NCBI GenBank assembly: GCA_013348725.1
Contig: CP054689.1
Coordinates: 732,501 to 796,500 of the forward strand
Reading direction: 5' to 3'
Length of the DNA stretch: 64,000 nt
From: Ectothiorhodospiraceae bacterium 2226
Lineage (GTDB): Bacteria; Pseudomonadota; Gammaproteobacteria; GCA-013348725
Part shown: positions 1-64,000 of the stretch, in pieces
Numbering within the stretch: the stretch's first letter is position 1
Layout of the letters: the number at the start of each line of letters is the position of its first letter
The notes under the pieces: model-generated
What the model saw: only the letters and a program-made list of their open reading frames with translations
The model's database searches: none
What the model was told of the DNA's origin: nothing
Made by a program: the position numbers and the translations under genes

Positions 1-1152
1 CACCAACGCGAGGTCGTCGCCACGGTGCGCGACAGCTACGAGAGCTACATGAAGCGCCTGGGCATCACCGCGCTGCGCGGCCACGGCCGACTGCTCGACG
101 CGCAGCGCGTCGAACTGAGCGCCGGCGACACCGTGCAGACGATCGAGGGCGCCCATATCATCCTCGCCACCGGCTCCTCGCCCCGCCTACCGAGCTGGAG
201 CGGCGAGGTGCCGGGGCGGGTCCTGACCACCGACACGCTGTTCGACGAGCCGCCGCCGGCAGGCAAGCGCGTGGCGCTGATCGGCAGTGGCGTGATCGGC
301 ACCGAATTCGCCTTCATCCTCACCCTGCTCGGCAAGGAGGTGGTGTGGATCTGCGGCGGCGAGCCGCTCGCGCGCAGCCTGTTCAGCAATCAGGCCCGGC
401 GCACGCTGCGTGAGGCGATGGCCAACTACGACATCGCGCCGCGCACCGGCGCGCGGGTGCAGTCCGCGCGCGTCGGCGACGACGGCGTCGCGCTGACGTT
501 GGAGGACGGCGGCGAAGAGACGGTCGACTGGGTCTGCCTCGGCACGGGACGCGTGCCCCATACCGAGGGCCTGGGGCTTGAGGCAGCGGGCATCGAGACG
601 GACGCCGCCGGCTTCGTGGTACGCAACGCCCACCTGCAGACCGCGGCCGCCAATGTGTATGCCATCGGCGACTGCACCTCCCCGGCGATGACCGCCAATC
701 AGGCGCTCGCCGATGCCACGCTGGCGATCGACAACATCCTCGGCGACACGCCGCGCGCCCAGGACCCCTTGTGGGTGCCGGAGGCGATCTACAGCGCGGT
801 GGAGATGGCCCGCATCGGCATGGACGAGGATACCGCCGAGGACGAGGACCTCGAGCCGGCGGTGGGCTTCGCCGCCTTCGAGACCTCGCCGCGCGCGCTC
901 GGCCAGGGCGACACCGCCGGCTTCGTGCGCCTGCTCGGCGACATGGACAGCGGCGCGCTGCTCGGCGGCGAGATCGTGGGCAGCGAGGCCGCGGAACTGA
1001 TTCACCTGCTCGCCCTGGCGCCCGACCGTGACACCGCATTGCGCTGGCTCGCGCGCGGCGCCTACAACCACCCCACCCGCGCCGAGGAGTTGCTGAACGC
1101 GGCCGAGACCATGGCCAGCAAGTGGGGGCTACGCGACCACATCTTCGGCTAA
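1..1152 (+). CDS. Pyridine nucleotide-disulfide oxidoreductase, 5' end cut by window
   Basis: The frame is open from base 1, so the N-terminus, including the FAD-binding motif and any redox CxxxxC pair, lies outside the window. The visible 383 residues carry an ATGSSP segment (about residue 57), a GSGVIG NAD(P)-binding loop (about 95), a YAIGDCT second FAD contact (about 220) and the C-terminal dimerisation domain. Near residue 357 is NHPTRAEE, matching the His-Pro-Thr...Glu catalytic dyad of class I disulfide reductases such as dihydrolipoyl dehydrogenase. The exact substrate is unclear: lipoamide dehydrogenase, mercuric-reductase-like or soluble transhydrogenase are all possible. No 2-oxoacid dehydrogenase subunits follow it. 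Confidence 0.85.
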   Translation, partial: HQREVVATVRDSYESYMKRLGITALRGHGRLLDAQRVELSAGDTVQTIEGAHIILATGSSPRLPSWSGEVPGRVLTTDTLFDEPPPAGKRVALIGSGVIGTEFAFILTLLGKEVVWICGGEPLARSLFSNQARRTLREAMANYDIAPRTGARVQSARVGDDGVALTLEDGGEETVDWVCLGTGRVPHTEGLGLEAAGIETDAAGFVVRNAHLQTAAANVYAIGDCTSPAMTANQALADATLAIDNILGDTPRAQDPLWVPEAIYSAVEMARIGMDEDTAEDEDLEPAVGFAAFETSPRALGQGDTAGFVRLLGDMDSGALLGGEIVGSEAAELIHLLALAPDRDTALRWLARGAYNHPTRAEELLNAAETMASKWGLRDHIFG

Positions 1153-1230
1153 GTGGAACGGCCCGCGTGTTGCACGGGGCCTCCGGCTCTGCTACACCGC
1201 AAGGGACGCCACAACGACGACGGAGGGTGT

Positions 1231-1494
1231 ATGACCGATGATGTGCTCGAACGTGAGCGCCCCTTGCCGGATGGCACGGGTGCCGACGGCGTGGTGCACT
1301 GGCGGGTGTTTCGCCACCGCGAAGCCGCGCGGGACTACCTGCCGGCCATCCAACTGGGCACGGGCCAGCGCATCGTTGGAGGTTACAGCCGCGACAGCGT
1401 CGGCGCGCTCTGGTGGATCGGCGTGCAGGTGGACAACGTGCACGCCTGGGGCAACTTGAGCGCCATCAACAAGCACGCCAAGACGGACACCTGA
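1231..1494 (+). CDS. Hypothetical protein, 87 aa
   Basis: A small soluble protein beginning MTDDVLERE. The start at 1231 is chosen because a GGAGG stands about 5 bases upstream; the frame is open further upstream but has no comparable ribosome site. The sequence has no signal peptide or membrane segment and contains a Trp-rich central stretch (ALWWIGVQVDNVHAW). It follows the oxidoreductase by 78 bases in the same direction and could be cotranscribed. I recognise no family. Confidence 0.55.
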   Translation: MTDDVLERERPLPDGTGADGVVHWRVFRHREAARDYLPAIQLGTGQRIVGGYSRDSVGALWWIGVQVDNVHAWGNLSAINKHAKTDT

Positions 1495-1572
1495 GGCCCG
1501 CCCCCTTCCGTCGCCTCGCAGGACGCGCCGCGGCGCCTCGCTACGCTGAGTAGCCGCGGCGAGGTTACCGCG

Positions 1573-2082
1573 TCACTCCTCCACCAGTTCGCGCAACGCG
1601 CGAAACAGCTCCCGAAAGGCGCGCGGTGGTTTGTCGGCCTGCTGCTCGGCCTGGATGCTGCGCACCAGTTGGCGCAGGCGTTGCGGGTCGGCCTGCGGGT
1701 ACTTCTCCACCAGGGCCGCCAGAGCCGCATCGCCCTCCGCCAACAGGCGCTCACGCCAGCGCTCGGCCGCATGATGCAGCGCCACCGCGCGCTGGTCGCG
1801 CCCCTGCAAGGCCTCGAGCTGCGCACGAATCGGCGCGGCGTCCAATTCCCGCATCAGACGTCCGATGTACTGAAGCTGGCGCTTGCGTCCGCCCCGCTGT
1901 CGGATGGCGCGCGCCAGGCGCACCGCCTCGTCCAACTCCTCGGGTAGCGTCAGGCCCAGGTACTGGGCTGCCGGCAGCTCCACCAACTCCTCGCCCAGCG
2001 CCTGCAGGGCATGGCTGTCGCGCTTGCGCTGCGATTTGCTGGGCGGGCGCTCGCCCGACGCCCACTCGTCGTGATCGCTCAT
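1573..2082 (-). CDS. darP: DarP/YjgA family ribosome-associated protein
   Basis: This 169-residue basic, helical protein carries the family's N-terminal PPSKSQRKRDSHALQ signature, then an ALGEELVELP segment. The E. coli homologue promotes late 50S subunit maturation at the peptidyl transferase centre. Its length is typical. Its ATG overlaps the TGA of the upstream lpxA as ATGA, so the two are probably translationally coupled. That pairing is unusual, because lpxA normally sits in the lpxD-fabZ-lpxA-lpxB cluster. Confidence 0.9.
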   Translation of the reverse strand: MSDHDEWASGERPPSKSQRKRDSHALQALGEELVELPAAQYLGLTLPEELDEAVRLARAIRQRGGRKRQLQYIGRLMRELDAAPIRAQLEALQGRDQRAVALHHAAERWRERLLAEGDAALAALVEKYPQADPQRLRQLVRSIQAEQQADKPPRAFRELFRALRELVEE

Positions 2083-2855
2083 GTACCCTCCGCGTGGTGG
2101 AAACCGCGCCGGCTGTCCAGAAGGAAGGCGTGCAACTCACGCACCGCCGCCACGTCGCTTTGCGCGAGGCTCGCCAAGGCCGACTCCAGAGGCGTCCCGC
2201 TACGCAGCAACAGGCGGTAGGCCTGTTTCAGGGCGCGGATGTCCTCGGCACCGTAGCCCGCCCGCCGCAGCCCCACCAGGTTGATGCCGCGCGCATGCGC
2301 GGGCACCCCGTCGGTAATGAAGAACGGCAGACAGTCCTGGGTGATCTTGCTGTTACCGCCGATCATGGCGCAGCGGCCCACGCGCGCGAACTGGTGCACC
2401 ATCACGCCGCCCGACAGGAACGCGCGCTCGCCGACCTGCGCGAATCCCGCCAGCGTCGCCCCGTTGGCCATGATCACGCGTGACTCGAGCCGGCAGTCAT
2501 GGGCCACGTGGGCCGTGGCCATCAAGTAGGTATCGTTCGCGATCGTCGTTGCCTCGCCCTCGCGCGTGGCGCGGTGCACGGTGACATACTCGCGCAAGGT
2601 GTTGCGGTCGCCGATGCGCACGAAGCTCGGCCGCTCGGTGAAGCCGAGATCCTGCGGCAGGCCGCCTATGACCGCGTGTTCATGTATGGTGTTACCATCG
2701 CCTATGCGCACGCCGCGCTTGATAACGCAATGCGCCAGCAGGCGGTTGTCGCGGCCGATCTCCACGTCGTCCTCGATGACGACGAAGGGACCGACGGTCG
2801 TGCCCGCGCCAACGCGGGCCGTCTCCGCCACCACGGCGGTGGAGTGAATCTGCAT
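2079..2855 (-). CDS. lpxA: Acyl-[ACP]:UDP-N-acetylglucosamine O-acyltransferase LpxA
   Basis: The 258-residue product would catalyse the first step of lipid A synthesis in the cytoplasm, moving an R-3-hydroxyacyl chain from ACP to UDP-GlcNAc. It has left-handed beta-helix hexapeptide repeats in the first two thirds, the TAHVAHDC segment containing the catalytic His of the family, and the C-terminal helical domain (GLRRAGYGAEDIRALKQAY). The start MQIHSTAVV matches the family; the frame extends 30 codons upstream but that part looks non-coding. No lpxD, fabZ or lpxB lies alongside; the only partner is darP, with a 4-base overlap. It may be a second or relocated copy. Confidence 0.92.
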   Translation of the reverse strand: MQIHSTAVVAETARVGAGTTVGPFVVIEDDVEIGRDNRLLAHCVIKRGVRIGDGNTIHEHAVIGGLPQDLGFTERPSFVRIGDRNTLREYVTVHRATREGEATTIANDTYLMATAHVAHDCRLESRVIMANGATLAGFAQVGERAFLSGGVMVHQFARVGRCAMIGGNSKITQDCLPFFITDGVPAHARGINLVGLRRAGYGAEDIRALKQAYRLLLRSGTPLESALASLAQSDVAAVRELHAFLLDSRRGFHHAEGT

Positions 2856-2963
2856 AGCGCGTACTCTCCCGTGCGCCGAGGAAACTTGGAAGTCCCCGGC
2901 ACGTCTAAAAAAATTAAAGCGCACCCCGCGCAGCCGCGGCACCATCGCGCCTGCTAGGTTTTA

Positions 2964-3011
2964 AAGAAGCTCTGAGAACTCCAGGCTGGAGTTATTCAGA
3001 CCTTCCCTAAG
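2964..3011. repeat. Inverted-repeat element, copy 1 (degenerate)
   Basis: Left arm AAGCTCTGA and right arm TCAGACCTTCCCTAAG flank an inner perfect hairpin (AACTCC/GGAGTT). It belongs to the family also seen at 7656-7803, 32086-32176 and 39809-39858, recognised by terminal GGGAAG(G/C)TCTGA and CTTCCCTAG-like ends. It lies in the 256-base gap between the divergent lpxA and DsrE-like genes. Confidence 0.6.
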
Positions 3012-3111
3012 ATGACGGCGCCGGTGCTGCCGGCGCGGCTCGCCCGTTCAGGGGGTCGAAGTGGTCGGCGAGCGTGTCGCAAGCGTCTCTCAACCGTCCC
3101 AGGAGGAAACC

Positions 3112-3648
3112 ATGACAACGCCAACCACATCGACAACCCGCCTGCCGCTCGCGCCGGCCCGCGCCCTCACCCTGCTGGTCGCATTGCTGATCGCGGCGGC
3201 TTTTCTACTGCCCCGCCCTGCGGCGGCCTTCGGCGAGGGCGAGGCCAAAGTGGTCTACCACGCCGACTTCGCCGACCCGCGCCGCTTCAGCGCGATGCTG
3301 ACCAGCATCAACAACATGGTCACGCACTACAACGACAACCTGATGGACTACGACGTGCGGATCGTGTTCGTGTCGCACGGCATCCGCTTCCTTACCGACA
3401 ACCCGTTGGAGAACACCCCGTTCGCCGAAGACGAGGCGCTGCGCGAGGCGCGCGATAACCTGCGCGGGCGCCTCAGCAGTCTGCGCTCGGTTCACAACGT
3501 GCAGTTCGAGCTGTGCGACATCACGCGCAGCGCCGTGCAACTGGACGAGGGCGACTTCTACGAGGGCGTGGAACTGGTGCCCTCGGGCGTGGTGCGCATC
3601 GCCGAACTGCAGAGCGAGGAAGGCTTCTCGTACCTCAAGATCGAGTAG
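3112..3648 (+). CDS. Secreted DsrE/DsrF-like protein
   Basis: A 178-residue protein with an N-terminal signal peptide (hydrophobic LTLLVALLIAAAFLLP, probable cleavage after AAA at about residue 39), so it is probably periplasmic. The rest fits the DsrE/F-like fold: a VVYHADF first strand, INNMVTHYN helix, DVRIVFVSHG second strand and a late FELCDI strand with the only cysteine. The start at 3112 follows an AGGAGG six bases upstream. DsrE proteins often handle sulfur relay, but no dsr, sox or tus genes are nearby, so sulfur oxidation is not implied. The transcript appears monocistronic, convergent with the Sel1/purT pair. Confidence 0.75.
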   Translation: MTTPTTSTTRLPLAPARALTLLVALLIAAAFLLPRPAAAFGEGEAKVVYHADFADPRRFSAMLTSINNMVTHYNDNLMDYDVRIVFVSHGIRFLTDNPLENTPFAEDEALREARDNLRGRLSSLRSVHNVQFELCDITRSAVQLDEGDFYEGVELVPSGVVRIAELQSEEGFSYLKIE

Positions 3649-3659
3649 CTAGCCGCCCG

Positions 3660-4007
3660 TCAGGGATTGCCCGGCCCGGCGGCTCGCCGCCGGGCCGCCA
3701 GGCGTGCGAGGTGCTCGCGCGCGAAGCGGTCTCCACTGCGTGCCGCCAGATAGTACCAGCGGCCGGCCTCCTCCAACACCGCCGCCCGCTCCCCGGCGCC
3801 TCGTTCCAGATACTCCCCCAGCTCGCGCTGCGCCTGCGGCAACCCCTGCTCGGCCGCCCGGCGCAGCCACATCATGCCCACGGCCTCGTCCCGCTGGATG
3901 CCGCGCCCGCGCAGATAGCGGTTGGCCAGGTGCCGCTGCGCACGCGCCACGCCGGCCTCGGCATCGGCTTGCAACAACGCGAGCTGAGCGGCCTCGTCGC
4001 GCGGCAT
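3660..4007 (-). CDS. Sel1-repeat protein, 115 aa
   Basis: A short helical-repeat protein. At least two Sel1/TPR-like units are visible: GVARAQRHLANRYLRG with DEAVGMMWLRRAAEQG, then LPQAQRELGEYLERG with EAGRWYYLAARSGD. Such repeats act as protein-binding scaffolds. There is no signal peptide, so it is probably cytoplasmic. Its start overlaps the purT stop as TGATG, implying coupled translation. Any functional link to purine synthesis is unknown. Confidence 0.75.
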   Translation of the reverse strand: MPRDEAAQLALLQADAEAGVARAQRHLANRYLRGRGIQRDEAVGMMWLRRAAEQGLPQAQRELGEYLERGAGERAAVLEEAGRWYYLAARSGDRFAREHLARLAARRRAAGPGNP

Positions 4008-5212
4008 CAGGCCTGCGGCCGTACCCGGCTCGCCACCTGCCGGGCGCGCTCCCGCGCCTCGGCCACGTCCTTGCCGCGGGCGAGCGCCACGCCCATGCGC
4101 CGCCGCGTGTAGCTCTCGGGCTTGCCGAACAGGCGCAGATCGCTACCGGGTACCTGCAGCGCCTCGGCCACGCCCTGGTACACCACGCCGGTGGCCTCCA
4201 CGCCGCCGTAGATCACGGCGCTCGCGCCGGGACCGGCCAGTGCCGTATCGACCGGCAAGCCGAGGATGGCGCGCGCGTGCAGCTCGAACTCACTCAGGCG
4301 CTGGGTCGCGAGCGTAACGAGCCCCGTGTCATGCGGCCGCGGACTCACCTCACTGAACCACACGCGGTCACCCCGCACGAACAACTCCACGCCGAAAATA
4401 CCGCGCCCGCCCAGGTTGTCGGTCACCGCCCGCGCGATGCGCCGACTCTCCTCCAGGGCCGCCCCGCTCATGGCCTGGGGTTGCCAGCTCTCGACGTAAT
4501 CGCCCTGTTCCTGGCGGTGGCCGATCGGCGCGCAGAAGTGGGTCTCGATGCCGCCGTCGGCCCCCGCCGCCCGCACCGTGAGCAGCGTGATCTCGAAATC
4601 GAACCCGATCACCTCCTCGACGATCACCCGCGCGCGCTGCACGCGCCCGCCGCTCATCGCGTAATCCCACGCCGCCGCAAGGTCCTCGGGCCCGTCCACC
4701 CGCGACTGACCCTTACCGGAGGAGGACATCACGGGCTTGATGATGCATGGGTAGCCGATGCCCTGCTCGCCCTCCACGGCCGCGAGCAACGCATCCAGAT
4801 CGCCCGCGAAGGCGTAACGGGAAGTGGGCAGGGCCAGTTCCTCGGCGGCGAGGCGGCGGATGCCCTCGCGGTCCATGGTCAGGCGCGCGGCGCGCGCCGT
4901 GGGGATGACCTGCGCGAGCCCGTCGGCCTCGACCTCCAGCAGCGCCTCGGTGGCGATGGCCTCGATCTCCGGCACGACCAGCTGGGGCCGTTCGCGCTCG
5001 ATCAGGGCCCGCAGCGCGGCGGCGTCGGTCATGTCGATCACGTGCGCGCGGTGCGCCACCTGCTGGCCGGGGGCGTCGGCGTAGCGATCCACCGCCACCA
5101 CCTCAACGCCCAGGCGCTGCAGGGCGATGATGACCTCCTTGCCCAGTTCACCGGCCCCCAGGAGCATGACCCGCGTCGCACGCGGGCTGAGGGGCGTTCC
5201 GATCTCCAACAT
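4007..5212 (-). CDS. purT: Formate-dependent phosphoribosylglycinamide formyltransferase PurT
   Basis: The enzyme uses formate and ATP to formylate glycinamide ribonucleotide in purine synthesis, as the folate-independent alternative to PurN. The 401-residue product has the N-terminal GAGELGKEV nucleotide-binding loop, a central ATP-grasp domain ([12 protein letters not shown], then the [17 protein letters not shown] strand), the [10 protein letters not shown] active-site segment and the C-terminal [18 protein letters not shown] region. Length and domain order match the family. It is first in a two-gene unit with the Sel1-repeat gene. Confidence 0.95.
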
Positions 5213-5354
5213 GGCTGTTCCTCGCCGCAGTACTCAGTGGGGCTGTAAGAGGCTGCTCCGTCTCGCACTGCCCAGACCGGGCCGGGCGGCGCGCGGGCCC
5301 GCGTGGCTCCGCCGCGACCGGCCCGCCGGCGGCGATCCTCTCATAGCAAGCTGG

Positions 5355-6716
5355 CTAGCTTGGCATAGCCGGTTGCGGCGAACCAGCGTCCGCCTCGCCC
5401 TCGTGCGCCAGCACCATATCCTTGATGGTTTCCTCCCCCATGGCGACGTCCAGCGCCTCGTCCATCTGGGCCACCACCCCCTCCAGGGGTGCCGGCGGCT
5501 CGGAGCCGATCGTGTGCGGCTCGCCGTCGGCGCGCACGCAGTGCAGCAACTCGCGCACCGTGATGGTGGCGATGTCGCGCACCGGAAGGTAGGTCGGTAT
5601 GCCCTGACGCGGCTGGGTCTCCACCACCAGGCCGTTGCGCACCAGGATATCCACCACGTCCTCGACCGCCTCCGGCGGCACGTAGAGATGGTCGACCAGC
5701 GCGTCCAGGGTCCAAGGGGCGCGGCCGCGATAGTAGTGCAACCCGAGCAGGAACATGATCATCAGCGCGAGGCGTTCCTTGGCGCGGTTGCTGAGCACCG
5801 GCTCGCGCCCGCCCGGGCGCACCAGCCGCGGGTGCTGATAGTAGTAGGACAGCTGCGCGCCGAACAGCAGGATCAGCCAACTCACGTACAGCCAGATCAT
5901 GAAGAAGATGACGATGGCGAAGCCCGAGTAGATGGCCTCGTAGCGCGCCGAGCCGGCAATGAACGAGGCGAAAACCCAGCCCGCGAGTTCCCACAGCAAG
6001 CCCGCGGAGATCGCGCCGACCAGGGCGGCGCGGACGTTCACCCGGGTGTTGGGCAAAAAGGCATACACGAAGGTAAACAGCGCGATGACCACCAGAAACG
6101 GCGTCACCAAACCGAGCACGTAGGCCGTCATGCCCAGCAGGTGGATGTCCAACGCGCGCTCCACGAACACCGTGCCGCGCACCGCGGCGGCCACGCCGAG
6201 CGCGGAAAATACCAGCACCGGACCGACGATGAGCACGCTGAGGTAGTCGGTGAAGCTCTGCGCCAAGGTGCGCGGTCGGCGGATGCGCCAGATGAAGTTG
6301 AATGCCTCCTCCACCTTCTGGATGAGGGTGATGACCGTATAGATCAGGAAGGCCAAGCCGAGCGAGCCCAGCACGCCCACGCGGATGTTATCGACGAAGT
6401 TGACGATGCGCTCGGCGAGCAGCAGCCCCTCGGGACCCAGCGGGGCAAGGAAGTTCTCCAGCACCGGCAGCAACTGCCCGTGCACCCCGAAGGCCATCAG
6501 CACGGAAAAGCTCACCGCCAGCAGCGGCACCAATGCCAGCAGGGTGGTGTAGACCAGGCTCATCGCGCGCAGCGTGAGCTGCCCTTCCATCATCACCTGC
6601 AGGGTGGCGTGGAACAGCCGCGCCTTGCGTACCCAGAAGGCACGCAGCGGCGCGAGTTGTGCGGGCTCCGCGCCCCACACCGCGTTCAGTAACCGTTCCT
6701 GCAGCTTGCTCCACAT
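5355..6716 (-). CDS. BrkB/YihY family inner-membrane protein with C-terminal helical extension
   Basis: The 453-residue protein has about six membrane segments in the first 300 residues, with family signatures ALSLVYTTLLALVPLLAV-like near residue 50 and LPNTRVNVRAALVGA about residue 225. The C-terminal 150 residues are soluble and resemble a winged-helix module (LDALVDHLYVPPEAVEDVVDILVRNGLV). The family was once called ribonuclease BN in error; its true role is unclear. A second, shorter family member lies at 38814-39770. It is separated from the gene upstream by a 14-bp perfect hairpin. Confidence 0.85.
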   Translation of the reverse strand: MWSKLQERLLNAVWGAEPAQLAPLRAFWVRKARLFHATLQVMMEGQLTLRAMSLVYTTLLALVPLLAVSFSVLMAFGVHGQLLPVLENFLAPLGPEGLLLAERIVNFVDNIRVGVLGSLGLAFLIYTVITLIQKVEEAFNFIWRIRRPRTLAQSFTDYLSVLIVGPVLVFSALGVAAAVRGTVFVERALDIHLLGMTAYVLGLVTPFLVVIALFTFVYAFLPNTRVNVRAALVGAISAGLLWELAGWVFASFIAGSARYEAIYSGFAIVIFFMIWLYVSWLILLFGAQLSYYYQHPRLVRPGGREPVLSNRAKERLALMIMFLLGLHYYRGRAPWTLDALVDHLYVPPEAVEDVVDILVRNGLVVETQPRQGIPTYLPVRDIATITVRELLHCVRADGEPHTIGSEPPAPLEGVVAQMDEALDVAMGEETIKDMVLAHEGEADAGSPQPAMPS

Positions 6717-6724
6717 AGACAGAA

Positions 6725-6755
6725 CGAGGGGCGGGCGCTAGGCGCCCGCCCCTCG
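6725..6755 (-). terminator. GC-rich perfect hairpin, possible terminator
   Basis: A 14-bp perfect stem (CGAGGGGCGGGCGC paired with its complement) closes a 3-base TAG loop between the secreted-protein gene 6818-7528 and the BrkB-like gene, both on the minus strand. After the hairpin on the minus strand comes only a weakly T-rich stretch (GTTCTGTCT), so it is a poor canonical intrinsic terminator. It could instead attenuate transcription or protect a 3' end. Confidence 0.5.
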
Positions 6756-6817
6756 GGCGCGCCGCCCGGACGCCGCGCGGGCGGCGCCCAGGGTATCAGC
6801 CGCTCGCATACTCGCCA

Positions 6818-7528
6818 TCAAGGAGCGGGTGCACCGGGGTCCGGGCTCCCGAACACGATCACCTGGTAGTCCTGGGGCAGCGCGAAGGCGTCCTCGGGCA
6901 AAGCCACGTCGGCGCGCACCTCGACCACTTCTTCCTCCAGCTCGCCACCCGGCCCGACGGTACGCAAGGGCATGCCGAGCGCCATCAACTCCACGCTCGG
7001 TTCCATGCGCTCGCAGGGATGGGTGTCCGGGGCTCCCTCGCCTTCCAGCTCGCGCGTGTAGCGCGCAAGGTCGCCGAAGGCCGCCAAGAAGGGCACCAGT
7101 CCCGCCTGCTCGAGCAGCTCGCGCGAGACATAGACCTCCTGGCAGGGCTGACCGTCGGCCTGAAGCACGAAATGCTGGGTGGCAAAGCCCGCAATCTCAG
7201 GCCCCGGGCCCTGCTCCACCGCCTCCACGGTAGGTTCGTCGGCCGGACCGTTAACGCTCTCGGGCGGCGCCTCCTGCAGCATGACGCTCATGTCGAATAC
7301 CGCGCGCTGTTCGTTGTCGACCAGCAGGAAGCGCTTCTCCGAGACATCCAGCAGCACATAACGCCGTCCATCGTCGCTCTCGAAGCGCCCCAGCTCCTGT
7401 TCAACCAGTATCCGTTGCTCCACGCCCTCGGCGTCGCGCAATTCGATCACCGTACCCGCCCACACCGCCGTGGACGACCACAGCAGCGCGGCTCCCCCCA
7501 CGACGCCGCCGATCAGCTTGTTCTTCAT
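6818..7528 (-). CDS. Secreted protein of unknown function, 236 aa
   Basis: The N-terminus MKNKLIGGVVGGAALLWSSTAVWA is a clear signal peptide, cleaved after AWA at about residue 24. The mature protein is beta-rich and acidic. Features such as YVLLDVSEKRFLLVDNEQRAVFDMS recall DUF4412-type periplasmic proteins, but I am not sure. Two cysteines (PCQEV and PCERM) could form a disulfide. The start is set by GGGAGAAG eight bases upstream; the frame stays open for another 150 codons upstream, but that part looks non-coding. Confidence 0.7.
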   Translation of the reverse strand: MKNKLIGGVVGGAALLWSSTAVWAGTVIELRDAEGVEQRILVEQELGRFESDDGRRYVLLDVSEKRFLLVDNEQRAVFDMSVMLQEAPPESVNGPADEPTVEAVEQGPGPEIAGFATQHFVLQADGQPCQEVYVSRELLEQAGLVPFLAAFGDLARYTRELEGEGAPDTHPCERMEPSVELMALGMPLRTVGPGGELEEEVVEVRADVALPEDAFALPQDYQVIVFGSPDPGAPAP

Positions 7529-7655
7529 CACTGCTTCTCCCTGTGAATTGGGCCGCGGCCTCGCTGCCGCAGCCGAATGCCCGCCGCCCCTGGGTGTCGG
7601 GCCTGCGCGCCGCGCGTCGGCCGCGCCCGGCGGCCGGTTTCTACTGCCTCCGGAT

Positions 7656-7803
7656 GGTCTGGATAAATCCGTCCCGGACCTTTCAGCCCACGCAAGGCGA
7701 AAAGTGCCGTTTCGCCCTGCTACGTGGTCAACGGCGTGGCCGGTGATCACGACGGTACTTCCCTGCGCCGCGGGACGCTCTGAATGACGTAGCGCTTCCT
7801 TAA
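7656..7803. repeat. Inverted-repeat element, copy 2 (diverged, composite)
   Basis: The left part holds GGTCTGGATAAATCC facing CCGGACCTTTC. The right part holds TCCCTGCGCCGCGGGA (7760-7775), identical to 16 bases of copy 3 (32134-32149), followed by a CTCTGAAT...GCGCTTCCTTA end that matches copy 3 at 19 of 27 positions. The terminal TTA is the TAA stop codon of the minus-strand M48 gene. A 7-bp hairpin (GGCGAAA/TTTCGCC) lies between the two parts. The whole 271-base gap 7529-7799 shows nothing else I can name. Confidence 0.6.
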
Positions 7804-8615
7804 GACGGGCGCTCGCAGTTGGGCTGGCGCCCCGCTGCGACCGCCTTCTCATAATCGCCCATGACCGTCTCCGCGCGTTTGGCCAGTGCTTCGATACGGT
7901 CCTTGGTGGGCGGATGGGTAGACAGGAAACGCGGCGGCTCGTCGCCGCCCTCGCGCGCCATGTTGTGCCACAGATCAACGCTCTGGCGAGGGTCGAAGCC
8001 GGCGCTCGCCATCAGGTCCAGGCCCACGGCGTCCGCCTCCAGCTCCTGCGCACGACTGAAGGGCAGCAAGATGCCGACCTGCGCCCCCACGCCGAGCGCA
8101 GCCAGCAACAGCTGCTGCGTCTGCGGCGAACGGTCGCTCGCGAGTACCGCCACCAGTGCAAGCCCCTGCTCGGCGGCGAACTGCTGCGACACCCGCTCGT
8201 TGCCGTGGCGGGCCAGTACGTGTGCCACCTCGTGCCCCACCACCGCGGCCAGCTGATGCTGGTTCTCCGCGGCGCGCAGCAGGCCGGTGTTGACCCCGAT
8301 TTCGCCGCCGGGCAGCGCGAAGGCGTTCACGGTGTCGTCTTGAAACACCTTGACCTGCCACTCACCGGCGGGGGGCTTTACATCGGCAGTGATGGCATCC
8401 GCCACACACTGCACGTAACGGTTAACGCCCTCGTCGGTCGACTCCGGCACCTGGTCCTGGATCTGCTGAAAGGCGTGCACACTCATCTCCGCGAGCTGCG
8501 CATCCGGGAACAGGGTCAGCTGCTGCCGCCCCAACGGCGAGGTGGTACAGGCCACCACCGCCGCCACCGCCAGGGCCGCCGCCCCCGCCATCACGCTACG
8601 TTTCATCCAACGCAT
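7800..8615 (-). CDS. M48-family zinc metalloprotease, lipoprotein
   Basis: The 271-residue protein has a lipoprotein signal (MAGAAALAVAAVVAC, lipobox VVAC, Cys23), followed by an M48 peptidase domain with the HEVAH zinc-binding and catalytic motif at residues 128-132 and the third ligand region ELEADAVGLDLM. This matches the Ste24/BepA/LoiP type, which degrade or mature outer-membrane proteins in the periplasm. The start at 8615 was chosen for its signal peptide and the GGAG upstream; the frame runs 57 codons further with no supporting features. Its TAA stop lies inside the end of a repeat element. Confidence 0.88.
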   Translation of the reverse strand: MRWMKRSVMAGAAALAVAAVVACTTSPLGRQQLTLFPDAQLAEMSVHAFQQIQDQVPESTDEGVNRYVQCVADAITADVKPPAGEWQVKVFQDDTVNAFALPGGEIGVNTGLLRAAENQHQLAAVVGHEVAHVLARHGNERVSQQFAAEQGLALVAVLASDRSPQTQQLLLAALGVGAQVGILLPFSRAQELEADAVGLDLMASAGFDPRQSVDLWHNMAREGGDEPPRFLSTHPPTKDRIEALAKRAETVMGDYEKAVAAGRQPNCERPS

Positions 8616-8832
8616 GTCCCGCTCCAACGAGCCGCCTACCATAGTCTTGCAAAGCATACACCTAGGCGGCCAAGTTGACCTCCTGGCGCGGGCGCTCGCT
8701 TGCAACGACGCGAGAAAGCCGGTACACATGCCTATGCGCAAGCTGCCATTGCGGCCGGACCCACGGGTTCCCCGTCCCCGGCGCATCCAGAAGGCAGCGG
8801 CCGATGTCTCTCACGGAGGATGACCCAAGGAT

Positions 8833-10575
8833 ATGGAGCGGTGGCTGACGGGCTGGAGCTCAGAAACTCCCCTGGCCGATAGCCTGCTGCTCGCTCTGGG
8901 CAGCGATCCCTGGATCTGGGTCGTCGCGGTGGCCGTCCTGGCCGGCACGGCCTTGGCGGCGCTGGACGTCACCCGCCTCAATCGTAAGCTGCACCGCGAG
9001 GTCGCCGAGCGCCAGCGCGCGGAGCAGGAGCTACGCAAGAGCGAAGCCGCCTTGCGTGCGCTGCACGGCATCATGACGGCGCCCGGAACGGACTTCGCCG
9101 CCAAGCTCAACGACCTGCTCGAGATGGGCTGCGAGCGGTTTCGCCTCAGCGACGGTCTGATTGCGCGCCACGAGGGCGACAGCTACGAGATCATGGCCGC
9201 GGTGGGCGCGGCGGCGGCGCCGGACACGGCGCTTGCGCTGACCGATGCCAGTTGCGAGCAGGCCCTCACCCAGGACGCGCCGCACGCCGTGCGTGATGCC
9301 TCGGGGCGCACCTCGTTCTGCATGCGTCTTGTGATCGAAGGCCAGCTCTACGGTATCCTGCACTTCAGCGGCCGCGGTCGGCCGGCGGACTTCAGCCCGA
9401 CCGACGGCGAGATCCTGAAGCACATGGCGCAGTGGCTGGAGGGCGAGATCCAGCGACGCCGCGCCGAGTCGGAGATGCGCAAGCTCTCCAGCGCGCTGCA
9501 GAACATCGCCGACAGCGTCGCCATCACCGACCAGCACGGCGTCATCCGGTACGTGAACCCCGCGTTCACGGCGATGACCGGGTATGCGAAAGACGAGGTC
9601 TTGGGGCGCACGCACCGCATCCTCAAGTCCGGCGTTCATGACGAGGGGTTCTACGAGCAGATGTGGGGCACGATCCGCGCCGCAAAACCCTTTCGCGCCC
9701 AGTTCGTCAACCGGCGCAAGGACGGTGCGCTCTATTACGAAGAGAAGACCATCACGCCGCTCACCGACTGGCACGGTGAAGTGCGCTCCTTCGTTTCCAC
9801 CTCCCACGACATCACCGAACGCATCCAGACCGAGGAGCAGCTGCGCCAACACCACGCGGAACTGGCGCACGCGGGGCGCCTGACCCTCATGAGCGAGATG
9901 GCCTCCGGCTTCGCGCACGAGTTGAACCAGCCGCTCACGGCCATCGTGAACTATGCCCAAGGCAGCATGCACCGCCTGCGCAGCGGCCGCGGCGACACCG
10001 AGGCGTTGATCACGGCGTTGCAGGAGATCACGCGCCAGGGGCAGCGCGCGGGCGAGATCATCCGGCGCATCCGCCGCTTCATCCGCAAGGATCAGCAGCA
10101 TCAGGCCTCCACCCAACTCAACGAGCTGGTGCGCGAGGCGCTCAACATGGCGGCGGCGGACATGCGACGGGCCGGGATCCGCGTCGTGCTGAATCTCGAC
10201 GACGATCTGCCGCCGGTGGTGGCCGACACCATCCAGATCGAACAGGTCATCCTCAACCTGATCCGCAACGCGATCGACGCGATGCAGCAGGAGGAGGCCG
10301 CCGAACGCGTGCTGACGATACGCACGAGCCTCGGCCCGGACGGCCAGGTGGAAGTGGCCATCCACAACACCGGCAGCGCGGTTCCGGAGGAGAACCGCGA
10401 GTTGATCTTCCAACCCTTTTTCACGACCAAGCCGACGGGGCTCGGTCTCGGGCTGTCGATCAGCCGATCCATCATCGAAGCCCATGCCGGTCACCTCTGG
10501 ATGATTCCCGAGGCGAGCGGCAGTACCTTCCGATTCTTCTTACCCATCGCGGGAGACCCCAAGGATGAGCCCTAA
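8833..10575 (+). CDS. Sensor histidine kinase, TM-GAF-PAS-HisKA-HATPase (FixL-type)
   Basis: One membrane segment lies at residues 27-46, followed by a short coiled coil, a GAF-like region (about 85-205), a PAS domain (218-330, with VNPAFTAMTGY and a PAC tail), the dimerisation helix with phosphoacceptor His362 (FAHELNQPL), and a HATPase domain with N box NLIRNAID and G box GLGLGLS. The HELNQP form of the H box is typical of the FixL/TtrS/DctB group. The signal is unknown. The gene overlaps its response regulator by 11 bases, so the pair is an operon. An AAGG ribosome site precedes the ATG. Confidence 0.92.
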   Translation: MERWLTGWSSETPLADSLLLALGSDPWIWVVAVAVLAGTALAALDVTRLNRKLHREVAERQRAEQELRKSEAALRALHGIMTAPGTDFAAKLNDLLEMGCERFRLSDGLIARHEGDSYEIMAAVGAAAAPDTALALTDASCEQALTQDAPHAVRDASGRTSFCMRLVIEGQLYGILHFSGRGRPADFSPTDGEILKHMAQWLEGEIQRRRAESEMRKLSSALQNIADSVAITDQHGVIRYVNPAFTAMTGYAKDEVLGRTHRILKSGVHDEGFYEQMWGTIRAAKPFRAQFVNRRKDGALYYEEKTITPLTDWHGEVRSFVSTSHDITERIQTEEQLRQHHAELAHAGRLTLMSEMASGFAHELNQPLTAIVNYAQGSMHRLRSGRGDTEALITALQEITRQGQRAGEIIRRIRRFIRKDQQHQASTQLNELVREALNMAAADMRRAGIRVVLNLDDDLPPVVADTIQIEQVILNLIRNAIDAMQQEEAAERVLTIRTSLGPDGQVEVAIHNTGSAVPEENRELIFQPFFTTKPTGLGLGLSISRSIIEAHAGHLWMIPEASGSTFRFFLPIAGDPKDEP

Positions 10576-11233
10576 ACCAACAGTGTTCGTCGTAGATGAC
10601 GACACCGCCGTGCGCGAGTCGCTGCGTTGGCTCATCGAGTCCGTCGGACTCGACGTGCACACCTACGCGTCGGCACGCGAATTCCTGGAGTCCATGGAAC
10701 CGTCCCAGACCGGGTGTCTGGTGCTGGACATCCGCATGCCCGGCATGAGCGGTCTGGAGTTGCAGGAAGCGCTCGCCGAACGGGGCTCGGCGCTGCAGGT
10801 CATCATCGTCACCGGGCACGGCGACGTGCCCATGGCGGTGCGGGCCATGAAAGCCGGCGCCTCCGACTTCATCGAGAAGCCGTTCAACGACCAGATGCTG
10901 CTGGATCGCATCCAGCAGTTGCTGAAGAAGGCCGAAGACAGCTGGGAGACCCAGGCGCGCCGCGAACGCATCATGGGGCGCTACGAGCACCTCACGCCAC
11001 GCGAGCGCGAGGTCATGGCGCTGGTCGTGGAGGGCAAATCCAACAAGCGCATCGCGCTCGACCTCGGCGTCAGCGCGAAGACCATCGAAGTCCACCGGGC
11101 AAAGGTGATGGAAAAGATGGAAGCCGGCTCGCTCGCCGATCTGGTGCGCATGTCGCTGGCCATCGATCCGGAGGACGAAGCAGGCGCAGCCGGGCGACCG
11201 GCGGCCGGCAACCGCACCCGCTCGGGCACCTGA
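10565..11233 (+). CDS. FixJ-type response regulator
   Basis: This 222-residue protein has a receiver domain with acidic residues DDD (11-13), phosphoacceptor Asp55, Thr83 and Lys105, and a LuxR/FixJ-type helix-turn-helix at about 143-200 (LTPREREVMALVVEGKSNK, then KTIEVHRAKVMEKM). It overlaps the kinase gene and would activate transcription when phosphorylated. The next features downstream are a palindrome and a candidate Csr-type RNA, which are plausible targets by analogy with GacA/UvrY (also LuxR-type) control of Csr RNAs. That link is inference. Confidence 0.92.
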   Translation: MSPKPTVFVVDDDTAVRESLRWLIESVGLDVHTYASAREFLESMEPSQTGCLVLDIRMPGMSGLELQEALAERGSALQVIIVTGHGDVPMAVRAMKAGASDFIEKPFNDQMLLDRIQQLLKKAEDSWETQARRERIMGRYEHLTPREREVMALVVEGKSNKRIALDLGVSAKTIEVHRAKVMEKMEAGSLADLVRMSLAIDPEDEAGAAGRPAAGNRTRSGT

Positions 11234-11319
11234 TCGTGATGCGTTTCACGATTACACGCGCCCGCCCGGTCGCCGCTGGGGAGCCCTGCGAAGCGTGCCG
11301 CGCCCCGGGGTCCTAATGA

Positions 11320-11338
11320 CGGCAATAAATTATTGCCG
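11320..11338. promoter_or_regulatory. Operator-like palindrome upstream of the GGA-rich RNA
   Basis: CGGCAATAA-A-TTATTGCCG is a perfect 9-bp inverted repeat with a single central base. Its centre (11329) lies about 42 bases upstream of the transcription start predicted from the -10 at 11359, the usual place for an activator that overlaps the -35 region. It differs from the GacA consensus (TGTAAG-N6-CTTACA). A hairpin role at the end of the fixJ-like transcript is possible, but no T tract follows. Confidence 0.45.
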
Positions 11339-11358
11339 GAACGGGAACCCAGTCACAC

Positions 11359-11372
11359 TATAACTGTATGAT
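11359..11372 (+). promoter_or_regulatory. Candidate -10 region for the GGA-rich RNA
   Basis: TATAACTG at 11359-11366 and TATGAT at 11367-11372 are both good sigma-70 -10 matches. The best -35 candidate is TTGCCG at 11333-11338, 20 bases upstream of the first, which is longer than ideal and lies inside the palindrome. A weak -35 with a well-placed palindrome suggests activator dependence. The same TATAACTG octamer recurs in front of the second candidate RNA at 22409. Confidence 0.4.
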
Positions 11373-11930
11373 TTTGCTGGATCGTACGGGATTTCCCCCA
11401 AGGTTTTCAGGAATCGCAGGGGTGTGCGCACCCCCTCCGCCTCCCTACACTGCTCCCCAAGGTCGCAAGCATCACGGAAGACGGCGCGACCGGCGAAGAA
11501 GGAGCTTTGCACGCAGGCCTGAGACCTCATGGAATGAGGCCTTACGCCAGGGAGACCGGACGGTCGCCAAGCACCTCGCCCGCAGGGAGCGGGACCCGAG
11601 GCAGGGAAAGCCCGGAGGCGCTTGGCAAGCTCGGACAGGAGGTCCGAGGGGCTTAGAGGCCACTCAAGGAAGAGTCGCTGGAAGAATGTAAGGGAACGGG
11701 AGTACGCCAGGGAAGGGAGGGAAGAGCCGCGGGTGGGCCGCAAGACAGCGGCGGCGTCAGGAAGACGCGAATATGCACAGGGAACGCGACAGGAAGTCGC
11801 TCCAAGGATGGACCGCCCGCTCGCTCACTGCAATCTAACTAACAGCCGTTCAGGGAGGCTGGCCGCCCAAGGACGGGCACTATCAGGGGTCTCCTGCGGG
11901 AGACAGGGACGAACACGGAGAAGGACTTCG
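11372..11930 (+). ncRNA. Candidate CsrB/RsmZ-type CsrA-sponge RNA (or Csr-controlled long leader)
   Basis: This stretch has no credible gene but holds over 25 GGA triplets on the plus strand, most of them ANGGA or AGGGA. Many sit in the loop of a perfect hairpin: CCTCAT/ATGAGG (11525-11539), CCCGC/GCGGG with loop AGGGA (11579-11593), CTCGGAC/GTCCGAG with loop AGGAG (11630-11648), ACTC/GAGT (11662-11675), GCGTC/GACGC with loop AGGAA (11754-11768), GCGAC/GTCGC with loop AGGAA (11786-11800), TCCA/TGGA (11801-11812), CAGCC/GGCTG (11843-11861) and GCCC/GGGC (11865-11878). This is the hallmark of RNAs that titrate CsrA/RsmA. No T-tailed terminator is visible before pilZ, so the 3' end is unknown and it may read into pilZ. 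Confidence 0.75.
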
Positions 11931-11934
11931 ATCT

Positions 11935-12321
11935 ATGGAACATCGCTGGAGTATGCGCAGGGACGTACTTTTGGACGCGGTGCTGTACCGCAACGGCATC
12001 ACGCGATGCCGCGTGTCCGACCTCAGCCTCAACGGCATGTTCGTCGAGACGAGCGACGCACCCGGTCTCGAAGAGGGTGCGGTGGTCGAGGCAGCCTTTA
12101 TGCTCCCGCGCGGCGGCCAGTCGAGCTTCTGCCGCCTGCACGCCAAAGTGGCGCGCGTGACGACCGAAGGGGCTGCGCTCACCTTTCTCGACTTCGATCT
12201 GGAAGCGCTGCATTCGCTGCACGAACTCTACCGCCTCGACCAGGACGAGGACGACGATCTGGGCGCCCCCACAGGCGCGGGATCGCAGCCCTGCTTGGTG
12301 TTTCTAACCTGCAACGCCTGA
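11935..12321 (+). CDS. PilZ-domain protein
   Basis: The 128-residue protein has the c-di-GMP-binding signature: an RxxxR-type arginine cluster near the N-terminus (HRWSMRRDV) and DLSLNG matching the (D/N)xSxxG motif at about residue 30, followed by the PilZ beta barrel. It is a single-domain PilZ protein and probably a cytoplasmic c-di-GMP effector. The ribosome site GGAGAAGGA (11917-11925) itself contains GGA motifs of the Csr-binding type, so CsrA could control translation. A perfect hairpin follows at 12418. Confidence 0.85.
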   Translation: MEHRWSMRRDVLLDAVLYRNGITRCRVSDLSLNGMFVETSDAPGLEEGAVVEAAFMLPRGGQSSFCRLHAKVARVTTEGAALTFLDFDLEALHSLHELYRLDQDEDDDLGAPTGAGSQPCLVFLTCNA

Positions 12322-12417
12322 ACCGGTAACGGGAACGGCGCCACGGACGTTCTTGCCGGGCATACGTCCGAGCCGTAGCACCGGCACCTGACGCCTACCA
12401 TTGGTAAGCCCCCATAC

Positions 12418-12444
12418 CGAGGGCGGGATAGCATCCCGCCCTCG
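12418..12444 (+). terminator. Perfect 12-bp hairpin after the PilZ gene
   Basis: CGAGGGCGGGAT pairs with ATCCCGCCCTCG around a 3-base loop (AGC). The downstream tail is only CCCATTTG, so termination may be imperfect. It lies about 100 bases after the PilZ stop and before the SDR gene. The rest of the 278-base gap 12322-12599 shows no other clear signal apart from the SDR ribosome site. Confidence 0.6.
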
Positions 12445-12599
12445 CCCATTTGCGCCCCCCGCGCTGCTCGCTCACGCTGTGCGGGGCCGCTGCGAAGCCA
12501 ACGCAACTGCCTGAACGCCCTCCTCCGAAACGCAGCGGGACCCAGCCTGCTAAGCTATTTCTTGCGTATTCAAGGACGAATGCACGCAAGGAGAGGTTT

Positions 12600-13649
12600 A
12601 TGCCGAGAAAGCTCAAGGACGCCGTCGTCGTGATCACCGGCGCATCCAGCGGTATCGGACGAGCCGCCGCCCGCAGCTTTGCACAGGAGGGTGCGGCGGT
12701 GGTGCTGGCGGCCCGGCGACGCGATGCCCTCGAGGAAGTGGCGCAAGAATGCCACGCCGCCGGCGGCCAGGCGCTGGTCGTAGCCACCGATGTGACCGAC
12801 GAGCGCCAGGTTCAACACCTGGCGCAACGCGCGTTGGAGACCTATGGACGCATCGACGTTTGGGTAAACAATGCGGCGGTGTCGTTATTCGCGCGCTTCG
12901 AGGAGGCACCGCCCGAGGCCTACCGGCGCGTTATCGAGACCAACCTGTACGGTTACATCTATGGCGCCCGGGCGGCATTGCAGGCTTTCCGGGAACAGGG
13001 CAGCGGCGTCCTCATCAATAACGCCTCGATGGTGGCCTCCATCGGCCAGCCGTTCACCAGCGCCTACGTGATCAGCAAGACCGGCATCCGCGCGCTGGGC
13101 GAATGCCTGCGCGAGGAACTCGTCGACGAGAAACACATTCACGCCTGCACGCTGCTGCCGGGCTCCATCGACACGCCCATGTTCCAGCACGCAGCCAATT
13201 ACACCGGCCGTAGCGTAAAGGCCATGGATCCGGTGATCGCGCCGGAACGGGTCGCAGCGGCCCTCGTCAACCTCGCCAAACACCCGCGGCGCGAGACCTT
13301 CGTCGGCGGCAGCGGGCGGGTGGTTTCCATCCAGCACGCGCTCATGCCCGGCATGAGCGAGCGCCTGATGGCGCGTCAGGTGCAGCGCAACCACTTCCGA
13401 GACGAAGCCGCCCCCCCGAGCGCGGGCAACCTGTTTCAACCCATGGCACAGTGGACCAGCGTCGACGGCGGCTGGAAGCCGGCGCGCAGCAACCGCAACC
13501 TCGGGCCGCTGGCACTGGCGGGACTGGTGCTCGCGGCGGTACCCGCTGCCCTGGCTTGGCGGCGCGCTCAGCGCCAAGCGGCGCGCCGGCGAGGTCTCGG
13601 CTTCACCCCGCTTGCCCAAGTCACCGACTACGTGAGGAGGCGCGCATGA
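12600..13649 (+). CDS. Short-chain dehydrogenase/reductase with C-terminal membrane anchor
   Basis: A classical SDR: ITGASSGIGRAA cofactor loop at the N-terminus, NNAA structural motif, a catalytic Ser in NNASMVA and YVISK for the catalytic Tyr-x3-Lys. The 349 residues exceed a plain SDR (about 250). The extra C-terminus contains one hydrophobic segment (LALAGLVLAAVPAALAW), so it is likely tethered to the inner membrane. The start at 12600 follows AAGGAGAGG; the frame is open 50 codons upstream without support. The stop overlaps the next gene as ATGA, so the two are translationally coupled. The substrate is unknown. Confidence 0.88.
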   Translation: MPRKLKDAVVVITGASSGIGRAAARSFAQEGAAVVLAARRRDALEEVAQECHAAGGQALVVATDVTDERQVQHLAQRALETYGRIDVWVNNAAVSLFARFEEAPPEAYRRVIETNLYGYIYGARAALQAFREQGSGVLINNASMVASIGQPFTSAYVISKTGIRALGECLREELVDEKHIHACTLLPGSIDTPMFQHAANYTGRSVKAMDPVIAPERVAAALVNLAKHPRRETFVGGSGRVVSIQHALMPGMSERLMARQVQRNHFRDEAAPPSAGNLFQPMAQWTSVDGGWKPARSNRNLGPLALAGLVLAAVPAALAWRRAQRQAARRRGLGFTPLAQVTDYVRRRA

Positions 13650-15082
13650 TGCGGAGAATGCCCCCGTCCTACATTGCCAACTTCGATTCGGCCACGGCCA
13701 TGCTGCGCGCGACGGCGCGCTTTCTGCGCGGCAAGGACTTTCCCGCGCTGGGCCAGACCGAGCTCATTCCGCTCAAGCGCGTGGTGCCGCTGGCCAACCG
13801 GCTGCCCGACAGCGCGCGCGAGATCCTGTACACGGTCGGCGGCTGGGGCGAATCCGTGTCGCCGAAGAAGATACACACGGTGGACACCGACGCCATCTAC
13901 CGCTGGGCGGCGAACATCTACCCGCAGCGCAAGTATCCGGCGGTGATGATCGGCTCGGCCAACGGCGGCTTGGTACACCTCGCGAGCGCGCTGGGCATCC
14001 CATGGCTGCCGCAGACGTTTCTGGTTCCGGTGTCGCAGACCGATGTGCATCCCGACGACGTGCAGCATGGACTGGATGCCGCCATGGAGCCGGCGCGCAT
14101 CCTCTTGGAGAACAACCCGGATATCCAGCTCAACCACATGCACGATCCGAATCAGGATCGGCTGATGCTCAACCTGATGACCTACTTCCGCATCAAGCGC
14201 CTGCGCTTGGGGCCGGAGTATGAGCGGTTTCTTGAGCAGAACCTGCCGCCGGGCGGTACGATTTTCATCGTCGACTGCCGCCGCCAGTGGCCGGTCACGC
14301 GCCTTGGCGACCGGCACGTGTTCCAGGCCGGCGCGCTGGGCGGCGCCACGGAAGAGGAGTTCCTCAAGGGTAGTCCGCGCGTGGAGGAGTACTTGGCGCG
14401 CTACGACTCGCACAAGCGGCGCTGGGATGCGCCGGAACCCACCGAGCACGCCCCCGAAGCCGAGTGGGGCTTCGAGCCCCGCATGGGCAAGGACATCGAG
14501 CGCTTTGCCAAGGAGCGCGGCTATGAGGTGGTGCGGATCGTGTTCGAGGAACCCGAGCACTTCAGCCCGATGGTCGCCGACCTGTACCGCTGGTGGTACG
14601 CGCAGCGGCGTATCAAGGCCAACCGCTTACTGGTGGAGTCGTTCATCCTGATGGAGCCGTACTGGGCCCTGCGCCTGGGCGCCGTGCCCTATTGGATGAA
14701 ATTCAACAAGGAAGGCAACCTCGACTCGCTCAATCAATTCCTCGATGCACGCGAACCGTTCGACTACATCCATCTCACGCTGTTCATGCACGGCGTGGAC
14801 AGCGTGGGGCTGCCGCCGTTGGAGGACTGGCGCAAGGTGCTACGGCGGGCGCGCAAGGAGGGGCACTTCCTAGGCGTGGACGAAGCCGCTTATCCGCGCG
14901 ACTTCGGTATCTTCGGCCGGTACCACACCGCCATCCAGAAGCTGGCACCGCGTTATCCGGTGCCCGGCCCCCTCGCGCTCAGCCAGCTGCACGAGTTCCT
15001 CGAGCAGTCGGGGCAGGAGTATCCGATCGAGTGGCGGGGATTCACGTCCGGGTTGGCGGGCCGCCAACGCGCCGCGAGTTGA
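13646..15082 (+). CDS. Conserved-looking protein of unknown function, 478 aa
   Basis: I do not recognise a family. The protein is soluble with no signal peptide, and rich in aromatic residues and Pro. A segment FPAVMIGSANGGLVHLASALG-like near residue 95 suggests a nucleotide- or substrate-binding loop in an alpha/beta fold. The C-terminal half is helical with many Trp and Tyr (YRWWYAQRR, MEPYWALRLG, GVDEAAYPRDFGIFG). It begins ATGATG, overlapping the SDR stop, with GAGGAGG upstream. The tight coupling suggests it works with the membrane-tethered SDR, perhaps on a lipid or polyketide-like substrate; that is only a guess. A hairpin terminator follows. Confidence 0.75.
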   Translation: MMRRMPPSYIANFDSATAMLRATARFLRGKDFPALGQTELIPLKRVVPLANRLPDSAREILYTVGGWGESVSPKKIHTVDTDAIYRWAANIYPQRKYPAVMIGSANGGLVHLASALGIPWLPQTFLVPVSQTDVHPDDVQHGLDAAMEPARILLENNPDIQLNHMHDPNQDRLMLNLMTYFRIKRLRLGPEYERFLEQNLPPGGTIFIVDCRRQWPVTRLGDRHVFQAGALGGATEEEFLKGSPRVEEYLARYDSHKRRWDAPEPTEHAPEAEWGFEPRMGKDIERFAKERGYEVVRIVFEEPEHFSPMVADLYRWWYAQRRIKANRLLVESFILMEPYWALRLGAVPYWMKFNKEGNLDSLNQFLDAREPFDYIHLTLFMHGVDSVGLPPLEDWRKVLRRARKEGHFLGVDEAAYPRDFGIFGRYHTAIQKLAPRYPVPGPLALSQLHEFLEQSGQEYPIEWRGFTSGLAGRQRAAS

Positions 15083-15088
15083 GCCGCG

Positions 15089-15113
15089 CGGCGGCGGCCA
15101 TCGGCCGCCGCCG
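15089..15113. terminator. GC-rich hairpin between convergent genes
   Basis: An 11-bp perfect stem (CGGCGGCGGCC paired with GGCCGCCGCCG) surrounds the loop ATC, right after the 478-residue gene and before the convergent gene 15127-15657. The tail TATCCCTC has few T residues. It could serve both directions. Confidence 0.5.
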
Positions 15114-15126
15114 TATCCCTCATCCC

Positions 15127-15657
15127 TTAGCCTTGGGCAGTGCGCGCCGCCAGCGAATGGTCCAGCACATCCTGGGCCAGATCGCGCTCGGCCTCGTCGC
15201 GCGCATGCACCACCACCGCGTGCGCGCCGCGCGCCGTCGCATCGTTCACCAGGTTGGCGAGGTCTGCCTCGCGCAGGCGCAGGCCGCTCACGGCACCCGC
15301 CACGCCACCCAACATCGCGCCATAGCCCGCAATGACCAGCGGTCCCAATACGGGGGCGGCGGCGAATAGCAGCGTGGTTCCCGCCACCGCAGCGGCGCCT
15401 GCGGTGCCGACCGCACCACCGGCCACCGTGCCCGCGGTGATGTCGCGCATCAAGCGGTTGCGCGTACCCACCGACTCCGGCTCGATCTTGTCGTCACGCG
15501 TCCCCGGCTGCGGCAGTCGCTGCACCTGCTTATCCGCCAGACCGGCGGCGCGCAGAGCGGATGCCGCCCGCTCGGCGTCCTGCTCGGTTTCATACAGACC
15601 CGCCAATTTGTGCGGGTAGTTCTCCAGCCCCAACCCGCCGTATTGCTCCAGCGTCAT
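15127..15657 (-). CDS. Glycine-zipper membrane protein, general-stress-protein-17M-like
   Basis: The N-terminal segment LAGLYETEQDAERAASALRAAGL resembles the ferredoxin-like start of general stress protein 17M/YflT proteins. The middle (TAGTVAGGAVGTAGAAAVAG, then PVLGPLVIAGYGAMLGGVAG) is glycine- and alanine-rich, with two hydrophobic segments typical of glycine-zipper membrane proteins. The C-terminus is soluble (ADLANLVNDATARGAHAVVVHA). The start at 15657 has a strong AAGGAGG six bases upstream. A role in envelope stress is likely but unproven. Confidence 0.7.
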   Translation of the reverse strand: MTLEQYGGLGLENYPHKLAGLYETEQDAERAASALRAAGLADKQVQRLPQPGTRDDKIEPESVGTRNRLMRDITAGTVAGGAVGTAGAAAVAGTTLLFAAAPVLGPLVIAGYGAMLGGVAGAVSGLRLREADLANLVNDATARGAHAVVVHARDEAERDLAQDVLDHSLAARTAQG

Positions 15658-15869
15658 CGTGCCTCCTTGCACACGCAACCGGCGACTTTGCCCCCGGCGC
15701 GCACAACCAATGGGTATAAAGAGAAACTTAGCAGAGAGGCGGCATGAGCGGCCCCCTTGAGCGAGGGGCACCACTTGCTTCGAGGTGCCTGTAGACGACG
15801 TTCGACGAACCGCTGAAGGATTTGGTGCCGCACGCGCACAAACGTGCCGCGTCCAAGTTCTTCGGATGC

Positions 15870-16301
15870 TCAGGGCCCGACCCGGTGGCGGTCCAGTTCT
15901 AGGAGCTGTTGACGCGCTTCGGTAAGACGCTGGTTGATGTCCTCGCGCTCTGCGGGCGGCGCGCTGCCCTGTTCGATGCGCCGGGCCATGTCGTGCAGCG
16001 TGTCGCCGAGCTCAGTGAGCAGCTCGGCGATCTCGGTCGCGGGCCGCTCGCGGGCCATCTCCTCACGATCCATCTGGAACGACAGATCCCGCAGGATGTC
16101 GCGCATATGCGTGACCGAGCGGGCCAGCTCGCGCATCTCCATCGAGGTGATCAACTCCTCCTGGGGCTGCGCCTGCTGCTGTTGCTGCGGCGCCTGCTGC
16201 TGATCCGGCTGCGGTTGCCCGGGCTGCTGCTGTTGCGGCGGCTGCTGGGCGTGGCCTGTCACGACAGCGACACCCAACAACAGCCCTACCATCCAACGCA
16301 T
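15870..16301 (-). CDS. Periplasmic Gln/Pro-rich protein with helical C-terminus
   Basis: The signal peptide MRWMVGLLLGVAVVTGHA is followed by a low-complexity linker of Gln and Pro (about residues 19-48), then a charged coiled-coil-like region (MEMRELARSVTHMRDILRDL and ITEARQQLLELD-type helices). No catalytic residues are visible. The linker is simple sequence and may vary in length between strains. Ribosome site TAGGAGG precedes the ATG. It may be a periplasmic adaptor or chaperone; the function is unknown. Confidence 0.65.
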   Translation of the reverse strand: MRWMVGLLLGVAVVTGHAQQPPQQQQPGQPQPDQQQAPQQQQQAQPQEELITSMEMRELARSVTHMRDILRDLSFQMDREEMARERPATEIAELLTELGDTLHDMARRIEQGSAPPAEREDINQRLTEARQQLLELDRHRVGP

Positions 16302-16385
16302 GTCGACCTCCTACTTCCCGTATTACTCTTGATGGGCCGCCATGTTAGCAGCTCGGATGATGAAGATCAGGGAGCACCGGCGGGT

Positions 16386-16709
16386 TCAGCGCCGCGCCTG
16401 CAGGATGTCTTCCACCCAGCTGAGCGCCGCCGAGACATTGGGGAAGCCGATCGTGCTGGTAAGCGCCACCAGCGCATGAAAGACCTCTTCGGGCGAGGCC
16501 CCGGCATCCAGGGCGCGCCGGGCGTGGCTGTGCACCGCGCCTTCGGAGCGAATCGCGGCGGCCGCGGCAAGCTGCACCAACTGGATCGCGCGCTCGTCGA
16601 GCGGCCCCTCCTCGCGCACCGCCTGCCCCAATTCCTCCAGCGCACTCATAAACCCACCGTGGCGGGCGCGCAGCTGGGCGTACCAGTCCGGAAACTCGTC
16701 AACGTCCAT
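16386..16709 (-). CDS. Carboxymuconolactone-decarboxylase-like protein lacking the cysteine pair
   Basis: The 107-residue helical protein fits the CMD/AhpD-like fold: helix LDERAIQLVQLAAAAAI, then SEGAVHSHARRALDAGAS and the helix EEVFHALVALTSTIG. Where AhpD-type members have CxxC-x3-H, this sequence keeps the His (HSHARRAL) but has Ser and Ala in place of the cysteines, so peroxidase-type redox chemistry is unlikely. The start at 16709 has AAGGAG upstream and lies inside the end of the preceding gene (11-base overlap). Confidence 0.75.
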   Translation of the reverse strand: MDVDEFPDWYAQLRARHGGFMSALEELGQAVREEGPLDERAIQLVQLAAAAAIRSEGAVHSHARRALDAGASPEEVFHALVALTSTIGFPNVSAALSWVEDILQARR

Positions 16710-17151
16710 ACGCTTGCTCCTTCGGCCGTATCTCCCAGGGCCGCACCGGACCCGGGACGATGGTGAACAACGGGTGCGGCTGCGGCCGCTCCAACCCCTG
16801 CCAGCGGCTATACCACGGCGGCGCACGCTCGCGCAGCTTGGCCAGCAGATGCGCCCATTCGTAGTACAGCTGGCCATCGGTTTCCTGCAGCGGTGGACAC
16901 CCGTCCCTCGCCCCCAGCTTATCCGCATCGAAGCGATAGCCACGCATCGCCGCCTCCTGCCAAACCGCGGCGAGATAGGCGGCGATCGCCGCGCCCGGGT
17001 CCGGCTGCGCCTGGAAGCGCAGCAGCTGCGGGTGATTGCGATAGCCGCGCGTGCCCCCTTGCAGCACCTTCTGCGCCAGCAGGCCCTCGCGCCACAGCGC
17101 CACCAGCCCGCGAGGATCGAGATACCGCGGATGTAAGGTCCACAGGCGCAT
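16699..17151 (-). CDS. Pyr_excise family protein (pyrimidine-dimer DNA glycosylase-like)
   Basis: The 150-residue product begins MRLWTLHPRYLDPRGLVALW and continues LLAQKVLQGGTRGYRNHPQL, which matches the family of T4 endonuclease V-like pyrimidine-dimer glycosylase homologues. Members of this family in bacteria are mostly uncharacterised; the T4 enzyme cuts the glycosidic bond at UV dimers using an N-terminal Thr, which is not at position 2 here. It lies next to Mug and UdgX homologues but is separated from them by 75 bases. Confidence 0.75.
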   Translation of the reverse strand: MRLWTLHPRYLDPRGLVALWREGLLAQKVLQGGTRGYRNHPQLLRFQAQPDPGAAIAAYLAAVWQEAAMRGYRFDADKLGARDGCPPLQETDGQLYYEWAHLLAKLRERAPPWYSRWQGLERPQPHPLFTIVPGPVRPWEIRPKEQAYGR

Positions 17152-17226
17152 ACGGCTCCTCGCCGCCCTCGCGCGGCCCTGTCACGAGCGTGGACCAACG
17201 GCGGCCACTCTACAAGGTGACGCGGC

Positions 17227-17811
17227 TCACGGTGCGCGCCGCTCAGGCCTCCGAGCCAAGGTGTCGGCCTGCTCGCGCAGGGCCCCGAACAGGCGCACCA
17301 GGTCCGGGAGCTGGTGATTGGCGTTCAGGCCGCTGGGGTTGGGCAGTACCCACACCTCCGCGCCCTCCAGATCCTGCGGCTGGCGCCCGAGTCGGGCCTT
17401 GGGCTGGCCGAAGGCCTGCCGGTAGGCCCCGATGCCCAGTACCGCCAGGATGCACGGGCGGTAGCGTCGCACCAGGGCCCGCAGCCTGGCGGCAGCCTGC
17501 TCGTAGTCGGCGCGCGTGAGTTCGGTCGCCGCAGCGGTGGCGCGCGGCACCACGTTGGTCACCCCATACCCGTACTCCAGCAGTTCGGCCTCCTCGTAGG
17601 GACTGAGCAGGCGCGGGGTGAAGCCCGCGCCGTGCAAGGCGGGCCAGAAGCGATTGCCGGGGCGGGCGAAGTGGTGGCCCACCGCGGCGGTATACAGGCT
17701 GGGGTTGATCCCACAGAACAGCACCTTCAGGTCGGGCGCGATCACGTCCGGCACCGTCTTGCCGCGCGCGGCCTCCAGCTCGGGCTTGGTCGGGCGCGGG
17801 GGTGGGCTCAC
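17227..17811 (-). CDS. mug: G/U mismatch-specific DNA glycosylase Mug
   Basis: The 194-residue product removes uracil or ethenocytosine opposite G. Visible motifs are GINPSLYTAAVGHHFARPGN (the first active-site motif, with the Asn of GINP) and NPSGLNANHQ (the intercalation loop). The start is a GTG at 17811 that overlaps the UdgX-like gene's TGA as GTGA, so the two glycosylases are translationally coupled. No ATG exists in a sensible place. The length is slightly over that of the E. coli enzyme (168). Confidence 0.92.
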   Translation of the reverse strand: MSPPPRPTKPELEAARGKTVPDVIAPDLKVLFCGINPSLYTAAVGHHFARPGNRFWPALHGAGFTPRLLSPYEEAELLEYGYGVTNVVPRATAAATELTRADYEQAAARLRALVRRYRPCILAVLGIGAYRQAFGQPKARLGRQPQDLEGAEVWVLPNPSGLNANHQLPDLVRLFGALREQADTLARRPERRAP

Positions 17812-18431
17812 TGTGCCAGCCTCGCGGCCACGTCGGCGAGGTCCTGGCGAAACTGCGCGTGCGCCTGCGCGCGAGCCTCTCCCCCGCGCACGCGCAACAG
17901 CGCCGCGGGATGGGTGGTCACGAAGGTGGCCGCACTGAGCGGCGTCACGGTGAACTGGGCGCGCACATCCTTGAGGCGTACCGCGCGCCCGAAGGCCGCG
18001 CGCGCCGCTGTGAGGCCGAGGCAGACCACCATCCGCGGACGCACCGCGCGCACCTCCTCGGCCAGCCAGGGGTGGCAGGCCGCGATCTCGCGCGCGCTGG
18101 GTTTCTTGTGCAGGCGGCGGCTGCCACGCGGCTCCCACTTGAAGTGCTTCACCGCATTGGTCACGTACACGGCCGCGCGGTCGATCCCGACCTCCTCGAG
18201 CACGCGTGCCAGCACGGCGCCGGCGGGGCCGACAAAGGGCCGGCCGACGCGGTCCTCTTCGTCGCCCGGCTGCTCGCCCACCAGCACCAGGGCGGCGCGG
18301 CGCGGCCCCTCGCCGAATACGGTCTGCGTGCCACGGGCGTACAGCGGGCACCCGCGGCAGTCGGCCGCGGCGGCGCGCAGCGCCTTCAGGGTACGCGCGG
18401 CGGGCAGGAAGTCGGCGGCGGAGGTGTCCAT
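17808..18431 (-). CDS. udgX: UdgX-type uracil-DNA glycosylase (family 4-like, Fe-S)
   Basis: The 207-residue protein has motif A GEQPGDEED (residues 52-60), motif B THPAALLR, and four cysteines (25, 28, 119, 137) placed to bind an Fe-S cluster. Between the motifs is SRRLHKKPS with His108, matching the extra loop of UdgX, in which that His attacks the abasic sugar and leaves a covalent protein-DNA adduct. It is first in a two-gene unit with mug, starting 13 bases downstream of the hrpA stop in the same direction, so hrpA-udgX-mug may be one transcript. Confidence 0.9.
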   Translation of the reverse strand: MDTSAADFLPAARTLKALRAAAADCRGCPLYARGTQTVFGEGPRRAALVLVGEQPGDEEDRVGRPFVGPAGAVLARVLEEVGIDRAAVYVTNAVKHFKWEPRGSRRLHKKPSAREIAACHPWLAEEVRAVRPRMVVCLGLTAARAAFGRAVRLKDVRAQFTVTPLSAATFVTTHPAALLRVRGGEARAQAHAQFRQDLADVAARLAQ

Positions 18432-18444
18432 AACGGCAGGATAG

Positions 18445-21400
18445 TCAGCCTTGTAGGTCGCGCGCCAGGCGCGGCACGGAGACGGGCTGGGCGGTACCCA
18501 ACTCCTGGGCGAACAGCGACACGCGCAGCTCCTCGAGTTGCCAGCGCAGCGCATCGCGCGGGTTGGGCTCGCCGCGCCGCTGCCGGTAGCTCTCCAGCAG
18601 CCGCGCCAGTTCCAGGCGCGGGGCGCGGTCGCGCTGCGGGTCGCGCTCCAGTTTGTCCAGGCGCCGCGCCAGCGCGCGCAGGTAGCGCGGGTAGTGCTGC
18701 AGCCAGGTCCAGGGCGTGCGCGCCACGAAACCGGGGTAGACCAGTGCCCCGAGCTGGGCGCGCATATCGCCCGCCGCCTCCAGCCAGGCGGGCGGCAGCC
18801 CGCCCTTGAGGCGCTTGCGCACGCCGTGGTACTCCGCCAGGGCCTCGCCCACCGCGGCGGCGAGCTCGTTCCCTTGGCCGACCAGATTCTGCTGCGCGGC
18901 CGCGCAACGCGCCTCGAAGTCCGCGGGCGTGCGCGGCGGCGGCGCTTCGTCCAGGGCCAGGGCGCGCGCGAGCGCGGCGCTGACCAGGTCCTCCGTCAGA
19001 TCCTGGCAGCGACCCACCGCGGCGTAGTGCAGACAAAGGCGGTCCAGCCCCGGCAGGTTCTTGCGCAGGTAGCGCAACTCGCGGTTCAGGGCACGGGCGC
19101 CCAGCGCGCGCACGCCCTCGCGGTGCGCGGCGGCGGCCTTGGCGGGATCGTCCAGCAGGCGCAGGGCCACGCGCTCGCCCTCCGCCACCAGCGCCGGATA
19201 GCCGCGCAGCGCAAGCCCGCCGCGCTCGAACGCGACGCTGTCGGGCAGTTCGCCCACGTCCCACGCCTCCACGGCCTCGCGCTCCCACTCGGGGTGCACG
19301 GCGGCGCTGAACTGCGCGCCGGCGCGCGCCGCGAGGCGCGCCTTGAGGGCATCGAGGTCGCGGTCCTGGTCCAGCACCTTGCCGTCGGTACCCAGCACGC
19401 GAAAGTGCATGCGCAGATGCGCCGGCAGGCCTGCCTCGTCGAAGGCCGCGGGGTCGATCACCACGCCCGTCATGCGCCGCAACTGCGCGGCGAGCGCCTC
19501 ACGCAGGGGCGCCACGCGCGGAGGCATCGCCTGCACCGCGGCGCGCGCGAAATCGGGCGCGGGCACGAAGTGGCGGCGCAGGCCCTTGGGCAGCGACTTG
19601 ATGAGCGCCACCACCTTCTCCTCCAGCAGTCCCGGCACCAGCCACTCGAAGGCGCCCGCCTCGAGCTGGCCCAGCGCCGCGAGCGGCACCTCGACGGTCA
19701 CACCGTCCTCGGGATGGCCGGGCTCGAAGCGATAGCGCAGGCGCAGCACCAGCGGCCCCAGCGCCAGTTCGTCCGGGAAGGCCGCGGCGCCCTCGGCGCC
19801 GTGCTGCATGAGGTCCTCGCGGGTGAGGAACAACAGGCGCGGGGCCTCGCGCTCGGCGCGCTTGCGCCAGACCTCGAAGCCGGCGGCGCTGTTGACCTCG
19901 GCGGGAATGCGCGCATCGTAGAAGGCATACAACACCGCCTCGTCGACCAGGATGTCGCGCCGCCGGGTCTTGGATTCCAGGCTCTCGATCTCGGCGATGA
20001 GCGCGCGGTTATGCGCATAGAACGGCGCGCGCGTGGCCAGATCACCCGCCACCAGCGCATCGCGGATGAAGATTTCGCGCGCGTGCGCCGGGTCGAGGGG
20101 CGCGTAGTTCACGCGCCGGCGCGCGGTGAGCACCAGGCCCCACAGGGTCACTTGTTCGTAGGCGACCACGTGGCCCGCCTTGCGCTCCCAGTGCGGCTCG
20201 AAGTGGTGGCGGCGCACCAGGTGCGCACCGACCTGCTCGACCCAGGCGGGCTCGACCTTGGCGTTGATGCGCGCGTAGACGCGCGTGGTCTCCACCAGCT
20301 CGCCCGCCATGAGCCAGCGCGGGCCCTTTTTGAACAGCCCGGAGGACGGGTGCGGCTGAAACTGCACGCCGCGCGCGCCACGGTAGGCGTCTTCGTGCTT
20401 GTGGCCGACGTGGCCGAGCAGACCGGCGAGCAGCGCGCGGTGCAACGGTGCGTACTCGGCAGGCGTCTCGGACAGGCGCGCGCCGCCCTCCAGCGCGACG
20501 GTCTTGAGCTGGCTGTGGATGTCCTGCCACTCACGCAGGCGCACGTAAGACAAAAAACGCTCGCGGCACCACTGGCGCAGTTTGCGCTGCGAGAGGTGGC
20601 GCTGCGCCTCCTGCCAGGCGCGCCACAGGCTCACGTAAGCCAGAAAATCGGAGTCCGGGTGCGCCCACTGCTTGTGCGCCTCGTCGGCCTGCTGCTGGGC
20701 CGCGACCGGTCGCTCGCGCGGGTCCTGCACGCTGAGCGCCGCGGCGATCACCAGCACCTCGCGCACGCAATCCTCGGCCTGCGCTGCAAGGACCATACGC
20801 GCCAGGCGCGGGTCCACCGGGAAACGCGCGAGCCGCCGCCCCAGCGGCGTCAAGCGGCGCTTGGCGTCCACCGCGCCCAGCTCCTGCAGCAGACGGTAGC
20901 CGTCGTTGACCGCGCGCGGCTCGGGCGGGTCGACGAACGGGAAGCGCGCCACGTCGCCGAGCCGCAGGTCGGCCATGCGCAGGATCACCGCCGCGAGGTT
21001 GGTGCGCTGGATCTCGGGCGGGGTGTATTCGGCGCGCGCCAGATAATCCGCTTCGTCATACAAACGGATGCACACGCCCGGCGCCACGCGCCCGCAGCGA
21101 CCCTTGCGCTGGTCGGCGGAGGCGCGCGACACGGGCTCGATGGGCAGGCGCTGCATCTTGCTGCGATAGCTGTAGCGGCTGATGCGCGCCAGGCCCGTGT
21201 CCACCACGTAGCGGATGCCCGGTACGGTGAGCGACGTCTCCGCGACATTCGTGGCGAGCACGATGCGCCGCCCGCCGTGCGCCTGGAAGATACGCGCCTG
21301 CTCGGCCGCGGACAGGCGCGCGTACAGCGGCAGGATCTCGGTGTGCGGCGGGTGGTGTTTGCGCAGTGCCTCGGCCGCCTCGCGGATCTCGCGCTCGCCG

Positions 21401-22278
21401 GGCAGGAACACCAGCACGTCGCCCGCCGGCTCCCCCGCCAGTTCGTCCACCGCGGCCACGATGCCCGCGCTGAGGTCCGCCTCGCCCTCCTCGCTTTGCG
21501 ACGGGCGGTAGCGCACCTCCACGGGATAGCCGCGCCCCTCCACCGACACCACCGGCGCGTCGAAATGACGCGCGAAGCGTTCGGGGTCTAGCGTAGCGGA
21601 CGTGATAATGACCTTGAGATCGGGACGCCGCGGCAACAGGCGCTTGAGGTAACCGAGCAGGAAGTCGATGTTCAGGCTGCGCTCATGGGCCTCGTCGATG
21701 ATGAGGGTGTCGTACTGCGCGAGTTCAGCGTCGCTCTGGATCTCGGCCAGCAGGATGCCGTCGGTCATCACCTTCACGTAGCTGTCGGCGCTGACGCGGT
21801 CATGGAAGCGCACCTTGTAGCCCACCGCCTGGCCGAGCGGAGACTGCAGCTCCTCAGACAGACGCGCGGCCACGCTGCGCGCCGCGATGCGCCGCGGCTG
21901 GGTATGGCCGATCAGCCCGCGCGCGCCGCGCCCCAAGGTGAGGCAGATCTTGGGGAGCTGCGTGGTCTTGCCCGAGCCGGTCTCACCGCACAACACCACC
22001 ACCTGGTGCGCGGCGACGGCGCGCGCGATGCGCTCGCGGTGCTGGTTGACCGGCAGGGCCTCATCGAAGCGCGGCTGCGGCAGCGCGGCGGCGCGCTGCG
22101 CGGCGCGCGCCTCGGCTTCGGCAACCGCCGCCCGCCACTCGGCCAAGGCCTGCGGCGCCGGGTGACGCCCCAGGCGGCGCCGCTGGGCGCGCAAGCGCGC
22201 CCGATCATGGGCCAGGCATTCGTTGAGCTCCGCTTCGGAATCGGGAGGACGCGGTGTGGCGGGGGACATCGGAGTCAT
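18445..22278 (-). CDS. hrpA: ATP-dependent RNA helicase HrpA
   Basis: The 1277-residue DEAH-box helicase carries Walker A GETGSGKTTQLPKI, DEAH, SAT motif (ITSATLDPERF), QRKGRCGRVAPG motif VI, then the helicase-associated and OB-fold domains and the long C-terminal DUF3418 region. Length matches E. coli HrpA (1300). HrpA proteins resolve stalled or collided ribosomes. A second in-frame ATG lies three codons in, so the start is uncertain by 9 bases. The gene is followed at once by udgX and mug. Confidence 0.95.
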   Translation of the reverse strand: MTPMSPATPRPPDSEAELNECLAHDRARLRAQRRRLGRHPAPQALAEWRAAVAEAEARAAQRAAALPQPRFDEALPVNQHRERIARAVAAHQVVVLCGETGSGKTTQLPKICLTLGRGARGLIGHTQPRRIAARSVAARLSEELQSPLGQAVGYKVRFHDRVSADSYVKVMTDGILLAEIQSDAELAQYDTLIIDEAHERSLNIDFLLGYLKRLLPRRPDLKVIITSATLDPERFARHFDAPVVSVEGRGYPVEVRYRPSQSEEGEADLSAGIVAAVDELAGEPAGDVLVFLPGEREIREAAEALRKHHPPHTEILPLYARLSAAEQARIFQAHGGRRIVLATNVAETSLTVPGIRYVVDTGLARISRYSYRSKMQRLPIEPVSRASADQRKGRCGRVAPGVCIRLYDEADYLARAEYTPPEIQRTNLAAVILRMADLRLGDVARFPFVDPPEPRAVNDGYRLLQELGAVDAKRRLTPLGRRLARFPVDPRLARMVLAAQAEDCVREVLVIAAALSVQDPRERPVAAQQQADEAHKQWAHPDSDFLAYVSLWRAWQEAQRHLSQRKLRQWCRERFLSYVRLREWQDIHSQLKTVALEGGARLSETPAEYAPLHRALLAGLLGHVGHKHEDAYRGARGVQFQPHPSSGLFKKGPRWLMAGELVETTRVYARINAKVEPAWVEQVGAHLVRRHHFEPHWERKAGHVVAYEQVTLWGLVLTARRRVNYAPLDPAHAREIFIRDALVAGDLATRAPFYAHNRALIAEIESLESKTRRRDILVDEAVLYAFYDARIPAEVNSAAGFEVWRKRAEREAPRLLFLTREDLMQHGAEGAAAFPDELALGPLVLRLRYRFEPGHPEDGVTVEVPLAALGQLEAGAFEWLVPGLLEEKVVALIKSLPKGLRRHFVPAPDFARAAVQAMPPRVAPLREALAAQLRRMTGVVIDPAAFDEAGLPAHLRMHFRVLGTDGKVLDQDRDLDALKARLAARAGAQFSAAVHPEWEREAVEAWDVGELPDSVAFERGGLALRGYPALVAEGERVALRLLDDPAKAAAAHREGVRALGARALNRELRYLRKNLPGLDRLCLHYAAVGRCQDLTEDLVSAALARALALDEAPPPRTPADFEARCAAAQQNLVGQGNELAAAVGEALAEYHGVRKRLKGGLPPAWLEAAGDMRAQLGALVYPGFVARTPWTWLQHYPRYLRALARRLDKLERDPQRDRAPRLELARLLESYRQRRGEPNPRDALRWQLEELRVSLFAQELGTAQPVSVPRLARDLQG

Positions 22279-22358
22279 AAATAGATGGAGGGCGTCAAAC
22301 GATCGACGCGCCGGCGGCGGCTTTTTGGCGATCCGGGCCGAGCACGACGACCAGGCCT

Positions 22359-22374
22359 GTCATAACCCTATGAC
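22359..22374. promoter_or_regulatory. Operator-like palindrome upstream of the candidate small RNA
   Basis: GTCATA-ACCC-TATGAC is a perfect 6-bp inverted repeat with a 4-base spacer, centred about 54 bases before the predicted RNA start. The half-site spacing resembles FNR/Dnr-type sites (5-4-5), but the sequence does not match TTGAT-N4-ATCAA. It also lies about 90 bases upstream of the divergent hrpA start, so it could act on either promoter. Confidence 0.35.
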
Positions 22375-22408
22375 TGCAAACGACACATAAGCTTGGCATA
22401 TACCTTGC

Positions 22409-22414
22409 TATAAC
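22409..22414 (+). promoter_or_regulatory. Candidate -10 element of the small RNA
   Basis: TATAAC (continuing TG) is a good -10 match with no clear -35 at the right spacing; TTGGCA at 22393 is too close. The predicted start is near the G at 22421. The octamer TATAACTG is identical to the one before the GGA-rich RNA at 11359. Confidence 0.4.
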
Positions 22415-22420
22415 TGAGAC

Positions 22421-22513
22421 GTGAAGGTTGCACGCAACCCTCATGTTGTCCCACTCCTCATCAAGCTGGCCTTTATGGTTCACGGGGTGCCTCCTTGGCA
22501 CCCCGTTTTTTTT
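22421..22513 (+). ncRNA. Candidate small RNA, about 93 nt, with intrinsic terminator
   Basis: Between hrpA and the hydroquinone reductase gene, both on the minus strand, a textbook plus-strand terminator ends at 22513. No plus-strand gene precedes it: the only long frame crosses the terminator without a stop. The stretch would give an RNA of about 93 bases with a 5' hairpin (GGTTG/CAACC, 22426-22439), an unstructured, pyrimidine-rich middle (TCCCACTCCTCATC) and the terminator stem with an eight-U tail. That layout is typical of Hfq-dependent trans-acting sRNAs. I do not recognise an Rfam family. Confidence 0.65.
22483..22513 (+). terminator. Strong rho-independent terminator, plus strand
   Basis: A 9-bp perfect stem (CGGGGTGCC/GGCACCCCG) with loop TCCTT is followed by eight T residues. 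On the minus strand there is no T tract after the stem, so it acts only on plus-strand transcription. It is the best intrinsic terminator in the window. Confidence 0.92.
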
Positions 22514-22519
22514 GGCCGG

Positions 22520-23509
22520 CTAAGGCCCTTCTCCCGCTCGCCAAGGCTCGGCCGGAAACCGCTCGCGGTCGTGCGGCGCGTTGAAATCGAGCTCCGGACC
22601 GCGTGGCACGATGCCGCTCGGGTTGATATCCCGATGGCTCTGGTAATAGTGGCGCTTGATGTGGTCCAGGTTGACGGTGACCGCGACGCCCGGGATCTGA
22701 TAGAGCTCGCGCGTGTACGCCCACAGGTTCGGGTAGTCCACCAGGCGGCGCCGATTGCACTTGAAGTGGCCGACGTAGACCGAATCGAAGCGCACCAGCG
22801 TGGTGAACAACCGCCAGTCGGCCTCGGTCAGCCGCGGGCCGACCAGGTACCGCTGGTGAGCGAGGCGCTCTTCCAGGTGATCCAGCGTCTCGAACAGCGC
22901 CTCGTAGGCCTCCTCGTACACGCCCTGGCTGGTGGCGAAGCCCGCCTTGTACACCCCGTTGTTGACGTTGTCGTACACCCGCTCGTTCACGGCGTCGATA
23001 TCGGCGCGCAGCGCCTCGGGGTAGAAGTCGACCTGCGCATCGCCGTAGGCATCGAAGGCGCTGTTCAGCATGCGGATGATCTCGGAGGACTCGTTGTTGA
23101 CGATGGTGCGCCCGCGCTTGTCCCACAGCACCGGCACCGTCACCACGCCGGTGAAGCGCGGGTCGGCGGTGAGGTACGCCTCGTACAGATAGCGAAAGTT
23201 GTTCACCGTATCGGGGATGCAGCCCGGACCGTCGCTGAAGTGCCAACTGCGCGGGCCCATGATGGGATCGACCACCGACACGGAGATGACATCGTCCAGC
23301 TTCTTCAGCGTGCGGAAAATCAGCGTTCGGTGCGCCCATGGACAGGCCAGCGAGACGTACAGATGGTAGCGCCCGGGCTCCGGTGCAAAACCGTCGCGCC
23401 CATCCGGCGTCACCCACTCACGAAACGGGCTCTCCCAGCGCTCGAAGCGCCCCTCTTCGTTGCTGTAGGAGGAAAACTCCCGCCACACGCCGTTAACCAG
23501 TCGTTCCAC
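22520..23509 (-). CDS. Glutathionyl-hydroquinone reductase (Xi-class GST, YqjG/ECM4 type)
   Basis: The 329-residue cytosolic enzyme reduces glutathionyl-hydroquinones and related conjugates. It has the N-terminal thioredoxin-fold active site SLACPWAHRT with Cys56, the VPVLWD and NNESSEI glutathione-site strands, and the all-helical C-terminal domain ending with RHYYQSHRDINPSGIVP, all family hallmarks. The start is a GTG at 23509 with AGGAGGAG upstream. The coding start overlaps the end of the MBL hydrolase gene by 17 bases, so the two are probably cotranscribed. Confidence 0.9.
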   Translation of the reverse strand: MERLVNGVWREFSSYSNEEGRFERWESPFREWVTPDGRDGFAPEPGRYHLYVSLACPWAHRTLIFRTLKKLDDVISVSVVDPIMGPRSWHFSDGPGCIPDTVNNFRYLYEAYLTADPRFTGVVTVPVLWDKRGRTIVNNESSEIIRMLNSAFDAYGDAQVDFYPEALRADIDAVNERVYDNVNNGVYKAGFATSQGVYEEAYEALFETLDHLEERLAHQRYLVGPRLTEADWRLFTTLVRFDSVYVGHFKCNRRRLVDYPNLWAYTRELYQIPGVAVTVNLDHIKRHYYQSHRDINPSGIVPRGPELDFNAPHDRERFPAEPWRAGEGP

Positions 23510-24512
23510 GCCTCGCTCCTCCTGTGTTGCCCGCCGGCACCGCCGCCTCACGTGCGGCGCTCGGCGCGGCCTCACCGGCGCGTCGGCGCCGCGCGAGCCA
23601 CACCTCCAGCCCCTGCGCGTTCAGTTCCAGGTCCATGGCGTAACGCTGCTCCAGCGCCTGCCCCGCCAGCGCGCTCCCGCGCCGCCGCGCCTCCTCGTGC
23701 AACAACCGCCGCAGCCCCGCACGCAACGCGGCAGCCGTGTCCGCTTCGCGCTCCACCGCCCGCGCCAGGGCCGCGTGCGCGTCGATGAGACGCCGCAGGT
23801 CAGCCGCCTCCGCGCTCGGCTCCTCCAGCACGCCGTAGTGCGTGAGGTACGCCCGCGCCGGTTGCATGGCCATCATGCGCGTGAGCGTCTCCTGCCAGAC
23901 CTCGGGTTCGAACTGGACCGGCGTGGTGGTGGGAAAGATCAGCGGACGGGCCTCGGGATAGCTCAAGCCGAAGGTATCGCCGGTGAACAGCCCGCGCGTA
24001 TAGGGATCGTACACACACAGGTGGTGCCGCGCATGCCCGGGGGTGTGCAGCACCTCGAGCACCCGCCGCCCGAGCGCGAGGCGCTCGCCGTCCTCGGCGG
24101 CCTGCACCCGCTCCGCGGGCACCGGCACGAGCTCCCCATGGTCGTCCCGCATGGCCTGTTCGCCGTACACCGCCACGGCCCCTTCCCACAGCCGGCGCGG
24201 ATCGACGAGATGAGGCGCGCCGCGCGGATGCACGATCAAGCGCGCATCGGGCAGCTGGGCCATCAGCGCGCCGCTCGCGCCGGCATGATCGAGGTGCACG
24301 TGCGTGGGAATCACATAATCCACCGCCTGGCGCGCGACGCCGGCGAAGGCCAATGCGTTCAACAGGTGCTCGGCGGCGCGCCCGGGGCCGGTGTCGATGA
24401 AGGCCGCGCGCCCGTCGCCGACCACCAGATAGGCGGCGGCCAGTTCCGCGCGCTGAAAGCCGGTATCGATCAGGAAAACGCCGTCGCCCAGGTAGGTCGG
24501 TTCGCTCGGCAT
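23493..24512 (-). CDS. MBL-fold metallo-hydrolase, 339 aa
   Basis: The metallo-beta-lactamase fold is shown by THVHLDHAG (HxHxDH metal motif), HTPGHARHH, FTGDTFG and LTHYG metal-ligand segments in order. A helical C-terminal extension of about 100 residues (ALARAVEREADTAAALRAGL) may bind substrate or mediate dimerisation. It is not GloB-like in its second half. The start MPSEPTYLGDG is preferred because the fold begins there; 14 upstream codons are also open. It precedes the glutathionyl-hydroquinone reductase in one unit, hinting at thiol or quinone detoxification. Confidence 0.85.
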   Translation of the reverse strand: MPSEPTYLGDGVFLIDTGFQRAELAAAYLVVGDGRAAFIDTGPGRAAEHLLNALAFAGVARQAVDYVIPTHVHLDHAGASGALMAQLPDARLIVHPRGAPHLVDPRRLWEGAVAVYGEQAMRDDHGELVPVPAERVQAAEDGERLALGRRVLEVLHTPGHARHHLCVYDPYTRGLFTGDTFGLSYPEARPLIFPTTTPVQFEPEVWQETLTRMMAMQPARAYLTHYGVLEEPSAEAADLRRLIDAHAALARAVEREADTAAALRAGLRRLLHEEARRRGSALAGQALEQRYAMDLELNAQGLEVWLARRRRAGEAAPSAAREAAVPAGNTGGARRGTTG

Positions 24513-24691
24513 CGCTCTGGAAGTCCTCGCGCCACTGCGGGTTCGCCCACCCATCCTGCGCGCGTGCGCGAAAAAGGTGCAGGGAACCGGAACATAGGAA
24601 CGTCATAGCTTAGCAGAACCGCCTCACTGGACGCTCGGGGAGGCGGACCCACATAATGCCGACAGGCCTTGCGAGAATCCGCCGGAGGCGC

Positions 24692-26767
24692 ATGGACGCC
24701 GTCAATCTCAAACAACCCGAGCTGTACATCAATCGCGAGCTGAGCGCGCTGGAGTTCAATCGACGCGTACTCGAACAGGCCAAGGACGAGGCCACGCCAC
24801 TGCTCGAACGGCTGCGGTTTCTGTGCATCTCGAGCACCAATCTCGACGAGTTCTTCGAAGTGCGTGTGGCGGGTCTGAAGCAGCAGGCCGAACTCGGCGC
24901 GGTGCAGGCCGGCCCCGACAACCTCACCCCGCCGCAGGCGCTCAAGCGCATCAGCGAACACGCCCACGGGCTCGTCGACGAACAGTACCGCGTCCTCAAC
25001 GAGGTGCTGATTCCCGAACTCGCGCGGCACAATATCCGCTTCGTGCGTCGCACGCAGTGGACGCCCAAGCAAGCCGCGTGGGTGAAGCGCTATTTCACCC
25101 GCGAGCTGTTGCCCGTGCTGAGTCCGCTCGGGCTCGACCCGGCGCATCCCTTTCCGCGGGTGCTGAACAAGAGCCTGAACTTCATCGTGGCGCTGACCGG
25201 CAAGGACGCGTTCGGTCGCGACAGCGGACTTGCCGTGGTGCAGGCGCCGCGCGCCCTGCCGCGACTGATCCGCCTGCCGCGCGAGTTCGCGCGCGGACCC
25301 TACGATTTCGTGCTGCTGTCCTCCGTCATCCACGCGCATGTGGACGAGCTGTTCCCCGGCATGAAGGCCACCGGCAGCTATCAGTTTCGCGCGACGCGCA
25401 ACAGTGACCTGTTCGTCGACGAGGAGGAGGTGGACGACCTGTTGCGTGCGGTGGAGGGCGAGCTCTCGTCGCGGCGTTTCGGGGATGCCGTGCGCCTCGA
25501 GGTGGCGGACAACTGCCCGCCCGATATCACCCAGTTCCTATTGCAACAGTTCGAGCTGGAGCCCGACGATCTCTACCAGGTGAACGGGCTGGTCAACCTG
25601 AACCGATTGCTGGCCCTGCACGAATTGGTGGACGAGCCCGAGCTCAAGTACCCCGCCTTCACCCCGGCCATGCCACGGCGCCTGGCGCGCAGCGCCGACA
25701 TGTTCGAGGCCATCCGCCGCGGCGACGTGCTGTTGCATCATCCCTTCGAGTCCTTCGCGCCGGTGATCGACTTTCTGCGCCAAGCGGCGCAAGACCCGGG
25801 GGTGCTGGCCATCAAGCAGACCCTGTACCGCACCGGGCCCGACTCGGCAGTGGCCAAGGCCCTGGTGGAGGCCGCGCGCAACGGCAAGGAGGTGACCGTG
25901 GTCATCGAGTTGCGCGCGCGCTTCGACGAACAGGCCAACATCACCCTCGCCACCCAGTTACAGCAGGCCGGTGCCCACGTGGTGTACGGCGTGGTCGCCC
26001 ACAAGACCCACGCCAAGATGCTGCTGGTGGTCCGCCGCGAGGGCCGCACCCTGCGCCGCTACGTGCACCTGGGCACCGGCAACTACCACGCCCGCACCGC
26101 GCGCCTGTACACCGACTACGGCCTGCTCACCTGCGACAAGGACCTCGGCGAGGACGTGCACAAGCTGTTTCACCAGCTCACCGGGCTCGGACGCGCGACC
26201 AAGCTGCGCAAGCTGCTGCAGGCGCCGTTCACGCTGCACAAGACCCTGCTCACACTGATTGCGCGCGAGGCCGAGCACGCCGCCGCGGGCCGACCGGCGC
26301 ACATCATCGCCAAGATGAATGCGCTCTCCGAGCCGCAGATCATCCAGGCGCTGTACCAAGCCTCGCAGGCCGGGGTGAAGATCGAGCTCATCGTGCGCGG
26401 CATCTGTTGCCTGCGCCCCGGCATCGCCGGCGTGTCGGACAACATAGAGGTCCGTTCGGTGGTGGGGCGCCTGCTGGAGCACACGCGCGTGTATTACTTC
26501 CACAACGGCGGCGACACGCAGGTGTGGCTGTCCAGCGCCGACTGGATGGAGCGCAATTTCTTCCGCCGCGTGGAGACGACCTTTCCGATCGAGGACCCGC
26601 CGCTGGCCAAGCGCGTGGTCGAGCAGGGCCTGATGAGCTACCTCGCCGACAACACCCAGGCCTGGCTGCTGCAAAGCGACGGCAGCTATCGGCGCGTCAA
26701 GCCCGGCAATCAGAAACCACGCGCGGCGCAGCTGCTGTTGCTGGAGGCACTCGCCGCGCAGTCCTGA
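24692..26767 (+). CDS. ppk1: Polyphosphate kinase Ppk1
   Basis: The 691-residue enzyme makes polyphosphate from ATP. It opens with [19 protein letters not shown], followed by the head domain and two PLD-like catalytic domains. [17 protein letters not shown] contains the His that is autophosphorylated in the family and [18 protein letters not shown] is the conserved C1 motif; [20 protein letters not shown] and [11 protein letters not shown] follow. Start 24692 was chosen for GGAGG upstream; an ATG 12 codons earlier is less well supported. It is convergent with an MgtC-like gene, and ppx lies beyond it on the other strand. Confidence 0.95.
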
Positions 26768-26790
26768 GCGCCGGCGGCGCCTCGCCCGCG

Positions 26791-27498
26791 TCAGTCGCCG
26801 ACCGGGCGCAGGCTGAAGCCTTGCACCCCCGGCGTCTCGCGCAGCACCCGCGCGAGCTGCTGGAAGTTGCCGTCCTTCCGAGTCTTCAAGCGCAGGTCGT
26901 AGCTGAAGGCTTGCCCGCTACGATCCATACGGTACGAGGCCCGCCCGCCCTCCACGCCTTGGGCGCGCAGCAGCGCACGCAGATCCCGTTCGGGCAGCAC
27001 GTTCGCGACGTCCAGGTGCACCCGCAGCTGGGCGTGGGATTCCGAGGGGGTAAGACCTTCAACCCAGCGCAGCAGGGACAGCGTCACCAAGGCCAGCGCG
27101 ACCGCCGCCGCGGCCGCCGCGTAGAACCCCATGCCGATCACGATGCCGATCGCCGCCGTCATCCAGATCGAGGCGGCGGTGGTCAGACCGCGCACGCTGA
27201 GCCGCTCCTTGACGATGGCCCCGGCGCCGAGAAAGCCGATACCGGTCATGATGCCCTGCCCGAGACGCGTCGGGTCCACCACCAGCGCCTCCGAAGGCAG
27301 GTCCGCAAGCAGCTCCCACTGGTACACGGACAGCAGCATCAGGAGGCTCGAGGCCGCGCACACCAGGGCGTGGGTGCGAAAACCCGCCTGGCGCCCGTGC
27401 AGGGTACGTTCCATGCCGATCAGACCGCCCGCGATCAACGCCAGCACGAGGCGCACGACGGTGGTGACATAGGGGTCGTCGATGAAATTGAGATCCAA
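26791..27498 (-). CDS. MgtC/SapB family membrane protein
   Basis: The first 145 residues hold four or five membrane helices with the MgtC signatures GLIGMERTLHGRQAGFRTHALV, TRLGQGIMTGIGFLGAGAIVK and GLTTAASIWMTAAIGIVIGMG. The C-terminal 85 residues form a soluble ACT-like domain. MgtC of Salmonella inhibits the F-type ATPase and affects phosphate uptake, which fits the neighbouring polyphosphate genes ppk1 and ppx, though the link is inference. Confidence 0.9.
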   Translation of the reverse strand: MDLNFIDDPYVTTVVRLVLALIAGGLIGMERTLHGRQAGFRTHALVCAASSLLMLLSVYQWELLADLPSEALVVDPTRLGQGIMTGIGFLGAGAIVKERLSVRGLTTAASIWMTAAIGIVIGMGFYAAAAAAVALALVTLSLLRWVEGLTPSESHAQLRVHLDVANVLPERDLRALLRAQGVEGGRASYRMDRSGQAFSYDLRLKTRKDGNFQQLARVLRETPGVQGFSLRPVGD

Positions 27499-27565
27499 CG
27501 GTGCATCCTGCCGGTTGCCGCTTCTTCAGGAAGCATAGCCGGATGCGCGCAGCCGCCACCGGCCC

Positions 27566-29077
27566 TCAGCGGCAGCGCAGCGTCAGGTGCAACGGGCGTA
27601 GATACTGCGCCTCCTGGGCGAGGTCGGCGCGGGTCAGCGGGTGCTGGTCGAGCCAGCCCGGCGGGAAATCGAGCAGGAGTCTGTCACCGTCCACGCCGAG
27701 GCTCGGCGTCGGGATGGGCTCGGGATTTCGCCCACGGTGCAACACCACGGCCAGGCGCAACAGCACCGCGAGGCGCGTGAGCGACTGCCGCGCCGCTTCC
27801 GGAAGGCGCTGCACGGCCTCGAGCGGAAACTTGCGCCGGTGGGCCAGCACCAGCAGGGCGAGACGCTGCTGCTCGTCGCGCGAGAACCCCGGCAGGTCCG
27901 CGTGCTCGAGCACGTACGCGCCGTGGCGATGATAGCGGTTGTGGGCCAGGGCCAGCCCCAACTCGTGCAGGCGCGCGCCCCAGGCGAGCAGCTCCCCATG
28001 CGCGTCATCGGTCAGCGCCCAGGCGCCGGCCGCTTCGCGCAACAGGGCGCCCGCGGTGCGCGCCACGCGCTCGGCCTGCGCTGCATCGACCACGAAGCGC
28101 TGGCTGAGCGCCTCGATGGTGGCGCCGCGCACGTCCTCGTGCGCGAGGCGCCCCAGCAGGTCGTACAGCAAGCCTTCGCGCAGCGCGCTCTCGGCCACGG
28201 CGAGCCGCTCGAGCCCCAGCGCCTCGAACACCGCGCGCAGCACCGCCACACCACCCGCGAACACGGGCCGGCGATCGGCGTCCAGGCCGGGAAGCTTGAG
28301 CGCCTGCGCCGAACCGGCGGACAGCAGCGCTTCCTGCAATCGATCCAGCGCCGGGCGGGTGATCCCCGCGCCGTCCACCCAACCGGACGCCTGCGCCACC
28401 GCCCCCACGGCCTTGATGGTGCCCGAGGTACCGAGCGCCTGCCGCCAGCCGCTCGCGCGAAAGGCAGCCTCGTAAGGCTCGAGTTCCAGCCGCGCGGCGA
28501 GTTCGGCGCGCCGCAGACCCTCTGCCGTGATGGGATCCGCCACCAGGCGGCTGGCGCTCACGCAGCCGATCTCGAGACTCTCCGCGAGCAACGGGTGCGT
28601 GCCCTCGCCGATAACCAGCTCGGTACTGCCGCCGCCGATGTCGACCACCAGGCGGCGCCCCGTCGCCGGCGCCTCGGCGCGAGCCACCCCGAGGAAGATC
28701 AGGCGCGCCTCCTCGCGGCCCGCCACGATCTCGATCGCGTGGCCGAGCGCCGCTTCGGCCTCACGCCGGAACGCGCCGGCGGCGTGCGCCTGACGCAGCG
28801 CATTGGTGCCGACCGCGCGCACGTTGGACGCGGGCAAGCCGCGCAGGCGTTGGCCGAAGCGACGCAGACAGGCCAGCGCCCGCTCGGCCACCGCCGGGTC
28901 CAGGCGCCCGTCGGCATCCACGCCGCCCCCCAGGCGCACCATTTCGCGCAGGCGGTCCACCACGTGCACGCGCCCGTCCACCACGCGCGCGACGATCAGG
29001 TGAAAGCTGTTGGAACCGAGATCGACGGCGGCCACCTGCGCCTCGCCCGCGGCACGGGCAGGCTCAGTCGCTGCCAT
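27566..29077 (-). CDS. ppx: Exopolyphosphatase Ppx/GppA
   Basis: The 503-residue protein belongs to the ASKHA ATPase fold: AAVDLGSNSFHLIVARV (phosphate 1 loop), ALRQAHAAGAF, VDIGGGSTELVIGEG (phosphate 2 loop), a third ATPase-type segment and a C-terminal HD-like helical domain (LHELGLALAHNRYHRHGAYVLEHADLPGF). It would degrade polyphosphate or pppGpp. Its start overlaps the end of sixA by 14 bases, so the two are in one transcript. Divided from ppk1 by the mgtC-like gene. Confidence 0.93.
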   Translation of the reverse strand: MAATEPARAAGEAQVAAVDLGSNSFHLIVARVVDGRVHVVDRLREMVRLGGGVDADGRLDPAVAERALACLRRFGQRLRGLPASNVRAVGTNALRQAHAAGAFRREAEAALGHAIEIVAGREEARLIFLGVARAEAPATGRRLVVDIGGGSTELVIGEGTHPLLAESLEIGCVSASRLVADPITAEGLRRAELAARLELEPYEAAFRASGWRQALGTSGTIKAVGAVAQASGWVDGAGITRPALDRLQEALLSAGSAQALKLPGLDADRRPVFAGGVAVLRAVFEALGLERLAVAESALREGLLYDLLGRLAHEDVRGATIEALSQRFVVDAAQAERVARTAGALLREAAGAWALTDDAHGELLAWGARLHELGLALAHNRYHRHGAYVLEHADLPGFSRDEQQRLALLVLAHRRKFPLEAVQRLPEAARQSLTRLAVLLRLAVVLHRGRNPEPIPTPSLGVDGDRLLLDFPPGWLDQHPLTRADLAQEAQYLRPLHLTLRCR

Positions 29078-29573
29078 GCGGGAGCTTGCGCAATTGGCCT
29101 CCGGTGAGCGACCAGATCAGCGTGCCGGTGCCCGGCGCGGGCGCCCCCGGGTGCTCGATGAGGCAGGCCCCCGCCTTCTTGAAGGTGATGAAGGGGCGCG
29201 CGGCACCCGCCAGCAGGTAGCTGGCCAAGGTCCCCAGCGCCGGCTCGTGCCCCACCACCGCCACCGCCTCGGCCGACTGCTCGCGCAGCCAATCGACCAC
29301 CGCCGCCGGCGGCTGATCGGGGATCAGCGCCGGCACCTCCACCACCTCGAGACCGTACGGCTCGGCCAGGATGCGCGCGGTCTCCAGGGCCCGTACGTAG
29401 GGGCTGCTGGCGATCAGGTCGAGCTGCGGGATCTGCATGTGCAGGGCATGCGCGACGCCGCGCATCTTGTCCGCGCCCGCGCGGCTCAGGGGGCGCTCCC
29501 CGTCGTGGCGGCCGGTGGCGGCGAACTCCTCCGGCGAACCGGCGTGCGCATGACGGACGAGCAGCAGTTGCAT
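29064..29573 (-). CDS. sixA: Phosphohistidine phosphatase SixA
   Basis: This 169-residue histidine phosphatase has the LLVRHAHAG motif with the catalytic His at residue 8, PLSRAGADKM, ASSPYVRALETARI and the second His in VVGHEPALGTLASYLL. SixA dephosphorylates phosphohistidine on HPt domains or NPr of the nitrogen phosphotransferase system. It abuts the stop of the flavoprotein gene upstream (TGA directly followed by ATG) and overlaps ppx, so GGR-sixA-ppx form an operon. Confidence 0.93.
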   Translation of the reverse strand: MQLLLVRHAHAGSPEEFAATGRHDGERPLSRAGADKMRGVAHALHMQIPQLDLIASSPYVRALETARILAEPYGLEVVEVPALIPDQPPAAVVDWLREQSAEAVAVVGHEPALGTLASYLLAGAARPFITFKKAGACLIEHPGAPAPGTGTLIWSLTGGQLRKLPHGSD

Positions 29574-30701
29574 TCAGGCGGCGTCCAGGGGCGCTTGATG
29601 GGTGTGCAGGAACCAGCGGTCCATCACCACGCGGCGCGTGAACCAGCGCGTGCCGAGCAGCTTGCCGCCGAGGTAGGTCTTGAGCCCCGGCGGCAGCGCC
29701 CCGCTGACCGCGGGCTTGCTCTGGCGGGGACCGAAGCGCGCGGTCATGGCGCGCGCGTAGGCGGCGAGGTCGGTGGCCGCGGGTTCGGGCGCGGCGGCTA
29801 TCGCCTCGGCGGCGAGCAACGCGGACTCCACGGCCGGGCGGATGCCCTCGCCGCTCTGCGGATAGGCAAGACCGGCCGCGTCGCCGATGAGCAGCGCCCC
29901 CTCCCCGGTCAGGGGCCGCGGGGCGCTGGGGTACAACAGGTAAGCGTGGCCGGAGAAGCGTGAGGGCGCGTCCGCCGGGATTCGGCCCTCGCGCTGCAGG
30001 AAGGCGACGAAATCGCTGACGTGGGCGGCGAGGCGGTGGTTGCCCTCGCGGCCGAGGCCCACGTTCAGGTACTCGCCCTTGCGAAACACCCAGGCATAGC
30101 CCTTCAGGTCGCGACAGAAATACAGCTCGGGCACCGCCCCGCGCACCGGGCTCGCGGCGGCCTGGGCCGGGCTCAGCCGAAACTCGACCTCCTGCGCCGC
30201 GATCACCATCTCGCTGCGCCCGAGGTCGGCGCCCAGCGCGCGCGCCACCGGGCAGAAGTGGCCGCCCGCCCCCACCAGCAGCGGCGCGCGCAGGTGCTCA
30301 TTCACCACCCAGACACCTCCGTCGCGCCGCAGCGACTTGACCGCGGTGTCCAGGTGCAGCTCGGCGCCGCAGCGCGCCAGTAGGTAGTGATCGAACTCGC
30401 AGCGCCGGATGCCGTAACTCACCACCTCGCCATAGTCGCTCTCGCTCATGCGCCCGCCCAGCATGCCCACGCGAAAGCCGGTAATGGGCTGCAACACGTG
30501 CCCGCTGCCGTAGTCCTCGAGGTCCAGCGCGAGCTCCTGCACCACGGCCGGGGTGATCCAGCCGGCGCAGACCTTGTCGCGCGGGAAGCGGCGCTTGTCC
30601 ACGATGCCCACGCGCAGCCCGCTACCGCGCAGACGCCACGCCAGGGTGGAGCCCGCCGGGCCGCCGCCCACGATCAGCACGTCGAGCTCGGTCGTGCTCA
30701 T
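29574..30701 (-). CDS. Geranylgeranyl-reductase-like FAD-dependent oxidoreductase
   Basis: The 375-residue flavoprotein has the Rossmann loop LIVGGGPAGSTLAWRLR, RFPRDKVCAGWITP typical of geranylgeranyl reductases, and the second FAD site LLIGDAAGLAYPQSGEGIRPAVESALLAAEA. Family members reduce isoprenoid double bonds in chlorophyll, quinone or lipid biosynthesis. There is no bacteriochlorophyll gene here. Its start overlaps the Cfa-like gene by 4 bases, pointing to lipid or isoprenoid modification. Confidence 0.88.
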   Translation of the reverse strand: MSTTELDVLIVGGGPAGSTLAWRLRGSGLRVGIVDKRRFPRDKVCAGWITPAVVQELALDLEDYGSGHVLQPITGFRVGMLGGRMSESDYGEVVSYGIRRCEFDHYLLARCGAELHLDTAVKSLRRDGGVWVVNEHLRAPLLVGAGGHFCPVARALGADLGRSEMVIAAQEVEFRLSPAQAAASPVRGAVPELYFCRDLKGYAWVFRKGEYLNVGLGREGNHRLAAHVSDFVAFLQREGRIPADAPSRFSGHAYLLYPSAPRPLTGEGALLIGDAAGLAYPQSGEGIRPAVESALLAAEAIAAAPEPAATDLAAYARAMTARFGPRQSKPAVSGALPPGLKTYLGGKLLGTRWFTRRVVMDRWFLHTHQAPLDAA

Positions 30702-31972
30702 ACGCCACTCTCCGCGTACACATGTCGGCGGGTGGCCGGCACCTCGTTGTCATGGGCGCGGGCGAAGGCCACCTGGAAGAGCTGCAGCTCGCCACTGGCG
30801 AACGCGGCCGCCGAACCGACGAGGTACAGGCGCCAGGCGCGCACGAAACCCTCGTCGAACATCTCGCGCACCTGCTCGACGTGGCCGTCGTAGCGCTCCA
30901 GCCAATGCTCCAGGGTGCGCGCGTAGTGCATGCGCAGGTTCTCCACGTCCAACACCGAAAAGGGCGCGCCCTCGAAGATGTCCATCATCTCGCGCAGCGT
31001 CGGCGGATAGGCGCCGGGAAAGATGTGCCGCTCGATCCACGCGTTCATCGGCTTGGGGCGGTTACGCCCGATGGTGTGAATCAGGCCGCGCCCCTCGGGT
31101 TTCAGGCAGCGGTCGACGACGTCGCCGAGGGTGCGGTAGTTGTCGCGACCCACGTGCTCGAGCATGCCCACCGAGACGAAGGCGTCGTACTCGCCCTGGA
31201 TGTTGCGGTAATCGTCCTCGATGTACTCGACCCGGTCGTCCAGGCCATCGGCGGCGGCGCGTGCCCGCGCGTAGCGCACCTGCTCATGGGAGATGTTGAA
31301 TGCCTTGACGCGCACCCCGTAATGCTCGGCCATGAAGCGCGCCAGCCCGCCCCAGCCGCAGCCGGCCTCGACCACCGTCTGCCCGGGCTTCAACTGCAGC
31401 TTGCGGCACACGTGGTGCAGCTTGGCGATCTGCGCCTGCTCCAGGGACATGCTCGGGTCGGCATAGTACGCGCAGGTATACTGCGTGTACGCGGTGTCCA
31501 GCCACAGTTGGTAGAACTCGTTGCCGAGGTCGTAATGATGGTGGATGTTGTCGCGCGAGCCGGCAAGGGAATTGGAGCGGCGACGGGTATAACCGAGCAC
31601 GCGCAGCAAGGGCGAACGCTCGGCGCGGTCCATGGCGCGGTAGACCACCTCGAGAAAGCCGCGCAGACTGCCCTCGATGCGCAAACGGCCCTCGGTGTAG
31701 AGTTCGCCGAATTGCAGGCCGGGGTTACGCAGCAGGCGGAACAGGGCCCCGCGGTCGCGCACGTGCAGTTGCGCGACGGGCTTGCGGGTACTGCCATAGA
31801 ACGTTTCGCCGTTCCACAGCACAATCGCGCAGGGCGGACGGCCGGCGGCCTCGATCAGGCGGCGCACCAGCCAGCGGTGCAGGGCCGATACCGATTGGCC
31901 TCGCGCCGAAGTTTCCTCGGAATAAACCTGCCCGGAAGGCAGACTGAGGGGGGCGGTCTTGTTCTTTCTCAT
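30698..31972 (-). CDS. Cyclopropane-fatty-acid-synthase family SAM methyltransferase
   Basis: The 424-residue enzyme has an N-terminal lipid-binding region and a SAM domain: VVEAGCGWGGLARFMAEHYG (motif I), NISHEQVRYARARA, VSVGMLEHVG and the late HIFPGAYPPTLREM segment, all typical of Cfa-type enzymes that transfer a methylene or methyl group to an unsaturated phospholipid chain. I prefer the ATG at 31972 because AAGGAGG precedes it; a TTG and an ATG lie 10 and 7 codons earlier. Coupled by a 4-base overlap to the geranylgeranyl-reductase-like gene. Confidence 0.88.
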   Translation of the reverse strand: MRKNKTAPLSLPSGQVYSEETSARGQSVSALHRWLVRRLIEAAGRPPCAIVLWNGETFYGSTRKPVAQLHVRDRGALFRLLRNPGLQFGELYTEGRLRIEGSLRGFLEVVYRAMDRAERSPLLRVLGYTRRRSNSLAGSRDNIHHHYDLGNEFYQLWLDTAYTQYTCAYYADPSMSLEQAQIAKLHHVCRKLQLKPGQTVVEAGCGWGGLARFMAEHYGVRVKAFNISHEQVRYARARAAADGLDDRVEYIEDDYRNIQGEYDAFVSVGMLEHVGRDNYRTLGDVVDRCLKPEGRGLIHTIGRNRPKPMNAWIERHIFPGAYPPTLREMMDIFEGAPFSVLDVENLRMHYARTLEHWLERYDGHVEQVREMFDEGFVRAWRLYLVGSAAAFASGELQLFQVAFARAHDNEVPATRRHVYAESGV

Positions 31973-32085
31973 CCGTCCGACTCCTCCTTGCATACGCTTC
32001 AAACGGTTCTGGAAAGCATATGCCGCATCGGGGCACCTTTCACGGCCCTTGGCACAACGGCCTCAAAACCCCTGCGGCGCGCGGC

Positions 32086-32176
32086 CAGGGAAGGTCTGAA
32101 TCCATCCTGGATGGCTCAGACCACGCGGCACAATCCCTGCGCCGCGGGAAGGTCTGAATGGATCAGAGCTTCCCTA
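32086..32176. repeat. Inverted-repeat element, copy 3 (two palindromes in tandem)
   Basis: The first part is AGGGAAGGTCTGA facing TCAGACC, with an inner CCATCC/GGATGG hairpin. The second is GGGAAGGTCTGA facing TCAGAGCTTCCC around ATGGA, one mismatch in 12 pairs. They are joined by a linker that includes TCCCTGCGCCGCGGGA, shared with copy 2. The element fills much of the gap between the divergent Cfa-like and outer-membrane protein genes. A T-rich stretch (TTTGTTTTTGTTGG) follows at 32180. Confidence 0.75.
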
Positions 32177-32230
32177 GCCTTTGTTTTTGTTGGTCAACCT
32201 TAAACCAGTGCGCGGAGGGCTGCCAAGCCT

Positions 32231-32905
32231 ATGCGGAGAATGCTTTTGATATCGATGTCGAGCCTGGCGCTGCTGGCCGGCGCGCAGGGCGCGGCGGCCT
32301 TCGGCGGCGGCCCCTATCCGATAACGGACATGAGCCTGGAGGGCACGCGCGTCAACAGCACCTGGCGCTTCGACGGCGAGGATGAACGGGTGCGCGCCGA
32401 GCGTCTCGGCATCAGCTGGCGCGAAGGACTGGACGCGCGGCTGAGCGGCGGCGTGGAACTCGGTTTTCTGTATCTGCGCCCGCGCACCCGCAACCCGGCC
32501 ATGGACGCCCGCGGTTGGTACCTCGGCTTCGACCTGCGCTATCACGCCTGGAGCCGCGGCCCCTTCGCGCTCGACCTCGGCGCCGGCTACCGCTACATGG
32601 ACGCCGACGACGAGCGCGACGAGCAGCGCCTGCGCCTGCACGCACACCGGGCGGAGGTCGGCGTCGCGGGCACCTGGCGCGTGGCCGAGCGGCTGCGGCT
32701 CAGCGCGGGCACTTCGCGGGTGTACCTGGAGGGCGAGGAACGCCTGCGCGGGCCGGTGGACCGCACGGTGGATCTGCGCCAACGCGAGCGCTTCCTGCAC
32801 CGGCTGGGTGCCGAGGTGGTGACTGCGGGACCAGGCGGCATCGGGCTGGAATACCGGCAGGGGGCGGAGGATGGCTGGCAGCTGTACGCGCGCCGCGAGT
32901 TTTAG
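32231..32905 (+). CDS. Outer-membrane beta-barrel protein, 224 aa
   Basis: A signal peptide (MRRMLLISMSSLALLAGAQG, cleavage near AAA-FGG) is followed by alternating strands rich in aromatic residues (GVELGFLYLRPRT, WYLGFDLRYHAW, FALDLGAGYRYMD, GLEYRQG), and the protein ends YARREF. The C-terminal Phe is the BAM-recognition signature of outer-membrane barrels. The length suits an 8-strand barrel. No specific family is recognised. It has its own probable promoter region shared with a repeat element. Confidence 0.78.
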   Translation: MRRMLLISMSSLALLAGAQGAAAFGGGPYPITDMSLEGTRVNSTWRFDGEDERVRAERLGISWREGLDARLSGGVELGFLYLRPRTRNPAMDARGWYLGFDLRYHAWSRGPFALDLGAGYRYMDADDERDEQRLRLHAHRAEVGVAGTWRVAERLRLSAGTSRVYLEGEERLRGPVDRTVDLRQRERFLHRLGAEVVTAGPGGIGLEYRQGAEDGWQLYARREF

Positions 32906-32914
32906 GCAGGTTCC

Positions 32915-33535
32915 TCAGCGGCTGCCGTTCGGCAGCAACACGGCCAGCGCGGCGTTCAGGGCCTGCAGCGCCTCGGTGCTGCCGCCGCGATCGGGATGAC
33001 GTTGCATGGCGAGCTCTCGGTAGCGCCGCTTGATGGCTGCCGCGGTCACCGGCTCACTGAGTCCCAGCTCCGCCAGCGCGCCCGCGCGACCGCCGACATC
33101 CACGCCGCGCGCGCCGCGCCAGAAGCCCGCCAGCAGGGCCTGCACATCGGTTTCGTTCAGGGCCAGGCGCGACAGGTCAAGGTAGTAGAGGCGCAGCGGA
33201 TCGACCGCCTGCACCGCCCGCGCGCGCGCCGGCGCGGCCGGCCGCAGCCGGATGCAGCGACAGTCGATATCCAGCGTCTCGTCGGGCGCCAGGGTATCGC
33301 GCAGGCGGTACAGCACGTGGAACAACATGAAGTGGGCGCGGAACAGCCCGAGCGAGGTGCCGCGCGCCTCGCGCTCGAAGCCCGGCGTGCCCGCCTCCCC
33401 CAGCCGGCGCAGCAATTCGGCCTCCTTGACGCCGCCCGGGTGGGCGCGCAGCGTCTGCTGCACCCGCGGCGCCAGCGCGGCATAGAGCTGCGCGCCGAGC
33501 GCCTGCGCATCCGCCGCGCGCGGCGTCTCAGTCAT
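32915..33535 (-). CDS. DnaJ-related protein with C-terminal J domain
   Basis: The N-terminal 140 residues match the DnaJ-related domain seen in gammaproteobacteria (LRAHPGGVKEAELLRRLGEAG, LGLFRAHFMLFHVLYRLRD, DPLRLYYLDLSRL). The last 60 residues form a J domain with the RHPDRGG form of the HPD motif (AIKRRYRELAMQRHPDRGGS). This is a co-chaperone that would stimulate DnaK ATPase activity; the client is unknown. It is convergent with the outer-membrane protein gene. Confidence 0.88.
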   Translation of the reverse strand: MTETPRAADAQALGAQLYAALAPRVQQTLRAHPGGVKEAELLRRLGEAGTPGFEREARGTSLGLFRAHFMLFHVLYRLRDTLAPDETLDIDCRCIRLRPAAPARARAVQAVDPLRLYYLDLSRLALNETDVQALLAGFWRGARGVDVGGRAGALAELGLSEPVTAAAIKRRYRELAMQRHPDRGGSTEALQALNAALAVLLPNGSR

Positions 33536-33562
33536 CGGCTCGCGCCCCGCGCAACATCGACC

Positions 33563-34225
33563 TCACACCACCAGGCGCGCCGACACCAGGAGCAGGCCGA
33601 GCAGCGCCACCAACAACGCGTAGCTGGTGCGTCTTGGATACCGGGGGGCCGGCAGGACCGCCGGCTGCACCGCCGCCTTGATACGTGTCCAGGCCTCGCG
33701 CAGCTTCGGCCCCGGCTCGCCCTCGCCGGGCGTGGTGCCGATGTCCTGCACCAATTCATCCAGGCGCGAGACGCCTTCCGGCACCCCCTTGGGGAACCAG
33801 GCCTCACGCGTGAACACCACGCGCCCCTCCACCGGGATTGCCTGGGCATAAGGCGCCAGCGCCGCGCAGCGCAGGCGCACGTCGGCCAGCGGATTGGCGA
33901 ACTTGAAGCTGCGCCGGCCGATCATCTGTGTCCAGGCATCGAGCGAGGCCCCGGCGAAGATGGCGCCCTCATAAGGACGCACGTCCAGCACCAGCAGGCT
34001 GCGCGGGGCGAGCACCAGGTAATCGATCTGCAGATGACCGTCCACGGGATCGGGCAGCATCACGTCGCGCAGGTACTCGCCGCCGAGGCGACGCACCACA
34101 CGCTCGATGCGCCGCCGCCGCGTGGACGCGCGCAGACGAGGCAGTTGCACCCACAGCACGAGCAACAGGAACAGCGCCAGCAGCAGCGTGGCGGGTAGCA
34201 GTAACACCGGGTAATCGAGGGGCAT
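33563..34225 (-). CDS. Membrane-anchored NERD-domain protein
   Basis: An N-terminal transmembrane segment (LLLPATLLLALFLLLVLWV) is followed by a basic stretch, then the NERD-like core: LQIDYLVLAPRSLLVLDVRPYEGAIFAGASLDAW, with a second membrane segment at the C-terminus (YALLVALLGLLLVSARLV). NERD resembles restriction-endonuclease folds, but its activity is largely uncharacterised. The Asp of IDYLVL is kept but the Lys expected after the VLDVR strand looks like Arg. The start is unclear: ATG at 34225, or GTG 13 codons upstream. Confidence 0.7.
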   Translation of the reverse strand: MPLDYPVLLLPATLLLALFLLLVLWVQLPRLRASTRRRRIERVVRRLGGEYLRDVMLPDPVDGHLQIDYLVLAPRSLLVLDVRPYEGAIFAGASLDAWTQMIGRRSFKFANPLADVRLRCAALAPYAQAIPVEGRVVFTREAWFPKGVPEGVSRLDELVQDIGTTPGEGEPGPKLREAWTRIKAAVQPAVLPAPRYPRRTSYALLVALLGLLLVSARLVV

Positions 34226-34294
34226 CGGCTGGTATGTGTGGCGGTTTTTGCGCCATGTTACCACGCGCCCGGTAGGCGGCGGCGGTGATGCGCG

Positions 34295-35005
34295 TCACTC
34301 TGCCCAAAGGGGGACGTAACGCCAGGCCTCGCTGAGCGCCTGCCGATGCACCGCCGTGTCGGGGTCGAGGCGGTGCAGCAAGGCGTAGAAGCGCGGCGAG
34401 TGATCGAGGTGTCGGGTGTGGCAGAGCTCGTGCAGCATCACGTGGCGCACCAGTGGCGCCGGCAGGAACAACAGCTTGCAGTTGAGGTTGATGGTCTTGC
34501 GCGCGGAGCAGCTACCCCAGCGGCCACGCTGGCGACGCACGCTCAAGCCCGCGAACGGTAAAGCGGCCTCGGCGGCGACGCGCGCCAGCCAGTCGGGCAG
34601 ATGGTGCCGCCCCTGGGCGAGCAGCCAGGCGTGCAATGCCCCGCGCCAGCCTTGCACATCCTCGGGACCGTGCAACACCAAGCGCTCATCCTGCATCCGC
34701 CAGCGCCGCCGGGCGCCGAGACGGTAGTCGACCTGCCAATGCCGCGCCACCGCCGCCAGGCGGACCTCGCGCGGCAGCGGCTCGACCAAGTGCGGTGCGA
34801 GATCGGCCCGGCGGGCGGCCAGGCGCGCCTGGGTACGTCGCACCCAGACCGCCCCCTCCGCCAGGATCTGCGGCAGCTGCGCCTGATCGAAGCCGGGCGG
34901 CACCACGACCTCCACCGCACCGTGCGCGGTGACGCGCAGGCGCACGGAACGCGCGCGCGCGCTGATACGCACTTGGACGCTGAAGAGATCGAGCGCTTGC
35001 GACAT
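34295..35005 (-). CDS. YgjP-like metallopeptidase-domain protein
   Basis: The 236-residue protein fits the YgjP/DUF45 family: an N-terminal VRISARARSVRLRVTAHG-like segment, VRRQRGRWGSCSARKTINLN and the zinc site HVMLHELCHTRHLDHSPRFY. The HExxH-type motif is typical, and a E. coli member has been reported as a UTP pyrophosphatase rather than a proven protease, so substrate is uncertain. It stands alone between the NERD gene and the small stress genes. Confidence 0.88.
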   Translation of the reverse strand: MSQALDLFSVQVRISARARSVRLRVTAHGAVEVVVPPGFDQAQLPQILAEGAVWVRRTQARLAARRADLAPHLVEPLPREVRLAAVARHWQVDYRLGARRRWRMQDERLVLHGPEDVQGWRGALHAWLLAQGRHHLPDWLARVAAEAALPFAGLSVRRQRGRWGSCSARKTINLNCKLLFLPAPLVRHVMLHELCHTRHLDHSPRFYALLHRLDPDTAVHRQALSEAWRYVPLWAE

Positions 35006-35179
35006 GAACGGGACTCGAGGAGTGGCTGGTGTATGCCTTGCGCAGGCGCTTTACAGTGCAGAGGCGGGTCCTACACTTCAAGGTAACGCGCGCTGGGCGG
35101 CGCCCGCTGTTTGCATAACCGCGCCGTCGGGCGTTCTTTCGCTCAACCAAGGATGGCCACGCGACAGGAGGACATTACC

Positions 35180-35401
35180 ATGCGTGAAAGCGAACGCGCC
35201 ACCGGCGTCCGAGACGAAGATTACGACATCGTCAGCACGCTCTACCATGCGCTACAGGCGGCGGACACGGCCGAGAAGTACATCGGCGACGCGGATCAGG
35301 AAGGTGATCAGGAAGCCAAACAATTCTTCCAAGAGGTGCAGGATCACAACCGCCGTATCGCCGAACGGGCCAAGCAGTTGCTGACCCAACGCATTTCCTA
35401 G
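35180..35401 (+). CDS. Small acidic helical protein, probable stress protein, 73 aa
   Basis: The product is helical and charged (DIVSTLYHALQAADTAEKYI, then EAKQFFQEVQDHNRRIAERAK), with no Cys or membrane segment. I recall similar 70-residue proteins in many proteobacteria, but without a function. The start at 35180 follows a strong AGGAGGA. Nine bases downstream begins a small zinc-binding protein, so they form a pair ending in the terminator at 35657. Confidence 0.7.
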   Translation: MRESERATGVRDEDYDIVSTLYHALQAADTAEKYIGDADQEGDQEAKQFFQEVQDHNRRIAERAKQLLTQRIS

Positions 35402-35410
35402 GAGGTCACC

Positions 35411-35644
35411 ATGTCGCGCTGTGAGGTTTGTGGCAACGACTACGACAAGAGCTTCGACGTGGTGATGGCGGGCAAGCAGCACACCTTCGACAGCTTTGAA
35501 TGCGCCGTGCATGCACTCGCCCCCCGCTGCGCCCACTGCGGCTGCCTGGTCATGGGGCACGGCGTCGAGGCGTCCGACAAAATCTACTGTTGCGCACATT
35601 GCGCCGAGGCCGAGGGCATCACCGGCCTGCAGGACCGGCTCTAG
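35411..35644 (+). CDS. Small zinc-binding (treble-clef-like) protein, 77 aa
   Basis: The sequence has nine cysteines and several His residues: CEVCGNDY at the start, FDSFECAVHALAPRCAHCGC in the middle and YCCAHCAEAEG near the end. This pattern could hold two structural zinc ions. It resembles bacterial metallothionein-type or MYM-like short zinc proteins but is not a clear SmtA. It starts after TAGGAGG, immediately downstream of the 73-residue gene. Confidence 0.75.
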   Translation: MSRCEVCGNDYDKSFDVVMAGKQHTFDSFECAVHALAPRCAHCGCLVMGHGVEASDKIYCCAHCAEAEGITGLQDRL

Positions 35645-35656
35645 CCCACGGGAGCA

Positions 35657-35687
35657 CGCGCCGCGGCGCGCGCCGCGGCGCGCTTTT
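35657..35687 (+). terminator. Rho-independent terminator after the small stress pair
   Basis: A self-complementary GC stem (CGCGCCGCGGC facing GCCGCGGCGCG, loop GCGC) is followed by C and four T residues. It lies 13 bases past the zinc-protein stop and 55 bases before the thioredoxin-like gene. Confidence 0.7.
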
Positions 35688-35742
35688 CAGCGCGCGCGGG
35701 CGCCTCTACAATGCCCTGCGTCGCGATTACTGGAGGCCGATC

Positions 35743-36321
35743 ATGGCGTTGACCCCTTCCACCATGCTCGCGCTGGGCACCCCGGCGCCGGACTTCGCGC
35801 TACCCGATCCCACCGGGCGCCAGTACACGCTGGCCGACTTCGCCGACCAGCCCGCGCTACTGGTGGTGTTCATGTGCAACCACTGCCCCTACGTGAAGCA
35901 CATCCGCAGCGAGTTGGCGCGCTTCGCCGCCGACTATCAGCCGCGCGGCTTGGCGGTGGTCGGCATCAACGCCAACGATATTAGCCAAAAGCCCGACGAC
36001 AGTCCCGCCAAGATGGCCGAGGAGGCGCGCTCCGTCGGCTACACCTTCCCCTACCTGTTCGACGAGACGCAGGCCGTGGCGAAGGCCTACATGGCCGCCT
36101 GCACGCCCGATTTCTTCCTGTTCGACAAGGCGCGCCGCCTGGTGTATCGCGGTCAGTTCGACGAGAGCCGACCGGGCAACAACCTGCCGGTCACGGGCAA
36201 TGACCTGCGCGCGGCGGCCGAGGCGGCACTGGCCGGCGAGCCGCTGCCGGCAGACCAGAAGCCGAGCATCGGCTGCAACATCAAGTGGAAGCCGGGGAAC
36301 GAACCGCCCTACTTCGGCTGA
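35743..36321 (+). CDS. Thioredoxin-fold (AhpC/TSA-like) protein with CNHC motif
   Basis: The 192-residue protein has an AhpC/TSA-like layout: LGTPAPDFALPDPTGRQYTL, LLVVFMCNHCPYVKHI with Cys-x2-Cys at the usual place, VVGINANDISQKPDDS and FPYLFDETQAVAKAYMAACTPDFFLFD with the conserved cis-Pro region. The CNHC pair suggests a thiol oxidoreductase rather than a classical peroxiredoxin. No signal peptide is seen with the chosen start (GGAGG ribosome site). The stop overlaps the convergent GNAT gene by 13 bases. Confidence 0.85.
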   Translation: MALTPSTMLALGTPAPDFALPDPTGRQYTLADFADQPALLVVFMCNHCPYVKHIRSELARFAADYQPRGLAVVGINANDISQKPDDSPAKMAEEARSVGYTFPYLFDETQAVAKAYMAACTPDFFLFDKARRLVYRGQFDESRPGNNLPVTGNDLRAAAEAALAGEPLPADQKPSIGCNIKWKPGNEPPYFG

Positions 36322-36815
36322 GGCGAGACCGGGGGCGGAAGCGGCTTGCCCATGCGTAGCGCGCCGACCCCGTCGTCGTAGTACGCGGCACGATAGCCTT
36401 GCTCGTGAAAGCCGCGCCGGCGATACAGCGCGATGGCGCCGGCGTTGTCGGCCCGCACCTCCAGCCGCAACTCGCGACAGCCGCGCGCCGCGGCATGTGA
36501 CTCGACGGCGTCCAACAGCGCGGTGGCAATGCCACGGCGGCCCCACTGCGGATGCACCACCAGCGAGTACAGGCGCGCGCGGTGCGAGCCACGCCGATAC
36601 AGCACCACGGCGTCGGCCACCAGCACCCCTGCTGCCTCCTCGACCACCAGCACGTCCGCCTGGGCGCGGCTGAGCAGGTGCCGCCAGGCGCGTGCCGAGA
36701 GGCGGTCGCCCGGAAACAGGGCCTCCAAGGCCTCGAGCTGGGGCCGGTCCGCGGCGCGGGCCGCGCGCACGGTGGCGGCGGGACGCGTGGCGGGCGAAGA
36801 TGCGCACATGGACAT
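36309..36815 (-). CDS. GNAT-family N-acetyltransferase (RimI-like)
   Basis: The core motifs of the GNAT fold are present: LYSLVVHPQWGRRGIATALLDAVESHAAARG (motif A, with the acetyl-CoA loop) and LEVRADNAGAIALYRRRGFHEQGYRAAYYDDG (motif B). It resembles ribosomal-protein acetyltransferases. The start is uncertain: ATGs at 36815 and 36809 would overlap the divergent LysR start, while a GTG at 36767 would avoid that overlap. Confidence 0.85.
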   Translation of the reverse strand: MSMCASSPATRPAATVRAARAADRPQLEALEALFPGDRLSARAWRHLLSRAQADVLVVEEAAGVLVADAVVLYRRGSHRARLYSLVVHPQWGRRGIATALLDAVESHAAARGCRELRLEVRADNAGAIALYRRRGFHEQGYRAAYYDDGVGALRMGKPLPPPVSPQPK

Positions 36816-37650
36816 CGACCTTCTGAAGACCTTCGTGGAAGTCTACCGCACGCGCCATTTCGGGCGCGCTGCCGATAACCTTTACATCACCCACTCCGCC
36901 GCCAGCGCCCGCATCCGCCAACTGGAAGAACTGCTCGGCGCGCGGCTACTCACGCGCGCGCGCAACAATATCCAGCTCACTCCGGCCGGCGAGCGCCTGC
37001 TGCGTCACGCCGAAGCCATCCTCGCCCAGTGGCAGGCGGCGCTGCAGAGCGTGCCGCTCAGCGAAGAGGAGGGTCTGACGCTCGCGGTGGGCGGCATGGC
37101 CGACCTGTGGGACATGCTGGTGCAGCCCTGGCTGCAGGGTCTGCACGCGACCCACCCCGAACTGCGACTGCGTGCCGAGGCGCACGGCGCCGACATCCTG
37201 ATTCGTCGGCTGTTGGAGGGCGTGTTGGACGTCGCCTTCCTATTCGAGGCGCCGCAGATTCCGGATCTGCACGTCGTGCAGCTGCCCGACGTGCGTCTGG
37301 TGCTGCTGACCACCCGACCGGGTGTAAGTGCCGGAGAGGCCCTTGGCGAGGGCTACGTGCGGGTCGACTGGGGCACCTCGTTCAACGTGCTGCACGGACG
37401 CCATTTCCCGGACGCGCCGGAACCGCGCCTGCGCATGGCCCAGGGACGGCTCGCCTTGGACTTCATCCTTGCACGCGGGGGCGCGGCCTACCTACCGCAG
37501 CCCACCGCCCAATCCCACCTCGACGCGGGGCGCCTCCACGCCGTTGCCGATGCCCCGGTCATCGAGCGCCAGGCGTTCGCCGCCTATGCGTATCGCGGCG
37601 CGCGGCGCCGCTTGGTCGACGAGGCGCTGCAGCAATTCCTGCGGCGCTGA
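36808..37650 (+). CDS. LysR-family regulator, HdfR-like
   Basis: The 280-residue protein opens MDIDLLKTFVEVYRTRHFGRAADNLYITHSAASARIRQLEELLG, the winged-helix start typical of HdfR-type LysR regulators, followed by the substrate-binding domain. E. coli HdfR represses the flagellar master operon, but target and effector here are unknown. No gene of an obvious pathway is divergent except the GNAT enzyme, whose start overlaps this one. Confidence 0.88.
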   Translation: MDIDLLKTFVEVYRTRHFGRAADNLYITHSAASARIRQLEELLGARLLTRARNNIQLTPAGERLLRHAEAILAQWQAALQSVPLSEEEGLTLAVGGMADLWDMLVQPWLQGLHATHPELRLRAEAHGADILIRRLLEGVLDVAFLFEAPQIPDLHVVQLPDVRLVLLTTRPGVSAGEALGEGYVRVDWGTSFNVLHGRHFPDAPEPRLRMAQGRLALDFILARGGAAYLPQPTAQSHLDAGRLHAVADAPVIERQAFAAYAYRGARRRLVDEALQQFLRR

Positions 37651-37679
37651 ACAGTCGCCTGCGGCGCGCGGTGCGAGGA

Positions 37680-37880
37680 TCAGCCCAGTTCGTCGAAGTC
37701 ACCGAGTTGACGCCGCAGCCGCTGCTCCTCCCAGTAACGTTCGATGGCACGCCGCTTGTCGGCGTGCCGCTTGCGTTCCTGACGCCCGATCAGACGCTCC
37801 TCATCGAGATCCTGCCAGTCGGTCCCGCTGTCGGCGGCCTCGTCCTGAAACAACGCCTCGCCCTGCTCGTATCCGCTCAT
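37680..37880 (-). CDS. PA3496-family small protein, 66 aa
   Basis: A short, highly charged protein whose C-terminal RRAIERYWEEQRLRRQLGDFDE matches the small PA3496-type proteins, annotated as putative envelope-integrity proteins in pseudomonads. GGGAGG precedes the ATG. It is convergent with the LysR gene and shows no membrane segment. Confidence 0.7.
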   Translation of the reverse strand: MSGYEQGEALFQDEAADSGTDWQDLDEERLIGRQERKRHADKRRAIERYWEEQRLRRQLGDFDELG

Positions 37881-38111
37881 GCCTTGAACCTCCCGTCCTG
37901 TTTACGGCGGTGCCGGTTGATGGGCGCTTTATAACGCCCCCCGCGTGCGTCGTGCATCGAAAAATGCTGCACGTCACGACCAATTTTGCTGCGCGATCCA
38001 GCCCAGGCGCAGGGCGTGTTCGGACGCGCTGCTATACTCGCTTTGAACGCTGCAACACGTTCGTTTTTACATGAGGTCCGCAGCCGATCGACACGGGACA
38101 AGGAGGTCTCA

Positions 38112-38804
38112 ATGGCACTTTGGACGCGCACCAAGGCAAGCGCCGAGGCGTTGCCGGAGCACGCGCAGGCTGTCGCGGAACGCGCCCGCGCCACATGGGC
38201 GGCGCAGGAGGAGCGCCTGTCACGACAGCTCGAAGGTTTCTCGAACCGCTTACAGAACCTGGGAAATCGCGTGCGCGGCGAGCAACCGCTCACGCAGCGT
38301 GCCATGGACAGCGCGAAGCGCTGGCGCGGTGCCGCGATGCCCTACGTCCAAAATCGCAAGGTATGGATCGGCGCAGGGATCGCTGCGACGCTGGCCGGCG
38401 CCGCGGCACTCGGCGCGGCGTTGAGCCGCCGCCGCCACCGCACGCCGGAGAATCCCGACCTGAAGGCGCTGCGCCAGGACTTCGACTATGCCCTCGGCGA
38501 GCTCGGCTATAGCATCGACGACCTGGATGCGGCCGCGCTACTCGAAGAGGCCCAGGCCGCACTCGACGAAGGCGCCGATCTGGAGACGGCCCGCGAGCGC
38601 TTACGCCAGCGCGCGCAGGCCATGACGGAGCACGCCCGCCAGGGCGCCCGCCGCGCGATGGGCAATGCTCAGCGCATCATGCACGAGCGGCCGCTGGTGC
38701 TCGGGGCGGCGGGACTCGCGTTGGGGGCCGTGCTTGGGGGCGTGTTGAAGAAGCGGGGCAGCGAGTTCGGCGGCACACTGCGCCGTTGGCGCCGCGCCGC
38801 CTGA
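38112..38804 (+). CDS. Uncharacterised helical membrane protein, 230 aa
   Basis: The product has a charged, helical N-terminus (EHAQAVAERARATWAAQEERLS), a first hydrophobic segment (VWIGAGIAATLAGAAALGAAL), an acidic helical middle, and a second one near the end (LVLGAAGLALGAVLGGVL). It resembles ElaB/YqjD-type or DUF883-like inner-membrane proteins that face the cytoplasm, but I cannot name it. A strong AGGAGG precedes the start. A BrkB/YihY gene follows 9 bases downstream, so they are cotranscribed. A TATACT box at 38033 is a possible -10. Confidence 0.7.
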   Translation: MALWTRTKASAEALPEHAQAVAERARATWAAQEERLSRQLEGFSNRLQNLGNRVRGEQPLTQRAMDSAKRWRGAAMPYVQNRKVWIGAGIAATLAGAAALGAALSRRRHRTPENPDLKALRQDFDYALGELGYSIDDLDAAALLEEAQAALDEGADLETARERLRQRAQAMTEHARQGARRAMGNAQRIMHERPLVLGAAGLALGAVLGGVLKKRGSEFGGTLRRWRRAA

Positions 38805-38813
38805 GCCGCACCG

Positions 38814-39770
38814 ATGGCCGACGACGACGCCGCCGCGCGCGGGCGGGGAGCCCGCGCGCCCAAAGACATCCCCCGTAAGGGCTGGCGCGACGTCGGCCTA
38901 CGCGTCAAAAGCCAAATCAGCGAGAACAACCTCTCCATCATCGCCGCGGGCGTGGCCTTCTACGCCTTGTTCGCCATCTTCCCCGCCCTCGCGGCACTGG
39001 TCTCCATCTACGGCATCGCGTTCGACCCGGCCGACGTGCAGGAGTTGGTCGAAAACCTGCAGATGGTGCCGGCCGATACGCGCGAGCTCATTCTCGAACA
39101 GCTCAGTGAGGTGACCGAGGCTTCGGGAGCGGCGCTCGGCCTCGGTGCGCTGATCGGTCTGGCGATCGCGCTGTGGGGCGCCATGCGCGGCGTCTACGCG
39201 ACCATGATCGCGCTCAACGTCGTGTACGGCGAGCAAGAGTCGCGCGGCATGATCCGTCTGTACGGCACCGCCCTGCTGCTGACCCTGGTGCTGATCCTGG
39301 TGCTGCTGGCGGCGCTTGCCACCATCGTGGTGGTGCCGATCATGTTCGCGGTGGTGGGCTGGGAGGGGATCGGCCAGACACTGATCTCCATCGTGCGCTG
39401 GCCGCTGCTCGGGCTGGCGGTGGTGCTGGCGCTGGGCGTGCTCTACCGCTACGGACCGGACCGGCGTAATCCCCAGAAGCGTTGGGTGACGTGGGGCGCC
39501 GTGCTCGCCACGGTACTGTGGTTGATCGGCTCCTGGGCCTTCTCGTTCTACGTCCAGAACTTCGGCGACTACAACGAGACCTACGGCTCGCTGGGCGCGG
39601 TGATCGTGATGCTGATGTGGCTGTGGGTGACCGCCTTCATCGCGCTGCTGGGCGCGACCCTGAATGCCGAGATGGAGCATCAGACCCGCCACGACACCAC
39701 CGTGGGCGACGAGCGCGCGCTCGGTGATCGCGAGGCCCATGTGGCCGACACCGTCGGCGAGCGCCCCTGA
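38814..39770 (+). CDS. BrkB/YihY family inner-membrane protein
   Basis: The 318-residue protein has six membrane segments and the family signatures ISENNLSIIAAGVAFYALFAIFPALAAL at the N-terminus, DPADVQELVENL, YGPDRRNPQKRWVTWGAVLATVLWLIGSWAFSFY and a conserved end IALLGATLNAEMEHQTRHDT. It belongs to the more common short form of the family, distinct from the longer member at 5355-6716. It follows the 230-residue membrane protein by 9 bases. Confidence 0.9.
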   Translation: MADDDAAARGRGARAPKDIPRKGWRDVGLRVKSQISENNLSIIAAGVAFYALFAIFPALAALVSIYGIAFDPADVQELVENLQMVPADTRELILEQLSEVTEASGAALGLGALIGLAIALWGAMRGVYATMIALNVVYGEQESRGMIRLYGTALLLTLVLILVLLAALATIVVVPIMFAVVGWEGIGQTLISIVRWPLLGLAVVLALGVLYRYGPDRRNPQKRWVTWGAVLATVLWLIGSWAFSFYVQNFGDYNETYGSLGAVIVMLMWLWVTAFIALLGATLNAEMEHQTRHDTTVGDERALGDREAHVADTVGERP

Positions 39771-39808
39771 TCCGGTCCGTGGGCCGCCATGTTCTGCGAT
39801 GCCCGCCC

Positions 39809-39858
39809 AGGGAAGCTCTGATCCGCGTTCCTGTAGTCCGCTAACGCAGAGCTTCCCT
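39809..39858. repeat. Inverted-repeat element, copy 4 (most perfect)
   Basis: AGGGAAGCTCTG at 39809-39820 pairs perfectly with CAGAGCTTCCCT at 39847-39858, with GCGTT/AACGC nested inside. Same family as the copies at 2964, 7656 and 32086. Its outer edge CTAG supplies the TAG stop of the minus-strand PTPS-like gene, as copy 2 does for the M48 gene. It lies between that gene and the convergent BrkB/YihY gene. Confidence 0.8.
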
Positions 39859-40897
39859 AGAACGGCAACCGACTCACGTGCCGCCACGCGAGCTGCGCGC
39901 CGCGGGTCGGCGACTCGTGCAGTTCGATGGCGTCGAGCGCCGGCAGGGCCGGCTCGGTGCGGGCGCGGATCCAGTGCAGCAGGCTGGCCGCATCGGCATC
40001 CTCCAGCCCGTTCAGCTCGTGCAGGGCGTGGTGGTCGAGGCGCGCATAGACGGGCGCGAAGCACGCCTTCACGTCGCCATAGTCGACGGTCCAGCCCATG
40101 ACGGCGTCGAGCGGGGCTTCGAGGTGCAGACGGAGGCGATAACTGTGGCCGTGCAGCAAGCGGCGCGCATCGCTCGGCGGCGCACGCTGCAGCCGCACCG
40201 CGCTCTCGAAGTGCGTGTCCTTCCAGATGCGGTAGTGGCTGCCGTCGTAGCGGCAGCCGGCGGTCGCCGTCTCGTGCACGCTCACCGTCGCCAGTTCGGG
40301 CAACGGCTCGATCAGACGGGCCCATAGCCAGGCAGCCAGAACCTCGCTGGTGGGGTTCTCCAGCCCGGCCAGGTCGTTGAGACAACTGAGGTGCAGCCGG
40401 GCCTGCAGCGGTGCCCAGGCCGCCGCCAGACGCTCGCCCACGCCCGGCGCCCACCGCGCGTGCAGCACCACCTCGAAGCCATGCCCGTGCATGCGGCCGC
40501 ACTGATGGCCCGCCGGCACATGGGGCAGCCGATGCGCGGCCTCGATGCGAAAGCACTGCCAGAGCAGCCGCTCGCCTCGGGCGCCTGCCGCGGCACCGCG
40601 ATCCGGCGCGCTGCGCAGCGACAGCGCGGTGCCCGGCACGCGGGCGGCAAGCCACGCCACCAGTTCGATGTCGGCGCTTCCCTCCACGCGATCCTCCAAC
40701 AGGCTGTGGCGCAGCGGCCCCAGCACCTCGGCGAGGCGCACACCGAGCGCGGCGGCCTCGTCGCCGGGAAAGGCCGGGGCCAGCCGATCCGCGGCGGCCC
40801 AGGCACGCACCGCAAAGCTGTGGCCGTGGAGGCCACCCACCCGGCGCGCGGCCTCGAAGCCATCGGCGGCGGTGTACAGCAGGCTGTGCTCGCTCAA
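39857..40897 (-). CDS. Triple 6-pyruvoyltetrahydropterin-synthase/QueD-like protein
   Basis: Three PTPS-like modules are in tandem in one 346-residue protein. Module 1 (1-100) has HGHS (24-27) but lacks most other active residues. Module 2 (111-215) has His122, Cys133-x3-His137-Gly-His139 and ends VSVHET. Module 3 (222-346) has His229, His249-Gly-His251, DYGDVK, LDHHALHELN (288-295) and ELHES (325-329), but no Cys before HGH. Zinc ligands and the catalytic Cys are thus split between modules. The start is TTG at 40897 with GGGAGG upstream, and it avoids the near overlap with the divergent gene; a start 29 codons earlier is less likely. It could act in queuosine or pterin synthesis. Confidence 0.85.
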   Translation of the reverse strand: MSEHSLLYTAADGFEAARRVGGLHGHSFAVRAWAAADRLAPAFPGDEAAALGVRLAEVLGPLRHSLLEDRVEGSADIELVAWLAARVPGTALSLRSAPDRGAAAGARGERLLWQCFRIEAAHRLPHVPAGHQCGRMHGHGFEVVLHARWAPGVGERLAAAWAPLQARLHLSCLNDLAGLENPTSEVLAAWLWARLIEPLPELATVSVHETATAGCRYDGSHYRIWKDTHFESAVRLQRAPPSDARRLLHGHSYRLRLHLEAPLDAVMGWTVDYGDVKACFAPVYARLDHHALHELNGLEDADAASLLHWIRARTEPALPALDAIELHESPTRGAQLAWRHVSRLPF

Positions 40898-40993
40898 ACG
40901 TTCCTCCCGTCCCCCGCGCGCTTGCACCCGCCGGCGGACCGCATACAGTTCCTCTTGCACCCCGCTGCCTGCCTCGACGGCCAAGGAGGGCTC

Positions 40994-42313
40994 ATGCTGG
41001 CGCGGTTACTACCCGTTTGGGAAAAAGTTCGCACCGGGCTGTGGTTTACACCGGCCATCATCAGCGTGGGGGCGGCAGGCTTGGCCTGGCTGGCCTTGCA
41101 AGTCCCCGGCGGGCTGCCGCCGGAAGCCGCGTCCATGTGGTGGCTGCACGGGGGCGATGCCACCGACGCCTTCGACCTGCTGGCCAACCTGCTCACCGCG
41201 TTGATCACCATGGCCACACTGGCCCTGTCGATCACCATGGTGGTTCTCACGCTCGCGGCCGCCCAGCTCGGCCCACGCCTGATCCGCAGCTTCATCGCCG
41301 ACCAGCGCACGCAACTGGTGCTGGGACTGTTCATCGGGACGATAGTTTACCTCGTCCTGGTACTGCGCACCCTGCACGGAGAGTTGGACGCGGACGCGGT
41401 GCCGCGCGCTGCCGTGACCGCCGGCACCGCCCTGGTCCTGCTGAGCGTTTTCGCGCTGCTGTTCTACGTCCACCACCTGGCGCGCTCGATCGTGGCCGAC
41501 ACCATGATTCAGCGCGTGGGCGCGGCGCTGGATCAGGCGATTCGGGCGCAGCTGGCGCCCAGTACCGAGGCCCCCGTGGAGAAGGATGGCGCCCGCCCTC
41601 CGGGCGAGCATCTGCCGTATGCGGAAGTGGAAGCCACGCGCGGCGGCTACGTGCAGACCGTGGATGTCGAGAGCATCCTCGCCCAGGCGCAACGCGACGA
41701 TGCCATCGTCGCGCTCGACTTCCGGCCCGGCCACCACCTGCTGGCGGGGTGCGCCTTGGCGCGCGTGTGGCCGCCCACCGCGCTCGGCGATGCGCTGCGC
41801 GAGGCCGTACGCGAGGCGGTGGTCATCGGCGACGCGCGCACCGCCGCGCAGGACGTGGAGTTCTCCTTGCGGCAATTGGTCGAGATCGCCCTACGCGCCC
41901 TCTCCTCCGGCATCAACGATCCCCATACCGCAGTCGCCGTTGTCGACCGCCTCGGGCGCGCGCTGGCGCTGGCCATGGCGCAACAACCGGGGCGGCGCGC
42001 CTGGCGCGACCAGGAGGGCGTGCTGCGGCTGCACGCCCGCTTCCCCGACTTTGACGGCATCGTCGATGCCGCGCTGAACGAGATCCGTCAGGCCGCCCAG
42101 GGCAACGCGGCGGTGCTGATTCACCTGCTGGCGACGCTGGATCAGCTGGCGGGCCAGACCCGCCACGCGGACCATCGGCGGATCATCGGAGAGCACGTCC
42201 GCATGGTGGCCGAGGCAGGGCGCCGCAGCCTGGAGGAACCGCGCGACCTCGCCGCCCTGGAGGCGCGGCGGGCGCGGGCGTTGGCGCGCCTGGAGGACGC
42301 GCGTGGGGCATGA
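40994..42313 (+). CDS. DUF2254 membrane protein
   Basis: The 439-residue protein has four membrane segments in the first 150 residues (IISVGAAGLAWLALQV, ITMATLALSITMVVLTLAAAQLGPRLI, LVLGLFIGTIVYLVLVLRTLHG, TALVLLSVFALLFYVHHLA), with the family signatures SITMVVLTLAAAQLGPRLIR and FYVHHLARSI, followed by a soluble domain. The C-terminal part ISGINDPHTAVAVVDRL-like is also conserved in the family, whose function is unknown. AAGGAGGG precedes the ATG. Confidence 0.88.
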   Translation: MLARLLPVWEKVRTGLWFTPAIISVGAAGLAWLALQVPGGLPPEAASMWWLHGGDATDAFDLLANLLTALITMATLALSITMVVLTLAAAQLGPRLIRSFIADQRTQLVLGLFIGTIVYLVLVLRTLHGELDADAVPRAAVTAGTALVLLSVFALLFYVHHLARSIVADTMIQRVGAALDQAIRAQLAPSTEAPVEKDGARPPGEHLPYAEVEATRGGYVQTVDVESILAQAQRDDAIVALDFRPGHHLLAGCALARVWPPTALGDALREAVREAVVIGDARTAAQDVEFSLRQLVEIALRALSSGINDPHTAVAVVDRLGRALALAMAQQPGRRAWRDQEGVLRLHARFPDFDGIVDAALNEIRQAAQGNAAVLIHLLATLDQLAGQTRHADHRRIIGEHVRMVAEAGRRSLEEPRDLAALEARRARALARLEDARGA

Positions 42314-42319
42314 CGAGGG

Positions 42320-42721
42320 TCAGTCGTCCTTGAGCAGATCCTTCAGGCTCGCGAACGGATTGTGGGTGGCCGCCGCAGCCTTGTCGGGCGCATGGCTGCC
42401 ACCGCCGGCCGCGTGATCGAGGTAGCGCGCGTGCTCGTTGTCGTGGCAGTAGATGCAGAGGTTCTCCCAGTTGCTGCCGTCGGGTGGGTTGTTGTCGTGG
42501 TTGTGGTCCTTGTGGTGCACGGTGAGCAGATGCAGATTCTCGCGCGTGAACTCACGCCCGCAGCGGCCGCACACCCAGGGATGGATCTTGAGCGATTGGG
42601 CGCGATAGTCCTGCTCGCGCGCCAGGCGCGCCTGCTGCGCCGCGCGTACCACCTCATCCAGGCGACCGGCATCGAGCTTGCCCTCGCGCGGCTTTCGCGG
42701 CCCGCCGTCTCCGGAACTCAT
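42320..42721 (-). CDS. yajD: YajD-like HNH endonuclease-domain protein
   Basis: The 133-residue protein has the HNH core: WVCGRCGREFTRENLHLLTVHHKDHNHDNN followed by NWENLCIYCHDNEHARY, with two CxxC zinc knuckles and the catalytic HHKDHN. This matches E. coli YajD and similar stand-alone HNH proteins, whose substrates are not known. The C-terminus is a short Lys-rich tail. It ends 6 bases from the convergent DUF2254 gene. Confidence 0.9.
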   Translation of the reverse strand: MSSGDGGPRKPREGKLDAGRLDEVVRAAQQARLAREQDYRAQSLKIHPWVCGRCGREFTRENLHLLTVHHKDHNHDNNPPDGSNWENLCIYCHDNEHARYLDHAAGGGSHAPDKAAAATHNPFASLKDLLKDD

Positions 42722-42902
42722 GATGTCTCCTCATTCATCGAACAAGACGTCTTGCCCCGATTCTCGCAGAGCGCGCGCGGCGCCGCCAGCGGGGCCACCC
42801 GCCGGGACGACTGCCCATTTGCGCCACAGCGGCTAAGCTTGTTTGAAATAACCCTGCGCCGCACGCGCCGCCTGCCGCGGCTGCACCACCGGCCTAGAAG
42901 AA

Positions 42903-44744
42903 ATGAATAGCATCGACGCTAAGTTACACCGCACAGACAGCCCGCATGCATCTCCACTGCACCGTCTGGCGCGCTTGGCCGCGTGGCTCACACTATTCGG
43001 GGTACTCGCCCTGCTCGGGCGCGCCCTTGCGGCGCCCGAAGCCGGCAGGCTGTCGCCCGAGGTGACCGCGCTGTGCCTGCTCGGCGCCTTGGCGCTGCTG
43101 TTCGGCCTCTCGGAATGGCTGGCCCTGCGCGGCGCCGAGCCCCCGGCCTTTGCGCTCGCCCTCGTGGCGCTGCCGGGCCTGCTGTACAGCGGCGTCAGTG
43201 CCGCCGCGTGGCCGATGGCGGACCACCTCCCCACGGCGGGGCTCGCGTTGGTTTGGGCCGACCACTTATGGCCGCTGCTCATCGCGGCGCTGGCGGTGCC
43301 CGCCGGTCTTTGGGGACTGCGCACCTGCCGTGAACTGCGCCGCCAATGTCGCGAGGCCGAGCAAATCAACGCCGCCCTGCAGGAACAGGTGGACCAGCGC
43401 ACGCGGTCGCTTCTGAAGGAAATCTCGGCTCGCGAGCGACTGGGCGCGAACCTCACCTACGCTGCCCAGCACGACCCGTTGACGGGCCTGCCCAACCGCG
43501 CCCTGTTCAACGAGTTGCTGGTCCGCGCCGTCGCCGACCAGGAGCACGGCGTGCGTGCGCCGGCGGTCATCGTGCTCGACCTGGACGATTTCAAGACGGT
43601 CAATGACACGCTGGGCCACACGCGCGGCGACCAGATTATCAAGGCCTTGGCGGAACGGCTCGAGGCGGCGCTGGACTACGGCGACGTGCTCGCGCGCCAA
43701 GGCGGCGACGAGTTCTTCGTGCTCCTGGCCGACGCGCGCGACCGCGAAGTGGCGGCACAGGCCGCGCAGCGCCTGCTCGACGCGCTGCAACAGGAACTGG
43801 TAGTGGACGGCCGCCGTCTTTATCTCGCGGCGAGCATCGGCGTGGCGCTCAGTGCCGGCGCCGGCGACTCCACCGACCTGATCGAGCGCGCCGACGCAGC
43901 CCTGCACCAGGCCAAATCGCGCGGACGCAATCGCATCGAATTCTTCGAGCCACAACTGCACCACGCGATGACACAGCGCGTCACGCTGCGCAGCGCGCTG
44001 GCCGAGGCCATCGGCGCGCGGCAGCTCGAGGTGCATTATCAGCCGCGCGTTGACCTGGACACCGGCCGCATGTCGAGCGCCGAGGCTCTGGTGCGCTGGT
44101 GCCGCCCGGACCATGGCTACGTCACGCCGGAGGTGTTCGTGCGGGTGGCCGAAGACGCGGGCCTCATCAACGCGCTAGGACAGGCGGTGCTCACCCAGGT
44201 GTGCGAGGACTTGGCGCGCTGGCAGGCGGCGGGGCCGATTCCCGCGGTCTCGTTCAACGCCTCGGCGCATCAGTTTCGGGACGACCGGCTGCTGCATGAC
44301 GTGCGCGCCGCGCTGGCGGAGCATCCCGCGCTCGCGCACGCGCTCGAAGTGGAGCTCACGGAGCGCGTCCTCATCGAGGATCCCGCCGAGCACCGGCGCA
44401 TGCTCACCGAACTCGTGGACATGGGGCTGGGCATCGCCATCGACGACTTCGGCACCGGCTTCTCGTCGTTCGCGTACTTCCTGCACTTTCCGGTGCAGAC
44501 CGTGAAGATCGACCAGAGCTTCGTCTCGCGTCTACCGAAAGACGCAGCGGCCGCGCGTATCGTGCGCTCGATCATCGAGCTCGGGCACAACTTCTCGCTA
44601 CGCGTGGTGGCGGAGGGAATCGAAAACGAGCGCCAGCGCGACCAGCTGCGAGCCTGGGGCTGCCACGAGGGGCAGGGTTACCTGTTCAGCGAGCCGCTGC
44701 CGGCGGCGGAGTTCGAGGAACGGTGGGTGGCGACCTTGCGCTAG
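42903..44744 (+). CDS. GGDEF-EAL bifunctional c-di-GMP enzyme
   Basis: The 613-residue protein has five or so N-terminal hydrophobic segments (about 20-150), then a coiled linker, a GGDEF domain with the intact GGDEF (267-271), and an EAL domain with SAEALVRW (EAL near 394), the FNASAHQFRD region, LIEDPAEHRRML and DDFGTGFSSFAYF with the metal-ligand Asp pair. Both motifs are intact, so it may synthesise and/or degrade c-di-GMP. It ends 8 bases from the convergent receiver-domain gene, and PilZ at 11935 is a possible effector. Confidence 0.92.
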   Translation: MNSIDAKLHRTDSPHASPLHRLARLAAWLTLFGVLALLGRALAAPEAGRLSPEVTALCLLGALALLFGLSEWLALRGAEPPAFALALVALPGLLYSGVSAAAWPMADHLPTAGLALVWADHLWPLLIAALAVPAGLWGLRTCRELRRQCREAEQINAALQEQVDQRTRSLLKEISARERLGANLTYAAQHDPLTGLPNRALFNELLVRAVADQEHGVRAPAVIVLDLDDFKTVNDTLGHTRGDQIIKALAERLEAALDYGDVLARQGGDEFFVLLADARDREVAAQAAQRLLDALQQELVVDGRRLYLAASIGVALSAGAGDSTDLIERADAALHQAKSRGRNRIEFFEPQLHHAMTQRVTLRSALAEAIGARQLEVHYQPRVDLDTGRMSSAEALVRWCRPDHGYVTPEVFVRVAEDAGLINALGQAVLTQVCEDLARWQAAGPIPAVSFNASAHQFRDDRLLHDVRAALAEHPALAHALEVELTERVLIEDPAEHRRMLTELVDMGLGIAIDDFGTGFSSFAYFLHFPVQTVKIDQSFVSRLPKDAAAARIVRSIIELGHNFSLRVVAEGIENERQRDQLRAWGCHEGQGYLFSEPLPAAEFEERWVATLR

Positions 44745-44752
44745 CGTGGTTG

Positions 44753-45136
44753 TCAATCGGCGGCGCGCGACAGCAGCAGCTCCACCATCTGATTGAGGTG
44801 CGCGAAACTCGCGGGCTTTTGCAGGAATCCATCGGCGATGGCCGCAGGATCGACCGCGGGCGGCAGGGCGCCGCTCATCAGCAGTATCGGTATGTCTTCG
44901 AGCGTCGGATCGCTGCGTAGACGTTCGGCCAACTGCCGGCCGTTCAAGCGCGGCATCATATAGTCCGAGATCACAAGATCCGGACGCGCCTGTCCCAACA
45001 GCTCCCAGGCTTCCTGACCGTCGGGGGCCTGAGTGACCCGATAGCCTTCCAACTCGAGCAGCAATGCGATGGAGTCGCGCACGCCCGGCTCGTCATCCAC
45101 CAGCAACACATGGGCCTTGTTGGTCACGTCGTCCAC
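44753..45136 (-). CDS. Stand-alone CheY-like receiver protein
   Basis: The 127-residue receiver domain has acidic pocket DDE (14-16), phosphoacceptor Asp58 in VISDYMMP, Ser in LLMSGA and Lys in FLQKPASF. There is no output domain. It begins 1 base after the KaiC-like gene stop on the same strand, so it is cotranscribed and probably partners with it or with a remote kinase. Confidence 0.92.
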   Translation of the reverse strand: MDDVTNKAHVLLVDDEPGVRDSIALLLELEGYRVTQAPDGQEAWELLGQARPDLVISDYMMPRLNGRQLAERLRSDPTLEDIPILLMSGALPPAVDPAAIADGFLQKPASFAHLNQMVELLLSRAAD

Positions 45137-45137
45137 G

Positions 45138-46616
45138 TTACTCGCGCCCCCGACGCCGATGCGGATGCCCCGTCAGGACATCCTCCGGGTGCGCAAAAGG
45201 CGACTCGATGCGGATGCCCTCATCCGTCAGGCGGTACTCGCGGATCTTCGCGTCGAAGCGGCTTTCGCGCGCCTTCATGATCGCGATGCTGCGCCGCGTC
45301 TCGGATTGCAGTTCGACGTAACGCAGTAACACGATGTTGTGTGCGACCGCCGACACCGGCCCGACCTTGATCGCCTGCTCGCCGCCCATGAGTTCGGGGA
45401 CCTCAAGGGTGTACATGGACGTCACGCCGGCCGCCCGCAGCCGAGTGGTCAACTCGGTCAAAAAGCGCCCAAGGCGCTCCGGATACACCGCCGCTTGGTG
45501 AAACGCCTCCACCCCCTCCACGAAAAGCCGCTTCACGCCGCGACCGCGGACCTCCTCCAGCAAGTCGTAAGCCAACTCGTCGAGCAGACGTTCGATCGAC
45601 GGCTCGCGGCGTATAGACAAAGCGCCGCTGGCGAGCAGCGGTTCCAGGTCGATGCCGAAGTCTGCGGCCTTCTCGCACAGCTCGACCGCGTTCTCGAAGA
45701 AACTGAAGATCAGCCCCGGGTCCTCGGTGGTGCACTGGCTCATGAAATGCAGTCCGAAGGCGGTCTTACCGATGCCGGTCGGCCCCACCAGCAGCGTGGT
45801 GGAGTATTGCGGAATGCCCCCGCCGAACATGCGGTCGAGGCCCTCGATGCCGGTGGCATAGCGCATGCGCTCGCGGGGATCGCGCGCATCCTCTGGCGTC
45901 TGAGGAAGATGTTCGCTTTCCAGGCGCGGCAGCACGCGCAGCCCCGCCTGCGAAATGGTGAGCATATGGCGGCCTTCGCTGAAGGCACTGCCGCGAAACT
46001 TGTGCACGTGCAGGTAGCGGTAGGTCCGAAGATCCTTCAGATCCGCGCCGAGTTCGATCCAGCCATCGACCAAGGTGTACTCCGGGCAGCCCGCGCCGCG
46101 TCTGCTGTTGGTCAACAGCAGCACAGTCATGCCGGTGAGCTGCGCGAAGATGGTCACATCGTAAACGAAGCGACGGAACGCGACCTCGCTGACGCTGGCA
46201 TCCTCCAGCACGAACAATCCGTCCAACACCAGCAGCGTGGCGCCGCGGGCGCGGCTTTCGGTGCGCATCAAGCGCAGGATCCCCGCCAGGCCCTCACGCT
46301 CGAACGCCCCGAAGCCGCTGGCGTAATAAACCCCCCTCGACACGGCATTCCGGTCATAGAAGCTCATGTCGGCTAGGTGAGAGATGAGTCGATCGTGCGT
46401 CTCGGAGAGCAGCGTGAGGTACAGCGCCTGACCGCCCTGGCGCGCGAGAGAGAAGCATAGCTGGTTGGCCAGGATGGTCTTGCCGGTCCCCGGCGCGCCC
46501 TGCACCAGGTAGGCCGATCCCTCGATCAGTCCGCCGTGCAGGATCTCGTCGAGCCCCGCGACGCCGGTCGTCAGCCGCTGCGCCGCGGCGGGTGACCACT
46601 CCTCCGGTTCGCTCAT
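45138..46616 (-). CDS. Double-domain KaiC-like ATPase
   Basis: Two RecA-like domains are in tandem: domain 1 with GAPGTGKT (near residue 41), RLTTGVAGLDEILHGGL; domain 2 with RYATGIEGLDRMFGGGI and GPTGIGKT (near 278). The layout and 492 residues match KaiC-type ATPases (about 520 residues), and the proteins are found in many bacteria without kaiA or kaiB. The autophosphorylation Ser-Thr pair of cyanobacterial KaiC is not clearly present. It lies upstream of a CheY-like gene with a 1-base gap, which suggests it feeds into signalling. Confidence 0.9.
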   Translation of the reverse strand: MSEPEEWSPAAAQRLTTGVAGLDEILHGGLIEGSAYLVQGAPGTGKTILANQLCFSLARQGGQALYLTLLSETHDRLISHLADMSFYDRNAVSRGVYYASGFGAFEREGLAGILRLMRTESRARGATLLVLDGLFVLEDASVSEVAFRRFVYDVTIFAQLTGMTVLLLTNSRRGAGCPEYTLVDGWIELGADLKDLRTYRYLHVHKFRGSAFSEGRHMLTISQAGLRVLPRLESEHLPQTPEDARDPRERMRYATGIEGLDRMFGGGIPQYSTTLLVGPTGIGKTAFGLHFMSQCTTEDPGLIFSFFENAVELCEKAADFGIDLEPLLASGALSIRREPSIERLLDELAYDLLEEVRGRGVKRLFVEGVEAFHQAAVYPERLGRFLTELTTRLRAAGVTSMYTLEVPELMGGEQAIKVGPVSAVAHNIVLLRYVELQSETRRSIAIMKARESRFDAKIREYRLTDEGIRIESPFAHPEDVLTGHPHRRRGRE

Positions 46617-46773
46617 GTGTTCAGCACTCCGTGCCGCGGCGCCGCGCGCCGCAAAGGAAGATATCCCTATGCTGAGCGTAGCCCACCAGGCGCGGGCAAC
46701 CGTCGGAGAAGAGCAAATGCGCGCCGGCGTCCCGGCCCACGTTGGGTGAGGCAGAAAGATGGAAAAGATGGAA

Positions 46774-46849
<76 letters not shown>

Positions 46850-46899
46850 GTGCGAAGAGCCCGGAAGTATACGTGAGGGCGAAAAGCCGGACAACCGCG

Positions 46900-47340
46900 T
46901 CAGCGGGGGGCGTGGGCGCTGCGGATACGGATGATGATGTCGACGCCTGCGGCCTCGGTGCCGTCCGGCAACTGCGGCAGGCGCGTGACCGCGACATGCT
47001 CGGCGTCCACGTCGGTGAGCGCGCCGGTGTCGACGTTGTAGAAATGATGGTGATCGCTGGTGTTGGAGTCGTAGAACACCTTGCTGGGGTCCACGATCAC
47101 TTCGCGCACCAGGCCTTTCTCGGCGAACAGGCCCAGCGTGTTGTACACGGTGGCCTTGGAGACGCTGCCGGGCTGGTCCTGGTTGACCAGCGTAAGCACC
47201 TGTTCGGCCGACATATGCTGCGGCTGGGCGAACAGGATCTCGCCGATATCGACGCGCTGCTGGGTCGGCTGGATGCCGTGCGCCTGCAGCAGCTCGATCA
47301 CGCGGCGGGTGCTGGGCGTAATGTCCTGAAATTTGGCCAT
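46900..47340 (-). CDS. Irr-like Fur-family regulator (no cysteines, HHH motif)
   Basis: The 146-residue Fur-fold protein has the DNA-binding winged helix (PTQQRVDIGEILFAQ, SVSKATVYNTLGLFAEKGLVREVI) but not one cysteine, so it has no structural CxxC zinc sites. Instead it carries DHHHF at residues 96-100, as in Irr, the haem-responsive regulator of Alphaproteobacteria. It may sense haem or haem-bound iron rather than free Fe2+. It is transcribed alone beside tRNA-Thr. Other Fur-family types (PerR-like) are possible but less like it. Confidence 0.85.
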   Translation of the reverse strand: MAKFQDITPSTRRVIELLQAHGIQPTQQRVDIGEILFAQPQHMSAEQVLTLVNQDQPGSVSKATVYNTLGLFAEKGLVREVIVDPSKVFYDSNTSDHHHFYNVDTGALTDVDAEHVAVTRLPQLPDGTEAAGVDIIIRIRSAHAPR

Positions 47341-47418
47341 GATCCGATTATAGGGTGCCTGCTTAGACCGCGTCTAGGGTAGCTGGCTGCGCGGCGCGAT
47401 CCTGGGAGCGGCTTCGCG

Positions 47419-48519
47419 CTACCCCGGCGCCCGGGGCCGGTACGGCTGCGGATCCACCACCGGCGGGCGGGCCAGCATGAGGTCGGACAGCAACCGCGCC
47501 GAGGCGTAGCCCATCACGACGCCGTTGCGAAAGTGGCCGGCATTAATATAGAGGCCGCGCACGCCCGGATGTTCCCCGATGTAGGGCGTGCCGTCCGGCG
47601 AACCCGGCCGCAACCCCGCCCAGTGATGCACCAGGGGCAGCTCGCCCAGCGCGGGCACAATGCGCGCGGCCTCGCGTCGCAGTTCGGCCGCGACCTCTGC
47701 CGACGGCTGCACGTCGAATCCGGCCGACTCGAGCGTGCTGCCGACCAGCACGTGACCGTCGCGCCGGGGAATCACGTAGCGGTCGCGGCTGAGCACGACG
47801 CGCTGCACCAAGCCCGGCGGCCCCTTCAGCAGGATCATCTGCCCTTTCACCGGCTCCACGGCGGGCGCGTAGCCGGTCGCGCGCAGCAGCTCGGCGGTCC
47901 ACGCGCCGCCCGCCACCACCACGCGCTCGGCGGCCAGCACGCCCTGCGCGGTGCGCACGCCGGTGACGCGCCCGTCCGCGACGACAAAGCCTTCCACCGG
48001 CGTGTGTTCGAGCACCGCCATACCCCGCGCATCCAGGCTTTGGCGGGCCGCGCGCACCAGGCGCGGGTTGCGCACCTGGGCGAGTTCGGGAAACCACAGC
48101 GCCACGCCCCGCGCGCCTGTGCCGAGCGCCGGCTCCACCGCCTGTACGGCCTCGCCCGCCAGCCGCTCGATGGCGACGCCGTGGCGCGCGGCCCACGCCG
48201 CAGCCGCGTCGGCCTCGTCGGCGGCGTCCAGCACCAGCAGGCCGCTCTGGGTCCACTCCGGGTCGGTGGGAGTTTCGTCGGCGAGCGCCCGGCAGAGTTC
48301 GGGATAGTGCCGCTGGCTCCATGCCGCCAGTGCGGTGACCGCCTCGGGATAGCGCCAGGGATACAGCGGCGAGAGGATGCCGCCCCCGGCCCAGGAGGAC
48401 TCGCGCCCAGTCTGGCCGCGCTCGACCACCCGTACCTCGACCCCGCCGAGGGCCAACTCGCGCGCAGTCAGCAAGCCGATGAGGCCGCCGCCGACCACGA
48501 TGACATCCGATTTGCCCAC
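47419..48519 (-). CDS. thiO: FAD-dependent glycine oxidase ThiO-like protein
   Basis: The 366-residue flavoprotein has the N-terminal Rossmann loop VIVVGGGLIGLLTARELA, RVVERGQTGRESSWAGGGILSPLYPWRYP typical of ThiO, and the C-terminal HHWAGLRPGSPDGTPYIGEHP with GHFRNGVV. It makes iminoglycine for thiazole synthesis in thiamine biosynthesis. I chose the GTG at 48519, preceded by AAGGGG. The thiamine genes thiS and thiG are not adjacent, and no TPP riboswitch is evident before the gene. Confidence 0.88.
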   Translation of the reverse strand: MGKSDVIVVGGGLIGLLTARELALGGVEVRVVERGQTGRESSWAGGGILSPLYPWRYPEAVTALAAWSQRHYPELCRALADETPTDPEWTQSGLLVLDAADEADAAAAWAARHGVAIERLAGEAVQAVEPALGTGARGVALWFPELAQVRNPRLVRAARQSLDARGMAVLEHTPVEGFVVADGRVTGVRTAQGVLAAERVVVAGGAWTAELLRATGYAPAVEPVKGQMILLKGPPGLVQRVVLSRDRYVIPRRDGHVLVGSTLESAGFDVQPSAEVAAELRREAARIVPALGELPLVHHWAGLRPGSPDGTPYIGEHPGVRGLYINAGHFRNGVVMGYASARLLSDLMLARPPVVDPQPYRPRAPG

Positions 48520-48629
48520 CCGCACCCCTTGTCGACCATTCGTCGGCCGGATTCGACCGCTCGTCCTGCGCGGGCTGGCTGCCCCGCGCGCCCGCATTCT
48601 ACCGTAGCCCCAAACCCAGGGGAGGAACT

Positions 48630-49061
48630 ATGCAGGCTATCCGAATCAATCACGCGGCGCGGGGCTTCACCCTCATCGAACTGCTGATCGTGCTGGTCGT
48701 GATCGGCATCCTCGCAGCGGTCGCCCTGCCCTCTTACCAGCGCTACGTCGAGCGCAGCAACGCCTCGGCAGCGCAGCAGTTCCTGCTCGACCTCGCCAGC
48801 CGCCAGGAACAGATGCTGCTCGACACGCGGGCCTATGTCGGCACCGTGGCGGCCCTGAACACCAGCGTGCCGAGCGAGGTCGACCCGCACTACACCATCG
48901 GCATCACGGTGCCAGACACCGCCCCGCCGCGCTACACCCTGCTCGCCACCCCGCGCGGCGTCATGGCGGGCACCTCGGCCATCTCGCTCGACTCGAACGG
49001 TAACCGCCGCGGCTGCTGGCCGGGTTGGGCCGACGTCGACACCAGCGGGAACGCCTGCTGA
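48630..49061 (+). CDS. pilE: Type IV pilin-like protein PilE
   Basis: The 143-residue prepilin has a 12-residue leader ending in Gly, followed by FTLIELLIVLVVIGILAAVALP with Glu5. PilD would cleave and methylate it. The C-terminal part has two cysteines (GCWPGWADVDTSGNAC) forming the D-region disulfide. This is a PilE-type minor pilin at the head of a minor-pilin operon. Ribosome site GGGGAGGA lies upstream. It is divergent from thiO, with 110 bases between the starts. Confidence 0.92.
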   Translation: MQAIRINHAARGFTLIELLIVLVVIGILAAVALPSYQRYVERSNASAAQQFLLDLASRQEQMLLDTRAYVGTVAALNTSVPSEVDPHYTIGITVPDTAPPRYTLLATPRGVMAGTSAISLDSNGNRRGCWPGWADVDTSGNAC

Positions 49062-49570
49062 TGACGCGCCCGACGCGCACCGGCGGCTTCACGCTCGTCG
49101 AGCTGATGGTGGCGCTCGCGGTGCTCGGGATCCTCGCCGCCATCGCCGCGCCCAGCCTCGGGACCTTCGTGGTCAACCAGCGTGTGAAGACCGAAGCGGC
49201 CAATTTGTTCGCGGACTTGAACTACGCCCGCGCGGAGGCCATCAAGCGCAACGGGCGCGTATGGGTGCGACCGAACGACGGGAACTGGGAGAACGGCTGG
49301 GTAATCGTTGCCGACGGCGCCACGAGCTACGACAGCTGCCGCACGACGCCCAACAACACCGACTGCGTCCGCCTGAAGTCGGCCATCGAGGGGCTGAGCA
49401 TCACCGGCCCGGACTTACTGATTTACGAACGCAGTGGCCGGTTGAGCACCACCGGCGCCACCATCGAACTCTGCAACACCACCGGCGGTGCATTCCAGCG
49501 CACCATCCGCATCGACCTCAGCGGCCGACCCAACCTCGCCCTAGGCGACAACTGCGAGGCCAGCTCATGA
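49061..49570 (+). CDS. fimT: GspH/FimT-family minor pseudopilin
   Basis: The 169-residue prepilin has a 9-residue leader (MTRPTRTGG) then FTLVELMVALAVLGILAAIAAPS. The C-terminal part has the GspH/FimT beta-rich fold with an ALGDNCEAS-type tail. It starts at the TGATG overlap with pilE. FimU/FimT proteins prime pilus assembly with PilVWX. Confidence 0.9.
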   Translation: MTRPTRTGGFTLVELMVALAVLGILAAIAAPSLGTFVVNQRVKTEAANLFADLNYARAEAIKRNGRVWVRPNDGNWENGWVIVADGATSYDSCRTTPNNTDCVRLKSAIEGLSITGPDLLIYERSGRLSTTGATIELCNTTGGAFQRTIRIDLSGRPNLALGDNCEASS

Positions 49571-50118
49571 GAATGCGCGGCTTCACCCTGATCGAGATCC
49601 TGGTGGCGCTGTTGGTGGTCGCGCTCGGCATCCTCGGCATCGCCGGGCTGCAGGTACGCGCGCAGCAAAGCGCGCTGGAGGCTCAGCAGCGTACGCAGGC
49701 ACTGATGATCGTGGAGGACATGGTCGAGCGCATGCGCAGCGTGGGACGCAGCTTCGCCCCCTGCCACGCGGAAGCACTGGGCGATAACACACTCGGCGCC
49801 GGCAACGACGATGACTACACCTGCACCTGGGGCGGCGACCTGCGTCACCACGTCACCACGAACCTAGCCGAATGGGACGCCCTGCTCAAAGGCGCCGCCG
49901 TCCAGACCGAGGACGACAACGACGCCGGCGCCATGGTCGGCGCCCGCGGCTGCATCCGCTACGACGACGCGACGGAAGAATACACCGTGGCGGTGGCTTG
50001 GCAAGGCATGCTCCCTACCGCCGTACCCGATGACGAGTGCGCAACGGGTGCCTATGGCGATGATGACCGCCTGCGCCGGGTGGTCAGCTACCGCTTCCGC
50101 ATCGCGCATCTGGACTGA
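49567..50118 (+). CDS. pilV: Minor pilin PilV
   Basis: The 183-residue prepilin has a very short leader (MRMRG) then FTLIEILVALLVVALGILGIAGLQ, the PilV-type N-terminus. The mature part is acidic and has four cysteines. The start overlaps the previous gene's stop as ATGA. Confidence 0.9.
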   Translation: MRMRGFTLIEILVALLVVALGILGIAGLQVRAQQSALEAQQRTQALMIVEDMVERMRSVGRSFAPCHAEALGDNTLGAGNDDDYTCTWGGDLRHHVTTNLAEWDALLKGAAVQTEDDNDAGAMVGARGCIRYDDATEEYTVAVAWQGMLPTAVPDDECATGAYGDDDRLRRVVSYRFRIAHLD

Positions 50119-50131
50119 CACGAGGGCCATC

Positions 50132-51118
50132 ATGACGCCAGCCGTCCACCACCGCCGCGCGCAGCAGGGCTTCTCGCTCGTAGAGCTCATGGTCGCGCTC
50201 ACCATCAGCCTGCTGCTGCTGGGCGGCGTGATCGCCATCATCACCGCCAGCAGTGCCCGCTACGGCGAGCTCGCCCAGACGGGTCGACAACTCGAGAACG
50301 GCCGCTACGCCCTGGAGGTACTGCGCAACGAGATCCGCCATGCCGGCTTCTGGGGCGAATGGGTGCGCACCGACCAGACGCCCACCCTGCCCGCCGACCC
50401 TTGCGCGAGCGCGCTAAGCGCCTTGCAGGCGGACCTGCCGCCCGCAAGTCTACAGGGCTACCCCGCCGCATCGGCCCCGTCGTGTCTGGCGGGAACCCCG
50501 CGCGCAGGCACCGAGGTGCTGGTGATCCGCCGCGCCCACACCGATGAGCTATCGGTCGAGCCGGGCGACCCCGACCGGCGCCAGAGCAACCAGTACTACC
50601 TGCACACCAACGCTCGCAACGCCCAACTCCTGGAGGGCACCAACAACCCCGTTTTTGGTGACGGTACCGCACAGCGCGGTGTACGCCGTTACCTCACCCG
50701 CTTCTACTACGTACGCGAGTGCAGCCGTTGCGAAGACGGCGGCGACGGCATTCCCACCCTGTGGCGCACGGAGTTGAGCGGCGGCGGCTGGGCCTCGCAG
50801 CCGCTGGTCGAAGGCATCGAGAACCTGCAGATCGAGTACGGCATCGACCGCAACGGCGACGGCCAGCCCAACGAAAGCAGCCCCGGCACCAGCGGCGACG
50901 CCTACGTGAGCACGCCGACCAGCGCCCAATGGGCGCAAGTGGTCGCCGCGCGCGTGCATGTGTTGGCGCGCAACGTGGAGCCCAGTCGCGGCCATCGCGA
51001 CCGCAAGACCTATGTGCTCGGCGGTACCGAGGTCGGGCCGCTCAACGACGCATTCCGCCGCCACGTCTACAGCGCCACGGTGCGCATGCAGAACATCTTC
51101 TGGGAGCAGACCTCATGA
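50132..51118 (+). CDS. pilW: Minor pilin PilW
   Basis: The 328-residue prepilin has a 13-residue leader then FSLVELMVALTISLLLLGGVIAIITASSARY, the PilW signature, with NGRYALEVLRNEIRHAGFWG. The C-terminus contains a beta-rich domain and an ASP-rich loop (DRNGDGQPNESS) that could bind calcium. Its stop overlaps pilX as ATGA. Confidence 0.92.
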   Translation: MTPAVHHRRAQQGFSLVELMVALTISLLLLGGVIAIITASSARYGELAQTGRQLENGRYALEVLRNEIRHAGFWGEWVRTDQTPTLPADPCASALSALQADLPPASLQGYPAASAPSCLAGTPRAGTEVLVIRRAHTDELSVEPGDPDRRQSNQYYLHTNARNAQLLEGTNNPVFGDGTAQRGVRRYLTRFYYVRECSRCEDGGDGIPTLWRTELSGGGWASQPLVEGIENLQIEYGIDRNGDGQPNESSPGTSGDAYVSTPTSAQWAQVVAARVHVLARNVEPSRGHRDRKTYVLGGTEVGPLNDAFRRHVYSATVRMQNIFWEQTS

Positions 51119-51633
51119 TCGCTCAACGCGGCTTCGCGCTGCTGGTCAGCTTGGTGGTGCTGCTCGCGCTGACCATCCTGGCCGTCTCCAGCATCAACCT
51201 GACCCAGGTGGACATGCGCATCTCGGGCAACATCCAGATGCAGCAGGAGGCCGAGGCACTCGCCGCCGACTTCATCGAAGAGCTGCTCGGCGACTACGGC
51301 AACTTCCGCCGCATCGACGGCGACGAAACGGAAGCGCAAAGCTTCGCGGCCGCGTTTCTCGCCGCGCGGGGCGTCGGCGACGAAGTAGAACTGCAGTACA
51401 CGCTGCAGTGCATGGAACAGCGCCCGCAGGCTGGTTACTCCGAACTAATCGATGACGACGTGGGCGTAGAGATCGCCTACTGGCACGCCCGCGCGCAGGT
51501 TCTTAACGCGAGTACCAACGCGCGCATGGCCATCGCGCAAGGCGTGCGCATGGCGATGCTCGCCGCCAATCCCGACTGTGTCAGTGTGGGCAGCTCCGAT
51601 GATGATGAGCCCGAGCCAACCGAGGAAAGCTAG
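51115..51633 (+). CDS. pilX: Minor pilin PilX
   Basis: The 172-residue protein starts MIAQRG then FALLVSLVVLLALTILAVSSINLTQVDMR, the PilX type with no Glu5. It has an acidic C-terminal tail ending SSDDDEPEPTEES. It starts inside the last codons of pilW and is followed 3 bases later by pilY1, all in one operon. Confidence 0.9.
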   Translation: MIAQRGFALLVSLVVLLALTILAVSSINLTQVDMRISGNIQMQQEAEALAADFIEELLGDYGNFRRIDGDETEAQSFAAAFLAARGVGDEVELQYTLQCMEQRPQAGYSELIDDDVGVEIAYWHARAQVLNASTNARMAIAQGVRMAMLAANPDCVSVGSSDDDEPEPTEES

Positions 51634-51636
51634 GAC

Positions 51637-54600
51637 ATGCAGATCATAACCTCAACTCGCTATCTCCTGAACTCGCTTTTCCTGGTAGTGCTACTGGTTT
51701 CATCGGCGGTGGCGGAGGACATCGACCTATTCCTGATACCGCCCCCCGATCCAGACAGCGATATCTTGCCGAATGTCCTTCTCATTATTGATAATTCGGC
51801 GAACTGGGGTTCTAGTTTCGACGACCCCGTCCATAAGACTAGGCGTGACGCATTGAAGGCCGCGCTGGACGCAATCCTGAGCAATGAGGGGCTGCAGAAT
51901 CAGTTCCGGCTCGGGATCATGCGGTTTAACCCTTCGGGAAGCAGTGCGGGCGCCCACGTGTACGCACCCATACGAACCCTAACGGCCGAGTACCAACAGG
52001 ACCTCCGCACCAAGATCGCCGCGTGGACCCACCAGGACGATGGCACAAACAACAGCCCCTTCGCGCATACGATGAACGACGCGTACCGGTACTTCGCAGG
52101 CGCTGAGCTACGCAATGGGCCGGAGGACGAGGACGGCCCCAATCATCGGGATGCCCTCAACGAGGCGCGAACGCATTACGTCGCCCCGCCCAATTCCGAC
52201 TGCCAACGCAACTACATTGTGTTTATCGGGTTTGGAGGACCATCGGAAAACGACACTCAAGCGGGTCGAGCGCTTCGCGATATTGGCGGGAGCACCGACT
52301 ACAAGATAGAGATCATCGATTACGACCAGTTCGAGGACAACTGGATGGACGAGTACGCGCGTTATCTAGCGCGTCTCGATCCTGACCCCAACAGCGCCCG
52401 CAACATCGTGACGCATACCATTGCCGTTCATGCGAATGAGCGGCAGCGCCAGCCTCTGTCAGCCAGGGCGTTATTGCGGAGTGCGGCCGGGCAAGGACGT
52501 GGGCAGTATTTCGAGCCCGACACTACCGACAAGCTGAAGGATGCGCTGGAGAAGATTCTGACTTCCATCCAGGCGGTAAATAGCGTGTTTGCATCTACCT
52601 CCCTCCCAGTAAGCGTGAACGTACGCGGCACGCACCTCAACCAGGTGTATATGGGGGTGTTCCGTCCGGACGACGGTCCGCGATGGCTCGGCAATCTCAA
52701 GCTCTATCGTCTCGGCTACGATTCGGTAACCGGCCAAGTCTTTCTGGCGGATCGTCGAGGTATCCCTGCGCAAAGTGCAGATACGGGGTTTATCGTTCCC
52801 CATGCGGAAAGCTATTGGACGTACGACAGTGTTAATTATTGGGCTTCGGAGTACCCTGAGCAGCCATCGGACTTGCCTGATGGCGGCATAGTGGAGAAAG
52901 GTGGTGCCGCACAGCAGCAACGCGCAGTATCACACGGCAATCGGTTGGTCTATACGTGCACGGGCAGCTGTAGGACTGGGTCCGGTACCCAGCCGTTCAC
53001 CCTGTTTTCGACCGACAATAGCGACATCACCGCGGCGGCGCTACAAGTCGCCACTGACCAGCGGGATGCCGTGATTAACTGGGCTCGCGGCGCGGACAAC
53101 ACCTCGATTCGGGAACGCCCCGGGGCCGCGACCACGATAACGCGACCGTCCGTACACGGCGACGTGCTGCACTCGCAACCCGCAGTGCTCAACTATAGCG
53201 ACGACAACCTAGAGAACATCGTCGTGTACTACGGCTCCAACGACGGCATGTTTCGGGCGATCCGTGGCGGATACGACGGCGGCCAGGAGCTGTGGAGCCT
53301 TGTTCTACCGGAGTTTTTTGCCGACCTGAATAAGCTCCGGGAGGACGACGCCGTCCCTGGGCAGGCCGGCTGGAAACCCTACTTTGTCGATGGATCGATC
53401 GGCGTTCATCGTCAGATGGGAAGCGACGGCCAGATGGAGCAAGCGTGGTTGTTCCTCAGCATGCGCCGTGGTGGCCGTTTCTTGTACGCGCTGGATGTGA
53501 CAGATGTCGACAACCCTCGCCTGATGTGGCGGCGCGGCCCCGGGATGGAGGGGTACCTATCCGATTCGCATTGGGATGAACTGGGCCAGACGTGGTCGGC
53601 GCCACAAGTCGCCTGGGTCCCCAAGTACGATCGTCCCGTCCTCATCTTCGGTGCAGGCTACGATGCCGCCGCGGAAGACCAGGATCCAGCTGCCGCCGCA
53701 ACCATGGGGCGCGGCATCTTCGTGGTGGATGCCGAAAACGGCGACGTCCTGTGGCGCGCCGGTCCGCCCGACTCGGGGGCGCACGTCGAAGTGGAAGGGA
53801 TGGAGTTCAGCGTGCCGGCGGATATCGCGGTGGTTCGCTCCGACCGCCCCTACGCAGACCGGCTGTACTTCGGCGACACGGGCGGGAACATCTGGCGCGT
53901 GTCTATCCCCGATAATCCGGACGAGCCTTTCGAGGACTGGTCGGTCACCAAGCTTGCCCAGCTTGCGGGCGGGCAAGAGCGGAAGTTCCTGTTCCGCCCT
54001 GATGTCGTTCGGGGCACTGACGACTACGGGCAGTTCTATGGAATCGCGATCGGCAGCGGCAATCGGGAGGCGCCCTTCCGAACCGACGTACAAGATCGTT
54101 TTTACATGGTCAAGGACCGACCCCAAACGTTTGAAACGGACGGAACAGACGGAACAGATGGGACGGATGGGACGGATGGGACGGATGGAACGGATGAGGA
54201 ACAACCGTATCAACCGACTCAGTATCCGTTGGAAAACGCTGACCTTACGGATGTAACTGACGGTTCCTCGGGAACAGTCACGCGCAACGGTTGGTACGTC
54301 AACCTGGGACCAGCAGAGAAGACGGTCGGCACGGCGCAGACGCTCGCGAATACCGTGACCTTCGCCACCAACCAACCCGCGCCGCCGGCGGCCGGCTCAT
54401 GCGCAGCACTGGGTATCGCCCGTATCTACTCCATTGACTTCCGCAATGGTGCGGGGCGGCTCGAGGGGGGCGAGCGTGCTCAGATCGTCCCCGGCGGCGG
54501 CTTTCCGCCCTCGCCCGTTTACTTCATCACGACGATTGAGGACGACGAGGGCAATACGCGTCTTGTGGAAGGCTCGATGCTCGGCACCAACATCGCGCCC

Positions 54601-54669
54601 AGCCAGTCGGAGCCGCTGCAACGGCGCACGCGGACATTCTGGTATCGCGATTACGAGGACGACAACTGA
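51637..54669 (+). CDS. pilY1: PilY1-like pilus tip adhesin/retraction regulator
   Basis: The 1010-residue protein has a signal peptide (cleavage near SSAVA-ED), an N-terminal VWA-like region with degenerate MIDAS (LLIIDNSANWGSSF, where DxSxS is expected), and a C-terminal PilC-type beta-propeller (NIVVYYGSNDGMFRAI, LYALDVTDVDNP, FVVDAENGDVLWRAG, RLYFGDTGGNIWR). PilY1 sits at the pilus tip. Codon use in the first 650 codons is clearly less GC-biased than in the pilins, suggesting this gene or part of it was acquired separately. A TDG repeat is at 54136-54198. It is the last gene in the operon before a terminator. Confidence 0.92.
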   Translation: MQIITSTRYLLNSLFLVVLLVSSAVAEDIDLFLIPPPDPDSDILPNVLLIIDNSANWGSSFDDPVHKTRRDALKAALDAILSNEGLQNQFRLGIMRFNPSGSSAGAHVYAPIRTLTAEYQQDLRTKIAAWTHQDDGTNNSPFAHTMNDAYRYFAGAELRNGPEDEDGPNHRDALNEARTHYVAPPNSDCQRNYIVFIGFGGPSENDTQAGRALRDIGGSTDYKIEIIDYDQFEDNWMDEYARYLARLDPDPNSARNIVTHTIAVHANERQRQPLSARALLRSAAGQGRGQYFEPDTTDKLKDALEKILTSIQAVNSVFASTSLPVSVNVRGTHLNQVYMGVFRPDDGPRWLGNLKLYRLGYDSVTGQVFLADRRGIPAQSADTGFIVPHAESYWTYDSVNYWASEYPEQPSDLPDGGIVEKGGAAQQQRAVSHGNRLVYTCTGSCRTGSGTQPFTLFSTDNSDITAAALQVATDQRDAVINWARGADNTSIRERPGAATTITRPSVHGDVLHSQPAVLNYSDDNLENIVVYYGSNDGMFRAIRGGYDGGQELWSLVLPEFFADLNKLREDDAVPGQAGWKPYFVDGSIGVHRQMGSDGQMEQAWLFLSMRRGGRFLYALDVTDVDNPRLMWRRGPGMEGYLSDSHWDELGQTWSAPQVAWVPKYDRPVLIFGAGYDAAAEDQDPAAAATMGRGIFVVDAENGDVLWRAGPPDSGAHVEVEGMEFSVPADIAVVRSDRPYADRLYFGDTGGNIWRVSIPDNPDEPFEDWSVTKLAQLAGGQERKFLFRPDVVRGTDDYGQFYGIAIGSGNREAPFRTDVQDRFYMVKDRPQTFETDGTDGTDGTDGTDGTDGTDEEQPYQPTQYPLENADLTDVTDGSSGTVTRNGWYVNLGPAEKTVGTAQTLANTVTFATNQPAPPAAGSCAALGIARIYSIDFRNGAGRLEGGERAQIVPGGGFPPSPVYFITTIEDDEGNTRLVEGSMLGTNIAPSQSEPLQRRTRTFWYRDYEDDN
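54136..54198 (+). repeat. 9-bp in-frame tandem repeat in pilY1
   Basis: Seven units of 9 bases, consensus ACGGATGGG with variants (ACGGACGGA, ACAGACGGA, ACAGATGGG, ACGGATGGA and ACGGATGAG), encode a Thr-Asp-Gly run of about six units between the beta-propeller and the C-terminal part. The repeat length is a multiple of three, so slippage would change linker length without frameshift. Confidence 0.9.
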
Positions 54670-54690
54670 CGCGAACCAAGCTAGGCAAAA

Positions 54691-54711
54691 CCGGGGGCCA
54701 CAGGCCCCCGG
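54691..54711. terminator. Hairpin terminator after pilY1
   Basis: CCGGGGGCC pairs perfectly with GGCCCCCGG around ACA. On the plus strand it is followed by TCTCGTTTG; on the minus strand by TTTTGCC, so it may serve both the pilus operon and the convergent namZ-like gene. Confidence 0.7.
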
Positions 54712-54753
54712 TCTCGTTTGGGCTGAAACATTCGTCCGAAGTATCGGCGGCCG

Positions 54754-54783
54754 TAGGGCGCAATAAGCGCAGCGCATTGCGCC
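54754..54783. repeat. REP-like palindrome
   Basis: GGCGCAAT and ATTGCGCC form an 8-bp inverted repeat with an 11-base spacer, preceded by GTA. This form (GTAGGGCGCAAT...ATTGCGCC) resembles the short palindromic repeats common between genes in gammaproteobacteria. It stands between pilY1 and the convergent namZ-like gene. Confidence 0.55.
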
Positions 54784-54864
54784 AAGGGCGTTTAACTCTT
54801 GAGGGAGATCAGCATTGCGGTGCGTGCGATGCGCCCCAATGGCCTCATACGCGCCACTCTACGC

Positions 54865-56208
54865 TCAGTAGAGGTAATAGCGCGCCGCCCGTTCCTGGAA
54901 CGTCGCCACCCCGCGCTCGAGTTCCGCCTGCCACGCGTTGCCACCTTCCATGAGCGCCGCGCGCAGGCGCGGACCGCCGGCGACGTGGTCGAACATGCGC
55001 AGGCGGTCGGTCGCCGCGCGCGCAAAGGCGTCGTGCTGAGGATAGAGCCGGTTGTGCACCGCGAGCGCGTGCAGCTGGATGGCCATCAGCGGCGCCTGCG
55101 CCGGGTCGCGCAGGTGCAGTTCGACGCCGCCGAGGGCTTTGCCCTGGTCGCGCCCATAGAAAGGCGTGTAGTGCACCGGCCGAAAGTGCACGCCTGGCAG
55201 GCCCAGCGCATTGAGTTCGGCCGCAAAGCGCGCCGGTTCGATCCACGGCGCGCCGATGAACCGAAACGGCGCCGTGTAACCCACGCCTTCAGACAGCACC
55301 TGCAACTCGCCGAGGATGCCGGTGGCGGCATAGAACGCGGCGCTTTCGGGGGTCGGGATATGCGGCGAGGTCATCACCCAGGGCAGCCCGGTGGCACGAA
55401 AGTCCATGTCGCGGCGCCAGCCTTCGAGCGGCACCACCTCGAGGTCGACCGTGAGGTCCTCGCCCAACCAGCCCTCGCCCACCATCATCTGCGCGAGCTC
55501 GCCCACGGTAAGCCCGTAGACGTAAGGAATCGGATAGGCGCCGACGAAGGTCTCGTGGCCGGGCTCGACCGGCGCCCCCTCCACCCGTTCGCCGCCGAGC
55601 GGGTTGGGGCGATCCAGCACCAGCACCGCCACGCCGGCGCGCGCCGCGGCCCCCATGGCGAGCCCCAGTGTGCTGATGTAAGTGTAGGAGCGCACGCCGA
55701 TGTCCTGGATGTCGTAGACCAGCACGTCCAGGCCCGCCAGCATCTCGGGCGTGGGCGCGCGCGTGCGCCCGTACAGCGAGTGCACCGGCAGGCCGGTGGT
55801 CTCGTCGGTGTAGGAGGCGATGCGCTCGCCTGCCGGGCGGTCGCCGCGCACGCCGTGCTCGGGCGCGAACAGCGCGACCAGTTCCACCTCAGGGCTCTCG
55901 TGCAGCAGGTCGGCGGTGGAGCGCAGCGCGCGGTCCACGCCGGTGGCGTTGGTGATCAGGCCGACGCGCTTTCCGGCCAGCGGCGCGAAGTCCTGCGCCG
56001 CCAGCACGTCGATGCCAGAGAGTACGCGTTCGGGCGCCGGGTGCGGCGGGTCGGGCGGGGGATCGGCCGGCCGCGACTCATGCCCGCAGGCACTCAACCA
56101 CAGCAGGCAGGCGAGGACGGCAAAGAGTGATAGGCGCGCGCCGCGGCTGCCGCGCTCAGCGCTGGGGGAGCGAGATCCCCTTGATGCGTTTGTAGAGGGT
56201 GACTGCAT
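54865..56208 (-). CDS. DUF1343/NamZ-like exo-beta-N-acetylmuramidase, lipoprotein
   Basis: The 447-residue protein has a charged 26-residue start, then a lipoprotein signal (LFAVLACLLWLSAC). The DUF1343 signatures are clear: GKRVGLITNATGVD, FAPEHGVRG, LPVHSLYGRTRAPTPEMLAGLDVLVYDIQDIGVRSYTY, VLDRPNPLGG and LPWVMTSPHIPT. Family members such as NamZ remove N-acetylmuramic acid from peptidoglycan fragments. Its ATG lies inside dgt (53-base overlap); no later start fits the signal peptide, so translation may be coupled. Confidence 0.85.
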   Translation of the reverse strand: MQSPSTNASRGSRSPSAERGSRGARLSLFAVLACLLWLSACGHESRPADPPPDPPHPAPERVLSGIDVLAAQDFAPLAGKRVGLITNATGVDRALRSTADLLHESPEVELVALFAPEHGVRGDRPAGERIASYTDETTGLPVHSLYGRTRAPTPEMLAGLDVLVYDIQDIGVRSYTYISTLGLAMGAAARAGVAVLVLDRPNPLGGERVEGAPVEPGHETFVGAYPIPYVYGLTVGELAQMMVGEGWLGEDLTVDLEVVPLEGWRRDMDFRATGLPWVMTSPHIPTPESAAFYAATGILGELQVLSEGVGYTAPFRFIGAPWIEPARFAAELNALGLPGVHFRPVHYTPFYGRDQGKALGGVELHLRDPAQAPLMAIQLHALAVHNRLYPQHDAFARAATDRLRMFDHVAGGPRLRAALMEGGNAWQAELERGVATFQERAARYYLY

Positions 56209-57511
56209 AGGAGTCCGTCATGCCGGATACGAAATCGGTGATGCCCAGCAGGCGCCGGTAGGCGGCCGGCTCGGGCGCGGTGGCCGAGCCGATGAACTGC
56301 TCGGGGATCAGGCGCAGGAACACCCGGCTGCGCGAGGCGGCCCGCGCGCCGTGCGCGGCCACCTCCTCCGCGGCGGCGACGAAGGCCTCCAGCAGCCCGC
56401 CCAGTACCTCGAAGCCGGCGGCCTCGACCTCCATCACCTGCGGCGCGACATAGATGCGCGCCATGGCGATCTCGAGCAGCCCCTGCACTGCGGGGGCGGC
56501 GGGAATGTGGTCCAGCAGCGAGGCATCGAAGCGCCCTTCGAGCATCGCCGCCTCGTGCTCCATGAAGCTCTCGGTGACCTGCAGGATGATGCTGTTGATG
56601 GCCCGCGCGCGCAGGTACTCGATGCGCTCCTTGGGCCCGCGGATGCCGGCCAGGCGCCGGTCGAGATCGGGCTCCGCCACCACCGCGCGCAGCAAGTCAT
56701 GGACCTCGCGGTACTCAAGGAGGCCCACGCGGTAGCTGTCTTCGAGGTCGATCACCCGGTAGCAGATGTCGTCCGCGGCCTCGACCAGGAAGGCGAGCGG
56801 ATGGCGACACCAAGCACCCTCCCCGCGCGGCAGAAGCGCGAGCGTCTCGGCCACCTCGGCGAACAGCGCCGCGTCGTCGGCGAAGTAGCCGTGCTTCTTG
56901 GCGCTCGCGCCCTGCCCCTGCCCGGCCGCCGTGCTGCCGCGCGGATACTTGGTGAAGGCGCCGAGCGTGGCGGCGGTGAGCTGCAGCCCGCCCGGGTTGT
57001 CGCGGCTCTGCAGCCGCGCCAGGATGCGAAAGCCTTGCGCATTGCCCTCGAAGCGCGCGAGATCCAGCCGTTCGGCCGGGGTGAGTTGCTCCAGCACCCG
57101 TTGCCCCAGCGGCGAGCTCGCGAACCACTCGCAGATGGCGTCCTCGCCGAGGTGGCCGAAAGGCGGGTTGCCAATGTCGTGCGACAGGCAGGCCGCGGCG
57201 ACAATGGCACCGAAATCGGACGGGTCGACGTCGCGGCCGAGGCGGTGGCGCGCGATGATACGCTCGCCCACCAGGGTGCCCAGCGAGCGCCCTACCGAGG
57301 ACGACTCCAGGCTGTGGGTGAGGCGCGTGCGCACGTAGTCGTTGCCCGCCAGCGGAAATACCTGCGTCTTGTCCTGCAGGCGCCGGAAGGCGGAGCTGAA
57401 CACGATGCGGTCGAAATCGCGCTGGAAGTCCGTGCGCGCGCTGACCGCGGCGTCGACCTCGCGCTTGCCGAGGCGCCGGCGCGAGAGCAGCGTCTCCCAG
57501 CGCATGGCCAT
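56156..57511 (-). CDS. dgt: Deoxyguanosine triphosphate triphosphohydrolase (Dgt-like)
   Basis: The 451-residue HD-domain protein has FQRDFDRIVFSSAFRRLQDKTQVFPL, TRLTHSLESSSVGRSLG and the HD motif LSHDIGNPPFGHLGE, plus ADDICYRVIDLEDS. It hydrolyses dNTPs to nucleoside and triphosphate. The start at 57511 overlaps thyA as TGATG, so it is coupled to thymidylate synthesis, both in nucleotide-pool control. Its C-terminus overlaps the lipoprotein gene by 53 bases. Confidence 0.92.
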   Translation of the reverse strand: MAMRWETLLSRRRLGKREVDAAVSARTDFQRDFDRIVFSSAFRRLQDKTQVFPLAGNDYVRTRLTHSLESSSVGRSLGTLVGERIIARHRLGRDVDPSDFGAIVAAACLSHDIGNPPFGHLGEDAICEWFASSPLGQRVLEQLTPAERLDLARFEGNAQGFRILARLQSRDNPGGLQLTAATLGAFTKYPRGSTAAGQGQGASAKKHGYFADDAALFAEVAETLALLPRGEGAWCRHPLAFLVEAADDICYRVIDLEDSYRVGLLEYREVHDLLRAVVAEPDLDRRLAGIRGPKERIEYLRARAINSIILQVTESFMEHEAAMLEGRFDASLLDHIPAAPAVQGLLEIAMARIYVAPQVMEVEAAGFEVLGGLLEAFVAAAEEVAAHGARAASRSRVFLRLIPEQFIGSATAPEPAAYRRLLGITDFVSGMTDSYAVTLYKRIKGISLPQR

Positions 57512-58305
57512 CAGACCGCCACCGGCGCCTTGATCGCCGGGTGGCACTGGTAGCCTTCCAGCGTGAAGTCCTCGTAGCGGAACGCGAAGATCGACGTCAC
57601 CGCGGGGTTCAACACCATGCGCGGCAGCGGGAACGGCGCGCGCGCGAGCTGCTCGTCGGCCTGCTCAAGGTGGTTGAGGTACAGGTGCGCATCGCCCAGG
57701 GTGTGGATGAACTCGCCCGGCTTAAGGTCGGTGACCTGCGCGATCATCATCGTGAGCAGGGCGTACGAGGCGATGTTGAACGGCACGCCGAGGAAGATGT
57801 CGGCGCTGCGCTGATAGAGCTGGCAGGAGAGCTTGCCCTCGGCCACGTAAAACTGGAAAAAGGCGTGGCAGGGCGGCAACGCCATGCGCGGCACATCGGC
57901 CGGATTCCACGCGCTCACGATCAGGCGCCGCGAGTCGGGCGTGCGACGGATGTCCTCCACCACCTGCGCGATCTGGTCGATGTGACCGCCGTCGGGCGTC
58001 GGCCAGGAGCGCCACTGCGCGCCGTACACCGGACCGAGCTCGCCCTGCTCGTCCGCCCACTCGTCCCAGATGCTCACGCCGTGTTCGTTCAGGTAGGCGA
58101 TGTTGGTGTCGCCGCGCAGAAACCACAGCAGCTCGTGGATGATGGAGCGCAGGTGCAGCTTCTTGGTGGTGACCACCGGGAAGCCCTCGTCGAGGTCGAA
58201 GCGCATCTGGTGGCCGAACACGCTAAGCGTGCCGGTGCCGGTGCGGTCGGTCTTCTTCACGCCGTGCTCGCGCACGTGGCGCATCAACTCGAGATACTGA
58301 CGCAT
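57511..58305 (-). CDS. thyA: Thymidylate synthase ThyA
   Basis: The 264-residue enzyme makes dTMP from dUMP. It shows [26 protein letters not shown], the catalytic Cys in [14 protein letters not shown], the [22 protein letters not shown] segment and HLYLNHLEQ. Length equals E. coli ThyA (264). It is seven bases downstream of lgt and overlaps dgt, in the order lgt-thyA-dgt. Confidence 0.96.
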
Positions 58306-58312
58306 GCCGCCT

Positions 58313-59113
58313 CTACTTTACCGGCGCGCCCGCCGGCGCGCGTTTGTGGGCCAGCCAGAACAACCCCACGCCGACCAGGATCATCGGCAGCGACAACACC
58401 TGCCCCATGGTGAGCCAGCCGAAGGCGAGGTAACCGAGGTGGGCGTCCGGTTCGCGCGCGAATTCCACCAGGAAGCGGAACACGCCGTAGCCGATCAGGA
58501 ACAGCCCCGACACGGCCATGGTGGGCCGCGGGCGCGCCGAGTACAGCCACAGGATCACGAACAGGGCCACCCCTTCCAGCGCGAACTGGTAGAGCTGCGA
58601 GGGGTGACGCGGCAGGGGGCCCGCGCCGGGGAACACCATGCCCCACGGCAGGTCGGTGACCCGACCCCACAGTTCGCCGTTGATGAAGTTGCCGAGGCGC
58701 CCCAGCCCCAACCCGATCGGCACCAACGGCGCGATGAAGTCGGTGAGCTGGAAGAAGGCGTAGCCGTTGCGGTGCGCGTACCACCAGGTCGCGATGAGCA
58801 CCCCGAGCAGCCCGCCGTGGAAGGACATGCCGCCCTCCCACACGCGCAGCAGCATGAGCGGATCGGCCATCCACTCGCCGAAGTTGTAGAACAGGATGTA
58901 GCCGAGCCGCCCGCCCAGGATCACGCCCAGCACGTTGTAGAACACCAGGTCGTCGACCTGCTGCGCGCCGATACCCCAGTGCGGTGCGCGCGCGCGCCGG
59001 CGCCCCAGCCACCAGGCGGCGGCGAAGCCGAACAGATACATCAGGCCGTACCAGTGCACGGCGAGCGGGCCGATCGAGAACGCGACCGGGTCGATGTCGG
59101 GGTATGTCAGCAT
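58313..59113 (-). CDS. lgt: Prolipoprotein diacylglyceryl transferase Lgt
   Basis: The 266-residue inner-membrane enzyme attaches diacylglycerol to lipobox Cys in prolipoproteins. It has seven membrane helices, [11 protein letters not shown] near the N-terminus, [22 protein letters not shown], the Lgt signature [25 protein letters not shown] and [12 protein letters not shown]. The lgt-thyA arrangement is common in gammaproteobacteria. The M48 and DUF1343 lipoproteins are potential substrates. Confidence 0.96.
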
Positions 59114-59188
59114 GAGATCTCGTGTACCACGTGGCGCGCCTACCTTACCTTGTTCGGCGGCCGAAAATCCATGCGGGGGGCGCGGCGC

Positions 59189-60379
59189 TCAGCCGACCAC
59201 CGCGCGCGCGATGGCGGCCTTCAGGTAGTCGGTCTCGGGGATCGCCGGGTGCACCGGGTGGTCCGGCCCCTGGTGGCCCTGCTCGAGGATCTGCAGGTGG
59301 CGGCCCAGCGGGCGCGCCGCCTGGCCGAGCAGCTGCGGCAGGCGCTCGCGCGGCAGGTGGTAGGAACAGGAGCCGGCCACCAGGATGCCATCCTGCTCCA
59401 GCACGCCGAGCGCGGCGTGGTAGAGCCGCTGGTAGGCCAGCGTGCCCTCCTTGAGGTCCTTCTTGCGTTTGATGAACGCGGGCGGGTCGAGGATCACCAC
59501 GTCGAAGCGCGCGCGCTCGGCGCGCAGGGCCTTGAGGGCCTCGAAGGCATCGGCCTGGCGCGCGCTCACGCGCCGCTCCACGCCGTTCAGGCGCGCGTTG
59601 TGCGCCACCTGCGCCACCGCCGGGCCGGAGGCATCCACACACAACACCTCGCGCGCCCCGAACGCGGCCGCCTGCACCCCCCAGCCGCCGACGTAGGAGA
59701 ACAGATCCAGCACCTTCATATCCTTCACGTAGGCCTGCAGGCGCGCGCGGTTGAGGCGGTGATCGTAGAACCAGCCGGTCTTCTGGGCGGTGTCGAGGTC
59801 CAATTCAAAACGCACGCCGTTCTCCGCCAGCGCCAGCCCCGCCACCTCGCCGAAGGCGGTCTCGCTGTAGGCCGGCAGACCCTCCAGGGCGCGCAGCGGC
59901 CCGTCGTTGCGCCACACCAGCGCGCGCGGCGCGAGCAGGGTCTGCAGCAGTTCGGTGAGGAGCGGCTTGAGCCGCTCCATGCCCGCGGTGGTGATCTGCC
60001 CCACCAGCACGTCGCCGTAACGGTCCACCACCAGGCCGGGCAGCGCGTCGGACTCGCCGTACACCAGGCGGTAACAAGGCTCGGAGAACAGGCGCGTGCG
60101 CAAGGCGAGCGCGCTCTGCAGGCGGTGCATCAACAGGTCCGCATCCAGCGCGCGGCGCACATCGCGCGCCATCAAGCGGGCGCAGATCAGCGAGCGCGGA
60201 TTGACGTAACCCATGCCGATCGGCTGTCCGCCGGCGGCCTCGATGCGCACCGCCTGGCCGGGCTCCAGGCCCGCCAGCGGCGTCGCCTGCACGTCGACCT
60301 CGTTGCTGAACACCCACAAGTGTCCCGCCTTGAGGCGCCGCTCCTCATTCCGCTTCAACCGCAATACCGCTTCGCTCAC
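59189..60379 (-). CDS. RlmI-like rRNA (cytosine-C5) methyltransferase
   Basis: The 396-residue protein has an N-terminal PUA domain (AGHLWVFSNEVD...VRIEAAGGQPIGMGYVNPRS), YRLVYGESDALPGLVVDRYGD, then a SAM domain with VLDLFSYVGGWGVQAAAFGA (motif I) and FDVVILDPPAFIKRKKDLKEG (motif IV). E. coli RlmI modifies 23S rRNA C1962. Start is GTG at 60379. Orthology to RlmI versus RlmK/other family members is not settled. Confidence 0.9.
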   Translation of the reverse strand: MSEAVLRLKRNEERRLKAGHLWVFSNEVDVQATPLAGLEPGQAVRIEAAGGQPIGMGYVNPRSLICARLMARDVRRALDADLLMHRLQSALALRTRLFSEPCYRLVYGESDALPGLVVDRYGDVLVGQITTAGMERLKPLLTELLQTLLAPRALVWRNDGPLRALEGLPAYSETAFGEVAGLALAENGVRFELDLDTAQKTGWFYDHRLNRARLQAYVKDMKVLDLFSYVGGWGVQAAAFGAREVLCVDASGPAVAQVAHNARLNGVERRVSARQADAFEALKALRAERARFDVVILDPPAFIKRKKDLKEGTLAYQRLYHAALGVLEQDGILVAGSCSYHLPRERLPQLLGQAARPLGRHLQILEQGHQGPDHPVHPAIPETDYLKAAIARAVVG

Positions 60380-60550
60380 CCTCGGACTCCTGTTGTGCCT
60401 GCGGGCGCCATGATACTGCACCGCCGCCACAGCGTAGCGCCTCGCGCTGCCGGCGCCAGTTGCCAGCTAAGTGACTCTGCCGCCTGCGGGCATCCACAGC
60501 CGCCGCGCGGCGCTGCTATGATGAGCCCCTAACTGCGCAAGGAGCACACC

Positions 60551-62632
60551 ATGGGCGCACGCACAGGGGGTGACACCCAACGCAACCGGCTGGCCTCGCA
60601 GACCAGCCCCTACCTGTTGCAGCACGCGGACAACCCGGTCGACTGGTATCCCTGGGGCGAGGAAGCGCTCGCGCGCGCGCGCGACGAGGGCAAACCCATC
60701 CTGCTGTCCATCGGCTACTCGGCCTGTCACTGGTGTCATGTGATGGCGCACGAATCCTTCGAGGATCCCGAGACCGCCGAGGTGATGAACGCGCTGTTCG
60801 TCAACATCAAGGTCGACCGCGAGGAGCGCCCGGACCTCGACAAGATCTACCAAACCGCCCACCAGCTCATCATCGGCCGCGGCGGCGGCTGGCCGCTGAC
60901 CATGTTCCTCACCCCCGAGGACCTGACGCCCTTCTTCGGCGGCACCTACTTCCCGGTCAAGCCGCGCCACGGCCTGCCCAGCTTCGCCGACGTGCTGCGC
61001 CGCGTGGCGGCCTTCTACCGCGAGAACCGCGAGGAGATCGACAAGCAAAACACCTCGCTGCGCCGCGCGCTGGCCACCCTCACCGAGCGCACGCCGGACG
61101 ACGTGGTAATCAACGACGAGCCGCTGGCCGCGGCGCGCCGTCAGCTCGGCGAGCACTACGACGTGCGCTACGGCGGCTTCGGCAACGCGCCGAAGTTCCC
61201 GCACCCGACCAACGTGGAGGTGCTGCTGCGCCGCTACGCGCACACGCGCGCCAACCTCGACGCCGACTACGAGGCGCTGGACATGGCGCGCACCACGCTG
61301 CACGCGATGGCCTCCGGCGGCCTGTACGACCAGCTCGGTGGCGGCTTCTGTCGTTACTCGGTGGACGAGCGCTGGCAGATCCCGCACTTCGAGAAGATGC
61401 TGTACGACAACGGCCCGCTGCTGGCCTTGTATACCCAGGGCTGGCAGGCCACCGACGACGACGCCATGCGGCGCGTCGCCCTGGAGGTGGCCGAGTGGGC
61501 AATGCGCGAGATGCAGGCGCCCGAGGGCGGTTTCTACGCCACGCTGGACGCCGACTCGGAGGGCGAGGAAGGCAAGTTCTACGCCTGGACGCGGACCGAG
61601 GCGCAGGCGCTGCTCTCGCCCGACGAGTACCGCATCCTCGCGCCGCACTACGGCCTGGATGACGCCCCGAACTTCGAGGGCCGCTGGCACCTGCACGTTG
61701 CGCGCCCGCTGGAGGACGTCGCCGAGGAGGCCGGCCTTTCCCTTGCGCGCGCCCGCGAGCTGCTCGCAAGCGCGCGCCACCGCCTGTTCGAGGCGCGCGA
61801 GCAGCGCGAGCGCCCGGGCCGCGACGAGAAGATCCTCACGGCCTGGAATGCTCTCATGATCAAGGGCATGGCCATGGCGGGGCGGGTGTTCGAGCGCCCC
61901 GACCTGCTCGACTCGGCCGAGCGGGCGCTCGGCTTCATCCGCACCGAGCTGTACCGCGACGGGCGGCTGCTCGCCTCGTACAAGGACGGCCGCGCCCAGT
62001 TCAACGCCTACCTCGACGACTACGTGTTCCTGATCGACGCGGTGGTGGAACTGCTGCAGGCGCGCTGGCGCGACGCCGACATGACGCTCGCGATGGCCCT
62101 GGCCGACGCCCTGCTTGCCCACTTCCAGGATCGGCGCGGCGGGTTCTACTTCACCTCGCACGACCACGAAAACCTGATCCACCGACCCAAGCCCATGGCC
62201 GACGACGCCACCCCGGCGGGCAACGGCGTGGCCGCCCAGGTGCTCGGCCGGCTCGGTCACCTGCTCGGCGACACACGCTACCTGGAGGCCGCCGAGCGCA
62301 CGCTGAAGGCCGCCTGGCGCGAGATGAACCAAATGCCGTACGCCTACGGCGCGCTGCTGATCGCGCTGGAAGAGTACGCCTACCCACTGGAGACGGTGGT
62401 GGTGCGCGCGCCGCAGGAGGCCTGCGCGGCTTGGCGGCGCAGCGCCGACTACGCCCCGCGCCGGCTGCAGTTCTGCATCCCGGCCGAGGCGCAGGCCCTG
62501 CCCGGCGCGCTCGCGCAGCGTGCGCCGCGCGGCGCGGGCGTCGCTTACCTGTGCCGCGGGCAGACCTGCTCCGCGCCGCTGGAGAGCTCCGAGGCCCTGG
62601 GCAACGCCCTGGCGGGGGCACCGCTGCAGTAA
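60551..62632 (+). CDS. DUF255/YyaL-type thioredoxin-domain protein
   Basis: The 693-residue protein begins with a thioredoxin-like domain ([30 protein letters not shown] with Cys59 and Cys62), then a long six-hairpin glycosidase-like alpha/alpha region ([65 protein letters not shown]). Homologues are described as YyaL or spermatogenesis-associated protein 20. The function is not known. ATG at 60551 follows AAGGAG. It is divergent from the RlmI-like gene. Confidence 0.88.
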
Positions 62633-62740
62633 CATCCCCCGTCCGGCGCCCGCACCGGGCGGTTCTAACGGTGGACGTGCCAGCTCTTTTTCAGCATCCT
62701 GCTAGAATCGCCAAGACTCCTGCAACCCGCTCAAGGTGTT

Positions 62741-63721
62741 ATGGACCTGCTCGGCGACTACGCCCTCTTCCTGGCCAAGACCGTCACCATCGTGCTTGCC
62801 CTCGTGGCCCTGGCGGCCCTGCTCGGCGGGCGCGGCCGGCACAAGCACGCGCCGGAGGGACGCCTGCAAGTGCATCATCTCAACGCCCGCTACGACGCCA
62901 TGGCGCGCGCCCTGGAGCGCGGCATGGAGCCGGCACGCAGCTACCGCCACTGGCTGGCGCGCCCGCGCAAGCGCCCGCCGCCGCCCGCCGGGCCGCGCAA
63001 GGGTCGGCCCCGCATGTTCGTGCTCAACTTCACCGGCGACGTGCGCGCCTCGGCGGTCGCCTCGCTGCGCGAGGAGATCTCCGCCATCCTGGGCGCCGCG
63101 CGCGAGGGCGACCGGGTGCTGCTGCGCCTGCAGAGCCCGGGCGGCGTGGTGCACGGCTACGGCCTGGCCGCCTCGCAGCTGTTGCGCCTCAAGGCCAAGG
63201 GCCTGCCGCTCACAGTGGCGGTCGACAAGGTCGCGGCGAGCGGCGGCTACATGATGGCCTGCGTGGCCGACCGGATCGTGGCGGCACCGTTCGCGGTGGT
63301 GGGCTCCATCGGCGTCATCGCCCAACTGCCCAACTTCAACCGCCTGCTCAAGGCCCACAACATCGACTTCGAGCAGTTCAAGGGCGGGGAATACAAGCGC
63401 ACGGTGACGCTGTTCGGCGAGAACACGGAGGCGGAGCGGGAGAAGTTTCAGGGCGACATCGACACCACGCATCGCCTGTTCAAGGACTTCGTGGCGCAGC
63501 ACCGCCCCGGGCTGGACATCGGCCGGGTGAGCACCGGCGAGTACTGGTACGGTACCGAGGCATTGCAGTTGGGGCTTATCGACGAGATCGGCACCAGCGA
63601 CGACCTGTTGCTGCAGGCCGCGAGCGAGGCGGAGCTGTTCGAGGTGAGCTACGCCCGCCGCCAGCCGCTGACCGCCCGCCTGTTCGGCGCCATCCAGGCG
63701 CTGCGCCAGCCCTGGAGCTGA
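62741..63721 (+). CDS. sohB: SohB-like membrane-anchored S49 peptidase
   Basis: The 326-residue protein has an N-terminal membrane segment (YALFLAKTVTIVLALVALAALLGG), a DUF1013-like linker, and an S49 peptidase domain with RLQSPGGVVHGYGLAASQ, VDKVAASGGYMMACVADRI (nucleophile Ser region), VVGSIGVI and a Lys region GGEYKRTVTLFGENTEAE. This matches E. coli SohB (349 aa), a periplasmic-facing protease suppressing degP mutants. It has its own probable promoter (TAGAAT at 62703). Confidence 0.92.
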   Translation: MDLLGDYALFLAKTVTIVLALVALAALLGGRGRHKHAPEGRLQVHHLNARYDAMARALERGMEPARSYRHWLARPRKRPPPPAGPRKGRPRMFVLNFTGDVRASAVASLREEISAILGAAREGDRVLLRLQSPGGVVHGYGLAASQLLRLKAKGLPLTVAVDKVAASGGYMMACVADRIVAAPFAVVGSIGVIAQLPNFNRLLKAHNIDFEQFKGGEYKRTVTLFGENTEAEREKFQGDIDTTHRLFKDFVAQHRPGLDIGRVSTGEYWYGTEALQLGLIDEIGTSDDLLLQAASEAELFEVSYARRQPLTARLFGAIQALRQPWS

Positions 63722-63731
63722 GCGGCGCGGC

Positions 63732-64000
63732 TCAGTCGACCCGGGCCTCCACGCCAATCAGCTCCCCCGCGCGGTAGCCCAGCAGCCAGGTCACGGTATC
63801 GGCCAGGCGCGCGCGCTGCGCCGGCGCGAGCGCGCCCGTGGGCAGGCGCAGCGGCAACCCGCTCGCCGGCTCGAAGCCGCCGCGCCCCGCGTGGCGCGGC
63901 AGCACGTAGCCCGGCACGAATTCAGCGATCAGCGCCCCCACGCTCTTCATGGCCGTGGCCGGCTCGTCAAACAGCGCGAGCAGGGCCGCGCGTCCCGCCG
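63732..64000 (-). CDS. Unidentified protein, cut by the window end
   Basis: The frame is open from the window edge, and the visible 88 residues contain no stop before 63732. Two methionines are present but the true start is probably outside. The segment (FVPGYVLPRHAGRGGFEPASGLPLRLP, then TWLLGYRAGELIGVEARVD) is soluble and rich in Ala, Pro and Arg. I do not recognise it. It is convergent with sohB, 10 bases apart. Confidence 0.5.
   Translation of the reverse strand, partial: AGRAALLALFDEPATAMKSVGALIAEFVPGYVLPRHAGRGGFEPASGLPLRLPTGALAPAQRARLADTVTWLLGYRAGELIGVEARVD

Follow-up and report, generated by a model that had tools for sequence, protein, structure and literature searches.

A GGA-hairpin array between a FixJ-type regulator gene and pilZ as a predicted CsrA-sequestering RNA

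The gap between a FixJ-type response regulator gene and a pilZ gene in the 64-kb window (the whole stretch of DNA that was analysed) carries a dense array of small hairpins with GGA in their loops, and this region quite probably encodes a CsrA-sequestering RNA. Such a sponge RNA had been proposed in the first-pass annotation and is upheld here: the count of GGA in loops lies far above that of shuffled controls, csrA is present in the genome, and the metrics of the array match those of E. coli CsrB. Computationally, the sponge reading has good support, with CsrA binding itself being a prediction. CsrA sponges in the literature are usually free sRNAs controlled by Gac. For the present array, a sponge leader of about 475 nt at the head of the pilZ mRNA is favored over a free sRNA, with confidence that is roughly even.

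Locus layout and non-coding nature of the gap

The gap, reported earlier as about 700 bases, measures 701 nt from the end of the regulator gene at 11233 to the pilZ start at 11935. The features of the locus are as follows.

8833..10575, plus strand: gene for a PAS-domain sensor histidine kinase (Pfam PAS, HisKA, HATPase_c), the upstream partner of the response regulator
10565..11233, plus strand: gene for the FixJ-type response regulator (receiver and LuxR/GerE HTH; Pfam Response_reg, GerE), the proposed activator, whose order with pilZ is kept in several other genomes
11320..11338, no strand assigned: perfect 19-bp palindrome CGGCAATAAATTATTGCCG, a candidate second regulator site by sequence
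11388..11397, no strand assigned: GGGATTTCCC box, the proposed operator of the response regulator, with the same box at pilZ of other genomes
11446..11451, plus strand: possible -10 element TACACT, picked by eye from the sequence, with a predicted start site near 11458
11458..11930, plus strand: GGA-hairpin array, non-coding, with 11 perfect-stem GGA-loop hairpins, 13 CANGGA, and about 20 ANGGA
11917..11939, plus strand: three GGAs (11917, 11923, and 11937) spanning the ribosome-binding site and the second codon of pilZ, sequence ACGGAGAAGGACTTCGATCTATGGA
11935..12321, plus strand: pilZ, encoding a PilZ-domain protein (Pfam PilZ 1.2e-7)

The RNA had been drawn over 11372-11930 (about 560 bases). 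Of this extent, about 11470-11930 stands as the array proper, whereas 11372-11450 resembles promoter sequence. The translated PilZ protein contains the c-di-GMP-binding motifs RxxxR (RWSMR) and DxSxxG (DLSLNG). The description of the gap as resistant to protein annotation also holds, as all six frames have negative codon scores (compared with +0.49 for the response regulator and +0.34 for pilZ) and Pfam matches none of the ORFs across the array; a coding origin was rejected on these grounds. The array region is single-copy in its own genome, and a genomic repeat element was rejected on that basis.

Repeats of another kind occur elsewhere in the window, where a run of GGACGGAT-type repeats at 54130-54200 encodes a (TDG)n stretch within a 1010-aa ORF (51637-54669). 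Judged by eye only, this ORF resembles PilY1 and follows pilin-like ORFs.

GGA density and placement in hairpin loops

More than 25 plus-strand GGA motifs had been claimed, and 32 are counted in 11372-11930, 19 of them as ANGGA, making this the top window of the 64 kb. In 559-nt windows sliding over both strands, GGA averages 7.6 +/- 3.8 and reaches its maximum of 33 at the regulator-pilZ gap, where ANGGA stands at 21 against a mean of 1.2 +/- 1.7. The GGA count at the gap is far from chance. Between 11450 and 11934, the plus strand holds 29 GGA in 485 nt (6.0 per 100 nt), the top density on both strands of the 64 kb, while the reverse strand of the array holds 4, with 0 in hairpin loops.

The placement of GGA in loops was scored on stochastic samples from ViennaRNA ensembles. 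For 11450-11934, the expected number of GGAs inside hairpin loops is 13.5 of 29. Dinucleotide shuffles give 3.1 +/- 1.2 (maximum 6.4), and across both strands of the whole window the runner-up outside the array scores 4.9. Since the in-loop fraction of 0.46 also exceeds the 0.156 +/- 0.046 of shuffles that keep the GGA count, the loop excess does not come only from high GGA content. The count against shuffled controls, put forward in the first-pass annotation as a check, thus places the array far above both dinucleotide and GGA-preserving shuffles.

A hairpin census, in which a perfect Watson-Crick stem of at least 4 bp had to close a loop of 3-8 nt containing GGA, gives 11 hairpins with stems of 4-7 bp, where at least nine small GGA hairpins had been noted before. 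GGA-preserving shuffles yield 2.95 +/- 1.41 (maximum 8, n=100), and 485-nt windows of the 64 kb yield 0.76 on average, with a maximum of 5 outside the array. The four exact AGGGA, AGGAG, or AGGAA loops previously assigned to perfect 5-7 bp stems are all present, each on the plus strand.

11584, plus strand: cccgc-AGGGA-gcggg
11637, plus strand: ctcggac-AGGAG-gtccgag
11759, plus strand: gcgtc-AGGAA-gacgc
11791, plus strand: gcgac-AGGAA-gtcgc

The hairpins of the array have loops in common on unrelated stems, and are therefore not simple duplicates of a unit; the recurrence of the same loops on unrelated stems points to selection on RNA. The overall folding energy of the array is only moderately low (z -2.3). 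Near its 3′ side, at about 11889-11904, lies a strong hairpin, GTCTCCTGCGGGAGAC, leaving about 30 nt to the pilZ start.

The Csr system of the same genome

The genome encodes one csrA, a 64-aa ORF with a full Pfam score (PF02599, E 1.1e-25), which removes the objection, anticipated in the first-pass annotation, that the genome might have no CsrA. It also has an ortholog of GacA/UvrY (47% identity to E. coli UvrY) at G000:C1:114216-114848, with uvrC close downstream. In addition, a sequence-pattern search of the genome returned a second GGA-rich place, locus L062, where an RsmY/Z-like sRNA (L062:1498-1608; G000:C1 about 2757513-2757623) lies beside fdxA. This sRNA is flanked by fdxA and a thioredoxin-like gene, with mutS nearby, and displays repeated CAGGGA/CAGGAA motifs (GTCAGGGACGAATCGAAGTCAGGGAACACGACGGACG...CAGGCAGGAAGCCTG...), followed by an intrinsic terminator consisting of a strong terminal hairpin and eight T; no Rfam model matches it at E<=5. 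In pseudomonads, rsmZ has an fdxA/mutS neighborhood and a GacA box (PMC4353343). The L062 RNA is likely the free sponge sRNA of the organism, and the array would thus be an additional sponge rather than the sole one.

Putative promoter and control of the array

A sigma-70 scan recognized no plus-strand promoter upstream of the array. The GGGATTTCCC box occurs in exact form in the regulator-pilZ gap of the window, G034, and G177, and also upstream of an unlinked pilZ in G080, while a one-mismatch form lies upstream of pilZ in G054; the copies near pilZ genes are at window 11388-11397, L043:2183-2192, L092:665-674, and L084:1215-1224. It is reasonable to regard GGGATTTCCC as a putative operator bound by the FixJ-type regulator. 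The organism's own genome has five copies, of which two others are intergenic (L121 and L122) and are there extended to TAGGGATTTCCCT. The sites at pilZ genes and the intergenic copies form a candidate regulon of the FixJ-type regulator. The link to an activator is weakened by spacing, since the distance from GGGATTTCCC to the proposed -10 is about 55 nt at the array versus about 30 nt in G034. The 17-base core of the palindrome CGGCAATAAATTATTGCCG occurs once in the window, with 0.02 occurrences expected when up to 3 mismatches are allowed.

The locus had been assigned to the usual context of Gac control, which the present results do not bear out: the regulator next to the array is FixJ-like, GacA/UvrY has its ortholog elsewhere, near uvrC, and the genome has another, RsmY/Z-like sRNA. 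The best match to a GacA-type box in 11234-11460 has 7/12 positions, although the sRNA beside fdxA reaches no more than 8/12 either, and GacA control of the array was set aside as unsupported. The neighboring FixJ-type regulator, rather than GacA, is the likely activator.

Occurrence in other genomes

Elsewhere in the class, as in G034, G054, G066, G080, G177, G205, and G309, a gene for a close relative of the regulator precedes a PilZ gene of the same type. The regulator-pilZ loci inspected there, all from outside the order of the present bacterium, have short gaps and no GGA array. Related arrays were sought at the DNA level in 56 genomes of the class, and the sole match, 48 nt in G013 (80% identity, E 6.7e-4), was rejected given that its locus shows no array. 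A scan of the genome collection with PilZ gave two distant relatives, neither with an array. Finally, a CAGGGA-triplet pattern matched in 78 of 369 genomes, many of the matches being simple tandem repeats, and every locus it returned had fewer hairpins than the window. The array may be confined to this lineage.

Leader of the pilZ mRNA or free RNA

A terminator scan called no terminator-like site between 11233 and 11935. The RNA had been presented as free-standing, a claim that loses its footing because no intrinsic terminator separates the array from pilZ, making a pilZ 5′ leader at least as likely as a free RNA. GGAs stand directly upstream of the pilZ start on the same strand, and those at 11917, 11923, and 11937 likely constitute a putative CsrA site on pilZ itself. 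The lack of a terminator, the position of the last strong hairpin about 30 nt before pilZ, and the GGAs at the pilZ start favor the leader form, in which one RNA would be both sponge and target.

In the proposed mechanism, the FixJ-type regulator would switch the promoter on through the GGGATTTCCC box, and transcription would start near 11458 from a promoter just upstream. The first ~475 nt would form a series of small hairpins with CANGGA/AGGA in their loops and a capacity of several to ten or more CsrA dimers. Since no terminator stands in front of pilZ, read-through into the gene is likely, which would make the sponge the 5′ leader of a c-di-GMP receptor mRNA. With CsrA on the last GGAs, the ribosome-binding site of pilZ would be covered, such that pilZ would be translated only once enough leader is made to saturate CsrA.

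A possible, if rather doubtful, alternative is a free CsrB-type sRNA, ending near the hairpin GTCTCCTGCGGGAGAC or released from a longer transcript by cleavage, that acts in trans only, with pilZ having its own start. The GGA density and loop use are those of CsrB, known CsrB-type RNAs are free sRNAs (PMC7652899), the array has a strong hairpin on its 3′ side, and a Rho-dependent terminator or processing near 11905 could yield such an RNA. However, that hairpin is not followed by a T-run, no terminator was called in the gap while the RsmY/Z-like sRNA of the same genome has a clear one, and the last GGAs extend into the pilZ start. The overlap of GGAs with the pilZ ribosome-binding site and start also agrees with a target that works in cis only, where a long multi-site leader would tightly repress pilZ and a rare transcript would leave CsrA elsewhere unaffected. 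Translation-repressing CsrA sites in mRNA leaders are standard (PMC7652899), but few sites suffice for control in cis, and about 29 over 475 nt is a CsrB-like excess, which renders this explanation unlikely. Least probable by far is that the GGAs arose by chance in a purine-rich intergenic sequence, a misread coding sequence, or a repeat element. The purine excess of the array strand (AT skew 0.33) and the finding of the array region in one genome only are in keeping with such an origin, whereas the loop placement beyond GGA-preserving shuffles, the negative coding scores, and the single copy in the genome speak against it.

Under the leader form, a sponge on the scale of CsrB, housed in a c-di-GMP receptor mRNA and controlled by a FixJ-type two-component system of its own, might tentatively be viewed as a Gac-independent input that lowers CsrA activity, with the receptor made in the same transcript and a threshold set by CsrA. 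If true, a second signal would gain a direct handle on CsrA, and the Csr and c-di-GMP systems would be joined in one molecule by a CsrB-sized sponge fused to the pilZ mRNA.

Comparison with known CsrA-sequestering RNAs

E. coli CsrB and CsrC were taken from MG1655 and scored with the same code as the array. CsrB reportedly contains 22 GGA and binds about 18 CsrA subunits (PMC7652899). The array resembles both RNAs in placing GGA in the loops of short perfect hairpins and in occurring in a genome with CsrA. GGA density is 6.0 per 100 nt in the array, 6.0 in CsrB, and 5.7 in CsrC, the in-loop GGA fraction is 0.46, 0.42, and 0.30, respectively, and perfect-stem GGA-loop hairpins number 11, 7, and 7. 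The array is longer (~475 nt versus 369/246 nt for CsrB/CsrC) and favors CAGGGA/AGGAA loops over the CAGGAUG of CsrB/CsrC. Unlike them, it has no visible terminator, adjoins genes for a FixJ-type regulator and PilZ, and has no Rfam match. The scan with Rfam sponge models, suggested in the first-pass annotation, gave no match to the array at the gathering score or at E<=5, a weak test given that the fdxA-side sRNA was missed too. Sponge RNAs, including the RsmY/Z-like RNA of L062, thus escape current Rfam models, but counting GGA in loops can find them. The CAGGGA/CAGGAA spelling of the array is that of RsmX/Y/Z of Pseudomonas and of L062, for which it is shown here; the L062 RNA (~110 nt, 6 GGA) ends in an intrinsic terminator, whereas the array is longer and shows none.

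Titration of CsrA by 5′ leaders of surface- or motility-related mRNAs, as proposed for the array, has precedents. The Campylobacter jejuni flaA leader is both a CsrA target, repressed by CsrA, and a titrator, and the Salmonella fimAICDHF leader titrates CsrA (PMC4894983). The flaA leader, with its two GGA hairpins, probably binds a single dimer, in contrast to the about 29 GGA of the array, which are on the scale of CsrB. The leader sponges identified here from the literature have few sites, and a CsrB-sized sponge on a pilZ mRNA would differ from them in this respect. Sponges beyond the first have likewise been found through their GGA content in Pseudoalteromonas fuliginea, where the Csr sRNAs Pf1-Pf3 contain 25, 21, and 9 GGA motifs (PMC11882849). 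Pf1-Pf3 are free sRNAs with promoters and rho-independent terminators, unlike the array, which runs up to the pilZ start.
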